Source: Acidobacteriaceae bacterium
GTDB lineage: Bacteria; Acidobacteriota; Terriglobia; Terriglobales; Acidobacteriaceae
Direction of reading: 5' to 3'
Length of the DNA: 64,000 nucleotides
NCBI GenBank assembly: GCA_003138515.1
Contig: PLGG01000015.1
Location: 187,344-251,343, forward strand
Below the pieces are notes generated by a model. The model worked only from the letters and a program-made list of their open reading frames with translations, did no database searches and had not been told where the DNA came from. Shown here in pieces: positions 1 through 64,000 of the stretch. A program made the position numbers and the translations under genes. The number at the start of each line of letters is the position of its first letter. Position 1 is the first letter of the stretch.

Positions 1-2
1 TC

Positions 3-89
3 ATCGGATTGGGAGTGTGGCTGATCGTGAGGCGCCTGAGTGAGACGAAGGGGAGTTCGCAGGAGAATTCCAAGGAAGGGCAACCATGA
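3..89 (+). CDS. C-terminal end of a small membrane protein (partial; runs off the left edge)
   Basis: Open frame from the window edge, IGLGVWLIVRRLSETKGSSQENSKEGQP*, with an ATGA overlap onto the next start at 86. Confidence 0.5.
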   Translation: MGLGVWLIVRRLSETKGSSQENSKEGQP

Positions 90-400
90 ATCGCTACATT
101 CTAATTCGCCGATTGCGTGCGCCGGCATTCTTGCTGTTGGTTGGCGTGATTGCACTGCTGGACGAGGCCAATGTTTTGAGCTGGGGCCAGTGCTGGCCGC
201 TGTTCCTGATCCTGGCGGGCGTGCTGTTGCTGGCAGAGCGTGCGGCGCTGGCGACGGCGGGGAATTCTCCTTATGCGGGCGCTCCGTGGCAAGGCCCAAC
301 GCCAGGCGCGGGACAGGTCGCGCAGCCAACGCCGGGCACCGCGACCGTGCCGCAAGAACCGCATGACTTCGGGGATGAGATCCATGGAGGGCAGTCATGA
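86..400 (+). CDS. small LiaI/LiaF-like (DUF5668-type) transmembrane protein
   Basis: Two hydrophobic segments typical of LiaF-TM proteins (FLLLVGVIALL, CWPLFLILAGVLLLAE); stop overlaps the next start. Confidence 0.6.
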   Translation: MNRYILIRRLRAPAFLLLVGVIALLDEANVLSWGQCWPLFLILAGVLLLAERAALATAGNSPYAGAPWQGPTPGAGQVAQPTPGTATVPQEPHDFGDEIHGGQS

Positions 401-2010
401 GCAGCGTACCTCCGCAAATGCCTCCGGACGGCGGAGCGCCCGGGCCTTACGATCCGAAAATGCAGTGGCGCGCGTATCGCGAGCAGCAGCGGGCCGCGTG
501 GCGCGCGCAACGCGACGCCTGGCGGGCACAACGCCACGCCTGGAAGGCGAACTACGTGGGCGTCTACGGACCGCGCGTGCCTTCCGTGGTGGGCCCGGTG
601 ATTCTGATTTGCGTGGGCGTGATTGCCCTGCTGATGGTGACCGGGCATATCGATTCCGGCTCGTTCTGGTCGTGGTACGGGCGGTGGTGGCCGCTGCTGC
701 TGATCGCGGCGGGACTGGCGCTGCTGGGCGAGTGGGCCCTGGACATGCGGCGGCCGACACCGGTGCACCGCAGCGGCAGCTTTGTCGGGATTCTCTTTCT
801 GGTTGCGTTCCTGGGCCTTTGCGCGGCGGGATTCCACCATTTGCGGCCATTCATGGGGCAGTGGAACGGAGATAACGACTTCTCCAATCTATTCGGGCAA
901 CCGGAGCACGACAGCGATCAGCCGGTGGACAGCAAGCCGATCCCCGCGAACGCGTCGATTCAAATTACCAATCCGCGCGGGGACGTGAGCATTACCGCGG
1001 GCGACCAGCCCAACCTTGAAGTGCAGGCGCACGAGATGGCCTACGCCGACTCCGACTCCGGGGCGAAAACAATCTTCGACGGCGAAGCCGCGCACGTGAC
1101 AGTAAGCGGAACGACGGTGCTGGTGCAGTCGAATGGCAACGATCACGGCCGCGTGAACCTGACCGTGACGGTGCCGCGGACTGCGACCGTGACGGTGAAT
1201 GCGGGCAAAGGGGATGTGACGGCTTCCGGGCTGGGCGCAGGAATCGATGTGGCCGCCGGGCACGGGGATACGCACCTTGATTCGATTACGGGCCCGGTCA
1301 CGATGCACTTCTCCAATGACAAACATGATTTCTCGGCTCACCAGATCAACGGCGATGTGATTGCCAACGGCAACTGCAACGACGTGACGCTTTCAGAGAT
1401 TCAGGGAAAGATCTCGCTGAACGGCGAGCTCTTCGGCGAGACACACATTGAAAACGCCGGGGCGCAGATCAGTCTTCATACGCCGTATACGGACATCCAG
1501 ATTGCGGGCCTTTCCGGAGACATGACGCTGGACTCAGACAACCTGCGCATAAGCGATGCCAAGGGGCCTGTGCATGTGGTCACGCGCTCCAAGGACATCG
1601 ACCTGAGTGAGATTTATGGCGACAGTTACGTTGAAAGCAATAACGGGACCATCAACGTGGAACCGGCCGGCGCTTACGGCGTGGAAGTGAGGAACAACAA
1701 GGGCGATGTGGAATTGACGCTGCCTCCGAATGCTTCGGCCACGGTGAGCGGGCAGGCGCACAACGGAGAGATTGTGACCGACTACGGGCTGACGGTAAGC
1801 GGCGATGAAGACAAGACCTTGAGCGGTAAGATCGGCGGAGGCGCCGCGCACATCGTGCTAAACACAAGTAACGGCGATCTGCGCATCAAGAAGGGGTCCG
1901 CGTTTCCGGCGGCGCCTGCCGCGCCGAATGCACCCAATGCGCCGGGCGCGCCCAAGGCTCCGCACCTGAAGAGCGATAAAGCGCTGCCACAGCAGCCGGT
2001 GGCGCAGTAG
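397..2010 (+). CDS. LiaF-TM plus DUF4097-like beta-repeat adhesin-type envelope protein
   Basis: 537 aa; N-terminal TM pair, then repeated short beta segments (ITNPRGDVSI, VNAGKGDVTASGL, NNKGDVELTLP) typical of DUF4097. Confidence 0.7.
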   Translation: MSSVPPQMPPDGGAPGPYDPKMQWRAYREQQRAAWRAQRDAWRAQRHAWKANYVGVYGPRVPSVVGPVILICVGVIALLMVTGHIDSGSFWSWYGRWWPLLLIAAGLALLGEWALDMRRPTPVHRSGSFVGILFLVAFLGLCAAGFHHLRPFMGQWNGDNDFSNLFGQPEHDSDQPVDSKPIPANASIQITNPRGDVSITAGDQPNLEVQAHEMAYADSDSGAKTIFDGEAAHVTVSGTTVLVQSNGNDHGRVNLTVTVPRTATVTVNAGKGDVTASGLGAGIDVAAGHGDTHLDSITGPVTMHFSNDKHDFSAHQINGDVIANGNCNDVTLSEIQGKISLNGELFGETHIENAGAQISLHTPYTDIQIAGLSGDMTLDSDNLRISDAKGPVHVVTRSKDIDLSEIYGDSYVESNNGTINVEPAGAYGVEVRNNKGDVELTLPPNASATVSGQAHNGEIVTDYGLTVSGDEDKTLSGKIGGGAAHIVLNTSNGDLRIKKGSAFPAAPAAPNAPNAPGAPKAPHLKSDKALPQQPVAQ

Positions 2011-2143
2011 GGCAGAAAACGAAATATAGAGTCATCAAGCCGGCGCGGGAGGGTGATTCCTTTCGCGCCTGTTTTGTTTTTTGGGAGCTGTAGAGTTATG
2101 CTCCTCGGCAGGGGGTGTTTCCCCGGGGGGGTCAATCTCGGTG

Positions 2144-2797
2144 ATGGTGCATGCGCCGGTGAAGGTGATCACCGTGGAACGTGAGTTTGGCTCACGCGGC
2201 GGCGAGTTTGCGCATGATCTTGCCAAACACCTCGGCTGGCGGTTGCTGGACTCGGAGCTGGTGGAGAATGCGGCGCGCATGGCCGGCGTCGATCCGAAGC
2301 TGGCGGCCAGCCTCGATGAGCGGCTGGACCCGTGGTACTACCGTTACGGCAAGGTGTTCTGGCAGGATCCGGTGTACGCGCCTTCGCCCAGCGGCGAAGA
2401 GCACGTCGTCGATTCGCAGCGCATGCTGGAGCTGATCCAGGAGCAGATTTTGGACGCTGCCAAAGAGGGCAATTGCGTACTTGTAGGCCGCGGTTCGGCC
2501 TGCGCGCTCGCCGGAAAGCCGGGCTGCTTTCACATCTTTGTCTACGCCACGGCCAGCGCCCGGAAGGACTGGTTTGCGCACAAATTTCCAGAGCAGGCAC
2601 ATGTGGCGGAGCAGCAATTGGCGGTGTTCGACCGGCGCCGCGCCGCGGTCATCCGCAAGTTCTACCAGCAGGAGTGGTGCTCGCGCGGGCTTTATCACAT
2701 GCTTCTAAATTCCTGCATCGGGACCCGGGCAATGATCGACGCCGTGCAGTGCGCGGCGGGATTGTGCGCGGCGGCACCAGAATCGGTCGCGAGCTGA
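2144..2797 (+). CDS. cytidylate kinase-like family protein
   Basis: VITVEREFGSRGGEFAHDLAKHLGWRLLDSELV matches the cytidylate-kinase-like N-terminus; internal ATG at 2144 preferred over 2081. Confidence 0.75.
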   Translation: MVHAPVKVITVEREFGSRGGEFAHDLAKHLGWRLLDSELVENAARMAGVDPKLAASLDERLDPWYYRYGKVFWQDPVYAPSPSGEEHVVDSQRMLELIQEQILDAAKEGNCVLVGRGSACALAGKPGCFHIFVYATASARKDWFAHKFPEQAHVAEQQLAVFDRRRAAVIRKFYQQEWCSRGLYHMLLNSCIGTRAMIDAVQCAAGLCAAAPESVAS

Positions 2798-2843
2798 TTT
2801 TCAAAAACTGAGTTCGGAACAGGATCGCTTAGACCCAGATCTC

Positions 2844-4076
2844 TCACACTTCGATGCGCGGAACGCGTGCGGCAATACGCGTGAAGACTTCCCAGGGGAT
2901 GGTGCCCGCGGCATCGGCGTGGTCGAAGGCCGTTATGGTTTCGTTGCCGGATTCGCTGCCTTGCGCGCCGAGAATCACCACCTCGTCGCCTGGCTCGACG
3001 CCTGGAATCTCCGTAACATCAAGGACAATTTGGTCCATGCTGACGCGGCCCACGAGCGGTGCGCGCTGGCCGCGCAGCAACAGATTGAAGCGGTTGCCGA
3101 GGGAGCGCGTGAGGCCATCGCCATATCCGGCGGAGACAAGCGCGAGGCGCATGGGCTCTGTGGCGACAAAGGTTGCGTTGTAACCGACGGTTGCGCCAGC
3201 GCCGACTGAGCGGACGCCGGCGACCGAGGCCTTCCATGTGAGCACGGGTTGGAGAGCGGCGCAGGCGGCGGCGAGCGAGGCTGGCTCGGCTGGAGTCGCC
3301 GGGGCGTCTGGCGTTCCGAAAGCGGGATCGAAGCGCGGGATGAGACCGTAGAGCGCGAGGCCGGGACGCAACATGGCCTTCATGCCGTGACGCGCGGCCA
3401 GATCTGCAACCACGCGCGCCTGGCCGGCGAGCAGCGTGGCGGAAGCGCCGACGTTGAGCCACTCGGCGAAGAGGCCTGCGGCGGAGATGCGGCTCATTGC
3501 TTCGTCGAGCCGCGCGAGCTGTTCCTGCGTTGCCTGGCCGTCGGCTTCGTCGGCGGCAAAGAGATGAGTCATCACGCCTTCAAGCCGAAGCGGCGAGCCG
3601 GGACCAAAGCGCGCGAGAACGGCGGCGAGGTCGTTGGGGCCTGCGCCCTGGCGGTTCATGCCGGTGTCGATTTCAAGATGGATGGGCAAGGTGCCCGGCT
3701 GCGCGCCCGCGGTGCGAGCGGCGGCGAGTAGCTCGTCGAGTTGCCAGAGTTCCCACGCGACGGGGGTAAGTTGAAATTGAATGGCGGCCGCGGCCTGGCC
3801 GGGAAAGACGCCGCCAATGATGAGAACGCGAGCCTCAGGGCACAACGCGCGGGCGACAATGCCTTCTTCCACGCTGGTGACTCCGAGCCACTTCGCGCCG
3901 GCGCGCGCGACGGCCGGAGCGCAGAGAGCAAGCGAGTGGCCGTAGGCGTTGGCTTTGACGATGGCGAGCAGTTCGGCGTGAGGCGCGGCAAGGCCGGCGA
4001 GAAAACGGAAGTTCGCTTCGAGAGCGTGGGTGCGAATCTCAACCCAGCAAGGGCGCGTTGTCATGGGGAACGGCAA
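2844..4076 (-). CDS. alr: alanine racemase
   Basis: 410 aa; AIVKANAYGHS PLP-lysine motif, EIDTGMNRQG, and the C-terminal GRVSMDQIVLDVT motif. Confidence 0.93.
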   Translation of the reverse strand: MPFPMTTRPCWVEIRTHALEANFRFLAGLAAPHAELLAIVKANAYGHSLALCAPAVARAGAKWLGVTSVEEGIVARALCPEARVLIIGGVFPGQAAAAIQFQLTPVAWELWQLDELLAAARTAGAQPGTLPIHLEIDTGMNRQGAGPNDLAAVLARFGPGSPLRLEGVMTHLFAADEADGQATQEQLARLDEAMSRISAAGLFAEWLNVGASATLLAGQARVVADLAARHGMKAMLRPGLALYGLIPRFDPAFGTPDAPATPAEPASLAAACAALQPVLTWKASVAGVRSVGAGATVGYNATFVATEPMRLALVSAGYGDGLTRSLGNRFNLLLRGQRAPLVGRVSMDQIVLDVTEIPGVEPGDEVVILGAQGSESGNETITAFDHADAAGTIPWEVFTRIAARVPRIEV

Positions 4077-4100
4077 AGATCAGTCTATCGCGGGGACGGC

Positions 4101-4727
4101 TCATTTGATGAGTGCGAACGCAACGACGGTCTCGTCTTTCGATCCGATCTCATCGAGGAGTTCGGCTTCGAGCGCATGCGGGACAGGCATCTCGCAGGCA
4201 GCGACCTGCTCTGGAGACGCTCCGATGAAGCAGAGTTCGCAATGGCCGAGGCCTTCGGCTCCGTTTTCACCTATCGCCCGAACAGGCGGGCCGAAGACGC
4301 GGCAGGTCATGGGACGCCACTCGTAGACGCCGCAACGGCCGGTCGCGGGGTCGAGCGCGGGGCAGGCGGCTTCGTTGGCGAAGTCTTCAAAGCGGGCCTG
4401 ATCGGCGGCGGATGTGCCGAGCGCGCCGGTCTCGGGATCGCCGGGAAAGTTCGGACCATGTTCGGCGAGCCAGGCGCGCGCGCGGAGTTCGATGTCCACG
4501 GCGAGCGCGGGATTTGTGGCGCGCAGAGCGGTCATTCCTTCGCGTAGCCGAGCGGCATCGAGGGCGTTGATGGCAAAGGCTCCGTGGCAGCACTGCGTGC
4601 ATCCGATGCGGCAGGCGAGGAGGTCCCCGGCGCGGCGGGCGGCATCGGCGAGCGAGGCGTCAATACTCTGGACAAGCTGGGCGTCGCGGATCTGGACGAG
4701 TCGGGCATCGCGCGCGAGAAGAGGCAT
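4101..4727 (-). CDS. YkgJ-like cysteine cluster protein
   Basis: CRIGCTQCCHGAF ... CPALDPATGRCGVYEWRPMTCRVFG: conserved CxxC and C-R-x-F pattern. Confidence 0.75.
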   Translation of the reverse strand: MPLLARDARLVQIRDAQLVQSIDASLADAARRAGDLLACRIGCTQCCHGAFAINALDAARLREGMTALRATNPALAVDIELRARAWLAEHGPNFPGDPETGALGTSAADQARFEDFANEAACPALDPATGRCGVYEWRPMTCRVFGPPVRAIGENGAEGLGHCELCFIGASPEQVAACEMPVPHALEAELLDEIGSKDETVVAFALIK

Positions 4728-4813
4728 GAAGGCAAGGATAGCGGAGCGGCCGGCGAAACAGAGCGGTTGCCTGCCTGTATCAGTCGGCGTTAGTCTAGCC
4801 GCGGAGGTTTCCC

Positions 4814-5236
4814 ATGGCTGAATCCCGCAGCACCGTGATGCCTGCGCTGCGCTACCGGAATGCCCCGGCGGCGATCGACTGGCTTTGCCAGGTGTTTGGC
4901 TTTGAGCGCCACGCGGTGCACCAAGGCCCTGACGGAACCATTGCCCACGCGGAGCTCAAGCTGGGCGGCGGGATGATCATGCTGGGCTCGGCCAGGGACG
5001 ATACGTACGGGCGGGGCTTCAAGGCTCCCGATGAGCTAGGCGGAGTGGAGACGCGCGCTGCATACATTGTTGTCGCGGATGCAGATGCGGCGTACGCGCG
5101 GGCGCAGGCTGCGGGAGCGACGGTGGTGCGGCCGTTGAAGGACACCGGCTATGGCAGCCGCGAGTTTACCTTGAAAGACCCCGAGGGACACTCGTGGAGC
5201 GCAGGCACGTACGATCCGTGGGCGCCGCAGGGCTAG
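4814..5236 (+). CDS. VOC family (glyoxalase/PhnB-like) protein
   Basis: PALRYRNAPAAIDWLCQVFGFE ... DPEGHSWSAGTY. Confidence 0.85.
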   Translation: MAESRSTVMPALRYRNAPAAIDWLCQVFGFERHAVHQGPDGTIAHAELKLGGGMIMLGSARDDTYGRGFKAPDELGGVETRAAYIVVADADAAYARAQAAGATVVRPLKDTGYGSREFTLKDPEGHSWSAGTYDPWAPQG

Positions 5237-5306
5237 AGCGCGCGATGCTTGGCGGTGAGACGTTAGAGAATTAAAGTCTCGGGAATTCCCCAAATGGAGG
5301 TCGCAA

Positions 5307-5567
5307 ATGGCAGGGCAATGCACGCACGTCGCGACGATCAAGAAGGGTGTAAAGCCGAAAACCAAAGGCTGCGAGGGGTGCCTGAAGATGGGCGATACAT
5401 GGCTGCACCTGCGCATGTGCCTGGAGTGTGGGCATGTGGGTTGTTGCGACTCGTCGAAGAACCGGCACGCGCGCGCGCACTTCCATGAGACAAAGCATCC
5501 GCTGATCCAGTCGGCCGAGCGCGGCGAGGATTGGCGCTGGTGCTATGTGGATGACGTGTATCTGTAG
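5307..5567 (+). CDS. UBP-type zinc finger domain protein
   Basis: 86 aa; CxxC and His-rich pattern KGCEGCLKMGDTWLHLRMCLECGHVGCCDSSKNRHARAHFHETKHPLIQS. Confidence 0.85.
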   Translation: MAGQCTHVATIKKGVKPKTKGCEGCLKMGDTWLHLRMCLECGHVGCCDSSKNRHARAHFHETKHPLIQSAERGEDWRWCYVDDVYL

Positions 5568-5611
5568 TAGCAAGTCAGCAAGTTGGCCGGTCAGCGAGTC
5601 GGCGGGTTCGC

Positions 5612-7603
5612 TCAAGAGCCTGCCTTCGCCAGCTCCACTTCAATCTTCTTTGAATCTGGAATCAGCTTTGTGATTTTGAAGCTGCGGATCTGGCCTTCGG
5701 CGAGTGGGTCGGGCGTGGCCGATGGCGCGGGGGCATTGCCTTTCCAGCGAGCCTTCAACATCGAGGAGAGCTGCGAGAGGTCAGGCGCGGCGTTTTGCGT
5801 CGACGCTGCGGCTGGCGACGAAGGCGCGGCTCCTGCCCCACCGGTCTTCGTGCGCAATGTGGCTCGGATGCCTTCGCCGAGTTCGACGATTGCCCCGGAA
5901 GGCGTGAGTTCGACGACGCGGCCCGAAACAGAGTCGCCCACTTTATGCTCGGCGATGTATTCGTCGATGCTGGTGGGGATGAGCTGCTTCATCGAGAGCT
6001 TGATCTGGCGCTTCTCAGAGTCGATGGCGAGAATAACGGCCCTGACGACCTGACCTTCGCGCACCATGTCGCGAGGATGGTTGATGCGGCGGTCGGCGAC
6101 AATCTCACTGACGTGAACGAGACCCTCGATTCCACTAAATTCGGGGCCCTCGGCGATCTGAACGAAGGCGCCGAAGTTCATGATTTTGGTGATTGGGCCT
6201 TCGACTTGCGAACCGGCGGGGAATTTGCGCTCGACTTCAAGCCAGGGATCGGCGAGTGTCTGTTTGAGGCCGAGAGAGATGCGGCCTTGCTCCGTGCCCG
6301 CGGGCGGCTTGACGGAGAGAACGACGGCGTCGACTCGGTCGCCCTCGCGGAGCAAGTCGGATGGGTGGCGAACTTTTTTGGCCCACGACATCTCCGAGAT
6401 GTGAATGAGGCCCTCGAGGCCCGGCTCTAGCTCGACGAATGCGCCGAAGTCGGTGAGGCGCGTGACGGCGCCGTTGATGCGCTGGCCCGGCACGAAGCGA
6501 TCGGCTGCGGTCTCCCACGGCTCGGGCTGGAGCTGCTTTAGGCCAAGCGAAATCTTGTTGGTCTCGGGATCGATTTTGAGAATGCGCACCGTGAGTTGCT
6601 CGCCGACTGCGAGAACGTCTTCGGGTTTGGCGACGCGGGCGCGAGAGATGTCGGAGATGTGGAGCAGACCGTCGAGGCCACGCTCGATTTCAACAAACGC
6701 GCCGTAGGGCATGAGGGTGCGAACGGTGCCGTTGACAGTGTCGCCGGGTTTGAGCGCGGCGCGGCGGCCGGCGAGCTCGCCGCGAGCCTGCTCCTCAAGG
6801 ACGACGCGGCGATCGACCACCACATCCTCATCGGTGACGTCGAGCTTGGTGATGCGGCAGGTGATTTCAGTGCCGACGAGGGCTTCGAGCTCGGCGGCAT
6901 CGCGCGTGCCGCTGCGGCTGGCGGGCATGAAAGCGCGAACGCCAACGTCGACGCTCAAGCCGCCTTTGATGACCGCGGTGACGGTTCCGGCGACGGCGAT
7001 TTTCTCGGCGAAAGCGCGCTCGAGGGCCGACCAATCGCGCGGCTGCGCGACGCGATGGCGCGAGAGGTCGTAATAGCCCTCCTCATTGCGGCCGGTGATG
7101 GAGACGGGGAAGCTGTCGCCGGGATTGATGCCTTCGGCGTTGTCGGGGAAAGCCGAGCGGGGCAGAACGCCTTCCATCTTGTAGCCGACGTCGAGGACGA
7201 CCTGATCGGCGGTGAGCGAGACGACCGTACCTTGAAGCTGCTTGGTTTCGGCGCGATGCGTGTGCGAGCGCTCGAATGCGGAGAGCGCGTCGGCGAATGA
7301 CTCGGCAGGCTCTTCGACAGGAGCGGACTCGGCGTCCGCGCCTTGGTCTCCATCGGACGTGCTGAGTGCGGGTTCGTCGCGGAGTTTTTCAGAACGAACG
7401 GACTGGCTGTCTGATCCTTGCTCTTTTGCGTGCGTGGTGACGATCTCCGCAGCGGGCTCTGGCTGGGCGTCCAAAGGTTGATCTCGGTCAGGCTCAGTGG
7501 CGACTGCTTCGATTGACGAAACGATTTCGCCGGTCATGGCGGAGGACTGGCCGTCCTGGCCCTGGTTTTGGATTGGTTCAGTGGGAGTGGGTTCGTCGGT
7601 CAT
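5612..7603 (-). CDS. rpsA: 30S ribosomal protein S1-like protein with about six S1 repeats
   Basis: Repeated S1 motifs (GAFVEIERGLDGLLHISDIS, GAFVELEPGLEGLIHISEMSWAKK, GLVHVSEI); acidic N-terminal extension. Confidence 0.9.
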   Translation of the reverse strand: MTDEPTPTEPIQNQGQDGQSSAMTGEIVSSIEAVATEPDRDQPLDAQPEPAAEIVTTHAKEQGSDSQSVRSEKLRDEPALSTSDGDQGADAESAPVEEPAESFADALSAFERSHTHRAETKQLQGTVVSLTADQVVLDVGYKMEGVLPRSAFPDNAEGINPGDSFPVSITGRNEEGYYDLSRHRVAQPRDWSALERAFAEKIAVAGTVTAVIKGGLSVDVGVRAFMPASRSGTRDAAELEALVGTEITCRITKLDVTDEDVVVDRRVVLEEQARGELAGRRAALKPGDTVNGTVRTLMPYGAFVEIERGLDGLLHISDISRARVAKPEDVLAVGEQLTVRILKIDPETNKISLGLKQLQPEPWETAADRFVPGQRINGAVTRLTDFGAFVELEPGLEGLIHISEMSWAKKVRHPSDLLREGDRVDAVVLSVKPPAGTEQGRISLGLKQTLADPWLEVERKFPAGSQVEGPITKIMNFGAFVQIAEGPEFSGIEGLVHVSEIVADRRINHPRDMVREGQVVRAVILAIDSEKRQIKLSMKQLIPTSIDEYIAEHKVGDSVSGRVVELTPSGAIVELGEGIRATLRTKTGGAGAAPSSPAAASTQNAAPDLSQLSSMLKARWKGNAPAPSATPDPLAEGQIRSFKITKLIPDSKKIEVELAKAGS

Positions 7604-7680
7604 AGAGTTTAATGAATCATTGTTTCACGATCCGGTGGAGCGGCGGCGTGACGTGCGTCGGGTTAACCTGAGAGCAGACG

Positions 7681-9000
7681 ATGACGTCGGTTTCCCCACA
7701 ACCTCGCCGCGGCCTTGAGGCCTTTGCCTTCCGTGACTTCAGGCGGTACCAATTGGCGCGCGTGGCCGTGATCCTGGGCGCAGAGGCGCAGTCGGTTGCG
7801 GTAGCGTGGCAGGTTTACTCCATCACGCACCGCGCTCTTGACCTGGGCTACACGGGGCTGGCGCTGTTCTTGCCGGGCCTGATTTTTCTGCTGCCGGCTG
7901 GCCATGTGGCCGACCGCTTCGACCGGCGGCGCGTGATTCTCGCGTGCTACGCACTGCAGTTGCTCTGCACGGGTGCGCTGGTGGAGCTGGCGCGAGACAA
8001 CACGCAGAACATTCTGGCCATCTACACGGTTCTCTTCTTCGTCGGCACGGGGCGCGCGTTTTCATCGCCGGCGAGTTCGGCACTGATTCCGCATTTGGTT
8101 CCGGAGATTCATTTCGTCAATGCGGTGACGTGGGGCGGCGCGATCTTTCAGCTGGCCAACATCACCGGGCCGGCGCTGGGCGGCCTGCTGTTCACACTGC
8201 CGTTAACGGGCTTTGCGGCGAACTCGCGGCTTGAGGGCGCGGGGATTGTGTATGTGTTCACGCTCGGGACGTTGGTGTGGTTTCTGGCGCTCGTGGCGTC
8301 GTTGCATGTTCGGCCCGGACGCATGGAACACCGCGATCTGTCACTGAGGGTGGTGCTTGCGGGGTTCCAGTATGTGCGGCGGGCGCGGATTCTGCTGGGA
8401 TCGTTTTCGCTGGATCTCTTTGTGGTGCTGCTGGGCGGGGCAGTGGCGCTGATGCCGATTTTCGCGCATGAGATTCTGCACCAGGGGCCGCGCGGGCTGG
8501 GCATGCTGCGCGCGGCGCCGGCAGTGGGCGCGGTTACGATGTCGGTGATCATGGCGCGGTTTCCCCTGCGCCGGCGCGCGGGACGCTGGTTGTTTATCTG
8601 CGTCTCGATCTTCGGCGTAGCGACCATGATCTTCGGGCTGTCGCACTCACTGTGGCTCTCGCTGGCTTCGTTGTCTATCGCGGGCGCGGCAGACACCATC
8701 AGCGTGATCATTCGCGGATCGTTGCTGCAGCTGGCCACGCCGCCGGAGATGCGCGGTCGCGTGAGCGCAGTGAATTCGCTGTTCATCGGCGCGTCAAACG
8801 AACTGGGCGAATTTGAGAGCGGGTTCACGGCGCAGTGGTGGGGTGCGGTGCGAGCCACAGTGATTGGCGGGATCGGGTCGCTGATCGTGGCAGCTGCGTG
8901 GGCCGGCATCTTTCCCCAACTGCGCAATGCCGATGAACTCACGGCAGAGAGTTTGCGGGAACACGTGCCTGCGGCACAGGAAATTCTGTCTGGTCTGTAA
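7681..9000 (+). CDS. MFS transporter (EntS/enterobactin-exporter-like)
   Basis: 439 aa polytopic protein; GHVADRFDRRRVIL MFS loop motif and PEMRGRVSAVNSLFIGASNELGEFESG. Confidence 0.85.
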   Translation: MTSVSPQPRRGLEAFAFRDFRRYQLARVAVILGAEAQSVAVAWQVYSITHRALDLGYTGLALFLPGLIFLLPAGHVADRFDRRRVILACYALQLLCTGALVELARDNTQNILAIYTVLFFVGTGRAFSSPASSALIPHLVPEIHFVNAVTWGGAIFQLANITGPALGGLLFTLPLTGFAANSRLEGAGIVYVFTLGTLVWFLALVASLHVRPGRMEHRDLSLRVVLAGFQYVRRARILLGSFSLDLFVVLLGGAVALMPIFAHEILHQGPRGLGMLRAAPAVGAVTMSVIMARFPLRRRAGRWLFICVSIFGVATMIFGLSHSLWLSLASLSIAGAADTISVIIRGSLLQLATPPEMRGRVSAVNSLFIGASNELGEFESGFTAQWWGAVRATVIGGIGSLIVAAAWAGIFPQLRNADELTAESLREHVPAAQEILSGL

Positions 9001-9011
9001 AGAGCAAGCGC

Positions 9012-9833
9012 TCAGCGGCCGCGGGGGCGCGCGGTGCGATTGCGCTCGAAGAGGATGCGCAGGCCGTCGAGCGTGAGCAGGTCGTCGATCTCCTGGATGT
9101 AACGCGAGTCCGGGGCGATCATGCGCGCAAGGCCTCCGCTGGCGATGATGCGCAGCGGCTTGCCGGGGTCGATACCCTGCGAAGCGCTCAGTTCCGCGAT
9201 GATGCGCTCAATGATTCCGTCAACCAGTCCGATGTAGCCGAAGTAGAGTCCGCTCTGCAGGTGGCCGACGGTGTTGGTGCCGATGACTTTGGCGGGGCGC
9301 TTGATGTCGACGCGGCTCAGGCGCGCGGCACGGTTGAAGAGCGCATCTGCGCTCAGGCCGAGCCCGGGCGCAATGGCGCCGCCGAGATACTCGCCGCGGG
9401 CGGAAATGACTTCAAACTTGGTGGCCGTGCCGAAGTCGACCACGATGCACGGGCCGCCATAGCGCTCATATGCGGCGATGCAGTCGGCGATGCGGTCGGC
9501 GCCAAGCTCGCTGGGGTTATCGATGAGCAGCGTCATGCCGGTCTTGATGCCGGGCTCGACGAAGAGGGGTTCGATGTTGAAGTAGCTTTCGCAGACCTGG
9601 CGCAGAGTGGAGTCGACGGGCGGAACAACGGAGGCGATGATGATGTCCGTCACCTGGCTGGGCGCCATGCCGTGCATCTCGAAGAGGTTGACGAAAAAGA
9701 CTCCGTACTCGTCGACGGTTTGGGCACGATGCGTCGTGACGCGCCAGTTCGCAGCCAATTCCGGCTTCTCGCCGTCGAGCTTGTAGAGGCCCAGAGTCGT
9801 ATTCGTGTTGCCGACATCGAGAGCGAGCAGCAT
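9012..9833 (-). CDS. coaX: type III pantothenate kinase
   Basis: MLLALDVGNTNTTLGLY, NPSELGADRIADCIAAYERYGGPCIVVDFGTATKFEVI, GGAIAPGL. Confidence 0.95.
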   Translation of the reverse strand: MLLALDVGNTNTTLGLYKLDGEKPELAANWRVTTHRAQTVDEYGVFFVNLFEMHGMAPSQVTDIIIASVVPPVDSTLRQVCESYFNIEPLFVEPGIKTGMTLLIDNPSELGADRIADCIAAYERYGGPCIVVDFGTATKFEVISARGEYLGGAIAPGLGLSADALFNRAARLSRVDIKRPAKVIGTNTVGHLQSGLYFGYIGLVDGIIERIIAELSASQGIDPGKPLRIIASGGLARMIAPDSRYIQEIDDLLTLDGLRILFERNRTARPRGR

Positions 9834-9840
9834 TGTTCTT

Positions 9841-9945
9841 AGCTCCTAGCTTCTAGCCTCTAGCTTCTAGCCGGATTCTCGTGACAGCCAAAACGAAGAA
9901 ATCGGCAAGCACGAGCTAGTAGCTAGAAGCTAGCGGCTAGAAGCT
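9841..9945. repeat. imperfect large inverted repeat built from CTAGCTTCTAG units
   Basis: AGCTCCTAGCTTCTAGCCTCTAGCTTCTAGCC (9841-9872) facing GAGCTAGTAGCTAGAAGCTAGCGGCTAGAAGCT (9913-9945). Confidence 0.8.
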
Positions 9946-10790
9946 GTATTCCCGCGCAGTCCGCCGGTTTGCACGGTCACGAGCCCGCTTGCGGTTGCCA
10001 CGCGCAGGAATCCGTGCTCGTCGAGGCCGGCCGTGACGCCTGTACACGATTGCGGACCGTGCACTTCTACTTTGCGGCCGCAAATCCAGGTGGAAGCCTT
10101 CTCCACACGCACGGAAATCTCTTTTGCCGCAGCCGGATCAGCGAGCGCGCACGCCTCACGCTCCAGCGATTTTAGCAGTTCGGCGAGGAGGGTTTGGCGC
10201 GAGTGGCGTTTGCCCGATTCCAGATCGAGCGAGGTTGCGGGTGTGGCCAGCCCGGGCGGAAAGGCGCGCTGGTGCACGTTGATTCCGATACCCACGACCA
10301 CTACGTGGGGTAGACCTTCGGATTCGGTCTTTGACTCAACAAGAATGCCGCCGGTCTTTCGCGGTCCGACGAGGAGATCGTTAGGCCAGCGCAGGTCGAC
10401 GATGAGGCCCGAGACGGCGCGAATAGCTTCGGCAGCGGCGAGGCCCGCGGCCAGCGGCAAAAGCGGCAGATGCGAGACGGGAATCTGCGGCCGGAGAAGA
10501 ACGCTGACGTAGAGCCCTTCGCCGGCGACGGAGACCCAGCCGTGATCGCCGCGGCCGCGACCGGCCAGTTGCTCATCGGCAAGGAAGACCGAGCCATGCG
10601 GCGCACCTTCGCGCGCGGCGGCGACGGCGTCGGCGTTGGTGGATCCCGTGACGGGGATAAAATGCAGCTTCCCGGCAAAGAGAGTGCCGGCGAGATCGGC
10701 TTCGAGAGCGGGGAGATCGAACATTAGTTCTCGGGCCGCGCGAATTTGCGCACTGAGTTCACTGCCGAAATCAAAGCCCGTGCCCTTCAA
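9930..10790 (-). CDS. birA: biotin--[acetyl-CoA-carboxylase] ligase
   Basis: GRGRGDHGWVS (GRGRxxRxW-like), LRWPNDLLVGPRKTGGILVE, VVVGIGINV. Confidence 0.9.
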   Translation of the reverse strand: MKGTGFDFGSELSAQIRAARELMFDLPALEADLAGTLFAGKLHFIPVTGSTNADAVAAAREGAPHGSVFLADEQLAGRGRGDHGWVSVAGEGLYVSVLLRPQIPVSHLPLLPLAAGLAAAEAIRAVSGLIVDLRWPNDLLVGPRKTGGILVESKTESEGLPHVVVVGIGINVHQRAFPPGLATPATSLDLESGKRHSRQTLLAELLKSLEREACALADPAAAKEISVRVEKASTWICGRKVEVHGPQSCTGVTAGLDEHGFLRVATASGLVTVQTGGLRGNTASSR

Positions 10791-11736
10791 AGACGCGGCC
10801 CATTCGAGGGCTGTCCTGGCCTGGCTCCGCGGCGATGGTCATGGAGATGTTGGCAGCGCGGGCGGAGTGGGTGAGCGCGCCGACGCTGATAAAGTCGACG
10901 CCGGTCTCGGCGTAGGCGCGAACGTTTTCGAGCACGATGCCGCCCGAGGCCTCGGTGGGAATCCAGCGGGCAGGCTCCGCAGCGGTCGCTGTCCCAGCCG
11001 TCACAGTTTTGATGCGCTCGACGGAGCGGCGGACTTCGGCGGGTGTCATATTGTCGAGCAGGATGGCCTCGGCGCCGTGTGCGAGGGCTTCGTCAAGCTC
11101 CTGCGCGGTGCGAACTTCGATTTGAACGCGCTGAGGCGGCCTGCGCCGAGCAAGCGCGCGGGAAAGGACCGCCTCGACGCCGCCACCGAGGGCGATGTGA
11201 TTATTCTTGATGAGAAAGCCGGACGCGAGATCGATGCGGTGATTGGTGCCGCCGCCGCAGAGCACAGCGTATTTCTCAAGGGCGCGCAGGCCAGGTACGG
11301 TCTTGCGCGTGTCGAGGATGCGGGCGGGCGTGCCCTGAATGGCGTCGGCGAACTGGCGCGTGAGCGTGGCGATGCCGCTCATGTGTTGGAGGAGGTTGAG
11401 AATCACGCGCTCGCAACTGAGCAGGACGCGCGCGTTGTGGCGAATAACGGCAAGCACCTGCCCGGCGTGAACGCGCACGCCGTCAAAGATTTCCGGATGG
11501 CTGATGACCTCAAAGCGGGTCTGCGCTTCGGGACTTTGGTCGAGGCGGGCGTAAATCTCAAAAAAGCGCGGGATGGCGCCCAAACCAGCGACGACCAGCT
11601 CTTCGCGGGCGATGATGGAGCCGGCGGCGAGGAGATTGGAATCGATGGTGATTTGGGTGGTGGCGTCGTGCGGAGCCTGGTCCTCAAGCAGGGCCTGCTC
11701 CAGCAACACGTCAACGCGGTGGCTCTTCCAATCCAT
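10771..11736 (-). CDS. nadC: carboxylating nicotinate-nucleotide diphosphorylase
   Basis: ERVILNLLQHMSGIATLTRQF, DTRKTVPGLRALEKYAVLCGGGTNHR, ASGGIVLENVRAYAETGVDFISVGALTHS. Confidence 0.95.
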   Translation of the reverse strand: MDWKSHRVDVLLEQALLEDQAPHDATTQITIDSNLLAAGSIIAREELVVAGLGAIPRFFEIYARLDQSPEAQTRFEVISHPEIFDGVRVHAGQVLAVIRHNARVLLSCERVILNLLQHMSGIATLTRQFADAIQGTPARILDTRKTVPGLRALEKYAVLCGGGTNHRIDLASGFLIKNNHIALGGGVEAVLSRALARRRPPQRVQIEVRTAQELDEALAHGAEAILLDNMTPAEVRRSVERIKTVTAGTATAAEPARWIPTEASGGIVLENVRAYAETGVDFISVGALTHSARAANISMTIAAEPGQDSPRMGRVFEGHGL

Positions 11737-11754
11737 TCTTCTATTGCCTTTGGA

Positions 11755-14733
11755 CTAGCTCTGCGGCAGCGAAGCGAGCGCGGCCTGGGCTTTTTCGAGT
11801 AGGAGGCGGGTTTCGGCTTCCTGCTTTTTGAGGCCTTCGACCACGTGCGATGGGGCCTTGGCCAAAAAGCCTTCATTGCCCAGTTGACGCTCTGCTGCTG
11901 CCAAGCCTTTTTCATACCTGGCGATGTCTTTTGTCAAGCGCTCGCGTTCGGCGGCGGCGTCGATCTTCTTCTCATAAGCGGTACCGAGATCAAACATCCC
12001 TTGGCGCCAGAACAGATCGGACAGCGTACCAAAGCGCTCTTGAGATCCAACAAGCCGGATCGGGTGCACTCGCGCGAGTCTTTCCACAATCTGGGCATTC
12101 CTCGATATGAGTCTTCCGGCGGATGCTATAGGTCCCCAAAGATTCTCTACGGGATTGTGACTTGCCCTCCCGATGTTGACGTCGAGAACATATCCCGGAA
12201 CAGCCTCCGAGTCTGGCACCGATAAATCCTTCCGGATGGAACGCAGTTCCGCTATCAGGTTCTGAAGTTGGCCCATTTCAAACAGAACCTCGTTGTCAAT
12301 GTTGTTCTTATCTCCAGCCGGATACCGCGTCAACGCGATCGACTTTGCCGGAGGGTTGCCATCGTAGACCGCGTACCAGAGCTCTTCAGTAATGAAGGGC
12401 ATGAGCGGGGATAGGAGACGAAGAGCAACTTCGAATACCTGCACTAGCGTGGTGAGTGCGGCTTTCGTGTTGGCTTGGTCCGCGGTTTCGGAGAAATCGA
12501 GGCGTAGCTTAACGATTTCCAGGTACCAATCGCAAAAACTGCCCCAGAAGAATTGATAGATCGTATTCGCCGCGTCGTCGAAGCGATAATTCTCGAGCGC
12601 CTGATTCACTTTCGCTGCGGTCGCGTGCAGTTCGGCCACGATCCAGCGCGCTTCGAGCGGGGCACCGGCTGGAACCGTCGGCATCCCGCCAAGCGTGGCA
12701 CGATCAACTGTAATGCCGGCTTCCGCAGCCCTGTCCACGTTCATGAAGATGAACCGCGCGGCGTTCCAGATTTTGTTCGCAAACGCGCGGTAGCCCTCGG
12801 TGCGGGCCACGTTGAATGCGATATCGGTGCCGGGCGAAGCCATGGACGCGAGCGTGAATCGGACCGCGTCGGTCCCGTACTGCTTGACGATCTCGATGGG
12901 ATCGACGACGTTGCCCTTGGTCTTGGACATCTTTTCGCGGTTGGCATCGCGGACGAGAGCGTGGATATAGACCTCGCGGTACGGAACTGACTCTGCGAGC
13001 GGGCGCGGGTTGCCGTCGGGGAGTGGCACGTCGCGCGAGAACCAGCAGCCGAACATGATCATGCGCGCGACCCAGAAAAAGAGAATGTCGAAACCAGTGA
13101 CGAGAAGGCTCGTGGGATAGAACGCGGCAAAATCGGCAAGTGTTTCGGCCGTAATGTTGGGCCAGCCGAAGACGGAGACAGGCAGCAGGCCCGACGAGAA
13201 CCACGTGTCGAGAACGTCTATCTCCTGCGTGAGCTTATCCGAACCGCAGTGCGCGCAGACCGTCGGGTCTTTTTGGTTGGGCTGGGGCACCGTGATCTTG
13301 TGGCAGGCGGCGCAGTGCCATGCGGGAATGCGATGGCCCCACCAGAGCTGGCGCGAGATGCACCAGTCGTGAATATTCGTCATCCACTCGAGGTAGATCT
13401 TTTCGTAGTTGTCCGGCGTGAAGCGGATGGCCTTCTTGCCGTCGGCGTCCGCCCCAACGGCAACGGGCCCGTCTTCGCGGGGCTTGACGGCGGCGATGGC
13501 CAGCTCGGCCATGGATGCACCGCCCGCGTCGGGCTTTTTGTTGACGGCGATGAACCACTGTGTGGAGAGGCGCGGCTCGATGACGCTTTTGCAGCGGTCG
13601 CAGTGGCCCACGTTGTTGGTGTAATCCTTTACGGCAACTAGCAGCCCCTGCTCTTCGAGATCGTGGACGATGTGCTTGCGGGCAACATAGCGGTCAAGGC
13701 CGGCATACGGTCCGCCTTCGGAATTGATTTGAGCGTGATCGTCCATTACGTTGATAGCCGGAAGATGATGCCGCTCGGCCAGCGCGAAGTCATTGAGATC
13801 GTGTGCGGGCGTAACCTTGACGGCGCCGGTGCCGAACTCGCGGCTCACCCACTCGTCGAGCACGATGGGAATTTCGCGATTCACGAGAGGCAGGCGCAGC
13901 TTTCTTCCGTGGAGATGCAGGTAACGCTCGTCCTCGGGATGAATGGCGACGGCTGTATCGCCGAGCATGGTCTCCGGACGCGTAGTCGCGACGGTCAAAA
14001 ACTCGCCGGAGTCTTTGCCATCGGCGCCGAGAACGGGGTACTTGATCTCCCACAGATGGCCCTTGTGCTCGGAGTGGATGACTTCGAGATCGCTGACCGC
14101 GGTTTGGCAGCCGGGGCACCAGTTGACGATGTACGCGCCGCGGTAGATGAGTCCCTGGTGGTAGAGGCGGACGAAGGCCTCCCTGACCGCGATCGACAGG
14201 CGCGCGTCCATGGTGAAGTACTCGCGGCTCCAGTCGACGGAGACGCCGAGGCGCTTCATCTGCTCGAGGATGGCTCCGCCGTAGTGTTGCTTCCACTGCC
14301 AAACGCGCTCCACGAAGGCCTCGCGGCCGAGCTGCTGGCGCGATGTGCCTTCCGAGACCAGTTGACGCTCGACGAGCATCTGAGTGGCAATGCCGGCGTG
14401 GTCGGTTCCCGGCACCCACAAAACACGATCGCCGCACATCCGCCGCCAGCGTACAAGAATGTCGATCTCGGTGTGCTCCAGCATGTGGCCCATGTGGAGG
14501 TAGCCGGTGACGTTGGGCGGAGGCAGCAGAACAACAAAAGCCGGCTGGGCGCTGGGGGACTTGCCGTCCGGGCTTTGGTTTTGGACGGGAGTTGTGGCAG
14601 TGGGTTGTTCGAAGAGTTTTTCCCGGACCCAGTATGCGGCCCAGTGATCTTCAATGGCGGTTGGGTCGTAGGCTTTTGGCAGGTCGTGAGGCATTTTTTC
14701 TTTTGCGAGCCCCCGGTGATTTTGGGAAAACAC
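11755..14733 (-). CDS. valS: valine--tRNA ligase
   Basis: [15 protein letters not shown] (HIGH), [15 protein letters not shown] (KMSKS), C-terminal coiled coil; 992 aa. Confidence 0.95.
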
Positions 14734-14802
14734 CCGTGCAGAGAGGGGCTTTCAAAGCGTGGGGACTACCCCTCAGGTTAGCAGACGGCGGACCGGTGAA
14801 TT

Positions 14803-15201
14803 TCAGGGCGCGATGAGGGTCACGGTGGGGAAATACGTGGCGTAGCGGCTCGTATCGCGAGTGAGAATTGAGCAACCGAGAACTGTTGCGTGCGCTCCGA
14901 CGAAAAAATCGGGAAGGACGCTTATTTTCGCTCCTCCTCGCTGCCGATACAGAAAATGAGCTTTGCCGGCAAGAAAGGCCGCGGACCGCGGAATCTCCGC
15001 GAAATCTAGTTTCAATTCCCTCAGCAATTCATCGACCTTAGCTACGGATCGATATCTTGGCGAAATCTCCGCGTAGACAATCGCATTGACCGTCATCCGG
15101 TCGAGCTGCGCCCATCGCTGCAACTGAGCGCCCGACCAGGCGCACCATTGTGGATCGTTGTCGAGGAGATCGAAGATCACGTTCGAGTCAACGAGGATCA
15201 T
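14803..15201 (-). CDS. vapC: VapC-like PIN-domain toxin
   Basis: MILVDSNVIFDLL ... DRMTVNAIVYAEIS ... LPDFFVGAHATVLGCSILTRDTSRY. Confidence 0.8.
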   Translation of the reverse strand: MILVDSNVIFDLLDNDPQWCAWSGAQLQRWAQLDRMTVNAIVYAEISPRYRSVAKVDELLRELKLDFAEIPRSAAFLAGKAHFLYRQRGGAKISVLPDFFVGAHATVLGCSILTRDTSRYATYFPTVTLIAP

Positions 15202-15445
15202 CGGAATATCCGCGAATCAACTCCATGTACTCGTCGGTCGTGCCCCCCCACTTGATCTGCGCAGAGCCAATCACTCGATCGAGGCGGATTGGTCCAGGAG
15301 GCGCGGGCCGTCCGGCAGGCCGAATAACAGTCTCTCCCGCATCGTTGATATCAAAGACCACCTTGGAACCCGGCTTAAATCCCTTTGCGTCCCGAATGCG
15401 CTTGGGGATCGTTACCTGGCCCTTTACCGTGACGGTCGTCGCCAT
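15188..15445 (-). CDS. vapB: AbrB/MazE-type (VapB-like) antitoxin
   Basis: ATTVTVKGQVTIPKRIRDAKGFKPGSKVVFDI SpoVT/AbrB fold motif; overlaps the vapC start; internal Met (15445) chosen. Confidence 0.8.
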   Translation of the reverse strand: MATTVTVKGQVTIPKRIRDAKGFKPGSKVVFDINDAGETVIRPAGRPAPPGPIRLDRVIGSAQIKWGGTTDEYMELIRGYSDDPR

Positions 15446-15469
15446 AGCCCTCTCCTCTTGGTTCATCTT

Positions 15470-15496
15470 GTATTACCGCATCGTCCATTGTAATAC
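15470..15496. promoter_or_regulatory. inverted repeat, candidate operator of the AbrB-VapC pair
   Basis: GTATTAC-N13-GTAATAC directly upstream of the antitoxin start. Confidence 0.5.
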
Positions 15497-15526
15497 CGAA
15501 AGGGCGACCGACCAAATCTCACAAAG

Positions 15527-15550
15527 AAGGGCCGCCTTGAGGCGGCCCTT
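15527..15550 (-). terminator. rho-independent-like hairpin downstream of bamD
   Basis: AAGGGCCGCC-TTGA-GGCGGCCCTT perfect 10-bp stem between bamD stop and the antitoxin; no strong U tract. Confidence 0.45.
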
Positions 15551-15579
15551 GACGGTTCGTAAATCATTGAATTTAAAAG

Positions 15580-17097
15580 CTAAAACGGGTTCAGCTTGCT
15601 CAGACCCTTCTTCTTTTTCTTCTTGCTTGAGGACTCGTCGCTCAGGTCGGCCTTGGGCTTTTTGGTCTTGCCGTTGGCTGCAGTCTGGGTGGGCTGAGCC
15701 GGATTCTCGCCGGGCTTGATGTCGTTCACCGGAATTGGAGCCGCTTCCGGCTTTTCAGCACTCGGGAGAACGGTGTTGGTTGGCCCGACTGCCGGGACCA
15801 CCGCGTTCGGATCGGCGGCTCCCGTGCCACTGGGCGCCGCTGCGGCGCTGTTCGGCGCGTTGACCACCTCGACGCCAACGCCGGTGCCTCCAGCAGGCGC
15901 CTCCATCTGCAAAGGAGCGGTGGACGGCTGATCGCTGCGCGGAGGCTCGTTGGGACCAGTGGGCGTGACCGCTGGCGCTGGCGCCGGCGGCTTGCCGGCA
16001 TTCACGGCCTCGGTAAACACGGCCTTGTTCTGGTTCGTAATCTCGGGAGCAAGAGTGCGTGTGGGATCGTCGAGGGTGGGCTCGCCCACATGCACAGCCT
16101 CAACCATCGTTGGCCCGCGCTTGATGATGCCAATCATAGTGTCGGTAAAGTGGAGGGGCTGGCGGCTGCGTTCCTCGGCGTCGCTTTCGGCAATGGCCGT
16201 CGGAGTCGGCTCGGGAACGTTTCGGTTCATGGCCACAAGGCGGTCGCGGGCATCCTCAACGTGCGGCGCCATGGGATATCGAGTGATCACCTTTGCGTAG
16301 GCTGCGGCGGCCTTGTCCGCATAGACGGAACGCATGCGCTCTTTGATGGCGCCCTGCAGGCCGGGAGCGATCTCAATGGCGTGCGCCTCACCGGCGTAGG
16401 CGTCGCCGATGCCGATGAGCACCTCGTCGCTCTTGGAATACAGAGGATAGGAGTCGGCCACGGTTTGAAGGCGGGCGATGGCGGCGATAAAGTCTTCGCG
16501 GCTCTCGTAGTAACTGCCGATCTGATACTCGCGCTCGGCCAGAACCTCCTGTACATCGCGCAGCCTCTGTTTGGCGCGCGGAATGAGGGTCGAATCCGGG
16601 AACATGTTGATCATCTCCCGGTACTCCTTCTCGGATTGCTGAGCATTGGTGAAATCGCGGTCGGGCTTCTCCATCTGCTGGTAGTAGATGTCGGCCACCT
16701 TCATCTTCGCTTCGGCGGCTTCGGGGACGTTGGGGAAGAAGGTGATGAAGTCCTCGTACTCGGCCTCGGCCTGAGTGAGCGCCGCGGAGCCGCCTTCCTT
16801 GAACCAGGTGTCGCCGACCGATAGCTTGGCTCTCATGCGGTATTCCGACTCGGGATAAGTGTTGAGCATGGTTTGCAGGTCGAGGCGGGCCACGTCGTAG
16901 CGGCCTTTCTTCATGGCCACCATGGCCTTGTCGTAGAGTTCCTTGTCAGGCTGCTTTGACTGCACGCCGGCCAGCGGGTTGGCGTTCAGGTCGTAGGCCT
17001 TCTTCGGCTTCTTCTTGGTTCTGGCATCGACCGAGCCCACGCCCAGAAACAGCGCGACAAGCGCCACAGCTACGATCTTCAAAGACAAACGGTTCAT
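15580..17097 (-). CDS. bamD: outer membrane assembly lipoprotein BamD-like TPR protein with long Pro-rich C-terminal tail
   Basis: DKELYDKAMVAMKKGRYDVARLDLQTMLNTYPESEYRMRAKLSVGDTWFKEGG ... YEDFITFFPNVPEA; internal ATG 17097. Confidence 0.8.
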   Translation of the reverse strand: MNRLSLKIVAVALVALFLGVGSVDARTKKKPKKAYDLNANPLAGVQSKQPDKELYDKAMVAMKKGRYDVARLDLQTMLNTYPESEYRMRAKLSVGDTWFKEGGSAALTQAEAEYEDFITFFPNVPEAAEAKMKVADIYYQQMEKPDRDFTNAQQSEKEYREMINMFPDSTLIPRAKQRLRDVQEVLAEREYQIGSYYESREDFIAAIARLQTVADSYPLYSKSDEVLIGIGDAYAGEAHAIEIAPGLQGAIKERMRSVYADKAAAAYAKVITRYPMAPHVEDARDRLVAMNRNVPEPTPTAIAESDAEERSRQPLHFTDTMIGIIKRGPTMVEAVHVGEPTLDDPTRTLAPEITNQNKAVFTEAVNAGKPPAPAPAVTPTGPNEPPRSDQPSTAPLQMEAPAGGTGVGVEVVNAPNSAAAAPSGTGAADPNAVVPAVGPTNTVLPSAEKPEAAPIPVNDIKPGENPAQPTQTAANGKTKKPKADLSDESSSKKKKKKGLSKLNPF

Positions 17098-17154
17098 ACC
17101 ACCTCTTTGGGAGGAGGACCCGCGCACGGGCCATCCGCTGCTTGCATGTTCGTT

Positions 17155-17865
17155 TTAGTGGATTTTACTCTTTCCGGCCGCCACTTTGCTGGCAATGAAC
17201 TGATCGTCGGCCTCGCGGGCCGCAGCCAGCAGGGCGCGGGCATCGCGCTCCGGCTCGCCTGCGCCGAAGACGGCGTTGCCGGCGACGAGAAGCTCCGCAC
17301 CGGCTTGGACGATGGCAGCGACTGTCTCGTGAGCCACGCCGCCGTCCACCTCGATCCTGAAGTCGAGGTCGAGGTCGCTCCGGAGTTCGACGAGGCGGCG
17401 GATCTTGTTCAGAGAAAAGGGGATAAACTCCTGCCCGCCGAATCCGGGATTGACGCTCATGATCAGCACGTGGTGGACCATGGGCAAGATGTCAATAATG
17501 AGATCGACGCGCGTGGCCGGATTGAGCACCACGCCCGGCTTCATGCCGTGGTGGAGAATCATCTCCAGCGAGCGGTGAAGGTGTGTGCTGGCCTCGTAGT
17601 GAACGCTCAGCCAGTTGGCGCCCGCCTCGGCGAAGGCGGCGATGTACTCGTTCGGGTTCTCGATCATCAAGTGGCAGTCAAGGGGCAGGCGGGTACATTT
17701 GCGCAGGCTGGCGACCACGGGCGGACCAATGGTGATGTTCGGGACGAAGTGGCCATCCATGATGTCGACGTGGATGGTGGTGCCGCCGCCGCGCTCGGCC
17801 GCGGCAACCTGGTCGGCCAGGTGGGCAAAATCAGCGGACAAAATCGAAGGTAAAAGCTCAACCAT
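17155..17865 (-). CDS. rpe: ribulose-phosphate 3-epimerase
   Basis: LPSILSADFAHLADQV, HVDIMDGHFVPNITIGPPVV, LIMSVNPGFGGQEFIP, EVDGGV. Confidence 0.95.
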   Translation of the reverse strand: MVELLPSILSADFAHLADQVAAAERGGGTTIHVDIMDGHFVPNITIGPPVVASLRKCTRLPLDCHLMIENPNEYIAAFAEAGANWLSVHYEASTHLHRSLEMILHHGMKPGVVLNPATRVDLIIDILPMVHHVLIMSVNPGFGGQEFIPFSLNKIRRLVELRSDLDLDFRIEVDGGVAHETVAAIVQAGAELLVAGNAVFGAGEPERDARALLAAAREADDQFIASKVAAGKSKIH

Positions 17866-17975
17866 CGCCTAACCACCCTTATGACTGACCGGCAGCAGCG
17901 CGACCATCAAATTCGCGCGCAACTCCTTGCGGGGACAGTGTATCAGGCGGTGAGGTGCTGCGGAGGTCGCGAAGA

Positions 17976-19889
17976 TTATACGGCTGCGGGCGTCGGCGCC
18001 AGCGACAGCGTGAGCACCGTGATGTCGTCCTGCTGCCCGAACTGGACAGCCGCGTCGGCGATCTGCTGCGCCGCGCGAGAGCTGAGTTGGCGGGTGCGTT
18101 CAAAGCCGAAGAGTTCGCCCAGCGCATTGCGTGCCTCCACGACGCCGTCGGATAAGAACGTGAGCTTATCGCCGGGCGCGAGCTGGAGGGACAATTCGGT
18201 GTACTCGGCGGCCGCGTCGACTCCGAGAGGAAGACCCACGGGAATCTCGATCTCCTGGCCGTTGCGATAGGGCGGCAACTGGCCGGCGTTGGCGATGAGC
18301 AGAACACCAGTGGCCGAGAGATCGGCGCAGAGGCAGGTGGTAAAACCCTCGATGCCGCTGTTGCGAAGGGCCGCATTTAGTTCGTGGAGCACAGCGGCAG
18401 GGCGGAGATCGTCGCAGCGATCGGCGGCGCCGAGAAGGAGCGCAGAGGTGAGCGCGGCCGCGACGCCTTTCCCGCTGACATCGCCGAGGAGCACGCGCTG
18501 TGACCCGTTGGCGAGAGCGCGGCAGAGGTAGGAATCTCCGCCGACTTCGCTGGCGGGCAGAAAAGCCGAACTGACGGTGACGCCGGGCGCGACCAGCATT
18601 TTGTCCGGAATAAGCAAATGCTGCACCTGGCGAGCGGCGGTGAGCTCTCCGCGCATCTCGGCGCGCTCGTCGGCGGTGATCCGCTGCTGATGGAATATAT
18701 AGCCGAACAGAACGATCAGCAAAGCGGCGATGGCCAGTGACATCCAGCTCTGCACCGCGCCCGACCAAGTGTTGCGGTCAAAGATGACTTGCTGCAACTG
18801 GAACCAGCCCTCGATGACCGCCCAGATAGCGGAGAGGGCAGCGACGATGCGCATGTGGCCGCGCAGGCGGTTCCAGGGCCAGAAGGCAACGAACGGAGCC
18901 GTGCATGCGAATCCCCAGATGCACCAGATGGGCTTGAAGCAGGTGACCTGCACAAAAAGCGAGAGCGGCAGAGCCCATGGCGCGGGCAGGAAGACCGGCA
19001 AGACCGAACCAAGGAAAATGAAGACCCACGCGGCGAAGACCAGCCAGTAGATGAACGGGACGCGCCGTTCGGCAAGAGCGAAGTTGACGCGAACCAGCGC
19101 CCACGACTCAATCATCGACAGGCCAAAAAGTACACTGTTAACCAAGATGGAGGAGCCGCCGCCGGAAAGGTAGGCAAGCATCACGTTCGATCGAGGCAGG
19201 CAGACGCAGCAACAGTAGATACCCAGCCAGAATGCAGCTTTTTGCGATCGATCAAAGAGGAAGAGCCCGAGCAGGAAGAGCCCGGCTGCTCCAATGACGA
19301 GATAACTCGAGTAGGCAGGGATGAATCCCTTCAGGGCTTCGCCACGATGCGCATCAATGAAATTCCGCGTGTATTCAGAGTCGCCGAAATAGAGATAAAC
19401 GGGGCGGCCCGGCATGTCGCCAGGCATAAGTAGTTTTTGAAAAACCCGTATGGCGATCGTGCGCGTAGAATGGCCGGGTTCCGGCGACGTGGGGTAAATC
19501 CAGATTGGCACGCCCTCCCAGTCAGATTCGCTCGCAGGTTGTCCCTCCACAAAGAGCTTGGCCTGTGAGTGGCCGTCCCGACCGACGGCCAACATGGGGT
19601 GCTGGATTCCATTCGTGTCGAAGGTCGCGCGGCAGCGCACCCAAAGTACCCAGGCGTCGCCGGTCATGCGGTAATCGGTGTAGGGCTTCCAGCCGCCGGG
19701 GTCGATATCCACAGCGGCCCAGGCCGGATTGTCACCGAGCCTGTAGACGCACTGGTTGTCGGGGACCTGGGTTAGCTGCGCGGAAAGAGCGCAGGGCACG
19801 GCCACGAATAAAGCAATCAGCGAACTTCGCACGTGGTGACTCTGCATGAGGATCGACGCGTCCTCCAAGATAGGGCTCGAACGAATCAT
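17976..19889 (-). CDS. membrane-anchored PP2C/SpoIIE-type serine phosphatase (RsbU-like)
   Basis: 637 aa; several TM segments, then ARQVQHLLIP ... PASEVGGDSYLCR ... LLGDVSGKGVAAALTSALL ... LTFLSDGVVEARN. Confidence 0.85.
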   Translation of the reverse strand: MIRSSPILEDASILMQSHHVRSSLIALFVAVPCALSAQLTQVPDNQCVYRLGDNPAWAAVDIDPGGWKPYTDYRMTGDAWVLWVRCRATFDTNGIQHPMLAVGRDGHSQAKLFVEGQPASESDWEGVPIWIYPTSPEPGHSTRTIAIRVFQKLLMPGDMPGRPVYLYFGDSEYTRNFIDAHRGEALKGFIPAYSSYLVIGAAGLFLLGLFLFDRSQKAAFWLGIYCCCVCLPRSNVMLAYLSGGGSSILVNSVLFGLSMIESWALVRVNFALAERRVPFIYWLVFAAWVFIFLGSVLPVFLPAPWALPLSLFVQVTCFKPIWCIWGFACTAPFVAFWPWNRLRGHMRIVAALSAIWAVIEGWFQLQQVIFDRNTWSGAVQSWMSLAIAALLIVLFGYIFHQQRITADERAEMRGELTAARQVQHLLIPDKMLVAPGVTVSSAFLPASEVGGDSYLCRALANGSQRVLLGDVSGKGVAAALTSALLLGAADRCDDLRPAAVLHELNAALRNSGIEGFTTCLCADLSATGVLLIANAGQLPPYRNGQEIEIPVGLPLGVDAAAEYTELSLQLAPGDKLTFLSDGVVEARNALGELFGFERTRQLSSRAAQQIADAAVQFGQQDDITVLTLSLAPTPAAV

Positions 19890-19934
19890 AGTCCGTGAGG
19901 GCCAGTCGCAGCCACGGATTTTCCTACGCGTCGA

Positions 19935-21287
19935 TCAGGTCAACGGCGGAGGAAGAATTGTTTTTGCGGCCATTCGGCCCACGCCGCGAAGGATGGCCTT
20001 GATGGGCCAGCGATCTTCGGCGTCGGGGAAGAAAACCTCTCCTGTGCGCTTTGCTTCGGGGCGGTAGTACCAGCGCTTGAGCAGCGCCAGATGACCCTGC
20101 CGAATTGTGGCTGTCGGCGCGGCTTTGTCTTGCGTCAAAGCGCCGAGAGCGTCCTCGAGCCGGCTTTCGAGAACGCCGCGAGCGAGCTTTGGTGCGACTG
20201 GCGCCTGCGTTGCGGCCTGTGCTTCCGCTGCTCGGCTGCTGCTGATTCCCGATCCCTGTTCCCTGCTCCCTGTTCCCTGTTCTCCGTTCTCTGCTCTCTG
20301 ATCTTTGATCTCTGTCTGCTCCGGAATCGCTTCAATCGCCAGCGGCTGCGCGAACAGCGAGGTCGAGCCGGACTGCTCGTTCTGAATTCTCATGCCCAGA
20401 GTCGAGAAAGCCGCCGGGCCACGCAGGCGGCCGCTATCAAACAAGAACACGGCGACTTCGTCGGGATTCGCTGAGGCTTGAACAATCACAGCGCGAAGTT
20501 GGCTAAGTGGGCGGACGAGTTCGGCGGCCAGGGCGCGCACGGCCTCGACTTGCTGCACCTGTGCGTGGAGCGCGGCGGCGGACTCGAATGCGAGATCGGC
20601 CGATGCCTGGTCGCGCTCAGTGCGGAGGGTGACGAGCCGGCTTTCGCCGCGCGTCGCGAGAAAACGTTCGACGGCCACAGACTCTTCCCCATAGCGCTCG
20701 TCGCTGCAGCCCTTGAAACACGGCGCGAGACACATCTTCATCTCGGAGTAGACGCAGCCCGGATAGCTCGGATCGGGCGCGAGTTCGAAGGTGCAGCGGC
20801 GCAGCAGAAACAATTTGAGCATCTCTTCGGCGTAGCGCTCGGCGGCAGCGCGCGAGGGGAACGGTCCGTACGCCCAGTCGGCTTCGCGAAGGCTGGGCCG
20901 ATGCGTGACCGTAACACGCGGGTAAGGATTGCCGCCGAGAAAACGGACGAAGGCGGGATGGCGGAGGTGCATGCGCTCCAAAACTGTTGCGCCGAAGATC
21001 TCGTCTAAAAGAGAGAACTGCGCAAGCAGCGATTCGAACTCGGAGCCGGTGAGCTTCCAATCGATTCGGCGTACAAGTCCAGCGAGATGGAGGCGGCGCG
21101 GATGCTTCGCGGAGGGCTGCAGCAGCCGTTCAAGTCTCGAACGAAGGTTGGGCGTACGGCCGATGTAGGGCTCTGCGCGAGAGTCGCCGCCATAGAGCGC
21201 AAAGACCGCTGCCGACTGCGGCAGCTCGGCCAGCGTGGCTTTCGGAGCGGCCAGATCGAATGGCAGAGATTGGAACTCGTTCGGCAC
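19935..21287 (-). CDS. UvrC/Cho-like GIY-YIG nuclease family protein lacking the UvrC C-terminal half
   Basis: SAAVFALYGGDSRAEPYIGRTPNLRSRLERLL GIY-YIG-like region and CMAPCF-type CLAPCFKGCSDERYGE cysteine motif; 450 aa. Confidence 0.75.
   Translation of the reverse strand: MPNEFQSLPFDLAAPKATLAELPQSAAVFALYGGDSRAEPYIGRTPNLRSRLERLLQPSAKHPRRLHLAGLVRRIDWKLTGSEFESLLAQFSLLDEIFGATVLERMHLRHPAFVRFLGGNPYPRVTVTHRPSLREADWAYGPFPSRAAAERYAEEMLKLFLLRRCTFELAPDPSYPGCVYSEMKMCLAPCFKGCSDERYGEESVAVERFLATRGESRLVTLRTERDQASADLAFESAAALHAQVQQVEAVRALAAELVRPLSQLRAVIVQASANPDEVAVFLFDSGRLRGPAAFSTLGMRIQNEQSGSTSLFAQPLAIEAIPEQTEIKDQRAENGEQGTGSREQGSGISSSRAAEAQAATQAPVAPKLARGVLESRLEDALGALTQDKAAPTATIRQGHLALLKRWYYRPEAKRTGEVFFPDAEDRWPIKAILRGVGRMAAKTILPPPLT
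20244..20316. repeat. short tandem/degenerate repeat (CCCTGTT / GGGAACA units) inside the UvrC-like gene
   Basis: ATTCCCGATCCCTGTTCCCTGCTCCCTGTTCCCTGTTCTCCGTTCTCTGCTCTCTGATC...; read as EQTEIKDQRAENGEQGTGSREQGSG. Confidence 0.85.
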
Positions 21288-21448
21288 AGTCCGCGGTCAC
21301 CTCGTAACGTACATCACAAGTACACGTGTTCAAAGAGATTCTACGGCGAGCCGCGGAACAAAGAGCGTGATGCTCGCGGAAAGAGTACAACCAATCTCGG
21401 GGTTTCGCATCTGACGCAAGTGATACCGCAGTACGTGGAGGTGGTATC

Positions 21449-22351
21449 GTGAGACGCTTTGAAGTTGTATTGCTTTCGATTTCTCTCCTTGGTTTTCCGG
21501 TCAGCGATTCGGCGATCCAGAATCAGTCAACGCTGACGCAGCCCTCCCCAGCAAGCGCTCCCGCTTCCATCACCGTCCCTGCCGGTTCCAAAATCGAATT
21601 GGTTGTGACGCGCCCCGAGCGCGCGCAGTCCGCCAAGAACGGCGACACCGTCTACGCGCAAACTTCGTTTCCAACCGTCGCCGGCATCGGCATGGCAATT
21701 CCCGCGGGCACCTACGTGGAAGGGACGATTAAAAGCGTAACGCGTCCCACGCGCAAATTCGACCGCGCCGAGATTCAGGTGCTCTTCACCAAAATCGTTT
21801 TTGCCGATGGCTACATCGTGGAGCTTCCCGGCACAACAAACGCGATGCAGGCGCCGGCAGCCGGTCCCTCATCGGGCGATCCGCAACCCGCGTCCCGCGA
21901 GACGCTCATCGCGATCACGATTCAGGTGACGCCGGCGAACGATCTGCTGCTCGACAATGGCGCTGAAGTGGAGATGACGCTGGGCGCGCCGCTTCAGTTG
22001 AACGCAAAACAGGTTGCGCAGTCGATTCCCCTTTCGCGATTGCCGCAGCCGGGACAGCTTAAATCCGCCACAACTTGCCGCAACGTTCCCGGAAGCCCCG
22101 GTACGCAGGGGACGTCCGATACGGTGATTCCCGGATCGCCCGGCACGCCTGACACCGTGATTCCCAGAGGGCCCGGAATGCCCGATACTGTCATTCCTGG
22201 AACTCCAGCGACTCCGGATACCGTGATCCCCGGCTCGCCGGGCACATCGGGGACCCCTGACTATATTTGTCCGGCCACGCCGCTCGTGATTTCGTCGACT
22301 CCAGTCAACAACCAACCAACGCAAAGTTCTCAGCCGGTGGCGGCCCGTTAG
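21449..22351 (+). CDS. secreted/periplasmic hypothetical protein with C-terminal collagen-like DTVIPGSPGTP repeats
   Basis: GTG start; signal-like N-terminus; PAGSKIELVVTRPERAQSAKNGDTVYAQTSFP core and four 11-aa repeats. Confidence 0.7.
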   Translation: MRRFEVVLLSISLLGFPVSDSAIQNQSTLTQPSPASAPASITVPAGSKIELVVTRPERAQSAKNGDTVYAQTSFPTVAGIGMAIPAGTYVEGTIKSVTRPTRKFDRAEIQVLFTKIVFADGYIVELPGTTNAMQAPAAGPSSGDPQPASRETLIAITIQVTPANDLLLDNGAEVEMTLGAPLQLNAKQVAQSIPLSRLPQPGQLKSATTCRNVPGSPGTQGTSDTVIPGSPGTPDTVIPRGPGMPDTVIPGTPATPDTVIPGSPGTSGTPDYICPATPLVISSTPVNNQPTQSSQPVAAR

Positions 22352-22395
22352 CCCGCCACATTCTTTGGGTGACGCCCAGGAAGGAAGGGTGTTCC

Positions 22396-23190
22396 ATGTT
22401 CGTCCAATCCACTACCGCACTCATGATTGCTTCTCTTACGATCGTTCAAACTCCGATTCCCGCCCCGCAGATTGCACCGCCTCCCGCGCAAAGCTCTCAG
22501 GCCCCGGCGCCACAAACTGCTCCGGCGTCTGCCGGTCAGATTGCGCCCGCACCTTCGGCGCACGCGATCATCGTTCCCACAGGAACGGCAGTTCAGCTCA
22601 CGCTGATGAGCGCCGTTAAGAGTAAATCGACGAAAGCTGGAGACACGGTGCGCGCGGTGGTTGCGTTTCCCGTGACCATCGGGACCGCGCTCGCCATCCC
22701 CGCCGGGACTTTCGTGGACGGCGATGTACTACAGGTGACTGCGCGTCCCAGGGCGGGCCAGCAACCGTCGTTCCGCGTCCACTTCACGCGTCTCGTGTTT
22801 TCCAACGGATATTCGGTGGCCCTGAATGGCGAGAACACGCAGGCATTGGTTCTGCCGGCAGACGGTAGCGCACCCGCGAACGAACTGGCAGCACTCGCGC
22901 CGCTGCGGCTGCCGGGGTCACGCTTTGCTATGGGCGAAGGGCAGATACCGTCAACGGAGCCGCCGACGCTTCCGCGGGTCGGCCCCAACCCCGCGGTCAT
23001 CGGCGGAGTCATGGGAGGTGTATCGGCCCTCGTCATCATCGGGATCCTTGTCGGTGCGCATCACGGCGTGAACAACACAGATTTCTTGCTCTGCGACGCC
23101 GGCTGGCAATTTCAAATGATTCTCGATAGCCCGCTCACGCTCGATGCGGCGCAGGTTTCCGCCGCCGCTGCGACGCCGAGCGCCAACTAG
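22396..23190 (+). CDS. secreted hypothetical protein paralogous to the preceding gene
   Basis: [55 protein letters not shown] aligns with the core of the 21449 product; ATG 22396. Confidence 0.7.
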
Positions 23191-23633
23191 TCCGCTGCGG
23201 TGACGAGAACGACGAGCGATTGTTTGCCGTCGAGCGAGAACTCGAGCGGAACGGCGCGATCGGTAGCCTCCCCAGCCTCGACGTCGCGTTCGAGCTTCCC
23301 GCCTGCCGCTCCTGTGATGACCACATGCAGCTTGGGTGCGGGCTGCGTTCCCGGTTTGGCAGCGGGAGAGAGCGTGCGGCTTGCCGCCGGCGTGGCGGCT
23401 GGAGAAGAGGGGGCAGGCGCGAACTCCAGCGTGTAGCTGCCTTTGGGCCAGACGCCGAAGTCGGCCTTGCCGCCGCCATCGGTGGTGCGCGCCGCGCAGC
23501 CGCCGCCCGGGTTCTTGCCCAGCTTTACGTCAATGCCTTTGAGCGGCGCGCCGGCGAAAGCGGCATGCGCGAGAAAGAGAAAGGCCACTGCGATGGCCAA
23601 CGATTGCGTTGCGATTCGATGGGAATTTGTCAT
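23187..23633 (-). CDS. small secreted hypothetical protein
   Basis: 148 aa with signal peptide ([19 protein letters not shown]) and a short Cna-B/transthyretin-like segment. Confidence 0.6.
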
Positions 23634-23799
23634 TGGACCTCCGGGGATACGGCAGCATCCTATTACGCCCCCGGCAGGGTTGTCAGGCCCCGAAGGTTGT
23701 AGAGAGCATCACCCTTCGAACCCTCCGTTGCCGTGGCGCTTCGAAGCTGCTATGCTGCGGGCGCTATAGAAAACCGATTTACGGCAGGGGTGAACGGTA

Positions 23800-25278
23800 A
23801 TGTGGTTTCTCGGCATGGACGTAGGAACTGGCGGGACACGGGCGCTGATTGTGGACGGCGCGGGAAAGCTGCTGGGGGCGGCGTCGAGCGAGCACGCTCC
23901 ATTTCGCGCCGAGCATCCTGGATGGGCGGAGCAGGATCCCGAGGATTGGTGGCGCGCGGCGCAGGACGCGATTCGCGGGGCGCTCGCTGCGACGCCCGAG
24001 CCACGCGAGCCGATTGCCGCGATTGCGCTCACCGGGCAGATGCACGGCGCCGTGATGCTGGACGAGGCGGGCGCGGTGCTGCGGCCGGCGCTCATCTGGT
24101 GCGACACGCGCACGCAACCTGAGTGCGACTGGCTGACCGAGAAAATCGGCTACGAGCGGCTGATCGAGTTGACCTGCAACCCCGCACTGCCCAATTTCAC
24201 GCTGACCAAGCTGCTATGGGTGAAGACGCATCAGCCGGAGATCTTCTCGAAGATCCGCCACGTAATGTGCCCCAAGGATTACGTGCGGTACCGGCTGACG
24301 GGCGAGTTCGCGATCGATGTCCAGGAGGCCAGCGGGACGCTGCTGCTCGACGTAGCACACCGGCGCTGGTCGCGCGAGATGGCTGAGGTGTCGGGAATCG
24401 ACATGAGCTGGCTTCCAAAGCTGTACGAGTCTCCGGAGATTTGCGCGCGAATCAGCGAAAAGGCCGCGGGGCTGACGGGACTGTCGGCGGGCACGCCGGT
24501 GGCTGCGGGCGCGGGCGACCAGGGCGCGGGCGCGGTGGGCATGGGGATTCTGCAGCCAGGAAGCGTGTCCGCGACCATCGGAACATCCGGAGTCGTTTTC
24601 GCCGCGACAGCGGCTCCAACAAAAGACCCGAAGGGCCGGCTGCACACGTTTTGCCATGCGGTGCCCGGCGAGTGGCACGTAATGGGCGTAACGCAGAGCG
24701 CGGGGTTGAGCCTGAACTGGCTGCGCGGCGCATTCTTTGCCGGCCAAAGCTACGACGCGCTGAGCGATGGCGCGGAAAAGGTTCCCGTGGGATGCGAGGG
24801 CCTGGAGTGGGCGCCCTATCTGCTGGGCGAGCGCACGCCGCATCTTGATCCCGAGGTGCGCGCGGCCTTTGCGGGCATCGGAGTGCAGCACACCGGTGCG
24901 CATTTTGTCCGCGCCGTGCAGGAAGGCGTGGCCTACTCGCTGCAGGACACCTTCACGCTCTTCCGCGAATTGGGAATTCCGGTGAGCGGCATTCGCCTTG
25001 GCGGCGGCGGAGCGCGCGGCTCGCTGTGGCGGAAGATTCAGGCCGGCATTTACGGACACGCGGTGGAGATTCTGGAGGCCGAGGAAGGCGGCGCGTTTGG
25101 CTGCGCGCTGATGGCCGGCGTGGGCGCGGGTCACTGGAAGAATCTGGATGAAGCCTGCGGGCAGGCGATCAAGGTGGCGCAGCGGATTGAGCCGGACGCA
25201 AAAGATGTGGCGGCGTACAAGGCCGGCTACGCGCGGTGGAGAAAGCTCTACCCGGCGCTGCGCGGGCTCCGAAACTAG
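23800..25278 (+). CDS. xylB: xylulokinase (FGGY family)
   Basis: FLGMDVGTGGTRALIVD, ALTGQMHGAVMLDEAG, CPKDYVRYRLTGE, GAGDQGAGAVGMG, IRLGGGGARGSLWRKIQA. Confidence 0.9.
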   Translation: MWFLGMDVGTGGTRALIVDGAGKLLGAASSEHAPFRAEHPGWAEQDPEDWWRAAQDAIRGALAATPEPREPIAAIALTGQMHGAVMLDEAGAVLRPALIWCDTRTQPECDWLTEKIGYERLIELTCNPALPNFTLTKLLWVKTHQPEIFSKIRHVMCPKDYVRYRLTGEFAIDVQEASGTLLLDVAHRRWSREMAEVSGIDMSWLPKLYESPEICARISEKAAGLTGLSAGTPVAAGAGDQGAGAVGMGILQPGSVSATIGTSGVVFAATAAPTKDPKGRLHTFCHAVPGEWHVMGVTQSAGLSLNWLRGAFFAGQSYDALSDGAEKVPVGCEGLEWAPYLLGERTPHLDPEVRAAFAGIGVQHTGAHFVRAVQEGVAYSLQDTFTLFRELGIPVSGIRLGGGGARGSLWRKIQAGIYGHAVEILEAEEGGAFGCALMAGVGAGHWKNLDEACGQAIKVAQRIEPDAKDVAAYKAGYARWRKLYPALRGLRN

Positions 25279-25958
25279 ACGAACGCGGCTTCGTTGGCCG
25301 GCATCGTAAAGTCGGCGAACGTGAAGCCGTCGCGGGTGACGACTTCTCCCGTCGTAACGGGCAGCGGAGCCGAGAACATGGGCCCGGCGTAGACGCAGGT
25401 GTGGAACTCGCCGCGCTCGCCGCAGGGATCTGCGCTGGGCGGCAAATCGCGCAACAACTCCAAATCAAACTCACGTCCGGCAAAACCGGCGGGGAGCCGC
25501 TTCGTATCGACACAGGAAACCCGTGCGCGCAGGCCACCGGCGATCATCTCGCGTGCCAGCGCATCGGTCGGAATCTGCCAGAGCGGAAACAGCGGCTGGA
25601 GTCCGGTGGGCGCGAGCTGGCGCACGCGATAGTCGCGGACGTCCTCCAGAAAAAGATCGCCGAAAGCGACCGCGTCGATTTTCTCGGCGACGGCGCGCTG
25701 GCAGGTCTCCGCCATGCGCTGCTCGTAGACTTCGTTGGGGCAGGGCCAGGGCAACGGGACGATCCAGAGCGGGAGCCCGGCGGCTGCTGCCTGGGCTTCG
25801 AGGACCGCGCGCCGCACTCCGTGCATCGCGACGCGATCGAACTCCGAGTTGAGCGTGGTGAGCAGCCCGCAGATTTCGATGGCCGGATCGCGGCGGAGGA
25901 CGTGAAGCGTCCACGCGCTGTCTTTGCCGCTGCTCCAGGAGAGAAGAACGCGCTTCAT
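25275..25958 (-). CDS. Dph6-like ATP-pyrophosphatase (diphthine--ammonia ligase family)
   Basis: KRVLLSWSSGKDSAWTLHVLRR PP-loop; VAFGDLFLEDVRDYR; internal ATG 25958 preferred over 26279. Confidence 0.85.
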   Translation of the reverse strand: MKRVLLSWSSGKDSAWTLHVLRRDPAIEICGLLTTLNSEFDRVAMHGVRRAVLEAQAAAAGLPLWIVPLPWPCPNEVYEQRMAETCQRAVAEKIDAVAFGDLFLEDVRDYRVRQLAPTGLQPLFPLWQIPTDALAREMIAGGLRARVSCVDTKRLPAGFAGREFDLELLRDLPPSADPCGERGEFHTCVYAGPMFSAPLPVTTGEVVTRDGFTFADFTMPANEAAFV

Positions 25959-26028
25959 AGGGTGATGATAGCGGTCCCGGCAAAGCTGGCGCGCGGAAAT
26001 CGTCCCGAGCGACGATGGTATATCGTTG

Positions 26029-26051
26029 TGTAATGCAACTTTGTCATTACA
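26029..26051. promoter_or_regulatory. inverted repeat, candidate operator of the RHH-MazF pair
   Basis: TGTAATG-N9-CATTACA upstream of the antitoxin start at 26085; TACAAT follows at 26060. Confidence 0.5.
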
Positions 26052-26084
26052 TAATGTGCTACAATTCTGTACGGAGTTGATGCG

Positions 26085-26357
26085 ATGCCAGTGACTGAAG
26101 ATCGCGGCAAGGAGGCCACGCTCAATCTGCGCGTGGATGCAGAGCTCAAGGCGGAATTCGCTTCCGCCGTAGAGGCCGAGGACCGGCCTGCTGCTGAGGT
26201 TTTGCGCGGCCTTATGCGGAGCTACATCGAGGAGTCGCGCCGCCGCCGCTTCGCCGCTGAAGCCCGCCGCCAATCGCAACTAATTGCCGCCTCAAAGGAC
26301 GAGGCGGAAGTGATGCGCTGGATTCAGGACGTGAGCTCGGCGAAAGGGCGGAAATGA
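26085..26357 (+). CDS. ribbon-helix-helix-like antitoxin
   Basis: ATLNLRVDAELKAEFASAVEAEDRPAAEVLRGLMRSYIEE; overlaps a MazF-like gene by 4 nt. Confidence 0.7.
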   Translation: MPVTEDRGKEATLNLRVDAELKAEFASAVEAEDRPAAEVLRGLMRSYIEESRRRRFAAEARRQSQLIAASKDEAEVMRWIQDVSSAKGRK

Positions 26358-26674
26358 AACGCGGCGATCTCGTGACCGTCGCGGTGTCAGGAGACTATGG
26401 CAAGCCGCGCCCGGCGCTGGTGGTGCAGGCTGACGCCTTTGGCCTGCATCCCTCCGTGATTGTGTTGCCGTTAACCAGCGAGTTGCACGATACGCCGCTG
26501 TTCAGAGTAATGGTGAATTCAAGCAGGGAGACTGGGTTGCGCGCCGCTTCGCAGATCATGGTGGACAAAGCAACGACCGTGCCGCGCGGCAAAATCGGTC
26601 CGCGCATCGGACGCGTGAATGCGCATACGATGCAAGCGGTCGACCAGGCGCTACGCGCCTTCCTCGATTTATAG
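26354..26674 (+). CDS. PemK/MazF-family toxin
   Basis: MKRGDLVTVAVSGDYGKPRPALVVQAD ... ASQIMVDKATTVPRGKIGPRIGRV. Confidence 0.85.
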   Translation: MKRGDLVTVAVSGDYGKPRPALVVQADAFGLHPSVIVLPLTSELHDTPLFRVMVNSSRETGLRAASQIMVDKATTVPRGKIGPRIGRVNAHTMQAVDQALRAFLDL

Positions 26675-26696
26675 GGTTAATCGCCTACTTGCCGAA

Positions 26697-28832
26697 TCAG
26701 TGCAGGTCAATGTCGGCCTGGAGCGGAGTGTTCTCGCTGGAATCGCCGACGCGAATGGTGAACTTGCCGGGATCGATGATCCACTTTTGCCCGGGTTCAT
26801 CCCAGTAGCTGAAGGCGCGCGCGTCGAGGCTGATCGTCACGGGGCGAGTTTCGCCGGGATCGAGGCGGACTTTCGCGAAGCCCTTCAGTTCGCGCTCGGG
26901 ACGGTCGACCTGTGCGGAAGGGTCGGAGACGTAAAGCTGGGCGACATCGGCTCCAGCGACGCTGCCTGCGTTGGTGACGTCGAAGCTGACGTTGACCGCG
27001 GAACCGGAAGCAGCCGAAGCGGGAACGTCGAGCTTTGAGAAGCTGAATGTGGTGTAGCTCAAACCGAAACCGAAGGGAAAGAGCGGGTGTTTGCCGGTAG
27101 TGGTCCAGTAGCGATAGCCGACCATCAGCTTGTCGCCGTACTTGATGTGCTCGATGGTGTAGTCCTTGGGCTGGCCGTCTGCGCCAATTGTGTGGAGAGT
27201 CGTATTGTCCTTTGGGTCGCCGTTGTACCACTTCGAGGAAGGGTTCTGGTCCCAACTGCGGTCGAAGCTGACAGGGAGTTTGGCCTCAGGGTCGTGCTGT
27301 CCGAAGAGAATCTGCGCTACGGCCGTGCCGCCTTCCTGGCCGGGATACCAGGTGTGGAGCAGTACGGGAACTTTATCGAGCCAGCGGCTGGTGTCAACTC
27401 CGCCGCCCGCAGTGATGGTCACGATGGTGCGCGGATTGATTGCCGCGACCGTCTCGATCAACGCGTCCTCACCCGGAGGCAGCGTGAAGGTGCGGTCGGC
27501 GCCCTCGCGCTCGGTGGCTGCGCTAAAGCCAACGGACAGGATGACGGCGTCTGCCTGCGCGACCAATTCTTTCTGACCGGGACCATCGGGAATTCCGGCG
27601 CTATAGAAGATATGAACGTCAGGCCCGAGGAGGTTGGCAATGCCGGTGACGATGCTGACCGGCTCAAACGCGTGGGCCTCCGACGATCCGCCGCCTCCGG
27701 TAACCGCGGGATAAGCATCGGGCCCGATGATGGCGATGGATTTCACTTTGTGAGGATCGAGCGGCAGCAGATTTCCCTCGTTCTTGAGGAGCGTGATGCT
27801 TTCGAGCGCGCCCTGAAGTGCAACCGACCGATCGCGGACGGAGTAAGTGGAGTCGGCGGGATCGAACTGCGGGCGATCGGTGAAGCCGTAGCGGAGCTCG
27901 GTGCGGAAGAGCCGCAGGAGATGTTCGTTGATGGTGGACTCTTTCACCTGGCCGCTCTGGACTGCCGGAACAAGATTCTTCGCGTTCATGAATTTCGGGC
28001 TGGGCATCTCGAGATCGAGGCCGTTGTTCACCGCCGCGACGCCGTCATACGTCGCGTCCCAGTCGGACATAAGAACGCCCTGAAAACCCCATTCGCCTCT
28101 GAGCAGCTTGAGGTTGAGGAAGTCGTTTTGCGTGGAGTGAACCCCGTTCACGAGGTTGTAGGAGTCCATCACCGCGTCCACGTGAGCTTTGGTGACGGCA
28201 GCTTCAAACGCGGGCAGATAAATCTCGCGCATGGTGCGCTCGTCAACGTCGGCGCTCGCGTTGTGGCGATTGAATTCCTGGTCGTTGAGTGCGAAGTGCT
28301 TCACCGTAGCGGCGACGCCCTGCGACTGCACCCCCTCAATGAATGGCACAACGAGAGCAGCGTTCAGGAAAGGGTCCTCGGAAAGATATTCGAAGTTGCG
28401 GCCGCTTAAGGGTGAGCGCGCGATGTTCACGCCGGGGCCAAGCAGGAAGTTGACGTTCCGCGCGCGGGCGTCGCGGCCAAGGCTCTCGCCGAGCTTGCGC
28501 GCAAAATCTGTGTCCCAGGTAGCAGCCAGCGCAACTCCGCCCGCGTAAGCCGTTGTGGGGCCCCAGGTACGCACGCCGACCGAGGCATCGGACATTTTGA
28601 ATTGAGGCAGGCTGATGGACGGCATGGGCCGCGTAAACATGTTGTCGACGCCGCCCAGAAGCTCGATTTTCTGCTCGAGCGTGAGCTTGGCGATCATGGC
28701 GTGGGCCTGAGCCTCAATGGCGGGCGAATCGGGCGCCGGAGCCTGGGCCGAAACAGACAGGCAGCCTGCCAGGAGAAGGGCGAGAAAAAGCGAAAAGGCA
28801 GAGAGGTTTGGGAGCGATTTGAAAGAATTCAT
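26697..28832 (-). CDS. secreted glycoside hydrolase family 3 beta-glucosidase
   Basis: LSVSAQAPAP signal; KHFALNDQEFNRHNASADVDERTMREIYLPAFEAAV, VMSDWDATYDG; C-terminal fibronectin III-like domain. Confidence 0.93.
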   Translation of the reverse strand: MNSFKSLPNLSAFSLFLALLLAGCLSVSAQAPAPDSPAIEAQAHAMIAKLTLEQKIELLGGVDNMFTRPMPSISLPQFKMSDASVGVRTWGPTTAYAGGVALAATWDTDFARKLGESLGRDARARNVNFLLGPGVNIARSPLSGRNFEYLSEDPFLNAALVVPFIEGVQSQGVAATVKHFALNDQEFNRHNASADVDERTMREIYLPAFEAAVTKAHVDAVMDSYNLVNGVHSTQNDFLNLKLLRGEWGFQGVLMSDWDATYDGVAAVNNGLDLEMPSPKFMNAKNLVPAVQSGQVKESTINEHLLRLFRTELRYGFTDRPQFDPADSTYSVRDRSVALQGALESITLLKNEGNLLPLDPHKVKSIAIIGPDAYPAVTGGGGSSEAHAFEPVSIVTGIANLLGPDVHIFYSAGIPDGPGQKELVAQADAVILSVGFSAATEREGADRTFTLPPGEDALIETVAAINPRTIVTITAGGGVDTSRWLDKVPVLLHTWYPGQEGGTAVAQILFGQHDPEAKLPVSFDRSWDQNPSSKWYNGDPKDNTTLHTIGADGQPKDYTIEHIKYGDKLMVGYRYWTTTGKHPLFPFGFGLSYTTFSFSKLDVPASAASGSAVNVSFDVTNAGSVAGADVAQLYVSDPSAQVDRPERELKGFAKVRLDPGETRPVTISLDARAFSYWDEPGQKWIIDPGKFTIRVGDSSENTPLQADIDLH

Positions 28833-28960
28833 ATCGCGCCAACGGTATCGCATTTGGCCGCTGGATGTATACAGCCTGAAAGGGCCTTACCGGCAGCTGC
28901 CCGTAAAAGTTCGGCACGTATGGCATTTATCAGCATCAAATCAATTTGAGGTTGATTCCA

Positions 28961-29998
28961 ATGATGCGCATTCCCCGCGCATTCCTCCTGTTGATGGTAG
29001 GCCTGGTTTTCGCGGCGGCAGCTTTCCCGCGCGGGCATGCCCAGGGGGCACTGCTGTTGCAGGACTCCGATGGCTTATCTGCTGCGCTGAGTCCCACTGG
29101 CCACACCTCGGTCTATTTTGCGCGCATCTGCGCCGCGTCACTCACTCGACTACGTCGATGCGCGCCGGGCGAGCTGGGCATGGTGATCGCGCGCCACAGA
29201 CACATCGCAGGCTACGATTGGCTGGCCGTGCCATTGATTCCATATCTCTATTCGGTTGAGGCCGCCTCCGAGGTCCCGGCGAAAGTGAGTCGCGAAGCGG
29301 TGCAGGAACTGCGCCTGAAGTATCACGATGAGCATCTGATGAGCCTGGGCGAGGACGTGCCGGCGGGCGGCGAGTTGCTTGGCGGATTGAATGAGATAGT
29401 GGGCGCAGCCTACGAACGGCGCATCTACGCCCTCCGCTTTGAAACTTCCGAGGAGCAGGACGACGCATTCATCGCCAGAATGAATGCCGATGTGAACCAA
29501 TCTCATTTCAGTTACCTCTTCAGGAATTGCGCCGACTTTTCCGGCGCGGTTCTCGACTTCTACTTCCCGCACACCTTCAAGCGGCGCATTCTTCCCGATC
29601 TTGGCGTGGTGACGCCGCGCCAGGTTGCTTACGAGCTGGCCAGATACGCCCGTCAACACCCCGAGATTCGGTTGACTGTGATGGAGATTCCTTTGGTCCC
29701 CGGCTATCACCGCAGTAGCCGGTTGGGCAAAAGCGCCGCCGCGTCGCTGATCGTCAGCGGCCTTGTGATCCCCATTGCCATTGTGAGCCCATATACGGCC
29801 GGGGCCATCGTCGCCGACGGCCTGGTATGGGGCCGCTATCCTCTCGGACTTGACCATGCGCGGGTGCTTTCCCCGGAGACCATGGCCATCCTGGCGGGCT
29901 CGGCGAACCTGAATGTTGCCGGGCAAGATCAGGGCGGCGAATCTCTGGAGGCGAGTGCCGCAGCGGAAGTGCGACTCTCGGGACCGGCCGAACAGTAA
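28961..29998 (+). CDS. secreted conserved hypothetical protein (DUF4105-like character uncertain)
   Basis: Signal-like N-terminus and FSYLFRNCADFSGAVLDFYFP motif; exact start uncertain (28946/28961/28964). Confidence 0.55.
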   Translation: MMRIPRAFLLLMVGLVFAAAAFPRGHAQGALLLQDSDGLSAALSPTGHTSVYFARICAASLTRLRRCAPGELGMVIARHRHIAGYDWLAVPLIPYLYSVEAASEVPAKVSREAVQELRLKYHDEHLMSLGEDVPAGGELLGGLNEIVGAAYERRIYALRFETSEEQDDAFIARMNADVNQSHFSYLFRNCADFSGAVLDFYFPHTFKRRILPDLGVVTPRQVAYELARYARQHPEIRLTVMEIPLVPGYHRSSRLGKSAAASLIVSGLVIPIAIVSPYTAGAIVADGLVWGRYPLGLDHARVLSPETMAILAGSANLNVAGQDQGGESLEASAAAEVRLSGPAEQ

Positions 29999-30029
29999 CG
30001 TATTTCTCCCGCGAAATCAGGAATTTGCG

Positions 30030-30045
30030 TGTGACTCGAATCACA
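30030..30045. promoter_or_regulatory. consensus-like CRP/FNR binding site upstream of uspA-like gene
   Basis: TGTGA-CTCGAA-TCACA, exact TGTGA-N6-TCACA palindrome about 100 bp before the start at 30144. Confidence 0.55.
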
Positions 30046-30143
30046 GGTGTGGGTGAATGGGGTCACTGCCCACCCTTGCGCTAGAAGCGCACACTCAGAG
30101 TCCAATGAGCGAGATAGCTATGATCCCCGGAGGAGAGTGAACC

Positions 30144-31082
30144 GTGAGCTTTGATCAAGGCTTGAAGACCATCGTGGTCGCGACTGACCTTGAGGGTCAG
30201 GCTGAGGCGGCATTGGAATACGCGCGCAAGCTGGCCACGAACTACGGGGCCCGAATCGTTCTGGCGCACGGGCTCGATCCGATGGAGTACGCAGCCGTGG
30301 AAGGGCTCCCCGGCGGTGTCGCAAGCCACCTGACCGAACAGGCTCGCAAAGTGCTGGACAAGCTGGCGGGCGACTTGCTCCGCGAGGGAATTCACAGCCA
30401 TTCCGAGGTCCGCCAAGGGACAGTTGCGGAGATGCTGGTGGATGTGGCGCGCCAGTACGAGGCCGGACTGATTGTGATTGGAACCAAGGGGATGGAGGGT
30501 GCCGGACCGGTAGTTGTGGGCTCCATCGCGGAGCAACTCGTCAGGTTGTCGCCTTGTCCGGTGCTGGCCGTTGCCGCGGACTGGAATGCAGGACCCAACC
30601 GGCCCAAGCCGGGCGGACCGGTTCTGCTCACAATGGAACAAAACGAATCTGCACCTGCTGCTGCCGCCACCGCCTACTCCCTGGCGAAGACCTTTGAGCG
30701 GCCATTGCTGGTGCTGCACGTTCGCACAGCCGCCGAGATTAGAGCCGGCAAGGATCCTTGCCTCGAGGCGGATTTTGGCGTCAAGCTTCCGCCGCGCAGT
30801 CACCATGCGCTCAGTGGGGGCTCAGGCTGGCTGCTCAACGAGGCTCCAGTGCATTGCCTCGTGAAGGACGGCGACCCTGCCGATGCCGTGGCAGAAGCGA
30901 TTGCCGAAAATCACCCCTGCATCCTTGTAGCCGGGGTAAAACGCTCGAGCGCCACGCCAGGGCCGCATGGCACGGCCTTTGCTTTGCTTTCGGCCTCGCG
31001 CGTGCCCGTTCTTTGCGTTCCGCCCGAACGGTCGCGCATTCAGTCGAAGTGGGAGATTGCGCTCCCCGTTGGGGCGCTGTAG
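30144..31082 (+). CDS. tandem universal stress protein (UspA family)
   Basis: KTIVVATDLEGQAEAALEYARKLA ... GLIVIGTKGMEGAGPVVVGSIAEQLVRLSPCPVLAV; second USP half follows. Confidence 0.9.
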   Translation: MSFDQGLKTIVVATDLEGQAEAALEYARKLATNYGARIVLAHGLDPMEYAAVEGLPGGVASHLTEQARKVLDKLAGDLLREGIHSHSEVRQGTVAEMLVDVARQYEAGLIVIGTKGMEGAGPVVVGSIAEQLVRLSPCPVLAVAADWNAGPNRPKPGGPVLLTMEQNESAPAAAATAYSLAKTFERPLLVLHVRTAAEIRAGKDPCLEADFGVKLPPRSHHALSGGSGWLLNEAPVHCLVKDGDPADAVAEAIAENHPCILVAGVKRSSATPGPHGTAFALLSASRVPVLCVPPERSRIQSKWEIALPVGAL

Positions 31083-31134
31083 CTGCGGGACACGCACTTC
31101 GGCGCATGGTCCTGATTGTTTTTCAGGGAAAAAT

Positions 31135-31166
31135 GGGCGGGTGAAAGGAGAAACCGCCCCGTTTTG
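31135..31166 (+). terminator. possible terminator after the usp gene
   Basis: GGGCGG-N13-CCGCCC followed by CGTTTTGT. Confidence 0.3.
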
Positions 31167-31333
31167 TCCAACCAAGAATCGAGCACAAATCCGGATAGTG
31201 AAAAGCTGGCGCAGCGGGATCGATGATCCATGCGACCGGTTTTGGCCCGCGTACATTCGAGCCGCACACCGGGAAGCGGAAAACAGTGGAAAGAGAAACC
31301 GAAACACCTTGGAACCGAAAGCAAAGCTGGGAA

Positions 31334-31840
31334 ATGGTTAACTTTCAACCAGATACGCGTTTGGAGCGCTTGGCCGCTGCATCGGCGCATCCGCTCGCGG
31401 AGTTGTTGGATTGCCCCCAGGATGCCGGTCGCCTGCTGAGCGGGGAGGCAAAATGCGTGGATTTTGAGCCCGGTGCGGTTGTCTTTCGCCAGCAAGGGCC
31501 GTGCAAAGGGCTCTACGTCGTGGTTTCGGGTGATTTTGTCCGCAAAGCGGAGCGCTTTGACATGCGCGTCACGCTGGGATCGGCGCGGCCGGGAGACCTG
31601 GTGGAGCTGGCCGCCGCGCTCGGAGACGGACATCATACCTATACCCTGAACGCAGTCACTTACGGATCGTTGCTGTTGTTGCCGATGGAAGCGCTGCACA
31701 GGTCGTTTGAAAGCTATCCACCGCTGCGGATGCGGCTCCTGGAGGAACTGGCGCGGGAGGTGTCGCGTGCCTATATCACCTGCTGCCTGACCCGCGTGAC
31801 GCCCGCCCGGCGCCACAGCAACGCGGCGGCGAGCGAATAG
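31334..31840 (+). CDS. cyclic-nucleotide-binding-domain protein (Crp-like, no recognisable C-terminal HTH)
   Basis: VDFEPGAVVFRQQGPCKGLYVVVSGDFVRKAE cNMP-binding-like beta roll; ends after the C-helix. Confidence 0.65.
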   Translation: MVNFQPDTRLERLAAASAHPLAELLDCPQDAGRLLSGEAKCVDFEPGAVVFRQQGPCKGLYVVVSGDFVRKAERFDMRVTLGSARPGDLVELAAALGDGHHTYTLNAVTYGSLLLLPMEALHRSFESYPPLRMRLLEELAREVSRAYITCCLTRVTPARRHSNAAASE

Positions 31841-31961
31841 AACACTCGCGAGTCCCGGAGTTGGGGTCTGAAGCGGAATAGACAAACTGAGAGCGGCCCG
31901 CGTGCCGAAGGGGGATTTGCGCTATACTTCACTTAGCCTTCAGCCCCCCGACGGTACACGT

Positions 31962-32675
31962 ATGGCTACGCTCCACTCGCATCACCCTCCGGAAGATTGC
32001 CTGAATTGTGAGCACCGCCATCTGCGGATGTTCTGCAATCTCACGCCTGAGGCACTGGCGGACTACGACCAGATCGGCATCATGATGAGCCACGCTCGCG
32101 GGGCCAAGCTGTTCTCAGAGGGCGACCCTGCGCGCAATGTCTTTGTCATCTGCTTCGGACAAGTCAAGATCTCCTCCACCTCGCGCGACGGCAAGACGAT
32201 GATTCTGAAGATCGCTGGGCCGGGCGACGTGATGGGGCTGAGCGCCGTGCTGGCCAACGTGCCGCACGAGGTAACGGCCGAGGCGATCGAGCCCTGTCAG
32301 GTAAAGACCGTCCGCAAGCAGGAGTTCATTGAGTTCCTGGGCCGGCACGGGATCGCATCCATGCACGCGGCGCAGTCGCTCAGTGGCGAGTACCTGACCG
32401 TGTTCCACGATGCCAAGCGGTTAGCGCTTTCAGGTTCGGCGGCGGGGCGTCTGGCACGCCTGCTTCTTGATTGGGGACGCTCAACAGCCAACGGCAAGTC
32501 GGAGATTCGCTTTACCATGGCGCTGACGCATGAGGAGATCGCCAACATGGCAGGCACCTCGCGCGAAACGGTGACGCGCCTGCTGAACCAGTTCAGGCGC
32601 GACCAGTGGATCACCATTAAGGGCACCAGCCTGACAATCCTGAAGCCGGACCTGCTGGAGCGGTTGACGGCGTAG
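31962..32675 (+). CDS. Crp/Fnr family transcriptional regulator
   Basis: LFSEGDPARNVFVICFGQVKISSTSRDGKTMILKIAGPGDVMGLS and HTH LTHEEIANMAGTSRETVTRLLNQFRRD; start 31962 chosen. Confidence 0.9.
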   Translation: MATLHSHHPPEDCLNCEHRHLRMFCNLTPEALADYDQIGIMMSHARGAKLFSEGDPARNVFVICFGQVKISSTSRDGKTMILKIAGPGDVMGLSAVLANVPHEVTAEAIEPCQVKTVRKQEFIEFLGRHGIASMHAAQSLSGEYLTVFHDAKRLALSGSAAGRLARLLLDWGRSTANGKSEIRFTMALTHEEIANMAGTSRETVTRLLNQFRRDQWITIKGTSLTILKPDLLERLTA

Positions 32676-32738
32676 ACGCGTCCTCCCCCTCGAAATCTTG
32701 CGAATCACGGTAATCCTCGAGCAGATGTGCTCGTGCAC

Positions 32739-33116
32739 TCACGCGGCGCGTTCTTTCCTGACGATGGGCAGATCGAGTTCGATGCGGTCGTGCGCAACCT
32801 TCGGGGCAATGCGTCCTCGGGGGCCGCGTTCTAGCCGTACCAGGCCGTAGTTAGCCATGGTCTTTAGCGTGCGGGAGAGGTTCGGCTTCCTGCGCCCGGA
32901 GAGTTGAGTCAATTCCTCGATCGAGTTCGGCGCCTTTTCCGCAATGAGTCGAAGTAAGTCGCGATTGCCGGCCGACAGCACCCTGGCGAAGGACTCCGTA
33001 GAAGGAAACCAGATGCGCGGCTCACGCGGCGCGAGTTTGCGCTGCCCGCGCGCGATCGCGAGAGTCATGGCTTTCATTTCTTTGTAGCTTGCGATTCCAA
33101 CTCTCAAAGTCTTCAT
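32739..33116 (-). CDS. HVO_A0114/MarR-like winged-helix DNA-binding protein, probable antitoxin
   Basis: SFARVLSAGNRDLLRLIAEKAPNSIEELTQLSGRRKPNLSRTLKTMANYGLVRLERG; overlaps the TumE-like gene. Confidence 0.75.
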   Translation of the reverse strand: MKTLRVGIASYKEMKAMTLAIARGQRKLAPREPRIWFPSTESFARVLSAGNRDLLRLIAEKAPNSIEELTQLSGRRKPNLSRTLKTMANYGLVRLERGPRGRIAPKVAHDRIELDLPIVRKERAA

Positions 33117-33466
33117 GGGAGCACTCCTCTCTCTTTCAGCACTGCGTCCACCTCCGCCCAGAAATCGGCAAGCAACGCGGCGGCATCGCTGTATTCATAA
33201 GGCCGAACGGCGCGGATACGGTGACGATGATCCTGCGGCTGGCCACGCTTTTGCCTCCCAACAGGATGAGCGTTGTCGAATCCAACCAGCCGCTGGCCAT
33301 CCCGTCCATGCAGAGTAAGCGAGTAATCCAGTCCGTGCGGCTTCTCCGGTGTGACCGGCACCTGATTGACCACGAAGCGGACCCAGTGCCCTCCTTCAGG
33401 GTCGACAACCAGCGTGAGGCCGTCCAGTTCGAGCAGCGTGTCAAGGGCGGGATCGTGCTTCCGCAT
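33113..33466 (-). CDS. DUF6516/TumE-like putative toxin
   Basis: GHWVRFVVNQVPVTPEKPHGLDYSLTLHGRDGQRLVGFDNAH ... HRHRIRAVRPYEYSDAAALLADFWAEVD. Confidence 0.75.
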   Translation of the reverse strand: MRKHDPALDTLLELDGLTLVVDPEGGHWVRFVVNQVPVTPEKPHGLDYSLTLHGRDGQRLVGFDNAHPVGRQKRGQPQDHRHRIRAVRPYEYSDAAALLADFWAEVDAVLKERGVLP

Positions 33467-33477
33467 ACTTGTTCAAT

Positions 33478-33496
33478 GTTATCAGTTCATCATAAC
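33478..33496. promoter_or_regulatory. inverted repeat, candidate operator of the TumE-like pair
   Basis: GTTAT-N9-ATAAC 11 nt upstream of the minus-strand start. Confidence 0.4.
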
Positions 33497-33570
33497 TCAT
33501 GCAACTCGCCTTCCTCCTGCCCTTCAAGGAGTGACAGCCAGGGTGCATGGCGTTTTGTTACTGTTGAGCC

Positions 33571-34968
33571 ATGGTCCAAGCCACTGCCCAACCATCGAAC
33601 ACCGCAATCGATCTTGAGTCCCTCGTCTCCGATGTCGTCGCACAGGCCATGAAGGCCGGCGCCAGCGATGCCGAAGCCGTCGCTCGAGAAGGCGACGAAT
33701 TCAGCGTGAACGTGCGCATGGGCGAGGTGGAAACTCTGAAGGAGTCCGGCTCTCGCGGGCTTGGGTTGCGGGCGTTTCTCGGCAAGCGATCCGGCTCGGC
33801 TTCGACCAGCGACCTGACTCCGGATGGAATTCGGCAGCTTGTTGAGGGGGCGCTTGCGCTGGCAAAGGTCACCGAAGAGGATCCGTTTTCTGGCTTGCCG
33901 GACGCTGGCGAATTCGGCTCCGCCTCCGGCGACCTGCACCTTTACTTCGACGATGTGTACTCGCTGGATGGAGCGGAGCGCATCGAGTGGGCGCGGCGCG
34001 CCGAGGCCGCGGCGATGGCTCCCGACCCGCGCATCACCAACTCTGACGGCGGCAGCTTCGACGCTGCCACGGGCCGGAAGGCGTTTGCCAACTCGCGCGG
34101 ATTCGTGGGTAGCTATCGCACCAGCTATGCGGGGGTTTCCGCTGCGCCGCTGGCCATGGACGCCAATGGCAAAATGCAGCGCGATGGCTGGTGGTCGAGC
34201 GCGCGGCGTCTCAAACTTCTCGAATCTCCTGAAGCTGTTGGCGCCGAAGCGGCGCGCCGCACGCTACGGCGCCTCGGTGCGCGGCGCGTGCCGACTCAGC
34301 GCGTTCCAACTGTCTTTGCTCCTGAAACTGCGCGGACGTTCGTCGGCTCGGTCTTCGAGGCCGCATCCGGCGACGCCATCTGGCGCACCGCATCGTTCCT
34401 CGCGGGCAAGCTTGGCGAGACGATTGGCGCGGCGAATCTGACCATCGTGGACGACAACACAATGCTGCTGCCCTCCGGCGTGGGGGGATTTGGGTCTTCG
34501 CCCTTCGACGACGAGGGCTTGCCTTCGTTGCGGACCGTTGTCGTCGAGCGTGGAAAGCTGCGTAATTACCTGCTGAACACTTACACCGCGCGCAAGCTGG
34601 GCATGAAGTCCACGCACAATGCCGCGCGAGGATTGGCAGGCGCGCCGGGGATCGGCTGCGGCAATCTTTACCTTGAGCCGGGAAATCTGACTCCCGAGGA
34701 GATCATCGGCGATGTTTCGGCGGGACTGTACGTCACGGGCCTGATGGGCTTTGGCACAAATCTCGTTACGGGCGACTACTCGCGCGGCGCGACGGGCCTT
34801 TGGATTGAGAACGGCCAGCTCACGCATGCCGTGGAAGAAGTCACGATCGCCGGGAACCTGGCCGAGATGCTGCGCAACGTAACGGCCATCGGCAACGATC
34901 TGGTCTTTCGCGGATCGGTGGCCTCCCCGACCATTCGTGTCGATGGAATGACAATCGCGGGGACGTGA
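33571..34968 (+). CDS. pmbA: TldD/PmbA family metallopeptidase
   Basis: NVRMGEVETLKESGSRGLGLRAFLGKRSGSASTSDLT ... GVGGFGSSPFDDEGLPSLRTVVVERGKLRNYLLNTYTARKLG. Confidence 0.9.
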   Translation: MVQATAQPSNTAIDLESLVSDVVAQAMKAGASDAEAVAREGDEFSVNVRMGEVETLKESGSRGLGLRAFLGKRSGSASTSDLTPDGIRQLVEGALALAKVTEEDPFSGLPDAGEFGSASGDLHLYFDDVYSLDGAERIEWARRAEAAAMAPDPRITNSDGGSFDAATGRKAFANSRGFVGSYRTSYAGVSAAPLAMDANGKMQRDGWWSSARRLKLLESPEAVGAEAARRTLRRLGARRVPTQRVPTVFAPETARTFVGSVFEAASGDAIWRTASFLAGKLGETIGAANLTIVDDNTMLLPSGVGGFGSSPFDDEGLPSLRTVVVERGKLRNYLLNTYTARKLGMKSTHNAARGLAGAPGIGCGNLYLEPGNLTPEEIIGDVSAGLYVTGLMGFGTNLVTGDYSRGATGLWIENGQLTHAVEEVTIAGNLAEMLRNVTAIGNDLVFRGSVASPTIRVDGMTIAGT

Positions 34969-34991
34969 GCACCGGCGCGTATGAATCGATC

Positions 34992-35879
34992 TCAGGCCGA
35001 GCGGAGCGTCACGAGCGCAATCTCCGGCGGGCAGTTGAAGCGAATCGGGACGCCGACGGTGCCGAGGCCGCGATTCACGTAGAGTTGCAGGCTCCCAAAA
35101 CGAAACCAACCCTCGACATACTTGCGGCCCAACAGCGGAAGAGCCAGAGGGCCCACGAGTGGCACGCGGATCTGGCCGCCGTGGGTGTGACCCGCGAGGA
35201 CAAGAGAGAGCGCCCGACCCGCTGGACCCGTCAAAAGATCGTCGACGTAGTCGGGTGCGTGGCATAGGAGCACGATGGGTTCGTGCGGCAGATTGCGGAT
35301 GGATTCGGGAATCGCCAGCTCGGGGTCGGGCGCGCCCTCGAGAGGATCGTCAAGCCCGGCAAGCCAGAATCTTTCGCCCGCACGTTCGATGGGCGCGTGC
35401 GCGTTATCGAGAACGGTGATGCCATTTGCGGTGAGCGCCGCGGAGACGTGTTCCCTTCCAACTACAACGTCGTGGTTGCCGAGCACGGCATAACGGTGGG
35501 GGCATTGGATCTGGTTGAGGAGGTTGGTGCACTCCCACGCTGCACTGACTGCGAATCTATTGGGCAGAGGCCCGTATGACACAAAATCGCCGGTGAGGAA
35601 AACCGCGTCGGGGTTCAAGCGGTTGACGTGGCGCACGGTGTCGCGAAGGAAGAACGGCTCAGTGTATTCGTCCATATGGATGTCGCTGAGTTGCGCGATG
35701 CGGAATCCGTCGAATGTCTGCGCAAGGCCGGGATTGAACACGTCGCGGTGCGTGGTTTCGATCAAATGCCGCTCGATCTCGCCGCCGTAGAGCGCGAGGC
35801 AGCCTGCGGCGCACGCGCTTGAGACCCGAAACCGGCGGCGCGTCATTGGCGCCTTAGAAATGGAGCGAGACACTGTCAT
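34992..35879 (-). CDS. calcineurin-like metallophosphoesterase (YaeI-like)
   Basis: RIAQLSDIHMDEYTEP, FLTGDFVSYG, VLGNHDVVVG, LSLVLAGHTHGGQIRVP. Confidence 0.92.
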   Translation of the reverse strand: MTVSRSISKAPMTRRRFRVSSACAAGCLALYGGEIERHLIETTHRDVFNPGLAQTFDGFRIAQLSDIHMDEYTEPFFLRDTVRHVNRLNPDAVFLTGDFVSYGPLPNRFAVSAAWECTNLLNQIQCPHRYAVLGNHDVVVGREHVSAALTANGITVLDNAHAPIERAGERFWLAGLDDPLEGAPDPELAIPESIRNLPHEPIVLLCHAPDYVDDLLTGPAGRALSLVLAGHTHGGQIRVPLVGPLALPLLGRKYVEGWFRFGSLQLYVNRGLGTVGVPIRFNCPPEIALVTLRSA

Positions 35880-35959
35880 TGTCCATGGTAGCGAAGTTCA
35901 GCGTGTGCAATCGCGTTCGAGCGGCCGAGTGGCTACGCTTGCCGGTTACCGCGCGGCGA

Positions 35960-36511
35960 TCAGGTGGCCGCCGGTTCGGACGGAACGCCGGCGAAATACT
36001 CGGCCACTTCGCGCCAATTGTTCACGCGGGCGAATCCAGTTGCGGCCAGGTTGTGCGGCGCGGTGTAAAGCAGTCCCTGACCCTCGAAGCGAACGAGATT
36101 CCTGGGCTGGTCGTCGATCAGGAAATCGGCGCGCAGGATGCTCTTGTTGCCGCAGAAGACGTAGTGCGTAGGCGGGATGAAGGGAAAGTGGCGCTGCAGC
36201 CAGCGGTATTTGGGACCGAGCGAGTTGGGCACAGCCATGGCCTGCGTGGCGATAAAGACCTCAAAGCGCTTGGAAAGATCTTCGAGCACAGTCTGGGAAT
36301 CGGGGATCACGTCCAGAACTTCGAAAAAATCTTCTGCGTCGAGAAAAGCGCGCAACTGAGCCTGGCGGTCGAGCGGAGTAATCTCCCAAAGGCCTTTGCC
36401 CGCGAGGTCTTCCGGCGTCACGTCTTCGTCGAAGGTCTGGTTGTAGCGGCGCAGGTGCTCGGCGAGGGTGTCCGCCATTACCTCGTCCATATCGACACAA
36501 ATGCGCTGCAC
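35960..36511 (-). CDS. 5'(3')-deoxyribonucleotidase (NT5C-type HAD)
   Basis: RICVDMDEVMADTLAEHLRRYN ... GNKSILRADFLIDDQPRNLVRFEGQGLLY. Confidence 0.85.
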   Translation of the reverse strand: MQRICVDMDEVMADTLAEHLRRYNQTFDEDVTPEDLAGKGLWEITPLDRQAQLRAFLDAEDFFEVLDVIPDSQTVLEDLSKRFEVFIATQAMAVPNSLGPKYRWLQRHFPFIPPTHYVFCGNKSILRADFLIDDQPRNLVRFEGQGLLYTAPHNLAATGFARVNNWREVAEYFAGVPSEPAAT

Positions 36512-36615
36512 GGGGAGATTCTCCTGGAGTGTGTGCTCAAGAAAAGGTTAGCAGGGTGCGGAACGGGATGCAGCGGCGTGGTCGGGAGAAGAAGAATTCC
36601 GCAGAATAGATTCGG

Positions 36616-37401
36616 CTACGCGCCCGCCACGCGGGGTTTGCGCGGGGCGCGGCCAGCGCCGGGGATCAATTCCGGTTGCGGCGCTTTGGGAGCGGGCGCT
36701 AATGCGGGATCCCAGTAGAGCAGGCGGCTGCAACTATCGCAGCTGAGCAGTTCGCCTTCGCGGAGCTGGTTCCAGACTTGCGGGCGCACCCCCATTCTGC
36801 AGCCTGTGCATTGCTGATTCTCAGCGCGGGCGATCCCTGTGCCGCGACCGGACGCGATGCGGTCAAAGCGCGCCAGCCAGTCGGAATCGATGGCCGCTCG
36901 AACAGCCTCGCGCTCCGCGTCCAGGCCGGCCAGCTCCGACGCCATTGCCTGCTGGCGCGCGGCGACGCTCGTGCGAACAGCGTCCACCTCGGCGGCAAGC
37001 TGCTCAACCTGGGCGCGCGTCTCGGCCAGCGCGGTCTCGTGCGCCTCGGTGCGCTCCAGGCTTGCGTATTCGTCGGCTTCCAGGCGGTCGGCTTCTGCAG
37101 TCGCGAATTGAATCTCGTGCTCAATCGCAACGGCCTGCTCGGGTGTTGTGACGGAGTCGACCTGAACGCGGAAGCGCGCGGCCTTCTGGCGATGCCCGTC
37201 GATATCCCGTTCTAGGCGCGTACGCATCGAGTCTTCGCGGGCCAGCGCGGCGGATAGATCGGCGGACTGCCGCTGGGCGGCGGCCAGCGCAGCCGCGGCC
37301 TGAGCAATCTCGGCAGGCAGCGCGCGCATCTGTTGGTTCAGGCGGGCCCGGTTCAGTTCGATCGCCTGGAGCTTTACGAGGTTTTCAATCAGCGCTTGCA
37401 T
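36616..37401 (-). CDS. zinc-ribbon/coiled-coil protein (C4-type zinc ribbon, DUF164-like)
   Basis: MQALIENLVKLQAIELNRAR ... CTGCRMGVRPQVWNQLREGELLSCDSCSRLLYWDP. Confidence 0.8.
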   Translation of the reverse strand: MQALIENLVKLQAIELNRARLNQQMRALPAEIAQAAAALAAAQRQSADLSAALAREDSMRTRLERDIDGHRQKAARFRVQVDSVTTPEQAVAIEHEIQFATAEADRLEADEYASLERTEAHETALAETRAQVEQLAAEVDAVRTSVAARQQAMASELAGLDAEREAVRAAIDSDWLARFDRIASGRGTGIARAENQQCTGCRMGVRPQVWNQLREGELLSCDSCSRLLYWDPALAPAPKAPQPELIPGAGRAPRKPRVAGA

Positions 37402-37585
37402 CCGTGAGAAGAAGTCTACGGCATGGGGGGGAGAGGCACCAAGCGAACGAGCGCGGCCGATGCGTCGGCGCGAATGCGAGTTCGGCCGCGGCGCGCGACC
37501 AATGAAGCGATGGATGCCATTCTGGCGTGAGCGTGCCCTGCGAGAATGGTCGCAGGCCGAGAACGGTCGCAATTGAGGATGAGCG

Positions 37586-39268
37586 GTGGCGGCGAGGCGA
37601 GCGAGAAAACAGGGCAAGCGCGGGTGGCTGAAGTGGGCCGCTGCCGCGGTCCTGCTCGCGTTTCTTCTGCTCGGCGTGGCGATCGCAATTGTGGTCCACC
37701 GCGCCGAGCCCATTTTGCGCGCCGCCATCGTCGAGAAACTCGAGGAGCACTTTCACGCCCGTGTTGAGCTCGACAGCTTTCACGTCTCGCTCATCAACGG
37801 ATTGTGGGCTGAGGGCAAGGGGCTGCGCATCTGGCCTCCGGTCGATGTGGCCGGAGTAGCTGTTCCAGGCCCGAACGGCGTCGTCGAAACCAAGCCGCTC
37901 ATCCGGCTGGATGAATTCCGGTTTCATGCGCCCCTGCGCTACAAGCCGGGCGAGCCGGTCAGAATTGCCGTCGTCGAGTTGATCGGCCTCGATGTAGACG
38001 TGCCGCCCAAGCCGCACTTCACGCACGCGTCAGCGCCAACCAATGGTGCTACGCCCGACGAGAGCCTCGAGCCCATGCTGCGCTTCGAGATAGAAAGCAT
38101 GGAATGCAAAGGCGCACGCCTGACGCTGGAGACCAGCAAACCCGGAAAGCTGCCGCTGGAGTTTGCCATTGCGCACATAAAACTGAGCCACGTGAGCGTG
38201 GGCAGGTCGATGCAATTCGATGCGCAGTTGACGAACCCGCGGCCAGTCGGAACCATCGTCACTTCGGGCAGCATAGGGCCGTGGGTGGTCGAGGATCCCG
38301 GAGAGACTCCGGTGATGGGCGGCTACCGTTTCGAACATGCCGACCTGAGCGTCTTCAAAGGGATCGCGGGAACGCTGAACTCGACCGGCAAGTACCAGGG
38401 CGTGTTGCGCAATCTAACAGTGGATGGGCAGGCCGATGTGCCGGATTTCAGGCTGACGCACTTCGGCACTTCAGTACCGCTCGAAACGGAGTTTCATGCC
38501 ACGGTGGACGGCACAAATGGCGACACGTGGCTGCAGCCGGTGCATGCGACGCTCGGCGAGTCGCGCTTTACTGCCGAGGGAAAGATTGTGCGTGTTCCGG
38601 CTGAAGCTTTGCCTAACGGATCCGCGCGGCCCGGCGGGCGCGAAATCGCGCTGAACGTGATTGTTGGCCGCGGGCGGATGGAGGACTTTCTGCGCCTGGT
38701 GAGCAAGAGCGGGACTCCGCTGATGACCGGCGTGCTGACACTGAGAACCACGCTTGAGATTCCGCCAGGCACGGAGCCGGTGCAGGAAAAGATGAAGCTC
38801 AACGGGAACTTCAACCTTGAAGACGCTGCGTTCACGAGCGCAAAAATTCAAAACGAAGTGCGCGAGCTGAGCCTGCGCGGGCAAGGCCAACCGAAGGAAG
38901 CGAAGAACGCCGGCGCGGACGTGCGCTCGGCGATCGAGAGCAATTTCACATTGGCCGGCGGCGTCGTTACGCTTCCCAATCTCAAGTACACTGTGCCCGG
39001 AGCGGAGATCGACTTAGCAGGCAAGTATGGCTTGGAGGGCAGCATGCTCAATTTCAAGGGCACAGCCAGGACTGATGCGACTGTGTCGCAGATGGTGGGT
39101 GGATGGAAGGGAGCGCTGCTGAAGCCCGCGGACCGTCTCTTCAAGACGGATCGAGCGGGGACAGACGTTCCCATTCATATCGATGGCACTGAGCAGGATC
39201 CGCACTTCGGGGTCGATTTCGGCAGGTTACGACACACGTCCCCTCAGATCCCCGGTCAAACGCAATAG
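37586..39268 (+). CDS. AsmA/DUF748-like envelope protein
   Basis: GTG start; N-terminal TM (AVLLAFLLLGVAIAIVV), ILRAAIVEKLEEHFHARVELDSFHVSLINGLWAEGKGLRIW. Confidence 0.7.
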   Translation: MAARRARKQGKRGWLKWAAAAVLLAFLLLGVAIAIVVHRAEPILRAAIVEKLEEHFHARVELDSFHVSLINGLWAEGKGLRIWPPVDVAGVAVPGPNGVVETKPLIRLDEFRFHAPLRYKPGEPVRIAVVELIGLDVDVPPKPHFTHASAPTNGATPDESLEPMLRFEIESMECKGARLTLETSKPGKLPLEFAIAHIKLSHVSVGRSMQFDAQLTNPRPVGTIVTSGSIGPWVVEDPGETPVMGGYRFEHADLSVFKGIAGTLNSTGKYQGVLRNLTVDGQADVPDFRLTHFGTSVPLETEFHATVDGTNGDTWLQPVHATLGESRFTAEGKIVRVPAEALPNGSARPGGREIALNVIVGRGRMEDFLRLVSKSGTPLMTGVLTLRTTLEIPPGTEPVQEKMKLNGNFNLEDAAFTSAKIQNEVRELSLRGQGQPKEAKNAGADVRSAIESNFTLAGGVVTLPNLKYTVPGAEIDLAGKYGLEGSMLNFKGTARTDATVSQMVGGWKGALLKPADRLFKTDRAGTDVPIHIDGTEQDPHFGVDFGRLRHTSPQIPGQTQ

Positions 39269-39338
39269 GGTGGCGCAGTAAGCTGGCGCGGTGCGGTATT
39301 TCCGCACATCGAACGATTTTGAGAACCAGGAGACCGCC

Positions 39339-41153
39339 ATGATCGCGGCGAGTGAAATGTTGAGAAGGATTGCGAATTGCGCTGCCGGCTTCGCGCTGGT
39401 GGCCGCGGCAATCGCCGCAGGAGGGCAAACAGCGCCGGTGAAAAAGATGGGTACTGCGCAGAGCGCGGAGCAGGCAAATGAACTGGACTGGTGGAAGAAC
39501 GCCGTGATCTACGAGGTGTACCCGCGCAGCTTTCAGGATATGAATGGCGATGGGGTCGGCGACCTGAACGGGATCACGGCGCGGCTCGACTACCTGAAGG
39601 AACTGGGCGTGGACGCAATCTGGCTGACTCCGGTGTATCCATCGCCGCATCTGGACTTCGGCTACGACATTTCGAACTATATGGACATTGATCCGGAATA
39701 CGGCACGCTCGCTGATTTCGACCGCCTGGTGTCCGAGGCAAACAAACGCCACATCCGTGTGCTCATGGACATGGTGATGAACCACACCTCCGATCAGCAC
39801 GAGTGGTTCCTTCAGTCGCGATCGTCGCGCTCGAATCCCTATCGCGACTGGTATTGCTGGCACGACGGCAAAGGCCAGACCGCTACCGATAGGGGCCAGC
39901 CGCCGAACAACTGGCAGTCGCTCTTCGGCCACTCGGCCTGGCAGTGGGATGAGAAAACGCGCCAGTACTACTACCACAAGTTCTACGTCCAGCAGCCGGA
40001 CTTGAACTGGCGCAACCCCGCGGTTCACGACGCCTTCAAGGAGATCATCGCCTTCTGGCTCAAGCGCGGCGTGGGCGGGTTTCGCTTCGACGCAATTACG
40101 ACGCTCTTTGAAGACCCGAGCCTGGCCGATGAGGGAGTGGTGCTAGACAAGGACGGTAAGCCGGTGATCAACGCATTCGGCGATCCGCAGCTCGACGGCT
40201 CGAAGACCGACAACCAGCCTGGCCTGCACGAAGTGATGGAGGAGATGCGTCCGGAAGCAGACAAGTTTGATTCGAGCGAGTTTCCGGGCACGCGCGTGCT
40301 CATCGGCGAGACCTACCTGCCCAACATCGGCGAGCTGAAGAAGATGTACGGAACGCCGGACAAGCCGGAGTTTCACCTGCCGATGGACACGCAGGTGGGC
40401 ATGATCGACAAGCTGGACGTGGCGACGTTCCGCCAAAGGCTGATCGACGCGGGGACCCACCTCGGCGCGCACATTCCACTGCTGCTCTTCGACAATCACG
40501 ACAACCCCCGGATCGACGCGCGCTACGGCGACGGCGTACACGATGTGGACATTCAGCGCGTGATTGCGATGATCCTCCTGGCCAGCCGCGGCGTGGCCCT
40601 TGTCTACTACGGCGACGAGATCGGAATGACAACGACGCCACCCACGCGCAAGCAGGACGTGAAGGACCCGATCGGGATCATCGGTTGGCCGAAGGAGAAG
40701 GGCCGCGACGGCGAGCGCACGCCGATGCAGTGGGACGGAACCGCAAATGCCGGCTTTACCTCTGGCGCGCCGTGGCTGCCCGTGCCGCCGAGCGCCGCAG
40801 CAATCAACGTGCAGGCCGAATTGAGCGATCCCAATTCGCTGCTCGCGTGGTACAAGGCTCTCATCCGGCTCAAGAAGACGGTCCCGGCCTTCGACAGTGG
40901 CGCCAACATCATGCTCGACCCGGAAAACACAAAAGTGCTGAGTTGGATGCGCCAGGCGACAGGCGCGCCACAGGTGGTCGTCAGCGTCAACTTCACGGCC
41001 GACACGGTCACTACCGACCTGACCCTGGGCGAAGCCGGAATCCGGCCAAGAGAATTGAAAACCCTGCTGAAAACGCCTGGCGCACCGGACTCCGCAGTGC
41101 TGAATCGTATCGTGTTAGGCCCGTACGGCGTCTACATCGGCGAGGTGCAGTGA
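39339..41153 (+). CDS. secreted GH13 alpha-glucosidase/oligo-1,6-glucosidase-like
   Basis: WWKNAVIYEVYPRSFQDMNGDGVGDLNGITARLDYLKELGVDAIWLTPVY, DMVMNHTSDQHEWF, GFRFDAIT, FDNHDNPR. Confidence 0.93.
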   Translation: MIAASEMLRRIANCAAGFALVAAAIAAGGQTAPVKKMGTAQSAEQANELDWWKNAVIYEVYPRSFQDMNGDGVGDLNGITARLDYLKELGVDAIWLTPVYPSPHLDFGYDISNYMDIDPEYGTLADFDRLVSEANKRHIRVLMDMVMNHTSDQHEWFLQSRSSRSNPYRDWYCWHDGKGQTATDRGQPPNNWQSLFGHSAWQWDEKTRQYYYHKFYVQQPDLNWRNPAVHDAFKEIIAFWLKRGVGGFRFDAITTLFEDPSLADEGVVLDKDGKPVINAFGDPQLDGSKTDNQPGLHEVMEEMRPEADKFDSSEFPGTRVLIGETYLPNIGELKKMYGTPDKPEFHLPMDTQVGMIDKLDVATFRQRLIDAGTHLGAHIPLLLFDNHDNPRIDARYGDGVHDVDIQRVIAMILLASRGVALVYYGDEIGMTTTPPTRKQDVKDPIGIIGWPKEKGRDGERTPMQWDGTANAGFTSGAPWLPVPPSAAAINVQAELSDPNSLLAWYKALIRLKKTVPAFDSGANIMLDPENTKVLSWMRQATGAPQVVVSVNFTADTVTTDLTLGEAGIRPRELKTLLKTPGAPDSAVLNRIVLGPYGVYIGEVQ

Positions 41154-41248
41154 CAGGCCATTCAATTCCACTGCCCCGCAGTACAAAGTTCGTCAACCGC
41201 GAGTAAACTGGTGGCAGAATCCAAGCGCCATCAATCGAAGGATCGGCG

Positions 41249-42202
41249 ATGAACGATCTGCCGAAATACGATTCCACCGATAAGCGCCGGCAATATCGCG
41301 ATGCTCGCTTCGCCATGCTCTTGTCGTTCATCGTGGGCGTGCTCATGCTCGCCGGAAAGATGACGGCTTACCTCTACACGGACTCCTCCGCAATTTTTTC
41401 TGACGCCGCGGAATCGGTGGTGCATGTGGTGGCCGTGGCTTTCGCCGTCTTCAGCCTTTGGCTAAGCGCCCGGCCTGCTGTCGCGCATTTTCACTACGGA
41501 TACGAACGGATCACCTTCTTCTCCGCGGGCTTTGAGGGCGCAATGATCGTGCTCGCCGCGGGAAGCATCATTTACACGACGACCGAGAAATGGAAAAGCG
41601 GTCTTGCGCTGGAGCACCTGGGCCGCGGCGTCATCCTCATCGTCGCCGCCGGCGTGCTCAACGCTGTTTTGGGGTGGTATCTACTACGCATCGGCCGGCG
41701 CAATCATTCGCTGATTCTCGAAGCCGACGGCAAGCACGTTCTCGCCGATAGCTGGACCAGTTTTGGCGTGGTTGCGGGCCTGGTATTGGTGATGGCGACG
41801 GGTTGGAAGCCCCTCGATCCGCTGGTTGCTTATGCCGTGGCGGCAAACATTCTCTGGACGGGCGGCCGCTTGCTTTGGCGATCCTTCAAAGGCCTGCTCG
41901 ACTACTCGGACCCCAAAGTCGGTCACCTGATTCGCGCAAGGCTAGACGCCCTCTGCGCGGAGCTTGGCCTCGAATACCACGGCGTGCGCTTCCGCACCAC
42001 TGGCTATCGGCAGATCATTGAAGTTCACCTTTTGTTTCCGGACAAGATGAGGCTGGGCGAAGCCCACCGCCTGGCAACCCAGGTGGAAGAGCAGTTGGCG
42101 CTCGACCTGGAGATGCCCGCGGAAGTGACAACCCATCTCGAGTCGCTGGAAGACCACTCCGAGGTTCATCACGTGGAACACTACACGGGCCGACCCGATT
42201 AA
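41249..42202 (+). CDS. cation diffusion facilitator family transporter
   Basis: DSSAIFSDAAESVVHVVAVAFAVFSLWLSARPAVAHFHYGYERITFFSAGFEG; HxxxD-type metal site DGKHVLADSWTSFGV. Confidence 0.92.
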   Translation: MNDLPKYDSTDKRRQYRDARFAMLLSFIVGVLMLAGKMTAYLYTDSSAIFSDAAESVVHVVAVAFAVFSLWLSARPAVAHFHYGYERITFFSAGFEGAMIVLAAGSIIYTTTEKWKSGLALEHLGRGVILIVAAGVLNAVLGWYLLRIGRRNHSLILEADGKHVLADSWTSFGVVAGLVLVMATGWKPLDPLVAYAVAANILWTGGRLLWRSFKGLLDYSDPKVGHLIRARLDALCAELGLEYHGVRFRTTGYRQIIEVHLLFPDKMRLGEAHRLATQVEEQLALDLEMPAEVTTHLESLEDHSEVHHVEHYTGRPD

Positions 42203-42277
42203 GGCGCGGAATGGAAATCCGTCGCGTGACGCCGCGAATTCCGAATTACGCTTCGGACGTCCCTTAAGCGGCAGCGC

Positions 42278-43369
42278 TCATCCCGCAATCGACTCCACCA
42301 GCCGATTCATTTCCTCTTCCTGCTGCTCGATCGATTCCACCAGCCGGAACTGCGTGCGGCAGCGATCCAGGTTGTGCCCATCGCGATGCACTTTGAAATA
42401 CGTGTCTCCGCCCAGGTAATCGGCGAGAAAACGAATCCCGATTTCAAACGTGATGAGTTTGCCTGAGAAGGCTAGAAATTCTCGTTCCGCGGCTGTCAGG
42501 AACGCGCCCGCCGTTTCAAGGTAGCCACGAACAAGCGCCTCGAACATCGGAAACTGCATGGTCACAAGGGACAGAACCTTCTCGTCTTCAGCCGCCGGGC
42601 TGGTGGTGGTGCGCACCATATCGCCAAAATCGTAAAGCGCCAAACCGGGCATCACGGTGTCGAGATCGATGACGCAGACGGCTTCGCCGGTTTTGTCGTC
42701 GAGCAGGACGTTGTTGAACTTGGTGTCGTTGTGGGTGATGCGCTCCGGCAATCCTGCGTCGAGCAGGTTGCCGGTAATTGCCTGGCGCGTGCGGGCGAAC
42801 TCGATCTCCAGCTTGGCAAGCGCGACGCGGCCGGCAACGTCCGCGGCGATTGCCTGCTCCAGCGCGACGAAGCGTTTGGGCGTGTTGTGAAAATCGGGAA
42901 TGGTCTCGTGCAGGCGCGGCGGGGGCAGGCTGGCAAGCTGCTGCTGGAAGCCGCCGAAGGCACGCGCCGCCTGGAACGCTTGCTCAGAAGACGTCGCGGT
43001 TTCATAGCTGCGCGCGTTTTCAATGAAGCAATAGGCTCGCCACGTTTCTCCTTGTGCATCCACATGCCATTTGCGCCCATCTCGCGCGGCAACCAGCCGA
43101 AGCGCGCGCCGTGCACCATCCGGTTGGCCTGCCGCCTGCGCCGCCAGATGCGCCGTCACGCGTTCGACATTTTGCATCACGGCAACGGGATCGCGGAAGA
43201 CGTGGCGATTAATGTGCTGCAAAATGTAGCGAACCGGCGCGCCCAGCGCCTCGCAGGTGACGAGGTAGGTGTCGTTGATGTGGCCGCCACCGTGGGGCGC
43301 CAAATCCAAAACCTCACCGCTGAATTCGAATTGGCTCGCTGCGGCTCGGGCGTCGGGCCGTCCGCTCAT
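42278..43369 (-). CDS. phosphotransferase-fold kinase, N-acetylhexosamine 1-kinase-like
   Basis: GGGHINDTYLVT, YILQHINRHVFRDPVAVMQNVERVTAHL, ERITHNDTKFNNVLLDDKTGEAVCVIDLDTVMPG. Confidence 0.8.
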   Translation of the reverse strand: MSGRPDARAAASQFEFSGEVLDLAPHGGGHINDTYLVTCEALGAPVRYILQHINRHVFRDPVAVMQNVERVTAHLAAQAAGQPDGARRALRLVAARDGRKWHVDAQGETWRAYCFIENARSYETATSSEQAFQAARAFGGFQQQLASLPPPRLHETIPDFHNTPKRFVALEQAIAADVAGRVALAKLEIEFARTRQAITGNLLDAGLPERITHNDTKFNNVLLDDKTGEAVCVIDLDTVMPGLALYDFGDMVRTTTSPAAEDEKVLSLVTMQFPMFEALVRGYLETAGAFLTAAEREFLAFSGKLITFEIGIRFLADYLGGDTYFKVHRDGHNLDRCRTQFRLVESIEQQEEEMNRLVESIAG

Positions 43370-44289
43370 GACCCCAATCTTTCAGGCCAGAGCTTTTCAG
43401 GATAGACTCCATCGACAATCAGGCGGCGAATGCTTTCAACGACGCGCGGGCGGTCCTCGCGATAAGTAACGCCGAACCAGGAATCGCGCGAATGCAGCAC
43501 TTTGACACGGGCCTGCCCCGCTCGAACCAGCTCGCCAACAGTGTTGGGAATGTAGCACTCGGATTTCAGGTCGTGGGAGTTGGACTCAAGGAACTTTTCA
43601 AAGCGCTCGCGCAGTTGATCGAAGACCTGAGGCGTGAATCCCCACATGTTCATCGAGACCGGTTCGTCGCCCGTGAATTTCGTTACTGTGCCAGCGGCAT
43701 CGGTGTTGCGCGCTCCGTTTCCGTCGCGTTCGACCTTGGTGAGCTCGACGATGTGCTGGAGGTAGCCGTCATCGGAAACCTGGCACACCCCGCGCGCCAC
43801 CGAGCCGAAATCGGAGAGCGTGTTGCGCAGCACGAAGCCGACCATCGCATAGTCGGACGAGCCGGACGTCAGGTGCCCGGCCAGTGAGCGGTAGCCATCC
43901 GCGCCATAGAAGTCGTCGGCGTTGATGGCAGCAAAAGGCTCGTGGATCGCGCCGGCAGCAAGCAGGATGGCCTGCATGGTGCCCCACGGCTTGGTGCGCC
44001 CTTGAGGCACGGCAAAGCGCGGAGGAATGTCCTCGAGCGCCTGGAAGACGTATTCAACGGCAACGCGTTTCTCAAAGCGCGAGCCGACGATCTCGCGAAA
44101 TTGCTGCTCGATATCCTTGCGGATGACGAAAACCAGCTTGCCGAAGCCCGCGCGGAGAGCGTCGAAGATGGAGTAGTCGATGATGGTCTCGACCGCGGGG
44201 CCGACGGGGTCGATCTGCTTGAGTCCGCCGTAGCGGCTGCCCATTCCGGCAGCAAGAACCAGAAGCGTGGGAGAGGATGTGGGGGTCAT
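43366..44289 (-). CDS. sugar-1-phosphate nucleotidyltransferase-like protein
   Basis: PTLLVLAAGMGSRYGGLKQIDPVGPAVETIIDYSIFDA, INADDFYG; ATGA overlap with downstream kinase; start 44289 chosen. Confidence 0.85.
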   Translation of the reverse strand: MTPTSSPTLLVLAAGMGSRYGGLKQIDPVGPAVETIIDYSIFDALRAGFGKLVFVIRKDIEQQFREIVGSRFEKRVAVEYVFQALEDIPPRFAVPQGRTKPWGTMQAILLAAGAIHEPFAAINADDFYGADGYRSLAGHLTSGSSDYAMVGFVLRNTLSDFGSVARGVCQVSDDGYLQHIVELTKVERDGNGARNTDAAGTVTKFTGDEPVSMNMWGFTPQVFDQLRERFEKFLESNSHDLKSECYIPNTVGELVRAGQARVKVLHSRDSWFGVTYREDRPRVVESIRRLIVDGVYPEKLWPERLGS

Positions 44290-44408
44290 CAATCGAAACC
44301 TTTTCGAGGGCGTTAATCCAATCGAATGGTACAACACGAGGGGCCGGGTAGCGGCAATGGAACAGGCCCATGGGCAGCGACGCAAGGGGTCTGCTAGAGT
44401 GGGTTGCC

Positions 44409-45248
44409 ATGAGAATTCATAACCTTTGCCGGCCGTTTTTTTCGACATCGCTTCTTCCTGCGCTGGCTGTTTCGAGCGCAACGCTGATGCTCCAGGCGCA
44501 GACGCCGCCTGCGCAGAATCCGTTGCCGCCCGTGCCGGAGTGGGCGCTACCCGGCTCGGCGACTCATCAACAGGTGGCGCCGCCCGCGGACTTTCACCGA
44601 CCGAGTACAAATTTCGATGCGCCAATCGGAATTTTCGACGGCCAATCGGACATTGGCAGTGCGCTTGTGCTGGGCAGCGCAGGTTACGATGCCGCGACGG
44701 GGCAGTACACCATCAACTCGGCGGGATACAACATCTGGTACACGCGCGACGAGTTCCGATTCCTGTGGAAACGCTTGTCGGACGACGTGTCGCTGGCGGC
44801 CGACATCAACTTCCACGATCCGAAGGGCTATGGTGATCGCAAGGTCGTGCTTATGGTCCGGCAAAGCCTCGACGACGATTCGAAGGCGGCGATGGTGGCC
44901 GAGCACGGCGCGGGCATGGTGCACCTGGCGTGGCGGCCGGAGAAAGATACGCGCGTGACCGACATGGAGTTTCGCATGGGCGGGCGCGGCCGGCCGGGTG
45001 GCGCGAGTCCTGACAGCCTTGTGACGATCAGCGCCAAACGGATAGGGATCGAGAAACGCGGCGACGAGTTTACGATCTGGTTGAGCCTCGATGGCGAGCC
45101 GATGCATCAGTTCGGGCCGCCGATCAAGCTGCATCTGGACGCACCGTTTTATGTGGGTATCGGGTTCTGCTCGCACCAGCCCGTCACGGTTGATACGGCA
45201 GTGCTGTCAAATGTGGTGCTCGAAAATGCAGCGGGGAAAGTGCGATAA
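44409..45248 (+). CDS. secreted DUF1349-like beta-sandwich protein
   Basis: Signal peptide; YTINSAGYNIWYTRDEFRFLWKRLSDDVSLAADINF ... KAAMVAEHGAGMVHLAWRPE. Confidence 0.6.
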   Translation: MRIHNLCRPFFSTSLLPALAVSSATLMLQAQTPPAQNPLPPVPEWALPGSATHQQVAPPADFHRPSTNFDAPIGIFDGQSDIGSALVLGSAGYDAATGQYTINSAGYNIWYTRDEFRFLWKRLSDDVSLAADINFHDPKGYGDRKVVLMVRQSLDDDSKAAMVAEHGAGMVHLAWRPEKDTRVTDMEFRMGGRGRPGGASPDSLVTISAKRIGIEKRGDEFTIWLSLDGEPMHQFGPPIKLHLDAPFYVGIGFCSHQPVTVDTAVLSNVVLENAAGKVR

Positions 45249-45276
45249 ACCCCACAAAGTAAAGCCTAAGCTAGAT

Positions 45277-45301
45277 AATTATAGCCATATCAACTATAAT
45301 T
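45277..45301. promoter_or_regulatory. inverted repeat, candidate operator of the Phd-VapC pair
   Basis: AATTATAG-N9-CTATAATT 27 nt upstream of the antitoxin start; contains TATAAT. Confidence 0.55.
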
Positions 45302-45328
45302 CTGGCCTGAATTGGGCGGAGGCTCCAA

Positions 45329-45574
45329 ATGGCTAGCTGGCAGGTGCAGGAGGCGAAGACGCGGCTGAGCGAGGTGATCGAAGAGGCGCACAGCAAGGGT
45401 CCGCAGATCATCACGCGGCATGGCGCCGAGCGCGCCGTGGTGCTGTCGATCGACGATTTCCGCGCCTTGACGGCGCACAAGCCCGGGCTAAAGGAGTACC
45501 TGTTGAGCGGGCCAAAGGTTGATAGTTTCGAGATTGAGCCGGACCGCGATACGGGCCGCGAAATCGCGCTGTGA
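45329..45574 (+). CDS. Phd/YefM family antitoxin
   Basis: MASWQVQEAKTRLSEVIEEAHSKGPQIITRHGAERAVVLSIDDFRAL. Confidence 0.9.
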   Translation: MASWQVQEAKTRLSEVIEEAHSKGPQIITRHGAERAVVLSIDDFRALTAHKPGLKEYLLSGPKVDSFEIEPDRDTGREIAL

Positions 45575-46008
45575 ATCCCACGGCCGCGTACCTGCTCGAC
45601 ACTAACGTCCTGAGCGAAACGCGCAGGAAAAGAGGCGATCCGGGAGTGATGGCTTTCCTTGAATCGGCCGACTCGGCATCGCTTTTTCTGAGCGTGCTGA
45701 CGATTGGCGAACTGCGCAAGGGCGTGGCTGCCAAAATGCGCACGGACCCGGCCACCGCGAAAAGCCTGGCGGCGTGGGTTGAGGGGCTGGAATTCGGCTT
45801 TGCCGACCGCATTCTGGGCATCGACGCGGCGACCGCGCGGCTGTGGGGCGACTGGTCGGGTGATCGCCCGCGACCGGTTGTCGATACATTGCTCGCCGCA
45901 ACTGCTGTCGAACACGGACTGATCTTTGTGACGCGAAATACGCGCGATGTAAGCGGGATTCAGGTGAAGCTGCACAACCCATGGACGAGTAGAATCCACA
46001 CGCCGTGA
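45571..46008 (+). CDS. VapC/FitB-like PIN-domain toxin
   Basis: GTG start overlapping the antitoxin stop; YLLDTNVLSETRRKRGDPGVMAFLE ... VDTLLAATAVEHGLIFVTRNTRDV. Confidence 0.9.
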   Translation: MNPTAAYLLDTNVLSETRRKRGDPGVMAFLESADSASLFLSVLTIGELRKGVAAKMRTDPATAKSLAAWVEGLEFGFADRILGIDAATARLWGDWSGDRPRPVVDTLLAATAVEHGLIFVTRNTRDVSGIQVKLHNPWTSRIHTP

Positions 46009-46082
46009 ATCAGAAGTTCCCTCGCCTTGCCGCTTCCCCGCCCTGCGTGTTTGACTGGTTGCCGGAAAGGTGAGCGGCGCTT

Positions 46083-47582
46083 ATGGCATACGTTCTTGCG
46101 TTGGACCAGGGAACAACGAGCTCGCGCGCGATCCTGTTCGATGCCGCCGGCGCGATTGCTGCAGTCGCGCAAAAGGAATTCCAGCAGTTCTATCCGCAGG
46201 CGGGATGGGTCGAGCACGATCCGATGGAGATCCTGACCAGCCAGCTTTCCTGCGCCGTAGAAGCCCTCGGCAAAGTGGGAGCGCGGCCGCGCGACGTGGC
46301 GGCCATCGGCATTACCAACCAGCGCGAGACCGTGATTGTGTGGGAACGCGCAACGGGAAAAGCAATTCATCCGGCGATCGTGTGGCAGGATCGTCGCACT
46401 GCTGCACAGTGCAAGGCGCTCGAAGACGGCGGAGCCGGAGAGAGCGTCTCTTCGAAGACCGGCCTCGTGCTCGATCCGTATTTCTCCGCGACCAAGGTGA
46501 AGTGGATTCTGGATCACGTAGACGGCGCGCGGGCGCGTGCCGAGCGCGGCGAGCTTGCTTTCGGCACTGTAGACAGTTGGCTGGTCTGGCACCTTACCAG
46601 CGGGCACAAGCACGTTACAGACGTGACCAACGCCTCGCGCACGCTTCTTTTCAATGTTGTAAAGGGCGAGTGGGATCAGGACCTGTTGAAGCTCTTCGAG
46701 ATTCCCGAAAGCATGTTGCCTGAAGTTGTATGGTCCTGCGAGCGCGTGGGCGAGGTGACGACGACGCTGGGCCCCGTTCCGGGTCTCGGCGGCGTGGCGA
46801 TTGCGGGCATTGCCGGCGATCAGCAGGCAGCACTCTTCGGGCAGTTGTGCTGGACCGCGGGCGAGGCCAAAAACACCTACGGAACGGGATGCTTCTTGCT
46901 GCAGAACATCGGCACGGAGTTCATGCGGTCGAAGCACAAACTCATCACGACGATTGCAGCGAGCCCCCAGCAGCGGCTTGAATATGCGTTCGAAGGCAGC
47001 ATCTTCATTGGCGGCGCAGTGGTGCAGTGGCTGCGCGATAATTTGAAGCTGATTGCGACCTCGGCGGAAGTGGAGCCTTTGGCAGCGAGTGTCCCGGACA
47101 CAGGCGGTGTGGTCTTTGTGCCGGCCTTTGTGGGCTTGGGCGCACCGCACTGGGACGCGCACGCGGCAGGAATGCTGATCGGTTTGCGCCGCGACACCGG
47201 ACCGGGCCACATCGCGCGTGCCGCACTCGAAGCCATCGCATTCCAGGTGGCCGACGTCCTGGAGGCCGTCCACAGCGAAACCGGCGCGCCACTTCAGGCC
47301 CTCAGAGTCGACGGCGGCGCCGCAGTGAACGATCTGCTGATGCAGTTCCAGGCCGACATTCTCGGCGTTCCTGTCGTCCGGCCGCTCGTGACGGAGACGA
47401 CTGCGCTCGGTGCCGCGTATCTCGCCGGCCTCGCGACAAGCTTCTGGGCCAGTCCCGATGCGTTGCGCGCCGAACGCAAGGGTGACGTGCGCTTTGAGCC
47501 CAAAATGAGTGCAAATGACCGGGCCGACCGGCGCGGGCGTTGGCAGCGGGCCGTCGAGCGGGCCAAGGCCTGGACAGCGTAA
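46083..47582 (+). CDS. glpK: glycerol kinase
   Basis: YVLALDQGTTSSRAILFD, GITNQRETVIVWERATGKAIHPAIVWQDRRT, VDGGAAVNDLLMQFQADILGVPVVRP. Confidence 0.96.
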   Translation: MAYVLALDQGTTSSRAILFDAAGAIAAVAQKEFQQFYPQAGWVEHDPMEILTSQLSCAVEALGKVGARPRDVAAIGITNQRETVIVWERATGKAIHPAIVWQDRRTAAQCKALEDGGAGESVSSKTGLVLDPYFSATKVKWILDHVDGARARAERGELAFGTVDSWLVWHLTSGHKHVTDVTNASRTLLFNVVKGEWDQDLLKLFEIPESMLPEVVWSCERVGEVTTTLGPVPGLGGVAIAGIAGDQQAALFGQLCWTAGEAKNTYGTGCFLLQNIGTEFMRSKHKLITTIAASPQQRLEYAFEGSIFIGGAVVQWLRDNLKLIATSAEVEPLAASVPDTGGVVFVPAFVGLGAPHWDAHAAGMLIGLRRDTGPGHIARAALEAIAFQVADVLEAVHSETGAPLQALRVDGGAAVNDLLMQFQADILGVPVVRPLVTETTALGAAYLAGLATSFWASPDALRAERKGDVRFEPKMSANDRADRRGRWQRAVERAKAWTA

Positions 47583-47658
47583 AAGTCTCGACCGAGTAGT
47601 AGTCTCGATGGAACCGGCTGTGAATCTGTGTTGAAGGCTTAACAGGAGTCTTAGCGCT

Positions 47659-49344
47659 GTGAATCTGTTTCGAGGCTTACGGCCGCTGCACCGCGCCGCC
47701 GCTCTACGCGACGCGCTCGCCGGCGTTGTGATGGCGGCGATGGATATCCCGCAGGTGCTGGGGTACAGCAAGATTGCGGGAATGCCCGTGGTGACAGGGC
47801 TTTACTCGCTACTGTTGCCGCTGGTGGCGTTTGCGGCGTTCGGTTCCTCGCGCTACTTGGTGGTTGCGGCGGACTCCGCGACGGCTGCGATTTTTGCGGA
47901 TGGCGTCTCGGGCACGGCGACGCCGGCCGGGGCGCAATACGTAGCGCTGGCGGCCATCGTAGCAGTCCTGACGGCGATCATTCTTCTGCTGGCTCGGCTG
48001 CTGCGCCTCGGCTTTATCGCGGATTTTCTTTCGCGCACCGTGCTGGTGGGCTTTCTTACCGGCGTGGGGTTTCAAGTGGGAATCTCTGTGCTGAGCGAGA
48101 TGCTGGGTGTGGCAGTGGATTCGCACCGGCCGGTGGTCGAGCTTTGGGAGGTGCTTCGCGGATTGCCTCACGCGCATCCGCCCACAGTGACCTTGTCGCT
48201 GTCGGTGCTGGCTTTTGTTTTGTTGCTGCGTCGATTCGCTCCCAAGGTTCCTGGCGCGCTGGTGGCTGTTGTGGCCGCGATTGCAGCGAGCGCAGCGTGG
48301 AATTTTGCCGGACACGGCATTGCGACGATTGGGCCGGTGGCTGCCGGTTTGCCTCACCTGGGATTGATGGCGCTCGTCAGCCTGCGCGAAATGAACCGTA
48401 AGGAAGTAGAGTTGCTGCTTACAGTGTCGGCCTCGTGCGCCGTGATGATTCTTACGCAGAGTGCGGCGACCGCACGGATTTATGCGGCGAAACATTACGA
48501 GAAGGTGGACGAGAATCTCGATCTCTACGGGCTTTCGGCCGCGAATGCCGCGGCGGCTCTGAGCGGTGGGTTCGTGGTGAATGGCAGCCCCACGCAGACG
48601 GCGATGATGGAAGACGCCGGCGGGCATAGCCAGATGGCGCAGGTGACGACGGCGCTCGTGGTAGGCGTGGTGCTGCTGTTTCTCACCGGGCCGCTCCAGC
48701 ATCTGCCCACATGCGTCCTGGGCGCAATGGTGTTTCTGGTCGCGCTTCGGCTCATCGATTTAAGAGAACTGCGGAACATCCTGGCGGAGAGTCCGCAGGA
48801 ATACGGGCTGGCAGTGATGACAGCGGTGGTTGTGGTTGTGGTGGGAGTGGAAGAAGGAATCGTGCTGGCGATGGTGGTCTCGTTGGCGCGCGTCGTCCGG
48901 CACGACTATCACCCGCATAGCGGCGTGTTGCAGGCAAATCCGGACGGTAGCTGGAAGCTTGTGCCGGCCGCGCCAAATGTGGTCACCGAGCCTGGGCTGG
49001 TGCTCTACCGGTTTGGCGCCGAGCTCTTCTACGCCAATGCCGGACGGTTTATCGAAGAGGTTACGCAGGTCGTGCAGCCCATGCCTTCATCCGTGAAGTG
49101 GGTGGTTGTGGACGCTGAAGCCATGACGCACTTGGATTACACGGCGGCCCGCGTGCTGCAGAGCTTGAAAAAGAATCTCACTGAGGCAGGAGTAGAGCTG
49201 GCGTTTGCGCGCGTGCCCTGGGATCTCAAATCCGACTTTGATCGGCACCATATGACGGAAGCCATCGGGCCAGACCGGATGTTCAATCGGTTGCACGACG
49301 CGATCGCGGCGTTTGAAGAGTCGGCGAAGCCGCCGGAAGCCTGA
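47659..49344 (+). CDS. SulP family inorganic anion transporter with STAS domain
   Basis: DIPQVLGYSKIAGMPVVTGLYSLLLPLVAFAAFGSSRYLVVAADSATAAI; C-terminal STAS VVVDAEAMTHLDYTAARVLQSL. Confidence 0.92.
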   Translation: MNLFRGLRPLHRAAALRDALAGVVMAAMDIPQVLGYSKIAGMPVVTGLYSLLLPLVAFAAFGSSRYLVVAADSATAAIFADGVSGTATPAGAQYVALAAIVAVLTAIILLLARLLRLGFIADFLSRTVLVGFLTGVGFQVGISVLSEMLGVAVDSHRPVVELWEVLRGLPHAHPPTVTLSLSVLAFVLLLRRFAPKVPGALVAVVAAIAASAAWNFAGHGIATIGPVAAGLPHLGLMALVSLREMNRKEVELLLTVSASCAVMILTQSAATARIYAAKHYEKVDENLDLYGLSAANAAAALSGGFVVNGSPTQTAMMEDAGGHSQMAQVTTALVVGVVLLFLTGPLQHLPTCVLGAMVFLVALRLIDLRELRNILAESPQEYGLAVMTAVVVVVVGVEEGIVLAMVVSLARVVRHDYHPHSGVLQANPDGSWKLVPAAPNVVTEPGLVLYRFGAELFYANAGRFIEEVTQVVQPMPSSVKWVVVDAEAMTHLDYTAARVLQSLKKNLTEAGVELAFARVPWDLKSDFDRHHMTEAIGPDRMFNRLHDAIAAFEESAKPPEA

Positions 49345-49413
49345 AGGCGCGATTGAGATGCTGCCTACGCGGCGCGATCCCACCCAATCCTGCGGGCTGT
49401 CGATCGCAGGCTT

Positions 49414-50742
49414 TCACCCGATCTCCTGATTCCAGCCCTCGAGCGTCTTCTTGAACTCCAGCATGAACTTGCCGCCGTCCGCGCCGTCGATGAGTCGATG
49501 ATCGAAGCCGAGGCAGAAGTACTGCATCGACCGAATCGCAATCGTATCGTTGCCTTCAGCGTCGGTCAGAACAGCCGGCTCCTTGCGCAGGCCGCCGACG
49601 GCGAGAATGGCCGACTCGGGCTGGTTGATGATGGGCATGCCGTACTCGCCGCCGAATGCGCCCGCATTGGTGAGAGTGAACGTTGATCCCCCGACCTCAT
49701 CGGGCGAGAGCTTCTTCGAGCGCGCGCGGAGGGCGAGATCGGCGATGGTGCGGGCAAGGTCGGAGAACGAACGCTGCTCCGCATGCCGAATGACGGGCAC
49801 GATGAGTCCCCAGTCGAGGGCCACTGCGATTCCTAAATCGATAGACCGGTGGTAACGGATGGCCAGTCCCTGGCCCGTGCTTTCAAGCGAAGCCCCGTTT
49901 TCAAGCGAGGCATTGACGATGGGGCAGCGGCGCAGCGCTGCGACCGCGGCGGCAGCAATGAAGGGCATGAAAGTGAGCTTCACGTGGTGGCGACGGTCGA
50001 AGTTTGCCTTGCGCTGCTCACGCAGGCGCGCAATGCGCGTCATGTCTACCTTGTAGACGGTGTAAACGTGAGGGCTGGTGCGCACGCTCTCGACCATGCG
50101 CTCGGCAATGATGGCCCTCATGCGGGTGAGCGGAACCGGGTCGGCCGGGAGCGTGGCGAGATGGGGTAGCGGAGCCACCTGCTGCACCGGTGGCAACTGC
50201 GTTGCGGCAGATCTCTGGCCTGACTGTTGTGCCGATCCAGAGCTCGCGGCGCGCAGAACATCGTCTTTCGTGATGCGGCCCTCGGAGCCCGAGCCAGCGA
50301 CCCGGCCGAGTTCGACGCCGTGCTCTTTCGCGATGCGGCGGGCGAGCGGCGAAGAGCGGATGCGGCGACCCGCCGCCACAGAAAGAGCGGGAACCTCGGG
50401 TGCGCCGGCTGCCGGAGCGGCAACCTGCGGCTTCGGCGCGATCTGCAGTAGGGCAGACTTTTGGACTGGCGACCGTGCGGTATTCGGGGTGGCAACTACT
50501 GAGCCCGCTTCACCAATGATGCCGACGACGGTGTTGACCTCGACTGTTGCGCCCTCGGGGAAGCGGATCTCAGCCAGCACGCCGGCGACGGACGATGGAA
50601 TCTCGGCGTCCACTTTGTCGGTGGAGATCTCGAAGAGCGGCTCGTCGATCGCGACCGTGTCGCCGACAGCCTTGAGCCATTTCGTGATCGTGCCCTCGAA
50701 GATCGACTCACCCATCTGGGGCATGATGATTTCCGTCGGCAT
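49414..50742 (-). CDS. 2-oxo acid dehydrogenase E2 (dihydrolipoyl acyltransferase)
   Basis: IIMPQMGESIFEGTITKWLKAVGDTVAIDEPLFEISTDKVDAEIPS lipoyl domain; peripheral subunit-binding segment; FDHRLIDGADGGKFM catalytic motif. Confidence 0.93.
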   Translation of the reverse strand: MPTEIIMPQMGESIFEGTITKWLKAVGDTVAIDEPLFEISTDKVDAEIPSSVAGVLAEIRFPEGATVEVNTVVGIIGEAGSVVATPNTARSPVQKSALLQIAPKPQVAAPAAGAPEVPALSVAAGRRIRSSPLARRIAKEHGVELGRVAGSGSEGRITKDDVLRAASSGSAQQSGQRSAATQLPPVQQVAPLPHLATLPADPVPLTRMRAIIAERMVESVRTSPHVYTVYKVDMTRIARLREQRKANFDRRHHVKLTFMPFIAAAAVAALRRCPIVNASLENGASLESTGQGLAIRYHRSIDLGIAVALDWGLIVPVIRHAEQRSFSDLARTIADLALRARSKKLSPDEVGGSTFTLTNAGAFGGEYGMPIINQPESAILAVGGLRKEPAVLTDAEGNDTIAIRSMQYFCLGFDHRLIDGADGGKFMLEFKKTLEGWNQEIG

Positions 50743-50823
50743 GCATTCCTCTTTCGCGATTCGGCTGCGTGAACGCTCCTGCCGGATTATAAATCGCGAG
50801 CGCTGTGAAGCCCGCGGCCGGGC

Positions 50824-51792
50824 TCAGGCCGAAACGGGCCGGTCCTTGCTGTGTTGCAGGCGCTCGATCTCAGGCGGAATCTGGAGCGGCGTGTCAATTG
50901 CAGGAAAAGCGGGAGCCGGAACTTCCTGAGTCGGAATTTCGGAAGTTGCAGAATCGGGCGCGGCGTCGGCCGAAGCGCGAAGTGCGGCAAGACTCTCGAC
51001 CCGCGCAACCGGCTCCTGGAAGACGAGGCCAAACTCGCGCGCGGCCATGGGTGCGAGCGATTCGAGGCTGGGCAGGTCCTTCCGGTCCGCGATTTCCCTT
51101 TCGAGGCTCGTGACGGGTCGGTCTGTGATGCCGCAGGGATTGATGAGTGCAAAGTCGCGCAGATCCGTGGTGACGTTGAAGGCGAATCCGTGCGAAGTCA
51201 CGCCACGAGCGACGTGAATGCCGATGGCGGCAATTTTGCGGCCGGCCGACGGTGTTGGCGTTGCGCACGGTCCCAAGGGCGGCAGCGTTTTGGATGAGAT
51301 TAATGCTTCGCAGTTGAGTTCGCCGGACGAAGGCTGCGACTTGGCAAGCCCGCACCACACCCCGGTCAATCTGCAGATGCGTCCGGCTTTCACACCAAAC
51401 TCGCCGCAGAGCCGGATGAGCGCCTCTTCCATCAGGCGAACGAAATCGACCGGCCCGAGCCGATTGCCCCGCTCCGGCGGGCAGGCGACGTTTGGATTGC
51501 GCAGGCTGCGCAGATCGAAGATCGGGTAGCCGATGAGCTGGCCGGGACCGTGATAGGTGGCGTCGCCGCCGCGGTTGATCTCGTGCAGCGTGACGCCGCG
51601 CGCAGCCAAAAGTTCGTCCGACGCCAGAATGTTTGCGCGCTTGGCATTGCGGCCCAGCGTGAGCACGGGCGGATGCTCGAGCAGCATGAGCACGTTGCCG
51701 ACCCGGCCCGCCGTGCGCAGCGCGACCAGTTCCTGCTGCAAGCGAAGCGCCTCGTCGTAGTCCACTCGCCCGAGATAAATGTACTGGATCAT
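50824..51792 (-). CDS. lipB: lipoyl(octanoyl) transferase
   Basis: GGDATYHGPGQLIGYPIFDL, GRKIAAIGIHVARGVTSHGFAFNVTTDLRDFALINPCGI. Confidence 0.95.
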   Translation of the reverse strand: MIQYIYLGRVDYDEALRLQQELVALRTAGRVGNVLMLLEHPPVLTLGRNAKRANILASDELLAARGVTLHEINRGGDATYHGPGQLIGYPIFDLRSLRNPNVACPPERGNRLGPVDFVRLMEEALIRLCGEFGVKAGRICRLTGVWCGLAKSQPSSGELNCEALISSKTLPPLGPCATPTPSAGRKIAAIGIHVARGVTSHGFAFNVTTDLRDFALINPCGITDRPVTSLEREIADRKDLPSLESLAPMAAREFGLVFQEPVARVESLAALRASADAAPDSATSEIPTQEVPAPAFPAIDTPLQIPPEIERLQHSKDRPVSA

Positions 51793-51849
51793 CCCTTAAT
51801 GAGATTGTAGCGATGCGATCACGACGAAAGCTAACCGCCGTATCCGGAG

Positions 51850-52236
51850 CTATTCCGCAACGCGCTGCTGCAACAAGGGCAAAAACGCCGTGCGAACGCG
51901 ATACGCCGCAAGGATCCAGAGGATGATGATGACGGCTGAGATGGGTAGCGCTTTGGACGCCATCAGAAGATTCACGATGAAGATGTTGACGATGACGGGG
52001 CCGAGCACCGCGAGGGCCAGCGGCACAAAGCGGTTGATGAGCAGAAGCAATCCCGGAAGAACCTCGAAAACGCCGATGGCATACATGTAGCCCGTGGCAA
52101 TCATCGCTCCGAGAAACTGCCCGGCCAGACCCGGGGGCATGGGCGCCTTGGGAAGGAAATTGAAGAGATGATTGGCGCCAGCGAAGACCATGAGTGCGCC
52201 AAGCAGCAGGCGGGCAATGAGGGAGACGATTTTCAT
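51850..52236 (-). CDS. DoxX family membrane protein
   Basis: MKIVSLIARLLLGALMVFAGANHLFNFLPK ... four TM segments; start 52236 chosen. Confidence 0.8.
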   Translation of the reverse strand: MKIVSLIARLLLGALMVFAGANHLFNFLPKAPMPPGLAGQFLGAMIATGYMYAIGVFEVLPGLLLLINRFVPLALAVLGPVIVNIFIVNLLMASKALPISAVIIILWILAAYRVRTAFLPLLQQRVAE

Positions 52237-52390
52237 GAGCTTCTCCTGAGTCTTGAAGTGAAGAAAGGAACGAAACCGCAAGGACGGATCTCGGCCCGGC
52301 GCGGAAGAAGTCGTCGCCCCGCACAGAGAGTGGATGCTGCGGGCTGCCGGGCGATGCAATTGTTTTTCCTTGCTGCGAGGTGCGGCAACT

Positions 52391-53758
52391 CTACTTTGAC
52401 GGATCAACCAGCGCCTGATTGACAAGCGCATGCACGCGGTAGAGCAGATCGTGATTGTAACGGCTGGTGCGGCGCTGGATCATGCCGACGAAGATGATGT
52501 CGTTCGTGGGGTCGGCCCAGAACCAGGTGCCCGCGGCGCCATCCCAGAAGAATGTGCCCTTGCCGTCGGAGAGATCGGCCAGCGGCGGATCGTAGATGAC
52601 CGCGCAGTTGTAGCCATAACCGAAACCGGGCCGCATGATGTGCTGGCCGATACCGAATTGGCCGGTGAGAAGCGCGGCAGGCAGGTGATTGGAGGTCATC
52701 AGCTTGACGGTAGCCGGCGCCAGAATACGTGTTTCGCCGCGCGTGCCGCCCAACTGGCCCCCCAACTCCCCATTGTCCAAGAGCATCTGCGCAAAGCGGT
52801 AATAATCTTCGGCAGTCGAAACGAGGCCGCCGCCGCCCGATGGATTGGTGGGCTGGGTAGCGTAGTCGTCTGGGATGCCGTTCGTCGTAGACTCGGCGGC
52901 CAGCTCGCCATTGGCCTCGTGGTAGCCGGCAGCAAAGCGCGCACGCTTGTCTGCGGGGACGAAGAATCCCGCGTCGCTCATGCCAAGCGGCGCGAAGATG
53001 TGGTCGCGCATGAAGTCGGGAAGCGACTGGCCTGAAAGTTTCTCGACGATGTAGCCCTGGATGTCCATCGACGGGCTGTATACCCAGCGTGTGCCGGGCT
53101 GATAGAGCAGCGGAGCCTGCGCCAGAAGGTTGATCCGCTCCTGAAGGTTCTTCGCATCGTTCTGCTTCAAATCGTGGACGATCTTGTCGACGGGCGTATC
53201 GGCGTTGCCGTAGGTGAAACCGGCAGTGTGCGTCATCAGCTCGTGCATCGTCGGCGCGTGGTCCGGGTCGGCCAGGAGCATTTTTCCGTTGGCGTCGAAG
53301 CCGTTGAAGACCTTCAAGTGCGCGAACTCGGGAATGTACTTCGAGATTGGGTCCGACGGCAGCCACTTGCCCTCTTCATAAAGAATCATCATCGCGACGC
53401 CGGTCACGGGCTTGGTCATGGAGTAGTCGCGGAAGATGGTGTCCTTGGTCATCGGCGTGGCCGCAGCCATGTCGCGCATGCCGTAGGTACGGTAGTCCAC
53501 GATCTTGCCGTGGCGCGCGAGCAATGTGATCGCGCCGGCCAGATGCTTCTGATCGATCTCCTCCTGGATGGCCGCGTGCAGGCGTTCCAGCCGTTCCGCG
53601 GAAAAGCCAACAGACTCCGGTTTGACGGGCGTCATGTCGATCGCGGCAGCTTGGACGGGAGCCGTCGCAGGCTGCTGGGCGCGCCCAGAAAATGAGCCGG
53701 CAACGAAAATGAGTGAGATAAGGGCGGAAGCGATGGGGAGTGATGCGGGCATCTTCAT
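52391..53758 (-). CDS. secreted serine hydrolase (beta-lactamase/class C-like)
   Basis: TIFRDYSMTKPVTGVAMMILYEEGKW (SxTK), YSPSMDIQGYIVEKLSG (YxN-like region). Confidence 0.9.
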   Translation of the reverse strand: MKMPASLPIASALISLIFVAGSFSGRAQQPATAPVQAAAIDMTPVKPESVGFSAERLERLHAAIQEEIDQKHLAGAITLLARHGKIVDYRTYGMRDMAAATPMTKDTIFRDYSMTKPVTGVAMMILYEEGKWLPSDPISKYIPEFAHLKVFNGFDANGKMLLADPDHAPTMHELMTHTAGFTYGNADTPVDKIVHDLKQNDAKNLQERINLLAQAPLLYQPGTRWVYSPSMDIQGYIVEKLSGQSLPDFMRDHIFAPLGMSDAGFFVPADKRARFAAGYHEANGELAAESTTNGIPDDYATQPTNPSGGGGLVSTAEDYYRFAQMLLDNGELGGQLGGTRGETRILAPATVKLMTSNHLPAALLTGQFGIGQHIMRPGFGYGYNCAVIYDPPLADLSDGKGTFFWDGAAGTWFWADPTNDIIFVGMIQRRTSRYNHDLLYRVHALVNQALVDPSK

Positions 53759-53862
53759 GGGAGTCCTTTTGGGCGATGGGTCTGTGAGGTGAATCGTCCG
53801 GCAATCTTTATAGCAGATGAGGCGAGAGCAGGGCGGCGAGGCGGAGGCGGTTTCGGGTTACC

Positions 53863-54162
53863 ATGAATTGTATGAAGCCGTCGGAGGCATTGCCGCAGTA
53901 CCGCGAGACGATCCGCCAGCTTGTGCACCAAGCCGGAATGGCGAACCCGCGTGTCTTCGGGAGCGTACTGCGTGGCGAAGACGGGGAAGATAGCGATCTC
54001 GACATCCTCGTCGATCCAGCGCCACGCGCCAGCCTCCTTGCGATGGAACGGCTCCAGGCGCAACTCGTCAAGGTGACTGGGGTCAAGATCGACCTTCGGA
54101 CGCCCGAGGAGATTCATCTTAAGTTCCGCGAGAAGGTTCTCTCTGAGGCCGCACGCCTGTGA
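53863..54162 (+). CDS. MntA-like nucleotidyltransferase (antitoxin component)
   Basis: NPRVFGSVLRGEDGEDSDLDILVDPAPRASLLAMERLQ: GSx10DxD motif; overlaps HepT-like gene. Confidence 0.88.
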   Translation: MNCMKPSEALPQYRETIRQLVHQAGMANPRVFGSVLRGEDGEDSDLDILVDPAPRASLLAMERLQAQLVKVTGVKIDLRTPEEIHLKFREKVLSEAARL

Positions 54163-54530
54163 GCAAGGAAGACCTGACAGCGAAGGATTTCATTGGCCAC
54201 ATCCTTGAGGCTGTCGAGCGCGTTCTCCACTACACGAAGAACATGAGTCGAGAACAATTCTTTGCCGACACTCTGACGCAGGATGCAGTGATCCGAAATA
54301 TTGAGATCATCGGAGAAGCTACGAATAATCTTCTTGAGGCCGATCCAACCATAACCGCCAAGCATCCTTCAATTCCATTCGCGGAGATTTACGGCATGAG
54401 AAATCGCGTGGCTCATGGCTATTTTGCCGTCAGCTTGGCAATGGTTTGGGATTCCGTTCAAGAGGATATCCCAGAGCTACGCCAGAAGATTTCATCGGTG
54501 CTCGAAGAACTTCGGGAAGGTGATCGGTAG
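54159..54530 (+). CDS. HepT-like HEPN-domain (DUF86) toxin component
   Basis: FIGHILEAVERVLHYTKNMSREQFFADTLTQDAVIRNIEIIGEATNNL ... IYGMRNRVAHGYF (RxxxAHxY-like). Confidence 0.9.
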   Translation: MSKEDLTAKDFIGHILEAVERVLHYTKNMSREQFFADTLTQDAVIRNIEIIGEATNNLLEADPTITAKHPSIPFAEIYGMRNRVAHGYFAVSLAMVWDSVQEDIPELRQKISSVLEELREGDR

Positions 54531-54532
54531 GC

Positions 54533-55442
54533 ATGGAAGAGCAAGAACGCCAGGAAAATGCGGATCAGGCCGAGCCTGAGTTGCTCTATCACTACACCGA
54601 CCAGAAGGGTCTACTGGGAATCACCGAAAACAAGTGCCTTTGGGCGACCCATTCGCTATTTCTGAATGACTTAAGCGAGTATCGGATTGCTTTTGATGCA
54701 TTACAGAAGAAGATCAAAACCGAGAGGAACGATAACTGAGCATACTTGCAAAGTCGGTTCCTACAAGCTCGTCAAATGAAGGGCATTTTCGTCTCCTCGT
54801 TCTCAGACGAGCAGAAAAGTGATTCACTTTCGATGTGGCGAGGCTACGCTCCTATGGGAGGGTATTCAATAGGCTTTGATCCATTGGTGCTCAAGGACAT
54901 TGCAAACACGCTTTTCGCTTCCGGGGAGAGAGGTCGGGTGGAACTGGGCAAGTGCTCCTACATCGATCCAGAGGATTCGGGCCTTGCAGAGAGCTTTGAA
55001 AGGAGGGTCGAGACAGCTTGGAAAGAAAGCCGTGAAAGGATTGTCGAGTCTGCTTCGAATGATCTTCTCAAAAGTGCTTACAAGAGTTTACCGGTTGACA
55101 TCATGGAATATGTCAAACTTGCAGCTCTCGCAAAACATAAGGCTTTCGAAGAGGAAAAGGAGTGGCGAATCGTTATCTTCGACGATGGGGGGGTCGAAAT
55201 CAAGACGGACGAGATTTCGGCAAAGCAAGTCCATGATAGTTCCTTATTTAGAGGTTTCATGGAAAGATAAGGACCTCCCGGACCCTATCCGGCGGGTTTT
55301 TGTGGGCCCAACTCCAAACATGGATGAGGCCGCGAAAGCAGTCGAGATGCTATTGGAAAGAAACGGAATTCCCATCAAGAGTAAAGAATGCCCTGATGGC
55401 GTCGAAGTCGTCCCCTCCAAAATCCCGTATCGCAACTGGTAG
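54533..55442 (+). pseudogene. DUF2971-like gene interrupted by an in-frame TGA and a frameshift
   Basis: YHYTDQKGLLGITENKCLWATHSLFLNDLSEY (54533-54739), same-frame continuation FVSSFSDEQKSDSLSMWRGYAPMGGYSIGF (54746-), then frame change at a G7 run into KSMIVPYLEVSWKDKDLPDPIRRVFVGPTPN. Confidence 0.75.
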
Positions 55443-55469
55443 ACCCCGTTTCGCGCTACACTAAAGCCT

Positions 55470-55956
55470 GGCAGGAGGACCGGGCGGTCGCTGCCGGAAG
55501 TCCTTGCGCAAGCAGGGGTTGCCGGGAGAGGAAAGTCCGAACTCCAGAGGGCAGTGTGCCGGATAACGTCCGGGACGCGGGCTTCAAATCCCGTGGACGG
55601 CTAGTGCCACAGAAAACATACCGCCTCGGCTACCCCTCTTTTGGAGGGCTTCCGGAAGGGCCCAGCAGGTTCGCCTGCGCGGCCAGTCCCGCCGGGGTAA
55701 GGGTGAAAAGGTGCGGTAAGAGCGCACCGCTCCGGCAGCAATGCCGAAGGCAGGGTAAACCCCACACGGAGCAAGACCAAATAGGGAGGGAAACCGGGGC
55801 CGAGAGCCTGGCGCCGGTTGCGCATCGGCCCGATGCGGCAAGGCGGCTCTGTAGATCGCCGAAACCTCCGGGTAGGTCGCTGATGAGTGTCCGCGGCAAC
55901 GCGGCGCCTAGAGGAATGACCGCATAAACAGAATTCGGCTTACGAGTCCTTTTGCC
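55470..55956 (+). ncRNA. rnpB: RNase P RNA (bacterial type A-like)
   Basis: GAGAGGAAAGTCCGAACTCC, GGGCAGTGTGCCGGATAACGTCCGG, GGTAAGGGTGAAAAGGTGCGGTAAGAGCGCACCG, GGAGCAAGACCAAATAGG; 5' GGCAGGAGGAC pairs with 3' GTCCTTTTGCC (P1, with G-U pairs). Confidence 0.95.
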
Positions 55957-55965
55957 GAAAACGAC

Positions 55966-56005
55966 AGCCCCGACCGGAGGAAAACCGGCCGGGGCTGGCC
56001 ATTTT
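55966..56005 (+). terminator. hairpin downstream of rnpB
   Basis: AGCCCCGACCGG-AGGAAAA-CCGGCCGGGGCT then GGCCATTTT. Confidence 0.55.
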
Positions 56006-56194
56006 GGGGCAGCGGAGTTGGCGGAGTCAGATGGACTTGCACACTACTCCGGCAATTCAGGCAAACTCGCCTGGTTCTCCGGCCCAGCCAGGCTGCCGCT
56101 TCGAAGTAAAGAGCGTGCAGCTGCAGATCAGACACGAGCTCCGCTAGCACCGCCAGTACCGCTAACTGCGCTGTCTTCCGTTACCATCAGACTC

Positions 56195-56629
56195 ATGCTG
56201 CGCGTAAAGCGTTTGGAAGCGGGTGCGCGGGCGCCAGTGGTGGCGCATCCGGGCGAGGATCTGGGCTATGACCTGTTCGCGCTGGAGGGCATCGTGCTCG
56301 CGCCCCGAGCCACGGCAAAGGTGCGGACGGGAATTGCCGTGGAGGCGCGCGACCCCCAGACGGGCGCTCCGCTGGGGCTGCTGGTGCGTGACCGCTCATC
56401 CATGGCGGCGCGCGGCATCGCTACGACGGGCGGCGTGATCGACTCGGGCTATCGTGGCGAAATCCTGGTGGTGATGACCAACCTGGGCGATGTGGCCGTC
56501 GAATTACGGGCGAGCGAGAAGATCGCGCAGATGATTCCGGTTCCCGTTCTCACGGGTCTCGTCCAAGAGGTAGAAAGCCTGGAAGGCTCTGTGCGGGCGG
56601 AGAAGGGGTTCGGCAGCTCGGGAAAGTGA
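56195..56629 (+). CDS. dut: dUTP diphosphatase-family protein
   Basis: HPGEDLGYDLFALEGIVLAPRATAKVRTGIAVE, VRDRSSMAARGI, GVIDSGYRGEILVVMTNLG, ASEKIAQMI, KGFGSSGK. Confidence 0.92.
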   Translation: MLRVKRLEAGARAPVVAHPGEDLGYDLFALEGIVLAPRATAKVRTGIAVEARDPQTGAPLGLLVRDRSSMAARGIATTGGVIDSGYRGEILVVMTNLGDVAVELRASEKIAQMIPVPVLTGLVQEVESLEGSVRAEKGFGSSGK

Positions 56630-56709
56630 GCAGGGGTCAGAGGCTCCGCAAAACGGTAGCGGCCGGAACCGGGCATCGGGCGGGTGCGTATCATAAGCAA
56701 TAAGAAATC

Positions 56710-57936
56710 ATGCCACTTCGAGAGGGCTTCAAACTCGCGTTGCAATCGCTGTGGGGCAACAAGCTGCGCACCATCCTGACGCTGATCGGCGTGGTGATGG
56801 GCGTGGCCTCGGTGATCATGGTGATCACGCTGGTGAACGGCGCCAACCGCTACGTCGCCACCAAGCTCTCCGGCTACGGCGCCGACGTTTTCCAGGTATC
56901 GCGGCAAGCGAGCGTGATCTTCAGCGCCCAGGATTATTTCCGCTTCCAGAGGCGCAAGATCGTGCGCACCGAGGACTACGCGGTGGTGCGGGATAGCTGC
57001 ACCGATTGCAGCGACGTGGGCGCGGCGTTGAGCAAGACTACGAACGTTTTCTACAACGGCCACTCCAGCGACAACACCGATGTTCGCGGGTACACATGGA
57101 CGATGCTCACGCTGAACAACATCAATATCGCGATCGGGCGCGGGTTCACGCCGTCCGACGAGGAGCATGGCGCTCACGATGCAATCGTGGGATACGACAT
57201 TGTGGACAACATTCTTGGCACAGGCGATCCCATTGGCAAGGAGATTCGCGTGGACGGGATTCCCTACACGATTGTGGGCGTGGGCGAGCGCCAGGGCAAC
57301 ACGCTCGGTCAGTCGCAGGATAACTGGGTGGCCGTGCCCATCAGCACCTATCAGCAGACCTACGGCTACAACGATTCGGTGAATATTTTTGCGCGGGTGG
57401 CGGGCGGCGCGGACGCGATGGAGCGGGCCGAGGACCAGGTGCGCGTGCTGATGCGGACGCGGCGCCACGATGCGCCGGGATCGCCCGACGACTTTGAGAT
57501 CAACACCAACGACACTTTCCTCGACATCTGGAGGCAGATCAGCTCGCTCTTCGCCAGCGTGGCGCTGGGGCTGGCGTCGATCTCGCTCGTGGTCGGCGGC
57601 GTGGTGATCATGAACATCATGCTGGTGAGCGTAACCGAGCGGACGCGCGAGATCGGCGTGCGCAAGGCGCTGGGCGCCAGGCAGCGCGATGTGCTGATGC
57701 AGTTCCTTATCGAGAGCGGGACCATGGCAGTGACTGGAGGAGCCATCGGCGTGCTATGCGGGATTTTGGTGGGCAAACTCATCACGATTGTCATTGGGTT
57801 CCCGACCAGCGCGCCATTGTGGGCGGTTTTGCTGGGCCTGTTTCTGGCCGGCTCGGTGGGCATTTTCTTCGGCGTTTATCCCGCTAGCAAGGCAGCCAAG
57901 CTCGATCCGGTGGTTGCGCTGCGCTCGGAATTGTGA
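56710..57936 (+). CDS. MacB/FtsX-type ABC transporter permease (type A, copy 1)
   Basis: FKLALQSLWGNKLRTILTLIGVVMGVASVIMVITLVNG; C-terminal VGGVVIMNIMLVSVTERTREIGVRKALGARQRDVLMQFLIES. Confidence 0.92.
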   Translation: MPLREGFKLALQSLWGNKLRTILTLIGVVMGVASVIMVITLVNGANRYVATKLSGYGADVFQVSRQASVIFSAQDYFRFQRRKIVRTEDYAVVRDSCTDCSDVGAALSKTTNVFYNGHSSDNTDVRGYTWTMLTLNNINIAIGRGFTPSDEEHGAHDAIVGYDIVDNILGTGDPIGKEIRVDGIPYTIVGVGERQGNTLGQSQDNWVAVPISTYQQTYGYNDSVNIFARVAGGADAMERAEDQVRVLMRTRRHDAPGSPDDFEINTNDTFLDIWRQISSLFASVALGLASISLVVGGVVIMNIMLVSVTERTREIGVRKALGARQRDVLMQFLIESGTMAVTGGAIGVLCGILVGKLITIVIGFPTSAPLWAVLLGLFLAGSVGIFFGVYPASKAAKLDPVVALRSEL

Positions 57937-57945
57937 GACTGAACG

Positions 57946-59202
57946 ATGGCAAGCACAGGCCAAACCCGTGAATCCGTAAAGATGGCGCTGGACACTTTGC
58001 GAACCAACAAGCTGCGCTCGGGGCTGACGATCCTTGGCATCGTGATCGGGGTCTCCACCGTCATCGCGATTTCTTCAGTAGTCAATGGCATCGATAATCG
58101 TGTCTCGAGTTTTATCAACTCGCTGGGGTCCAACGTCTACTGGATCGGGCGCTTGCCGATTATTAATGTGCGGCCGACGGCTGAGATGCTGGCACGCAGG
58201 ATGCTGACCGTCGATGACGCCAGGGCGTTGCGCACACTGCCTCATGTGATCACCACGGACGCCGAGGACGCTTCCATCAAGAGCTTCCAGGTAGGCGACG
58301 TCAGCGCACGATACGAAGGCAAAAAAGTCGCCGGCTCGATCCTGGCAGGCGATTTTCCCGAAGTAATGGATGTGACCGAACTGGTGATGCAGCAAGGCCG
58401 CATGTTCACCGACGCCGAAGATACACGCGCCGCGCATGTCGTGGTGCTCGGCCACGACACCTGGCAGGAACTCTTCGGCGACGAGCCGGCAGTGGGCAAA
58501 GAGATCGCCATCGAGTCGGGGCTGTACACCGTGATTGGTGTGTTGGATAAGCGCAAGCAGCCCTTCGGCAGTGGCAAGAATCCGCGCGACAACATCATCC
58601 TGTTCCCGTTCGGAACCTTCCACAACCTGCACCCGGAGATCACGGATCTGACGATCATCGTGAAGTACGACAGCCCTCAGAACAAAGCTCTTGTCCAGGA
58701 GGAGATTCGGGAGCTGTTAAGAATCCGCCGCAAAGTGCGCGTGGACAAGGTGGACGACTTTGAGATTTTCGGTCCTGACTCTCTCACCAAGCTGTGGGGT
58801 CAGCTGACCGATGGGCTGGTCATCTTCATGATCGCCGTCTCCAGCGTGGGACTCATGGTAGGTGGCGTGGGCGTGATGAACATCATGCTGGTGAGCGTGA
58901 CCGAGCGGACCCGCGAGATCGGAGTGCGCAAGGCGATCGGCGCGACCAAGCGAACCATCCTTACGCAGTTCACGGTGGAAGCAGTGACATTGTGCTCGGT
59001 TGGCGGCGCCATGGGCATTTTGCTTGGCGCGATCATCACATGGATCGTGTACCTCCTGCCCATCGGCTTGCCGGCGACGGTTTCGACAATGTGGGTGCTG
59101 ATCGGCTTCGGCGCCTCGTGCTTAATTGGATTGGTCTTCGGCATCTACCCCGCCTGGAAGGCGGCGAATCTGGATCCAATCGAAGCGCTGAGATACGAGT
59201 GA
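57946..59202 (+). CDS. MacB/FtsX-type ABC transporter permease (type B, copy 1)
   Basis: VKMALDTLRTNKLRSGLTILGIVIGVSTVIAISSVVNGI; GGVGVMNIMLVSVTERTREIGVRKAIGATKRTILTQFTVEAVTL. Confidence 0.92.
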   Translation: MASTGQTRESVKMALDTLRTNKLRSGLTILGIVIGVSTVIAISSVVNGIDNRVSSFINSLGSNVYWIGRLPIINVRPTAEMLARRMLTVDDARALRTLPHVITTDAEDASIKSFQVGDVSARYEGKKVAGSILAGDFPEVMDVTELVMQQGRMFTDAEDTRAAHVVVLGHDTWQELFGDEPAVGKEIAIESGLYTVIGVLDKRKQPFGSGKNPRDNIILFPFGTFHNLHPEITDLTIIVKYDSPQNKALVQEEIRELLRIRRKVRVDKVDDFEIFGPDSLTKLWGQLTDGLVIFMIAVSSVGLMVGGVGVMNIMLVSVTERTREIGVRKAIGATKRTILTQFTVEAVTLCSVGGAMGILLGAIITWIVYLLPIGLPATVSTMWVLIGFGASCLIGLVFGIYPAWKAANLDPIEALRYE

Positions 59203-59376
59203 AGATGGTTTTGGGCGCCAGGTTCATCCCAGTGCGGCCAAACCCGACCCCTGCAAACTGCTTTCGTGATGCCGCACGCACTGGCGCGGGCGATGGAGAT
59301 CGCGACGACGGCGCTGGCCGCTGAATCACCGCGCCGGAACCCCGAATCGGGCGTTTGCGTATCATAAAAGCAGATC

Positions 59377-60603
59377 ATGCCATTCGGTGAGGCCTTCAAA
59401 CTCGCGCTGCAATCGCTGTGGGCAAGCAAGCTGCGCTCCATTCTTACGCTGATTGGAATGGTCCTCGCCGTATCTTCGGTGATCACAGTGGTCACGCTCA
59501 CCAACGGGGCCAAGCAGTTTGTCACATCGAAGATCAACACCTATGGCGCTGCCGTCATCACGGTCAGCAAGATGCCGCAGACCTTCATGACAATCGAGGA
59601 GTACGTCGAGTTTCAGAAGCGCAAGAATGTAACGTACGACGACTATCGCGCGATTCTCGACGAGTGCAAATCCTGCGTATCTGTAGGCGCGCAACGCGAT
59701 AGTACCGGCAAAGTTGTGCGCGGAACCCAGTCCACAACAGACACTGACATTCGCGGCTGGACCTGGACCATGCCGCCAATTTCGAATCTCAATATCGTCC
59801 TGGGCCGGTCGTATACCGAGATGGAAGACCAGCACTCGGCGCATGTGGCCATTGTGGGCTCTGACATTGTGGACAACGTGCTGGGCCCGGGCGACCCGCT
59901 CGGCAAAGAGATTCGCGTTGACGGCGCTCCGTATACCGTGATCGGCGTCGGCGAGAGCCAGGGCAAAATGTTCGGCCGCAGCATGGATAACTGGGTGGCG
60001 ATTCCCCTCACGACTTTTCTTCAGGCCTACGGGTCCAACCAAAGCCTGCAGATTCTCGTCAATTCCGGCGGCGGCGGTGCCGTGATGGAAGCGGTCAGCG
60101 ACGAGCTTCGCGTGATTCTTCGCACTCGTCGTCATCTTGCGCCAGGCGCGGCTGACGCATTCTCCATCGATTCCAGCGCAACCTTCGGGAATCTGCTGGT
60201 GACTATTCTGAACAATTTTGGCGCCGTCGTCGTGGCCATCGCCGCGGTCGCGCTGGTCGTCGGCGGCATTGTCATCATGAACATCATGCTGGTGAGCGTG
60301 ACGGAACGGACGCGGGAGATTGGCGTCCGCAAGGCGTTGGGAGCGCGCCGCCGCGACATCCTGCTCCAGTTCCTCATTGAATCGGCGTTGCTTGCTGCGC
60401 TCGGCGGGGTCATCGGCGTCGTGTTCGGTATCTCCGCCGCTAAGCTGATTACCGTGGCGGTCTCTTTTCCCTCGTCGGTGGCGCTCTGGTCCGTCCTGGT
60501 CGCGCTTTTTGTGGCCACCGCCGTGGGATTGTTCTTTGGAGTTTATCCCGCGCACAAAGCCAGCGCTCTCGACCCCATCACTGCGCTTCGTGCAGAAATG
60601 TGA
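59377..60603 (+). CDS. MacB/FtsX-type ABC transporter permease (type A, copy 2)
   Basis: FKLALQSLWASKLRSILTLIGMVLAVSSVITVVTLTNGAKQFV; closely parallels the 56710 product. Confidence 0.92.
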   Translation: MPFGEAFKLALQSLWASKLRSILTLIGMVLAVSSVITVVTLTNGAKQFVTSKINTYGAAVITVSKMPQTFMTIEEYVEFQKRKNVTYDDYRAILDECKSCVSVGAQRDSTGKVVRGTQSTTDTDIRGWTWTMPPISNLNIVLGRSYTEMEDQHSAHVAIVGSDIVDNVLGPGDPLGKEIRVDGAPYTVIGVGESQGKMFGRSMDNWVAIPLTTFLQAYGSNQSLQILVNSGGGGAVMEAVSDELRVILRTRRHLAPGAADAFSIDSSATFGNLLVTILNNFGAVVVAIAAVALVVGGIVIMNIMLVSVTERTREIGVRKALGARRRDILLQFLIESALLAALGGVIGVVFGISAAKLITVAVSFPSSVALWSVLVALFVATAVGLFFGVYPAHKASALDPITALRAEM

Positions 60604-60660
60604 GTGCATTCTCTACTTGCTCAACACGCCGGACAACGAATAACTGCGAACTAAGAGCTG

Positions 60661-60687
60661 TCAACTGACAATTGACAACTGACAACT
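60661..60687. repeat. short AACTGACAATTGACAACTGACAACT tandem/palindromic repeat
   Basis: TCAACTGACAATTGACAACTGACAACT immediately upstream of the 60697 start. Confidence 0.75.
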
Positions 60688-60696
60688 AGAGACCTT

Positions 60697-61956
60697 ATGC
60701 CCGCAATCGGCCAATCCGGAGAAGCAGTCAAACTCGCGCTGGACACGCTGCGCAAGAACAAGCTGCGCTCCGGCCTCACCATCCTCGGCATCTCCATCGG
60801 GATCGCGACTGTCATCCTGATCTCTTCTGCCATTAACGGACTCAATTCCAACATCGATCATTTTGTGAGCACGCTGGGCACCAACGATTTGTGGATCTTC
60901 CAATTCGAGCCCTTCGGCCATCGGCCCACCACCGAGGAGCTGAATCGCAAGAAGCTCACCTACGAAGACGGTGTGGCAATGCGCAGCCTGCCGCATGTGA
61001 TCGCTGTCGATCCGGAGCTGACCTACCAGAATTTCCAGACCGGCTTGGGCAGCGTTGCCATGAAGGCAGGCACGCACAAAATCCAAAATACGATCATCAA
61101 TGGCAGCACCGAGGCCGTGACGCAAGTGGTCGATGTGAACTTGAAGGAAGGCCGCATGTGGACGGAATCGGAGGCCGAGCACAGTGACAATGTAGTCGTT
61201 CTCGGTCACGATGCCGCTGAGGATCTCTTTCCGGATAAGTCACCACTGGGACAGGACGTGGATTGCGAAGGAGATATTTTTACCGTCATCGGCGTACTCG
61301 ATCCGCAGCCGCAACCGTTCGGCAGTGGACGCAACACGCAGGACAATTCAGCCTATTTCCCTCTGGGGACTTTCAGAAAGATTCACCCCGAGATCCTCGA
61401 CTACTGGATTGTGGCGCGATACGACAACCCTGCCAACAAAGCAGTGGTGACCGAGGAGATCCGCGAGCTGCTCCGCGTGCGGCGAAAGTTGCACGTGCAG
61501 CAGGACGACAACTTCGCCATCTTCAGTCCTGATTCGCTCACTCGGCTTTGGAATCAACTGACCATCGGGCTGTTTTCGTTCATGGTTGCCGTCTCTTCTG
61601 TCGGTCTGATGGTGGGCGGGGTGGGCGTGATGAACATCATGCTGGTCAGCGTGACGGAACGCACGCGAGAGATTGGCGTACGCAAAGCGATCGGCGCAAC
61701 CAGGAAAAACATCCTGCTGCAATTTACGCTCGAGGCGGTGACGCTCTGCATGATTGGCGGGCTGCTCGGCATTCTGGCTGGAGCGCTGTTCACGCTCATT
61801 CTGCACTTTGCCGTGTCCTTCCTTCACGCGGCACTATCGTTCACCTGGGTCATCGTCGCCTTTCTCGTTTCCTGCATCATTGGACTGGTCTTCGGCATCT
61901 ATCCCGCCTGGAAGGCGGCGAGCCTTGACCCGATTGAAGCGCTGCGATACGAGTGA
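60697..61956 (+). CDS. MacB/FtsX-type ABC transporter permease (type B, copy 2)
   Basis: VKLALDTLRKNKLRSGLTILGISIGIATVILISSAINGL; GGVGVMNIMLVSVTERTREIGVRKAIGATRKNILLQFTLEAVTL. Confidence 0.92.
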   Translation: MPAIGQSGEAVKLALDTLRKNKLRSGLTILGISIGIATVILISSAINGLNSNIDHFVSTLGTNDLWIFQFEPFGHRPTTEELNRKKLTYEDGVAMRSLPHVIAVDPELTYQNFQTGLGSVAMKAGTHKIQNTIINGSTEAVTQVVDVNLKEGRMWTESEAEHSDNVVVLGHDAAEDLFPDKSPLGQDVDCEGDIFTVIGVLDPQPQPFGSGRNTQDNSAYFPLGTFRKIHPEILDYWIVARYDNPANKAVVTEEIRELLRVRRKLHVQQDDNFAIFSPDSLTRLWNQLTIGLFSFMVAVSSVGLMVGGVGVMNIMLVSVTERTREIGVRKAIGATRKNILLQFTLEAVTLCMIGGLLGILAGALFTLILHFAVSFLHAALSFTWVIVAFLVSCIIGLVFGIYPAWKAASLDPIEALRYE

Positions 61957-62183
61957 GGCAGGTGTCAGGTGTCAGCCTCATCCCGGTGCGACCAAATCTG
62001 GGTACTGGGTCAGTTTCAATTTCCACAGTCTATGCATAGACCAGGTTGGCACTTTACGTGCTTCGCGGGTAGGCGCGTATGATTGCCAATAAGCCGCTAA
62101 AGCCTCCGATTCGACTCCAATCCCCCACATTATTCGCCAAGCCGAATTCAAATCTTCTAGCTTTCCGGCCCAAGAGGAAGCCT

Positions 62184-62975
62184 GTGACGATTGCGATTGG
62201 ATTCGTCCATGATGAAGGGTTATTGCTATGTGCCGACACAAAAGTGACGGGCATAATTAAGGCAAATCAGAGCAAGATTGAACACTGGCACAACAAAGAT
62301 AGAGACTGTAGCTTATCCTTCGCCATATCCAGCGAAGACCTGAATTTCCCTAAAACGGCGATCAAGAAATGCTGTGCTTTTGTTAAGAAAATGGACCCAA
62401 AAACTATCACATTGGAGTCAGTCCATGATGCTGCTGAGTTCTCATTGGCCGAGTTCTATCGGGAACACATTTACGCTCATCCAGACAGAACACCGGGTGC
62501 CGTCTTCCTTGAGTTACTGGTAGCAATATCCGTCCGTGGCGAGATGGGACTTTATGTATCCCATGAGACCGTTTTGAATCCCGTCGAGATTTTTGAATGC
62601 GTTGGTTCGGGTGCGTATCTGGCAAAATATCTGATTGGGAAGTATTCGAGTGCCAACCCAGGCAGGCTGACTCATGCGGATGCAGTTGTCATTAGCCGGT
62701 ACGCTGTACAATCCGCGATCGATTACGACCAAAATTGCGGAGGCACAATAGAAATACTGAATGTCGGAGTATCTGGCGTTCCTAAGCGAACAATTGGAAC
62801 GGATTGGTATCCAACACAGGATTTCGTTAGTGGTGCGCTAGATGCTGTTTTGCAAATGACACACGATTTAGCGAATATGTCGGCTGAGGACCACTGGGGC
62901 GAAGCGACTGACAAGCGTATAGATGAAGTCGCTAAACGGCTTCATGATCTCGATATGAATAAGTGGAATTGGTAG
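62184..62975 (+). CDS. proteasome beta-like/HslV/Anbu-superfamily Ntn hydrolase, stand-alone
   Basis: GTG start with AGGAAG upstream; (V)TIAIGFVHDEGLLLCADTKVT with Thr after the start and Asp at position 17, QSKIEHW, VGSGAYLAKYLIG, ADAVVISRYAVQSAIDYDQNCGGTIEILNV. Confidence 0.65.
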   Translation: MTIAIGFVHDEGLLLCADTKVTGIIKANQSKIEHWHNKDRDCSLSFAISSEDLNFPKTAIKKCCAFVKKMDPKTITLESVHDAAEFSLAEFYREHIYAHPDRTPGAVFLELLVAISVRGEMGLYVSHETVLNPVEIFECVGSGAYLAKYLIGKYSSANPGRLTHADAVVISRYAVQSAIDYDQNCGGTIEILNVGVSGVPKRTIGTDWYPTQDFVSGALDAVLQMTHDLANMSAEDHWGEATDKRIDEVAKRLHDLDMNKWNW

Positions 62976-62979
62976 AAGA

Positions 62980-63870
62980 TTAAGCAATCTCTCCAAGCGC
63001 CCTGCGCAGAATCTCACCGTCATACTTAGAGGTTTTCACTACTGTCTTGGGCAGGAGTGCAATCAAATCATCTATGGTCCACGCCCTATGAGCGAGTCCG
63101 ATTTCCATAGCTGGCGTCACTCTCAGGCTCGCGTGAATCCTGACAAAGTTGTAATGCATGTAGTGGATTGCGACCGCGTGCGCGTGATTCTCGGCTTTCT
63201 TGCTGTGCGCGTTGGTGAGCCGGGTAAAGCGGCGCTGCGACATCCTGAGCGTTAGATTCTGGCGTTCTACATAGGACGTGGAAACGTGCGCGGGATCGGG
63301 AAAGCCGATGACTGTTTTCATATCACAGCCGATGCACTTCGCAGGGGAATAACGGCGCTGTTCCTCATCTGTGGGAGCGCCGTAAATCTTGTGCAACTGC
63401 GCGTAATCCACTTCTAGGCCGAAAGCGCCTTCCACGGCCTTGAGGTATGGGGCGTGTGCGTCAGTCGTTACCTGTACACGGCTGGCGATGCGACTGGCAC
63501 AATCATCCATGAAGTCCATCGCCCAGTTGGTATCTCTGCCGCCGACGAGGTAGGAGACAACGAGTTTCGTATCCGCGTCGATTCCTATCCAAGTCCAAAT
63601 ATCGCCCCATCCCGCTGCTTTTTGGTCCGGTGTAGCGTTCTTCTGTTTCGTCCCACAGAAACTCCAAATCTCATCGCATTGCAAACGGCGAACCTTGAGG
63701 TTCCGCACATGCTTGTCGTGATACTCCGCGCACACTTTGCCTAAATCGACGAGTAGCTTGGTGACTGTATTCTTGGCCGCTCCCGTCATGCGGCAAGTCG
63801 CCCTAATCGAGCAGCCCTCGATGAGGCAACGGGCAATCTGTGCTCTGGTTTGGGAGTCCAAGCAGTTCAT
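62980..63870 (-). mobile_element. IS1-like DDE transposase gene
   Basis: HTH IRATCRMTGAAKNTVTKLLVDLG; CDEIWSFCGTKQKNA ... GDIWTWIGIDADTKLVVSYLVGGRD; DAHAPYLKAVE; SYVERQNLTLRMSQRRFTRLTNAHSKK. Confidence 0.85.
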
Positions 63871-63959
63871 ATTGACTATTATGCTAAAGCGGCTTTAGAA
63901 TGTCAAGAGAAAAGTTGGACTATGCGCCTATAATTGCGCAATCCGAGAGGAAGTAGTTT

Positions 63960-64000
63960 ATGGCTACGACGATTGGTTCGCAGGATTTTCTCGATTATGC
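63960..64000 (+). CDS. start of an uncharacterised ORF truncated by the window edge (MATTIGSQDFLDY...)
   Basis: ATG at 63960 preceded by GAGAGGAAG; only 13 codons visible. Confidence 0.35.
   Translation, partial: MATTIGSQDFLDY

Follow-up and report, generated by a model that had tools for sequence, protein, structure and literature searches.

A predicted stand-alone proteasome-type Ntn hydrolase is a probable exchangeable passenger of small transposons in Acidobacteriota

Introduction

Why does a gene for a lone proteasome-like protease lie beside a transposase gene in an acidobacterial genome, and what might its product do there? The question is raised by a locus near the right end of the window, the whole 64,000-nucleotide stretch of Acidobacteriaceae DNA analysed here. 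A sequence-only reading had proposed a stand-alone proteasome-beta-like Ntn hydrolase in an accessory position, read from a GTG codon with Thr as residue 2 and located next to a transposase.

Orphan proteasome homologs have been surveyed by Fuchs, Alva and Lupas (2021; PMC8665760), who list 22 families. In that survey no genomic context hinting at a function is reported, and transposons go unmentioned. Connectase, a member of the same superfamily, is a ligase according to the same text. Insertion sequence families with passenger genes (tIS) are also known (Siguier, Gagnevin and Chandler 2009, cited in PMC7986276).

Results

The frame is open on the plus strand from 62079 to 62975, with GTG at 62184 and Thr as residue 2. 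The codon preceding Thr1 was compared in 78 relatives; it was ATG in 47, GTG in 27, TTG in 3 and GTC in 1, so that 77 of the 78 have ATG, GTG or TTG directly before Thr1. Since the Val and Leu codons at this position are, one exception aside, GTG and TTG, which are able to initiate, the -1 position is read as the start codon, and a propeptide is then unnecessary. A proteasome-style propeptide had been considered and was dropped, the -1 codon being nearly always a start codon. GTG 62184 is the true start of the window hydrolase, as had been proposed. The DNA similarity between two of the relatives, L008 and L041, starts at the start codon and not within the leader; the window leader at 62079-62183 probably lies outside the mature enzyme. 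The window hydrolase gene is present as a single copy in its genome. As a separate observation, a GGCTNCC motif is found upstream of an AGGA-like ribosome site in 14 of the 78 loci, and might form a hairpin hiding the site.

The family assignment was examined by profile comparison. A 44-member profile matched the proteasome beta-2 subunit in the PDB (6hv3_H, E 6.9e-16) across the domain, with the Thr of the profile placed on Thr1, and Anbu (5nyj, E 1.8e-14), likewise across the domain. Singly, 28 of the 44 profile members matched PF00227 at E <= 0.01, the best at 1.5e-8. The window protein alone scored 16.4-16.8 bits against PF00227 (E 0.0075 at 16.4 bits), below the Pfam gathering score of 22.4, and also stayed under the curated NCBIfam cutoffs, with equally weak matches to the archaeal beta family and to a phage HslV-like family. 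AlphaFold runs on two-sequence alignments (window with L131, and L131 with window) gave pLDDT values of 38 and 36 and no usable model. The predicted alpha-beta-beta-alpha Ntn fold thus rests on the profile evidence. The profile comparison, a check of the kind that the earlier reading had called for, taken with the conservation of catalytic positions described below, bears out a proteasome-beta-like hydrolase that stands alone in an accessory position.

No unfoldase gene and no hslU was found beside the window hydrolase, in line with what had been noted from the window; an ordinary hslV-hslU pair is present in the same genome on another contig (C43). Anbu-type partner genes are absent from the element, whose other genes are the transposase and small unrelated ORFs. 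In a search of related genomes for the window family, 54 of 301 genomes of the same taxonomic family carried relatives, usually one copy per genome. Matches beyond the class were few at the sensitivity used (4 of 297 genomes of the phylum from other families), and a profile search of genome contigs gave one named relative, from an Acidobacteriaceae MAG of the class Terriglobia. No plasmid or phage record matched the window or L008 protein in tblastn searches, and PADLOC gave no match.

The active-site positions were then compared. The window protein reads T1-I-A-I-G-F...C-A-D17, as had been written before, and across the 78 relatives position 1 is Thr in 76 and Ser in 2 while the Asp17 column is Asp in all 78, although these two residues partly served to place the start in that set and weigh less there for this reason. 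The Lys at mature position 30 of the window protein, within the KIE assigned earlier to the Lys33 region, does align with Lys33, a column with Lys in 76 relatives and Arg in 2. In the first alignment of five sequences, which was unconditioned, the invariant columns include M1, T2, G6, G12, D18, K26 and K31, and also G141, G143, C185, G186 and G187. The two remaining motif assignments held in part. For the likeness of VGSGAYLA to the GSG motif (V-G-S-G-A at residues 140-144 in M1-numbering), the Gly128 column is Gly in 78 of 78 relatives, but the Ser of GSG is kept in just 20. For the likeness to xRDxxSGG (D-Q-N-C-G-G at residues 182-187 in M1-numbering), the window protein has Asp at the Asp166 position, three residues before 169; among the 78 relatives this position is Val in 38 and Asp in only 12. 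At the Ser169 position, 43 relatives have Cys and 34 have Val. With the Thr, Asp, Lys and Gly128 positions holding in the homolog alignment, the conservation of the predicted catalytic residues is not due to chance. Given the variable position 169 and the unkept Asp166, the activity of the window protein and its relatives may be weak or non-proteolytic. One relative (L042 6998-7897, plus strand) has Ser for Thr at position 1 and is a natural variant of the putative nucleophile.

The surroundings of the gene were examined for the borders of a mobile element. An element of 3,078 bp opens with the window hydrolase gene, which is followed by a convergent transposase gene and small ORFs (Table 1). 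The element corresponds to L010 6345-9422; it starts at window position 62001 and runs on for 1,078 bp outside the window. Its ends carry GGTACTGGGTCAGTTT in inverted orientation, the first 16 of 16 bases matching between the two ends, and the same terminal repeat is found at both ends of L008, L045, L047, L048, L051, L054 and L064. The window transposase scored 23.3 bits against PF03400, just under the cutoff of 24.1, and the L047 transposase scored above it; homologs in plasmid records are annotated as 'IS1 family transposase'. In genomes of the same genus the flanking genes are adjacent, with the two flanking pieces 152 bp apart in one (G856:C25) and 102 bp apart in another (G639:C62), versus 3 kb in the window's genome; these are apparently empty sites, which support transposition of the element indirectly. 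Since inverted repeats and a target-site duplication (TSD) enclose both genes, the window hydrolase is read as a transposon passenger. The placement next to a transposase was thus right in that the transposase adjoins and is convergent, but the hydrolase lies inside the transposon.

Table 1. Features of the transposon at the right end of the window. Coordinates are window positions unless given in locus L010, which extends past the window end.
Feature	Coordinates	Strand	Basis or remark
Left 8-bp target-site duplication CAAATCTG	61993..62000	.	Exact repeat flanking inverted repeats
Left terminal inverted repeat GGTACTGGGTCAGTTTCAATTTCCACAG	62001..62028	+	Partner ends at L010 9422, 1,078 bp beyond window
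In-frame leader with upstream ATG, Pro/Arg/Lys-rich	62079..62183	+	ORF preceding conserved start codon
Predicted proteasome-beta-like Ntn hydrolase, 263 aa, Thr1-Asp17-Lys33, transposon passenger gene	62184..62975	+	Profile match and catalytic conservation
IS1-like DDE transposase, 296 aa, convergent with hydrolase	62980..63870	-	PF03400 DDE_Tnp_IS1, E 9e-5
Start of 141-aa ORF, CxxC-type motifs, further cargo	63960..64000, continues to L010 8729	+	ORF list; no Pfam match
Right copy of target-site duplication CAAATCTG	L010 9423-9430, 1,079-1,086 bp past window end		Exact 8-bp repeat

Some further features were seen at and around the element. A small basic protein of the form MT[VI]GKGKRPRDPNQLAKWIV...GGKRRL.TMT....AAKAA.ARWKK, which has no Pfam match, is encoded beside the right end of IS1-like elements (L010 9109-9375; L008 13574-13891; L045, L047, L048, L051, L064, L080, L111, L112) and seems to be a conserved component of the IS1-like shell. 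At the right flank in L010 (the AAATCTGAACCCTGAAACCTGACCCC region), the element has inserted at a short intergenic repeat with many copies in genomes of the same genus, possibly a preferred insertion target. Immediately before the element come four FtsX/MacB-like ABC permease genes in a row (window 56710-61956, plus strand), apparently paralogous pairs.

The recurrence of this arrangement was followed among relatives, with flanking sequence included, in 40 further loci of the same taxonomic family and in another 33 Ntn loci, most of which belong to other families of the class. Of 79 loci, 34 had the hydrolase enclosed by an exact 8-bp TSD together with inverted repeats matching at 13 or more of 16 positions, as against 1 of 73 in a control in which the left window was shifted by 1.2 kb. 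An IS1-like or IS1595 transposase lies within 1 kb downstream in 48 of the 77 loci with enough downstream sequence, convergent with the hydrolase in 40 (24 IS1-like, 16 IS1595) and on the same strand in 8 (4 and 4). Near the remaining 29 relatives no transposase was recognised, and these may represent resident genes or decayed elements. At least three types of ends were found, namely GGTAGTGGGTCAGTTT (IS1-like), CAxGATTATTCACTTGACAAAG (IS1595; PF12762) and CGGAAGTATGTACTTTACGCAA. The elements are often cut down to hydrolase and transposase, about 2 kb in all, and L076 is a 1,411-bp non-autonomous element with inverted repeats and TSD in which the hydrolase is the sole gene and no transposase is present (6870-8280, oriented with the hydrolase on the plus strand). 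This survey of genomic context, also called for beforehand, changes one part of the earlier picture. The gene is alone in that it lacks an unfoldase or alpha-subunit partner, but its association with transposons is recurrent and exchanged, not a single case.

As a control from the transposase side, IS1595 transposases sharing 60% or more identity with the L053 transposase were collected, and nearly all of those with an intact slot carry an Ntn gene. Several of these Ntn genes are very diverged (L199, L200, L201, L202 and L206), and in L205 the slot holds a membrane protein instead. The choice of cargo is wider in the IS1-like shells, where SDH_protease (ClpP-like), Peptidase_M78/IrrE, SocA-like antitoxin and other genes occur in addition to Ntn genes. 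The SDH- and M78-type proteases suggested a rule by which every slot would hold a protease, but we do not claim it, as other shells carry TA, PIN, membrane or unrecognised genes. In L008 a TIR-domain gene (13091-13564, plus strand; PF13676, E 1.1e-11) is extra cargo of the hydrolase-bearing transposon, and L064 has an ORF pair resembling HicAB, judged by eye. The window's genome (G000) has a second element of IS1595 type on contig C88 at about 19639-21671 (L202), with TSD CCTTTTAG and, as passenger, another, very diverged Ntn-like protein that starts with TTG-Thr.

Hydrolases and transposases were compared between elements. L041 and L070 have transposases that are 90% identical and hydrolases that are 22% identical; their DNA is 86% identical across the left 57 bp and the region of the transposase. 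Across transposase families, the hydrolases of L008 (IS1-like) and L041 (IS1595) are 56-57% identical. These two comparisons together indicate that cassettes were swapped between shells. Hydrolase and transposase distances gave Mantel r values of -0.08 in 21 IS1595 elements and 0.04 in 14 IS1-like elements, within which mean identities are near 20% for hydrolases and near 65% for transposases; co-evolution of hydrolase and transposase was dropped as a candidate because the distances are uncorrelated. On a hydrolase tree, which is a quick tree with long branches, 16 changes of the IS1-like label are required, where shuffled labels require 18.5 on average; starred branches force 9 or more of the 16. 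dN/dS was 0.07 and 0.15 in the two measurable pairs, the other pairs being saturated. By these measures the hydrolase genes look functional, and they appear to have moved between shells rather than diverged in place.

Discussion

The locus is probably best described as the passenger cassette of a small IS1-like transposon, encoding a stand-alone proteasome-type Ntn hydrolase with an intact active site, the cassette being swappable and restricted in its fold. In the mechanism that we propose, translation from GTG 62184 would give Met-Thr, and removal of Met would expose Thr1. The freed Thr1, with Asp17 and Lys33, would attack peptide bonds. Since neither a propeptide nor an alpha subunit nor an unfoldase is supplied with it, the enzyme would act alone, probably on a specific or already unfolded substrate, and presumably as a homo-oligomer or a monomer. 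The gene appears to move with its transposon, and the predicted fold occurs with two transposase families at the least, the IS1-like and the IS1595-like; elements of these families have swapped very different hydrolase genes while transposase and ends stay alike. The slot would be retained because an active hydrolase benefits the element or the host.

With proteasome beta, Anbu, HslV and the orphan homologs (PMC8665760), the window family shares Thr1, Asp17, Lys33 and the GxG motif, along with the whole-domain profile match to beta-2 and Anbu. It differs from them in being transposon-borne, hypervariable and free of a propeptide, in its variable C-terminal extension past the matched domain and in the change of Ser169 to Cys or Val. 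It resembles most orphan homologs, as described in that survey, in having no dedicated unfoldase, and differs from HslV in that no hslU adjoins. With IS1595 and IS1 elements that have passenger genes it shares an IS1/IS1595-type DDE transposase, inverted repeats, an 8-bp TSD and an enclosed passenger; the difference is that the passenger here is a proteasome homolog and is exchanged between shells. PPH and AAH, carried by phages (PMC8665760), are likewise proteasome homologs spread by mobile DNA, on a different carrier from the transposon of the window family. In the open-access literature no link was found between proteasome homologs and IS passenger genes or their exchange between shells. 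The genomic setting of a transposon-borne, exchanged proteasome relative was thus not found described before, and its parts are separately known.

What the hydrolase does is a matter for tentative proposals. Our leading guess, which we put forward with less than even confidence, is a defence-like effector or an effector of competition between elements, with varying targets; it is suggested by the mixed, conflict-flavoured cargo and by the turnover of hydrolases. A toxin-antitoxin pair made by the hydrolase was dropped, since nothing besides hydrolase and transposase is present in the compact elements, which thus supply no antitoxin or unfoldase partner.

The hydrolase could instead be an accessory transposition factor that holds the element at a low copy number by degrading the transposase or a host factor. 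Its position, adjoining and convergent with the transposase, would fit this, as would the two-gene elements, the near-constant presence of an Ntn gene beside L053-like IS1595 transposases with an intact slot, and the usual single copy per genome. The two proteins do not co-diverge, however, and the pairing of near-identical transposases with unrelated hydrolases is odd for partners. Related IS1-like shells without the hydrolase carry other genes, and L076 kept the hydrolase without a transposase. We regard such a role as unlikely but as a live rival. The same holds for an ordinary passenger of benefit to the host, for example in stress physiology or in ATP-free clearing of damaged proteins, with no tie to conflict between mobile elements; some further role takes up the small remaining probability. 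The patchy distribution over genomes of the family (54 of 301), the HslVU already present in the window's genome and the extreme sequence turnover in a fixed slot, which is unlike housekeeping, speak against it, even though purifying selection (dN/dS 0.07 and 0.15) is compatible with it, PMC8665760 considers ATP-independent 20S functions for orphan homologs, and the copies that lack a recognised transposase (29 of 77) could be resident genes.

Two further alternatives concern the origin of the arrangement and not its function. Rapid divergence in place, instead of cassette exchange, would explain why the catalytic residues are kept while the remainder differs, as fast evolution would give. It conflicts with the low dN/dS where measurable and cannot yield hydrolases 56-57% identical in two transposase families with similarity from the start codon, and is considered very improbable. 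Chance insertion of an insertion sequence beside an unrelated chromosomal gene, implied by the 'next to a transposase' of the earlier title and plausible insofar as insertion sequences are common, has a negligible likelihood, given inverted repeats and a TSD enclosing both genes, the same arrangement with independent TSDs in dozens of genomes, and apparently empty sites.

Exchange of cassettes between transposon shells therefore remains the preferred reading. Acidobacterial transposons may keep a dedicated slot, which in one IS1595 clade holds almost only proteasome-fold hydrolases, and may shuffle a large pool of these between families. This could amount to a diversified system of proteolytic or protein-ligating effectors, directed for example against phages or rival mobile elements, a speculative extension that we hold with less than even confidence. 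For orphan proteasome homologs the published survey had found no telling context, and a mobile cassette with intact catalytic residues now supplies one. The dozens of very different enzymes in one genetic setting form a natural panel, with which defence, transposition control or connectase-like ligase activity becomes directly testable. The setting could thereby reveal what orphan relatives of the proteasome do.
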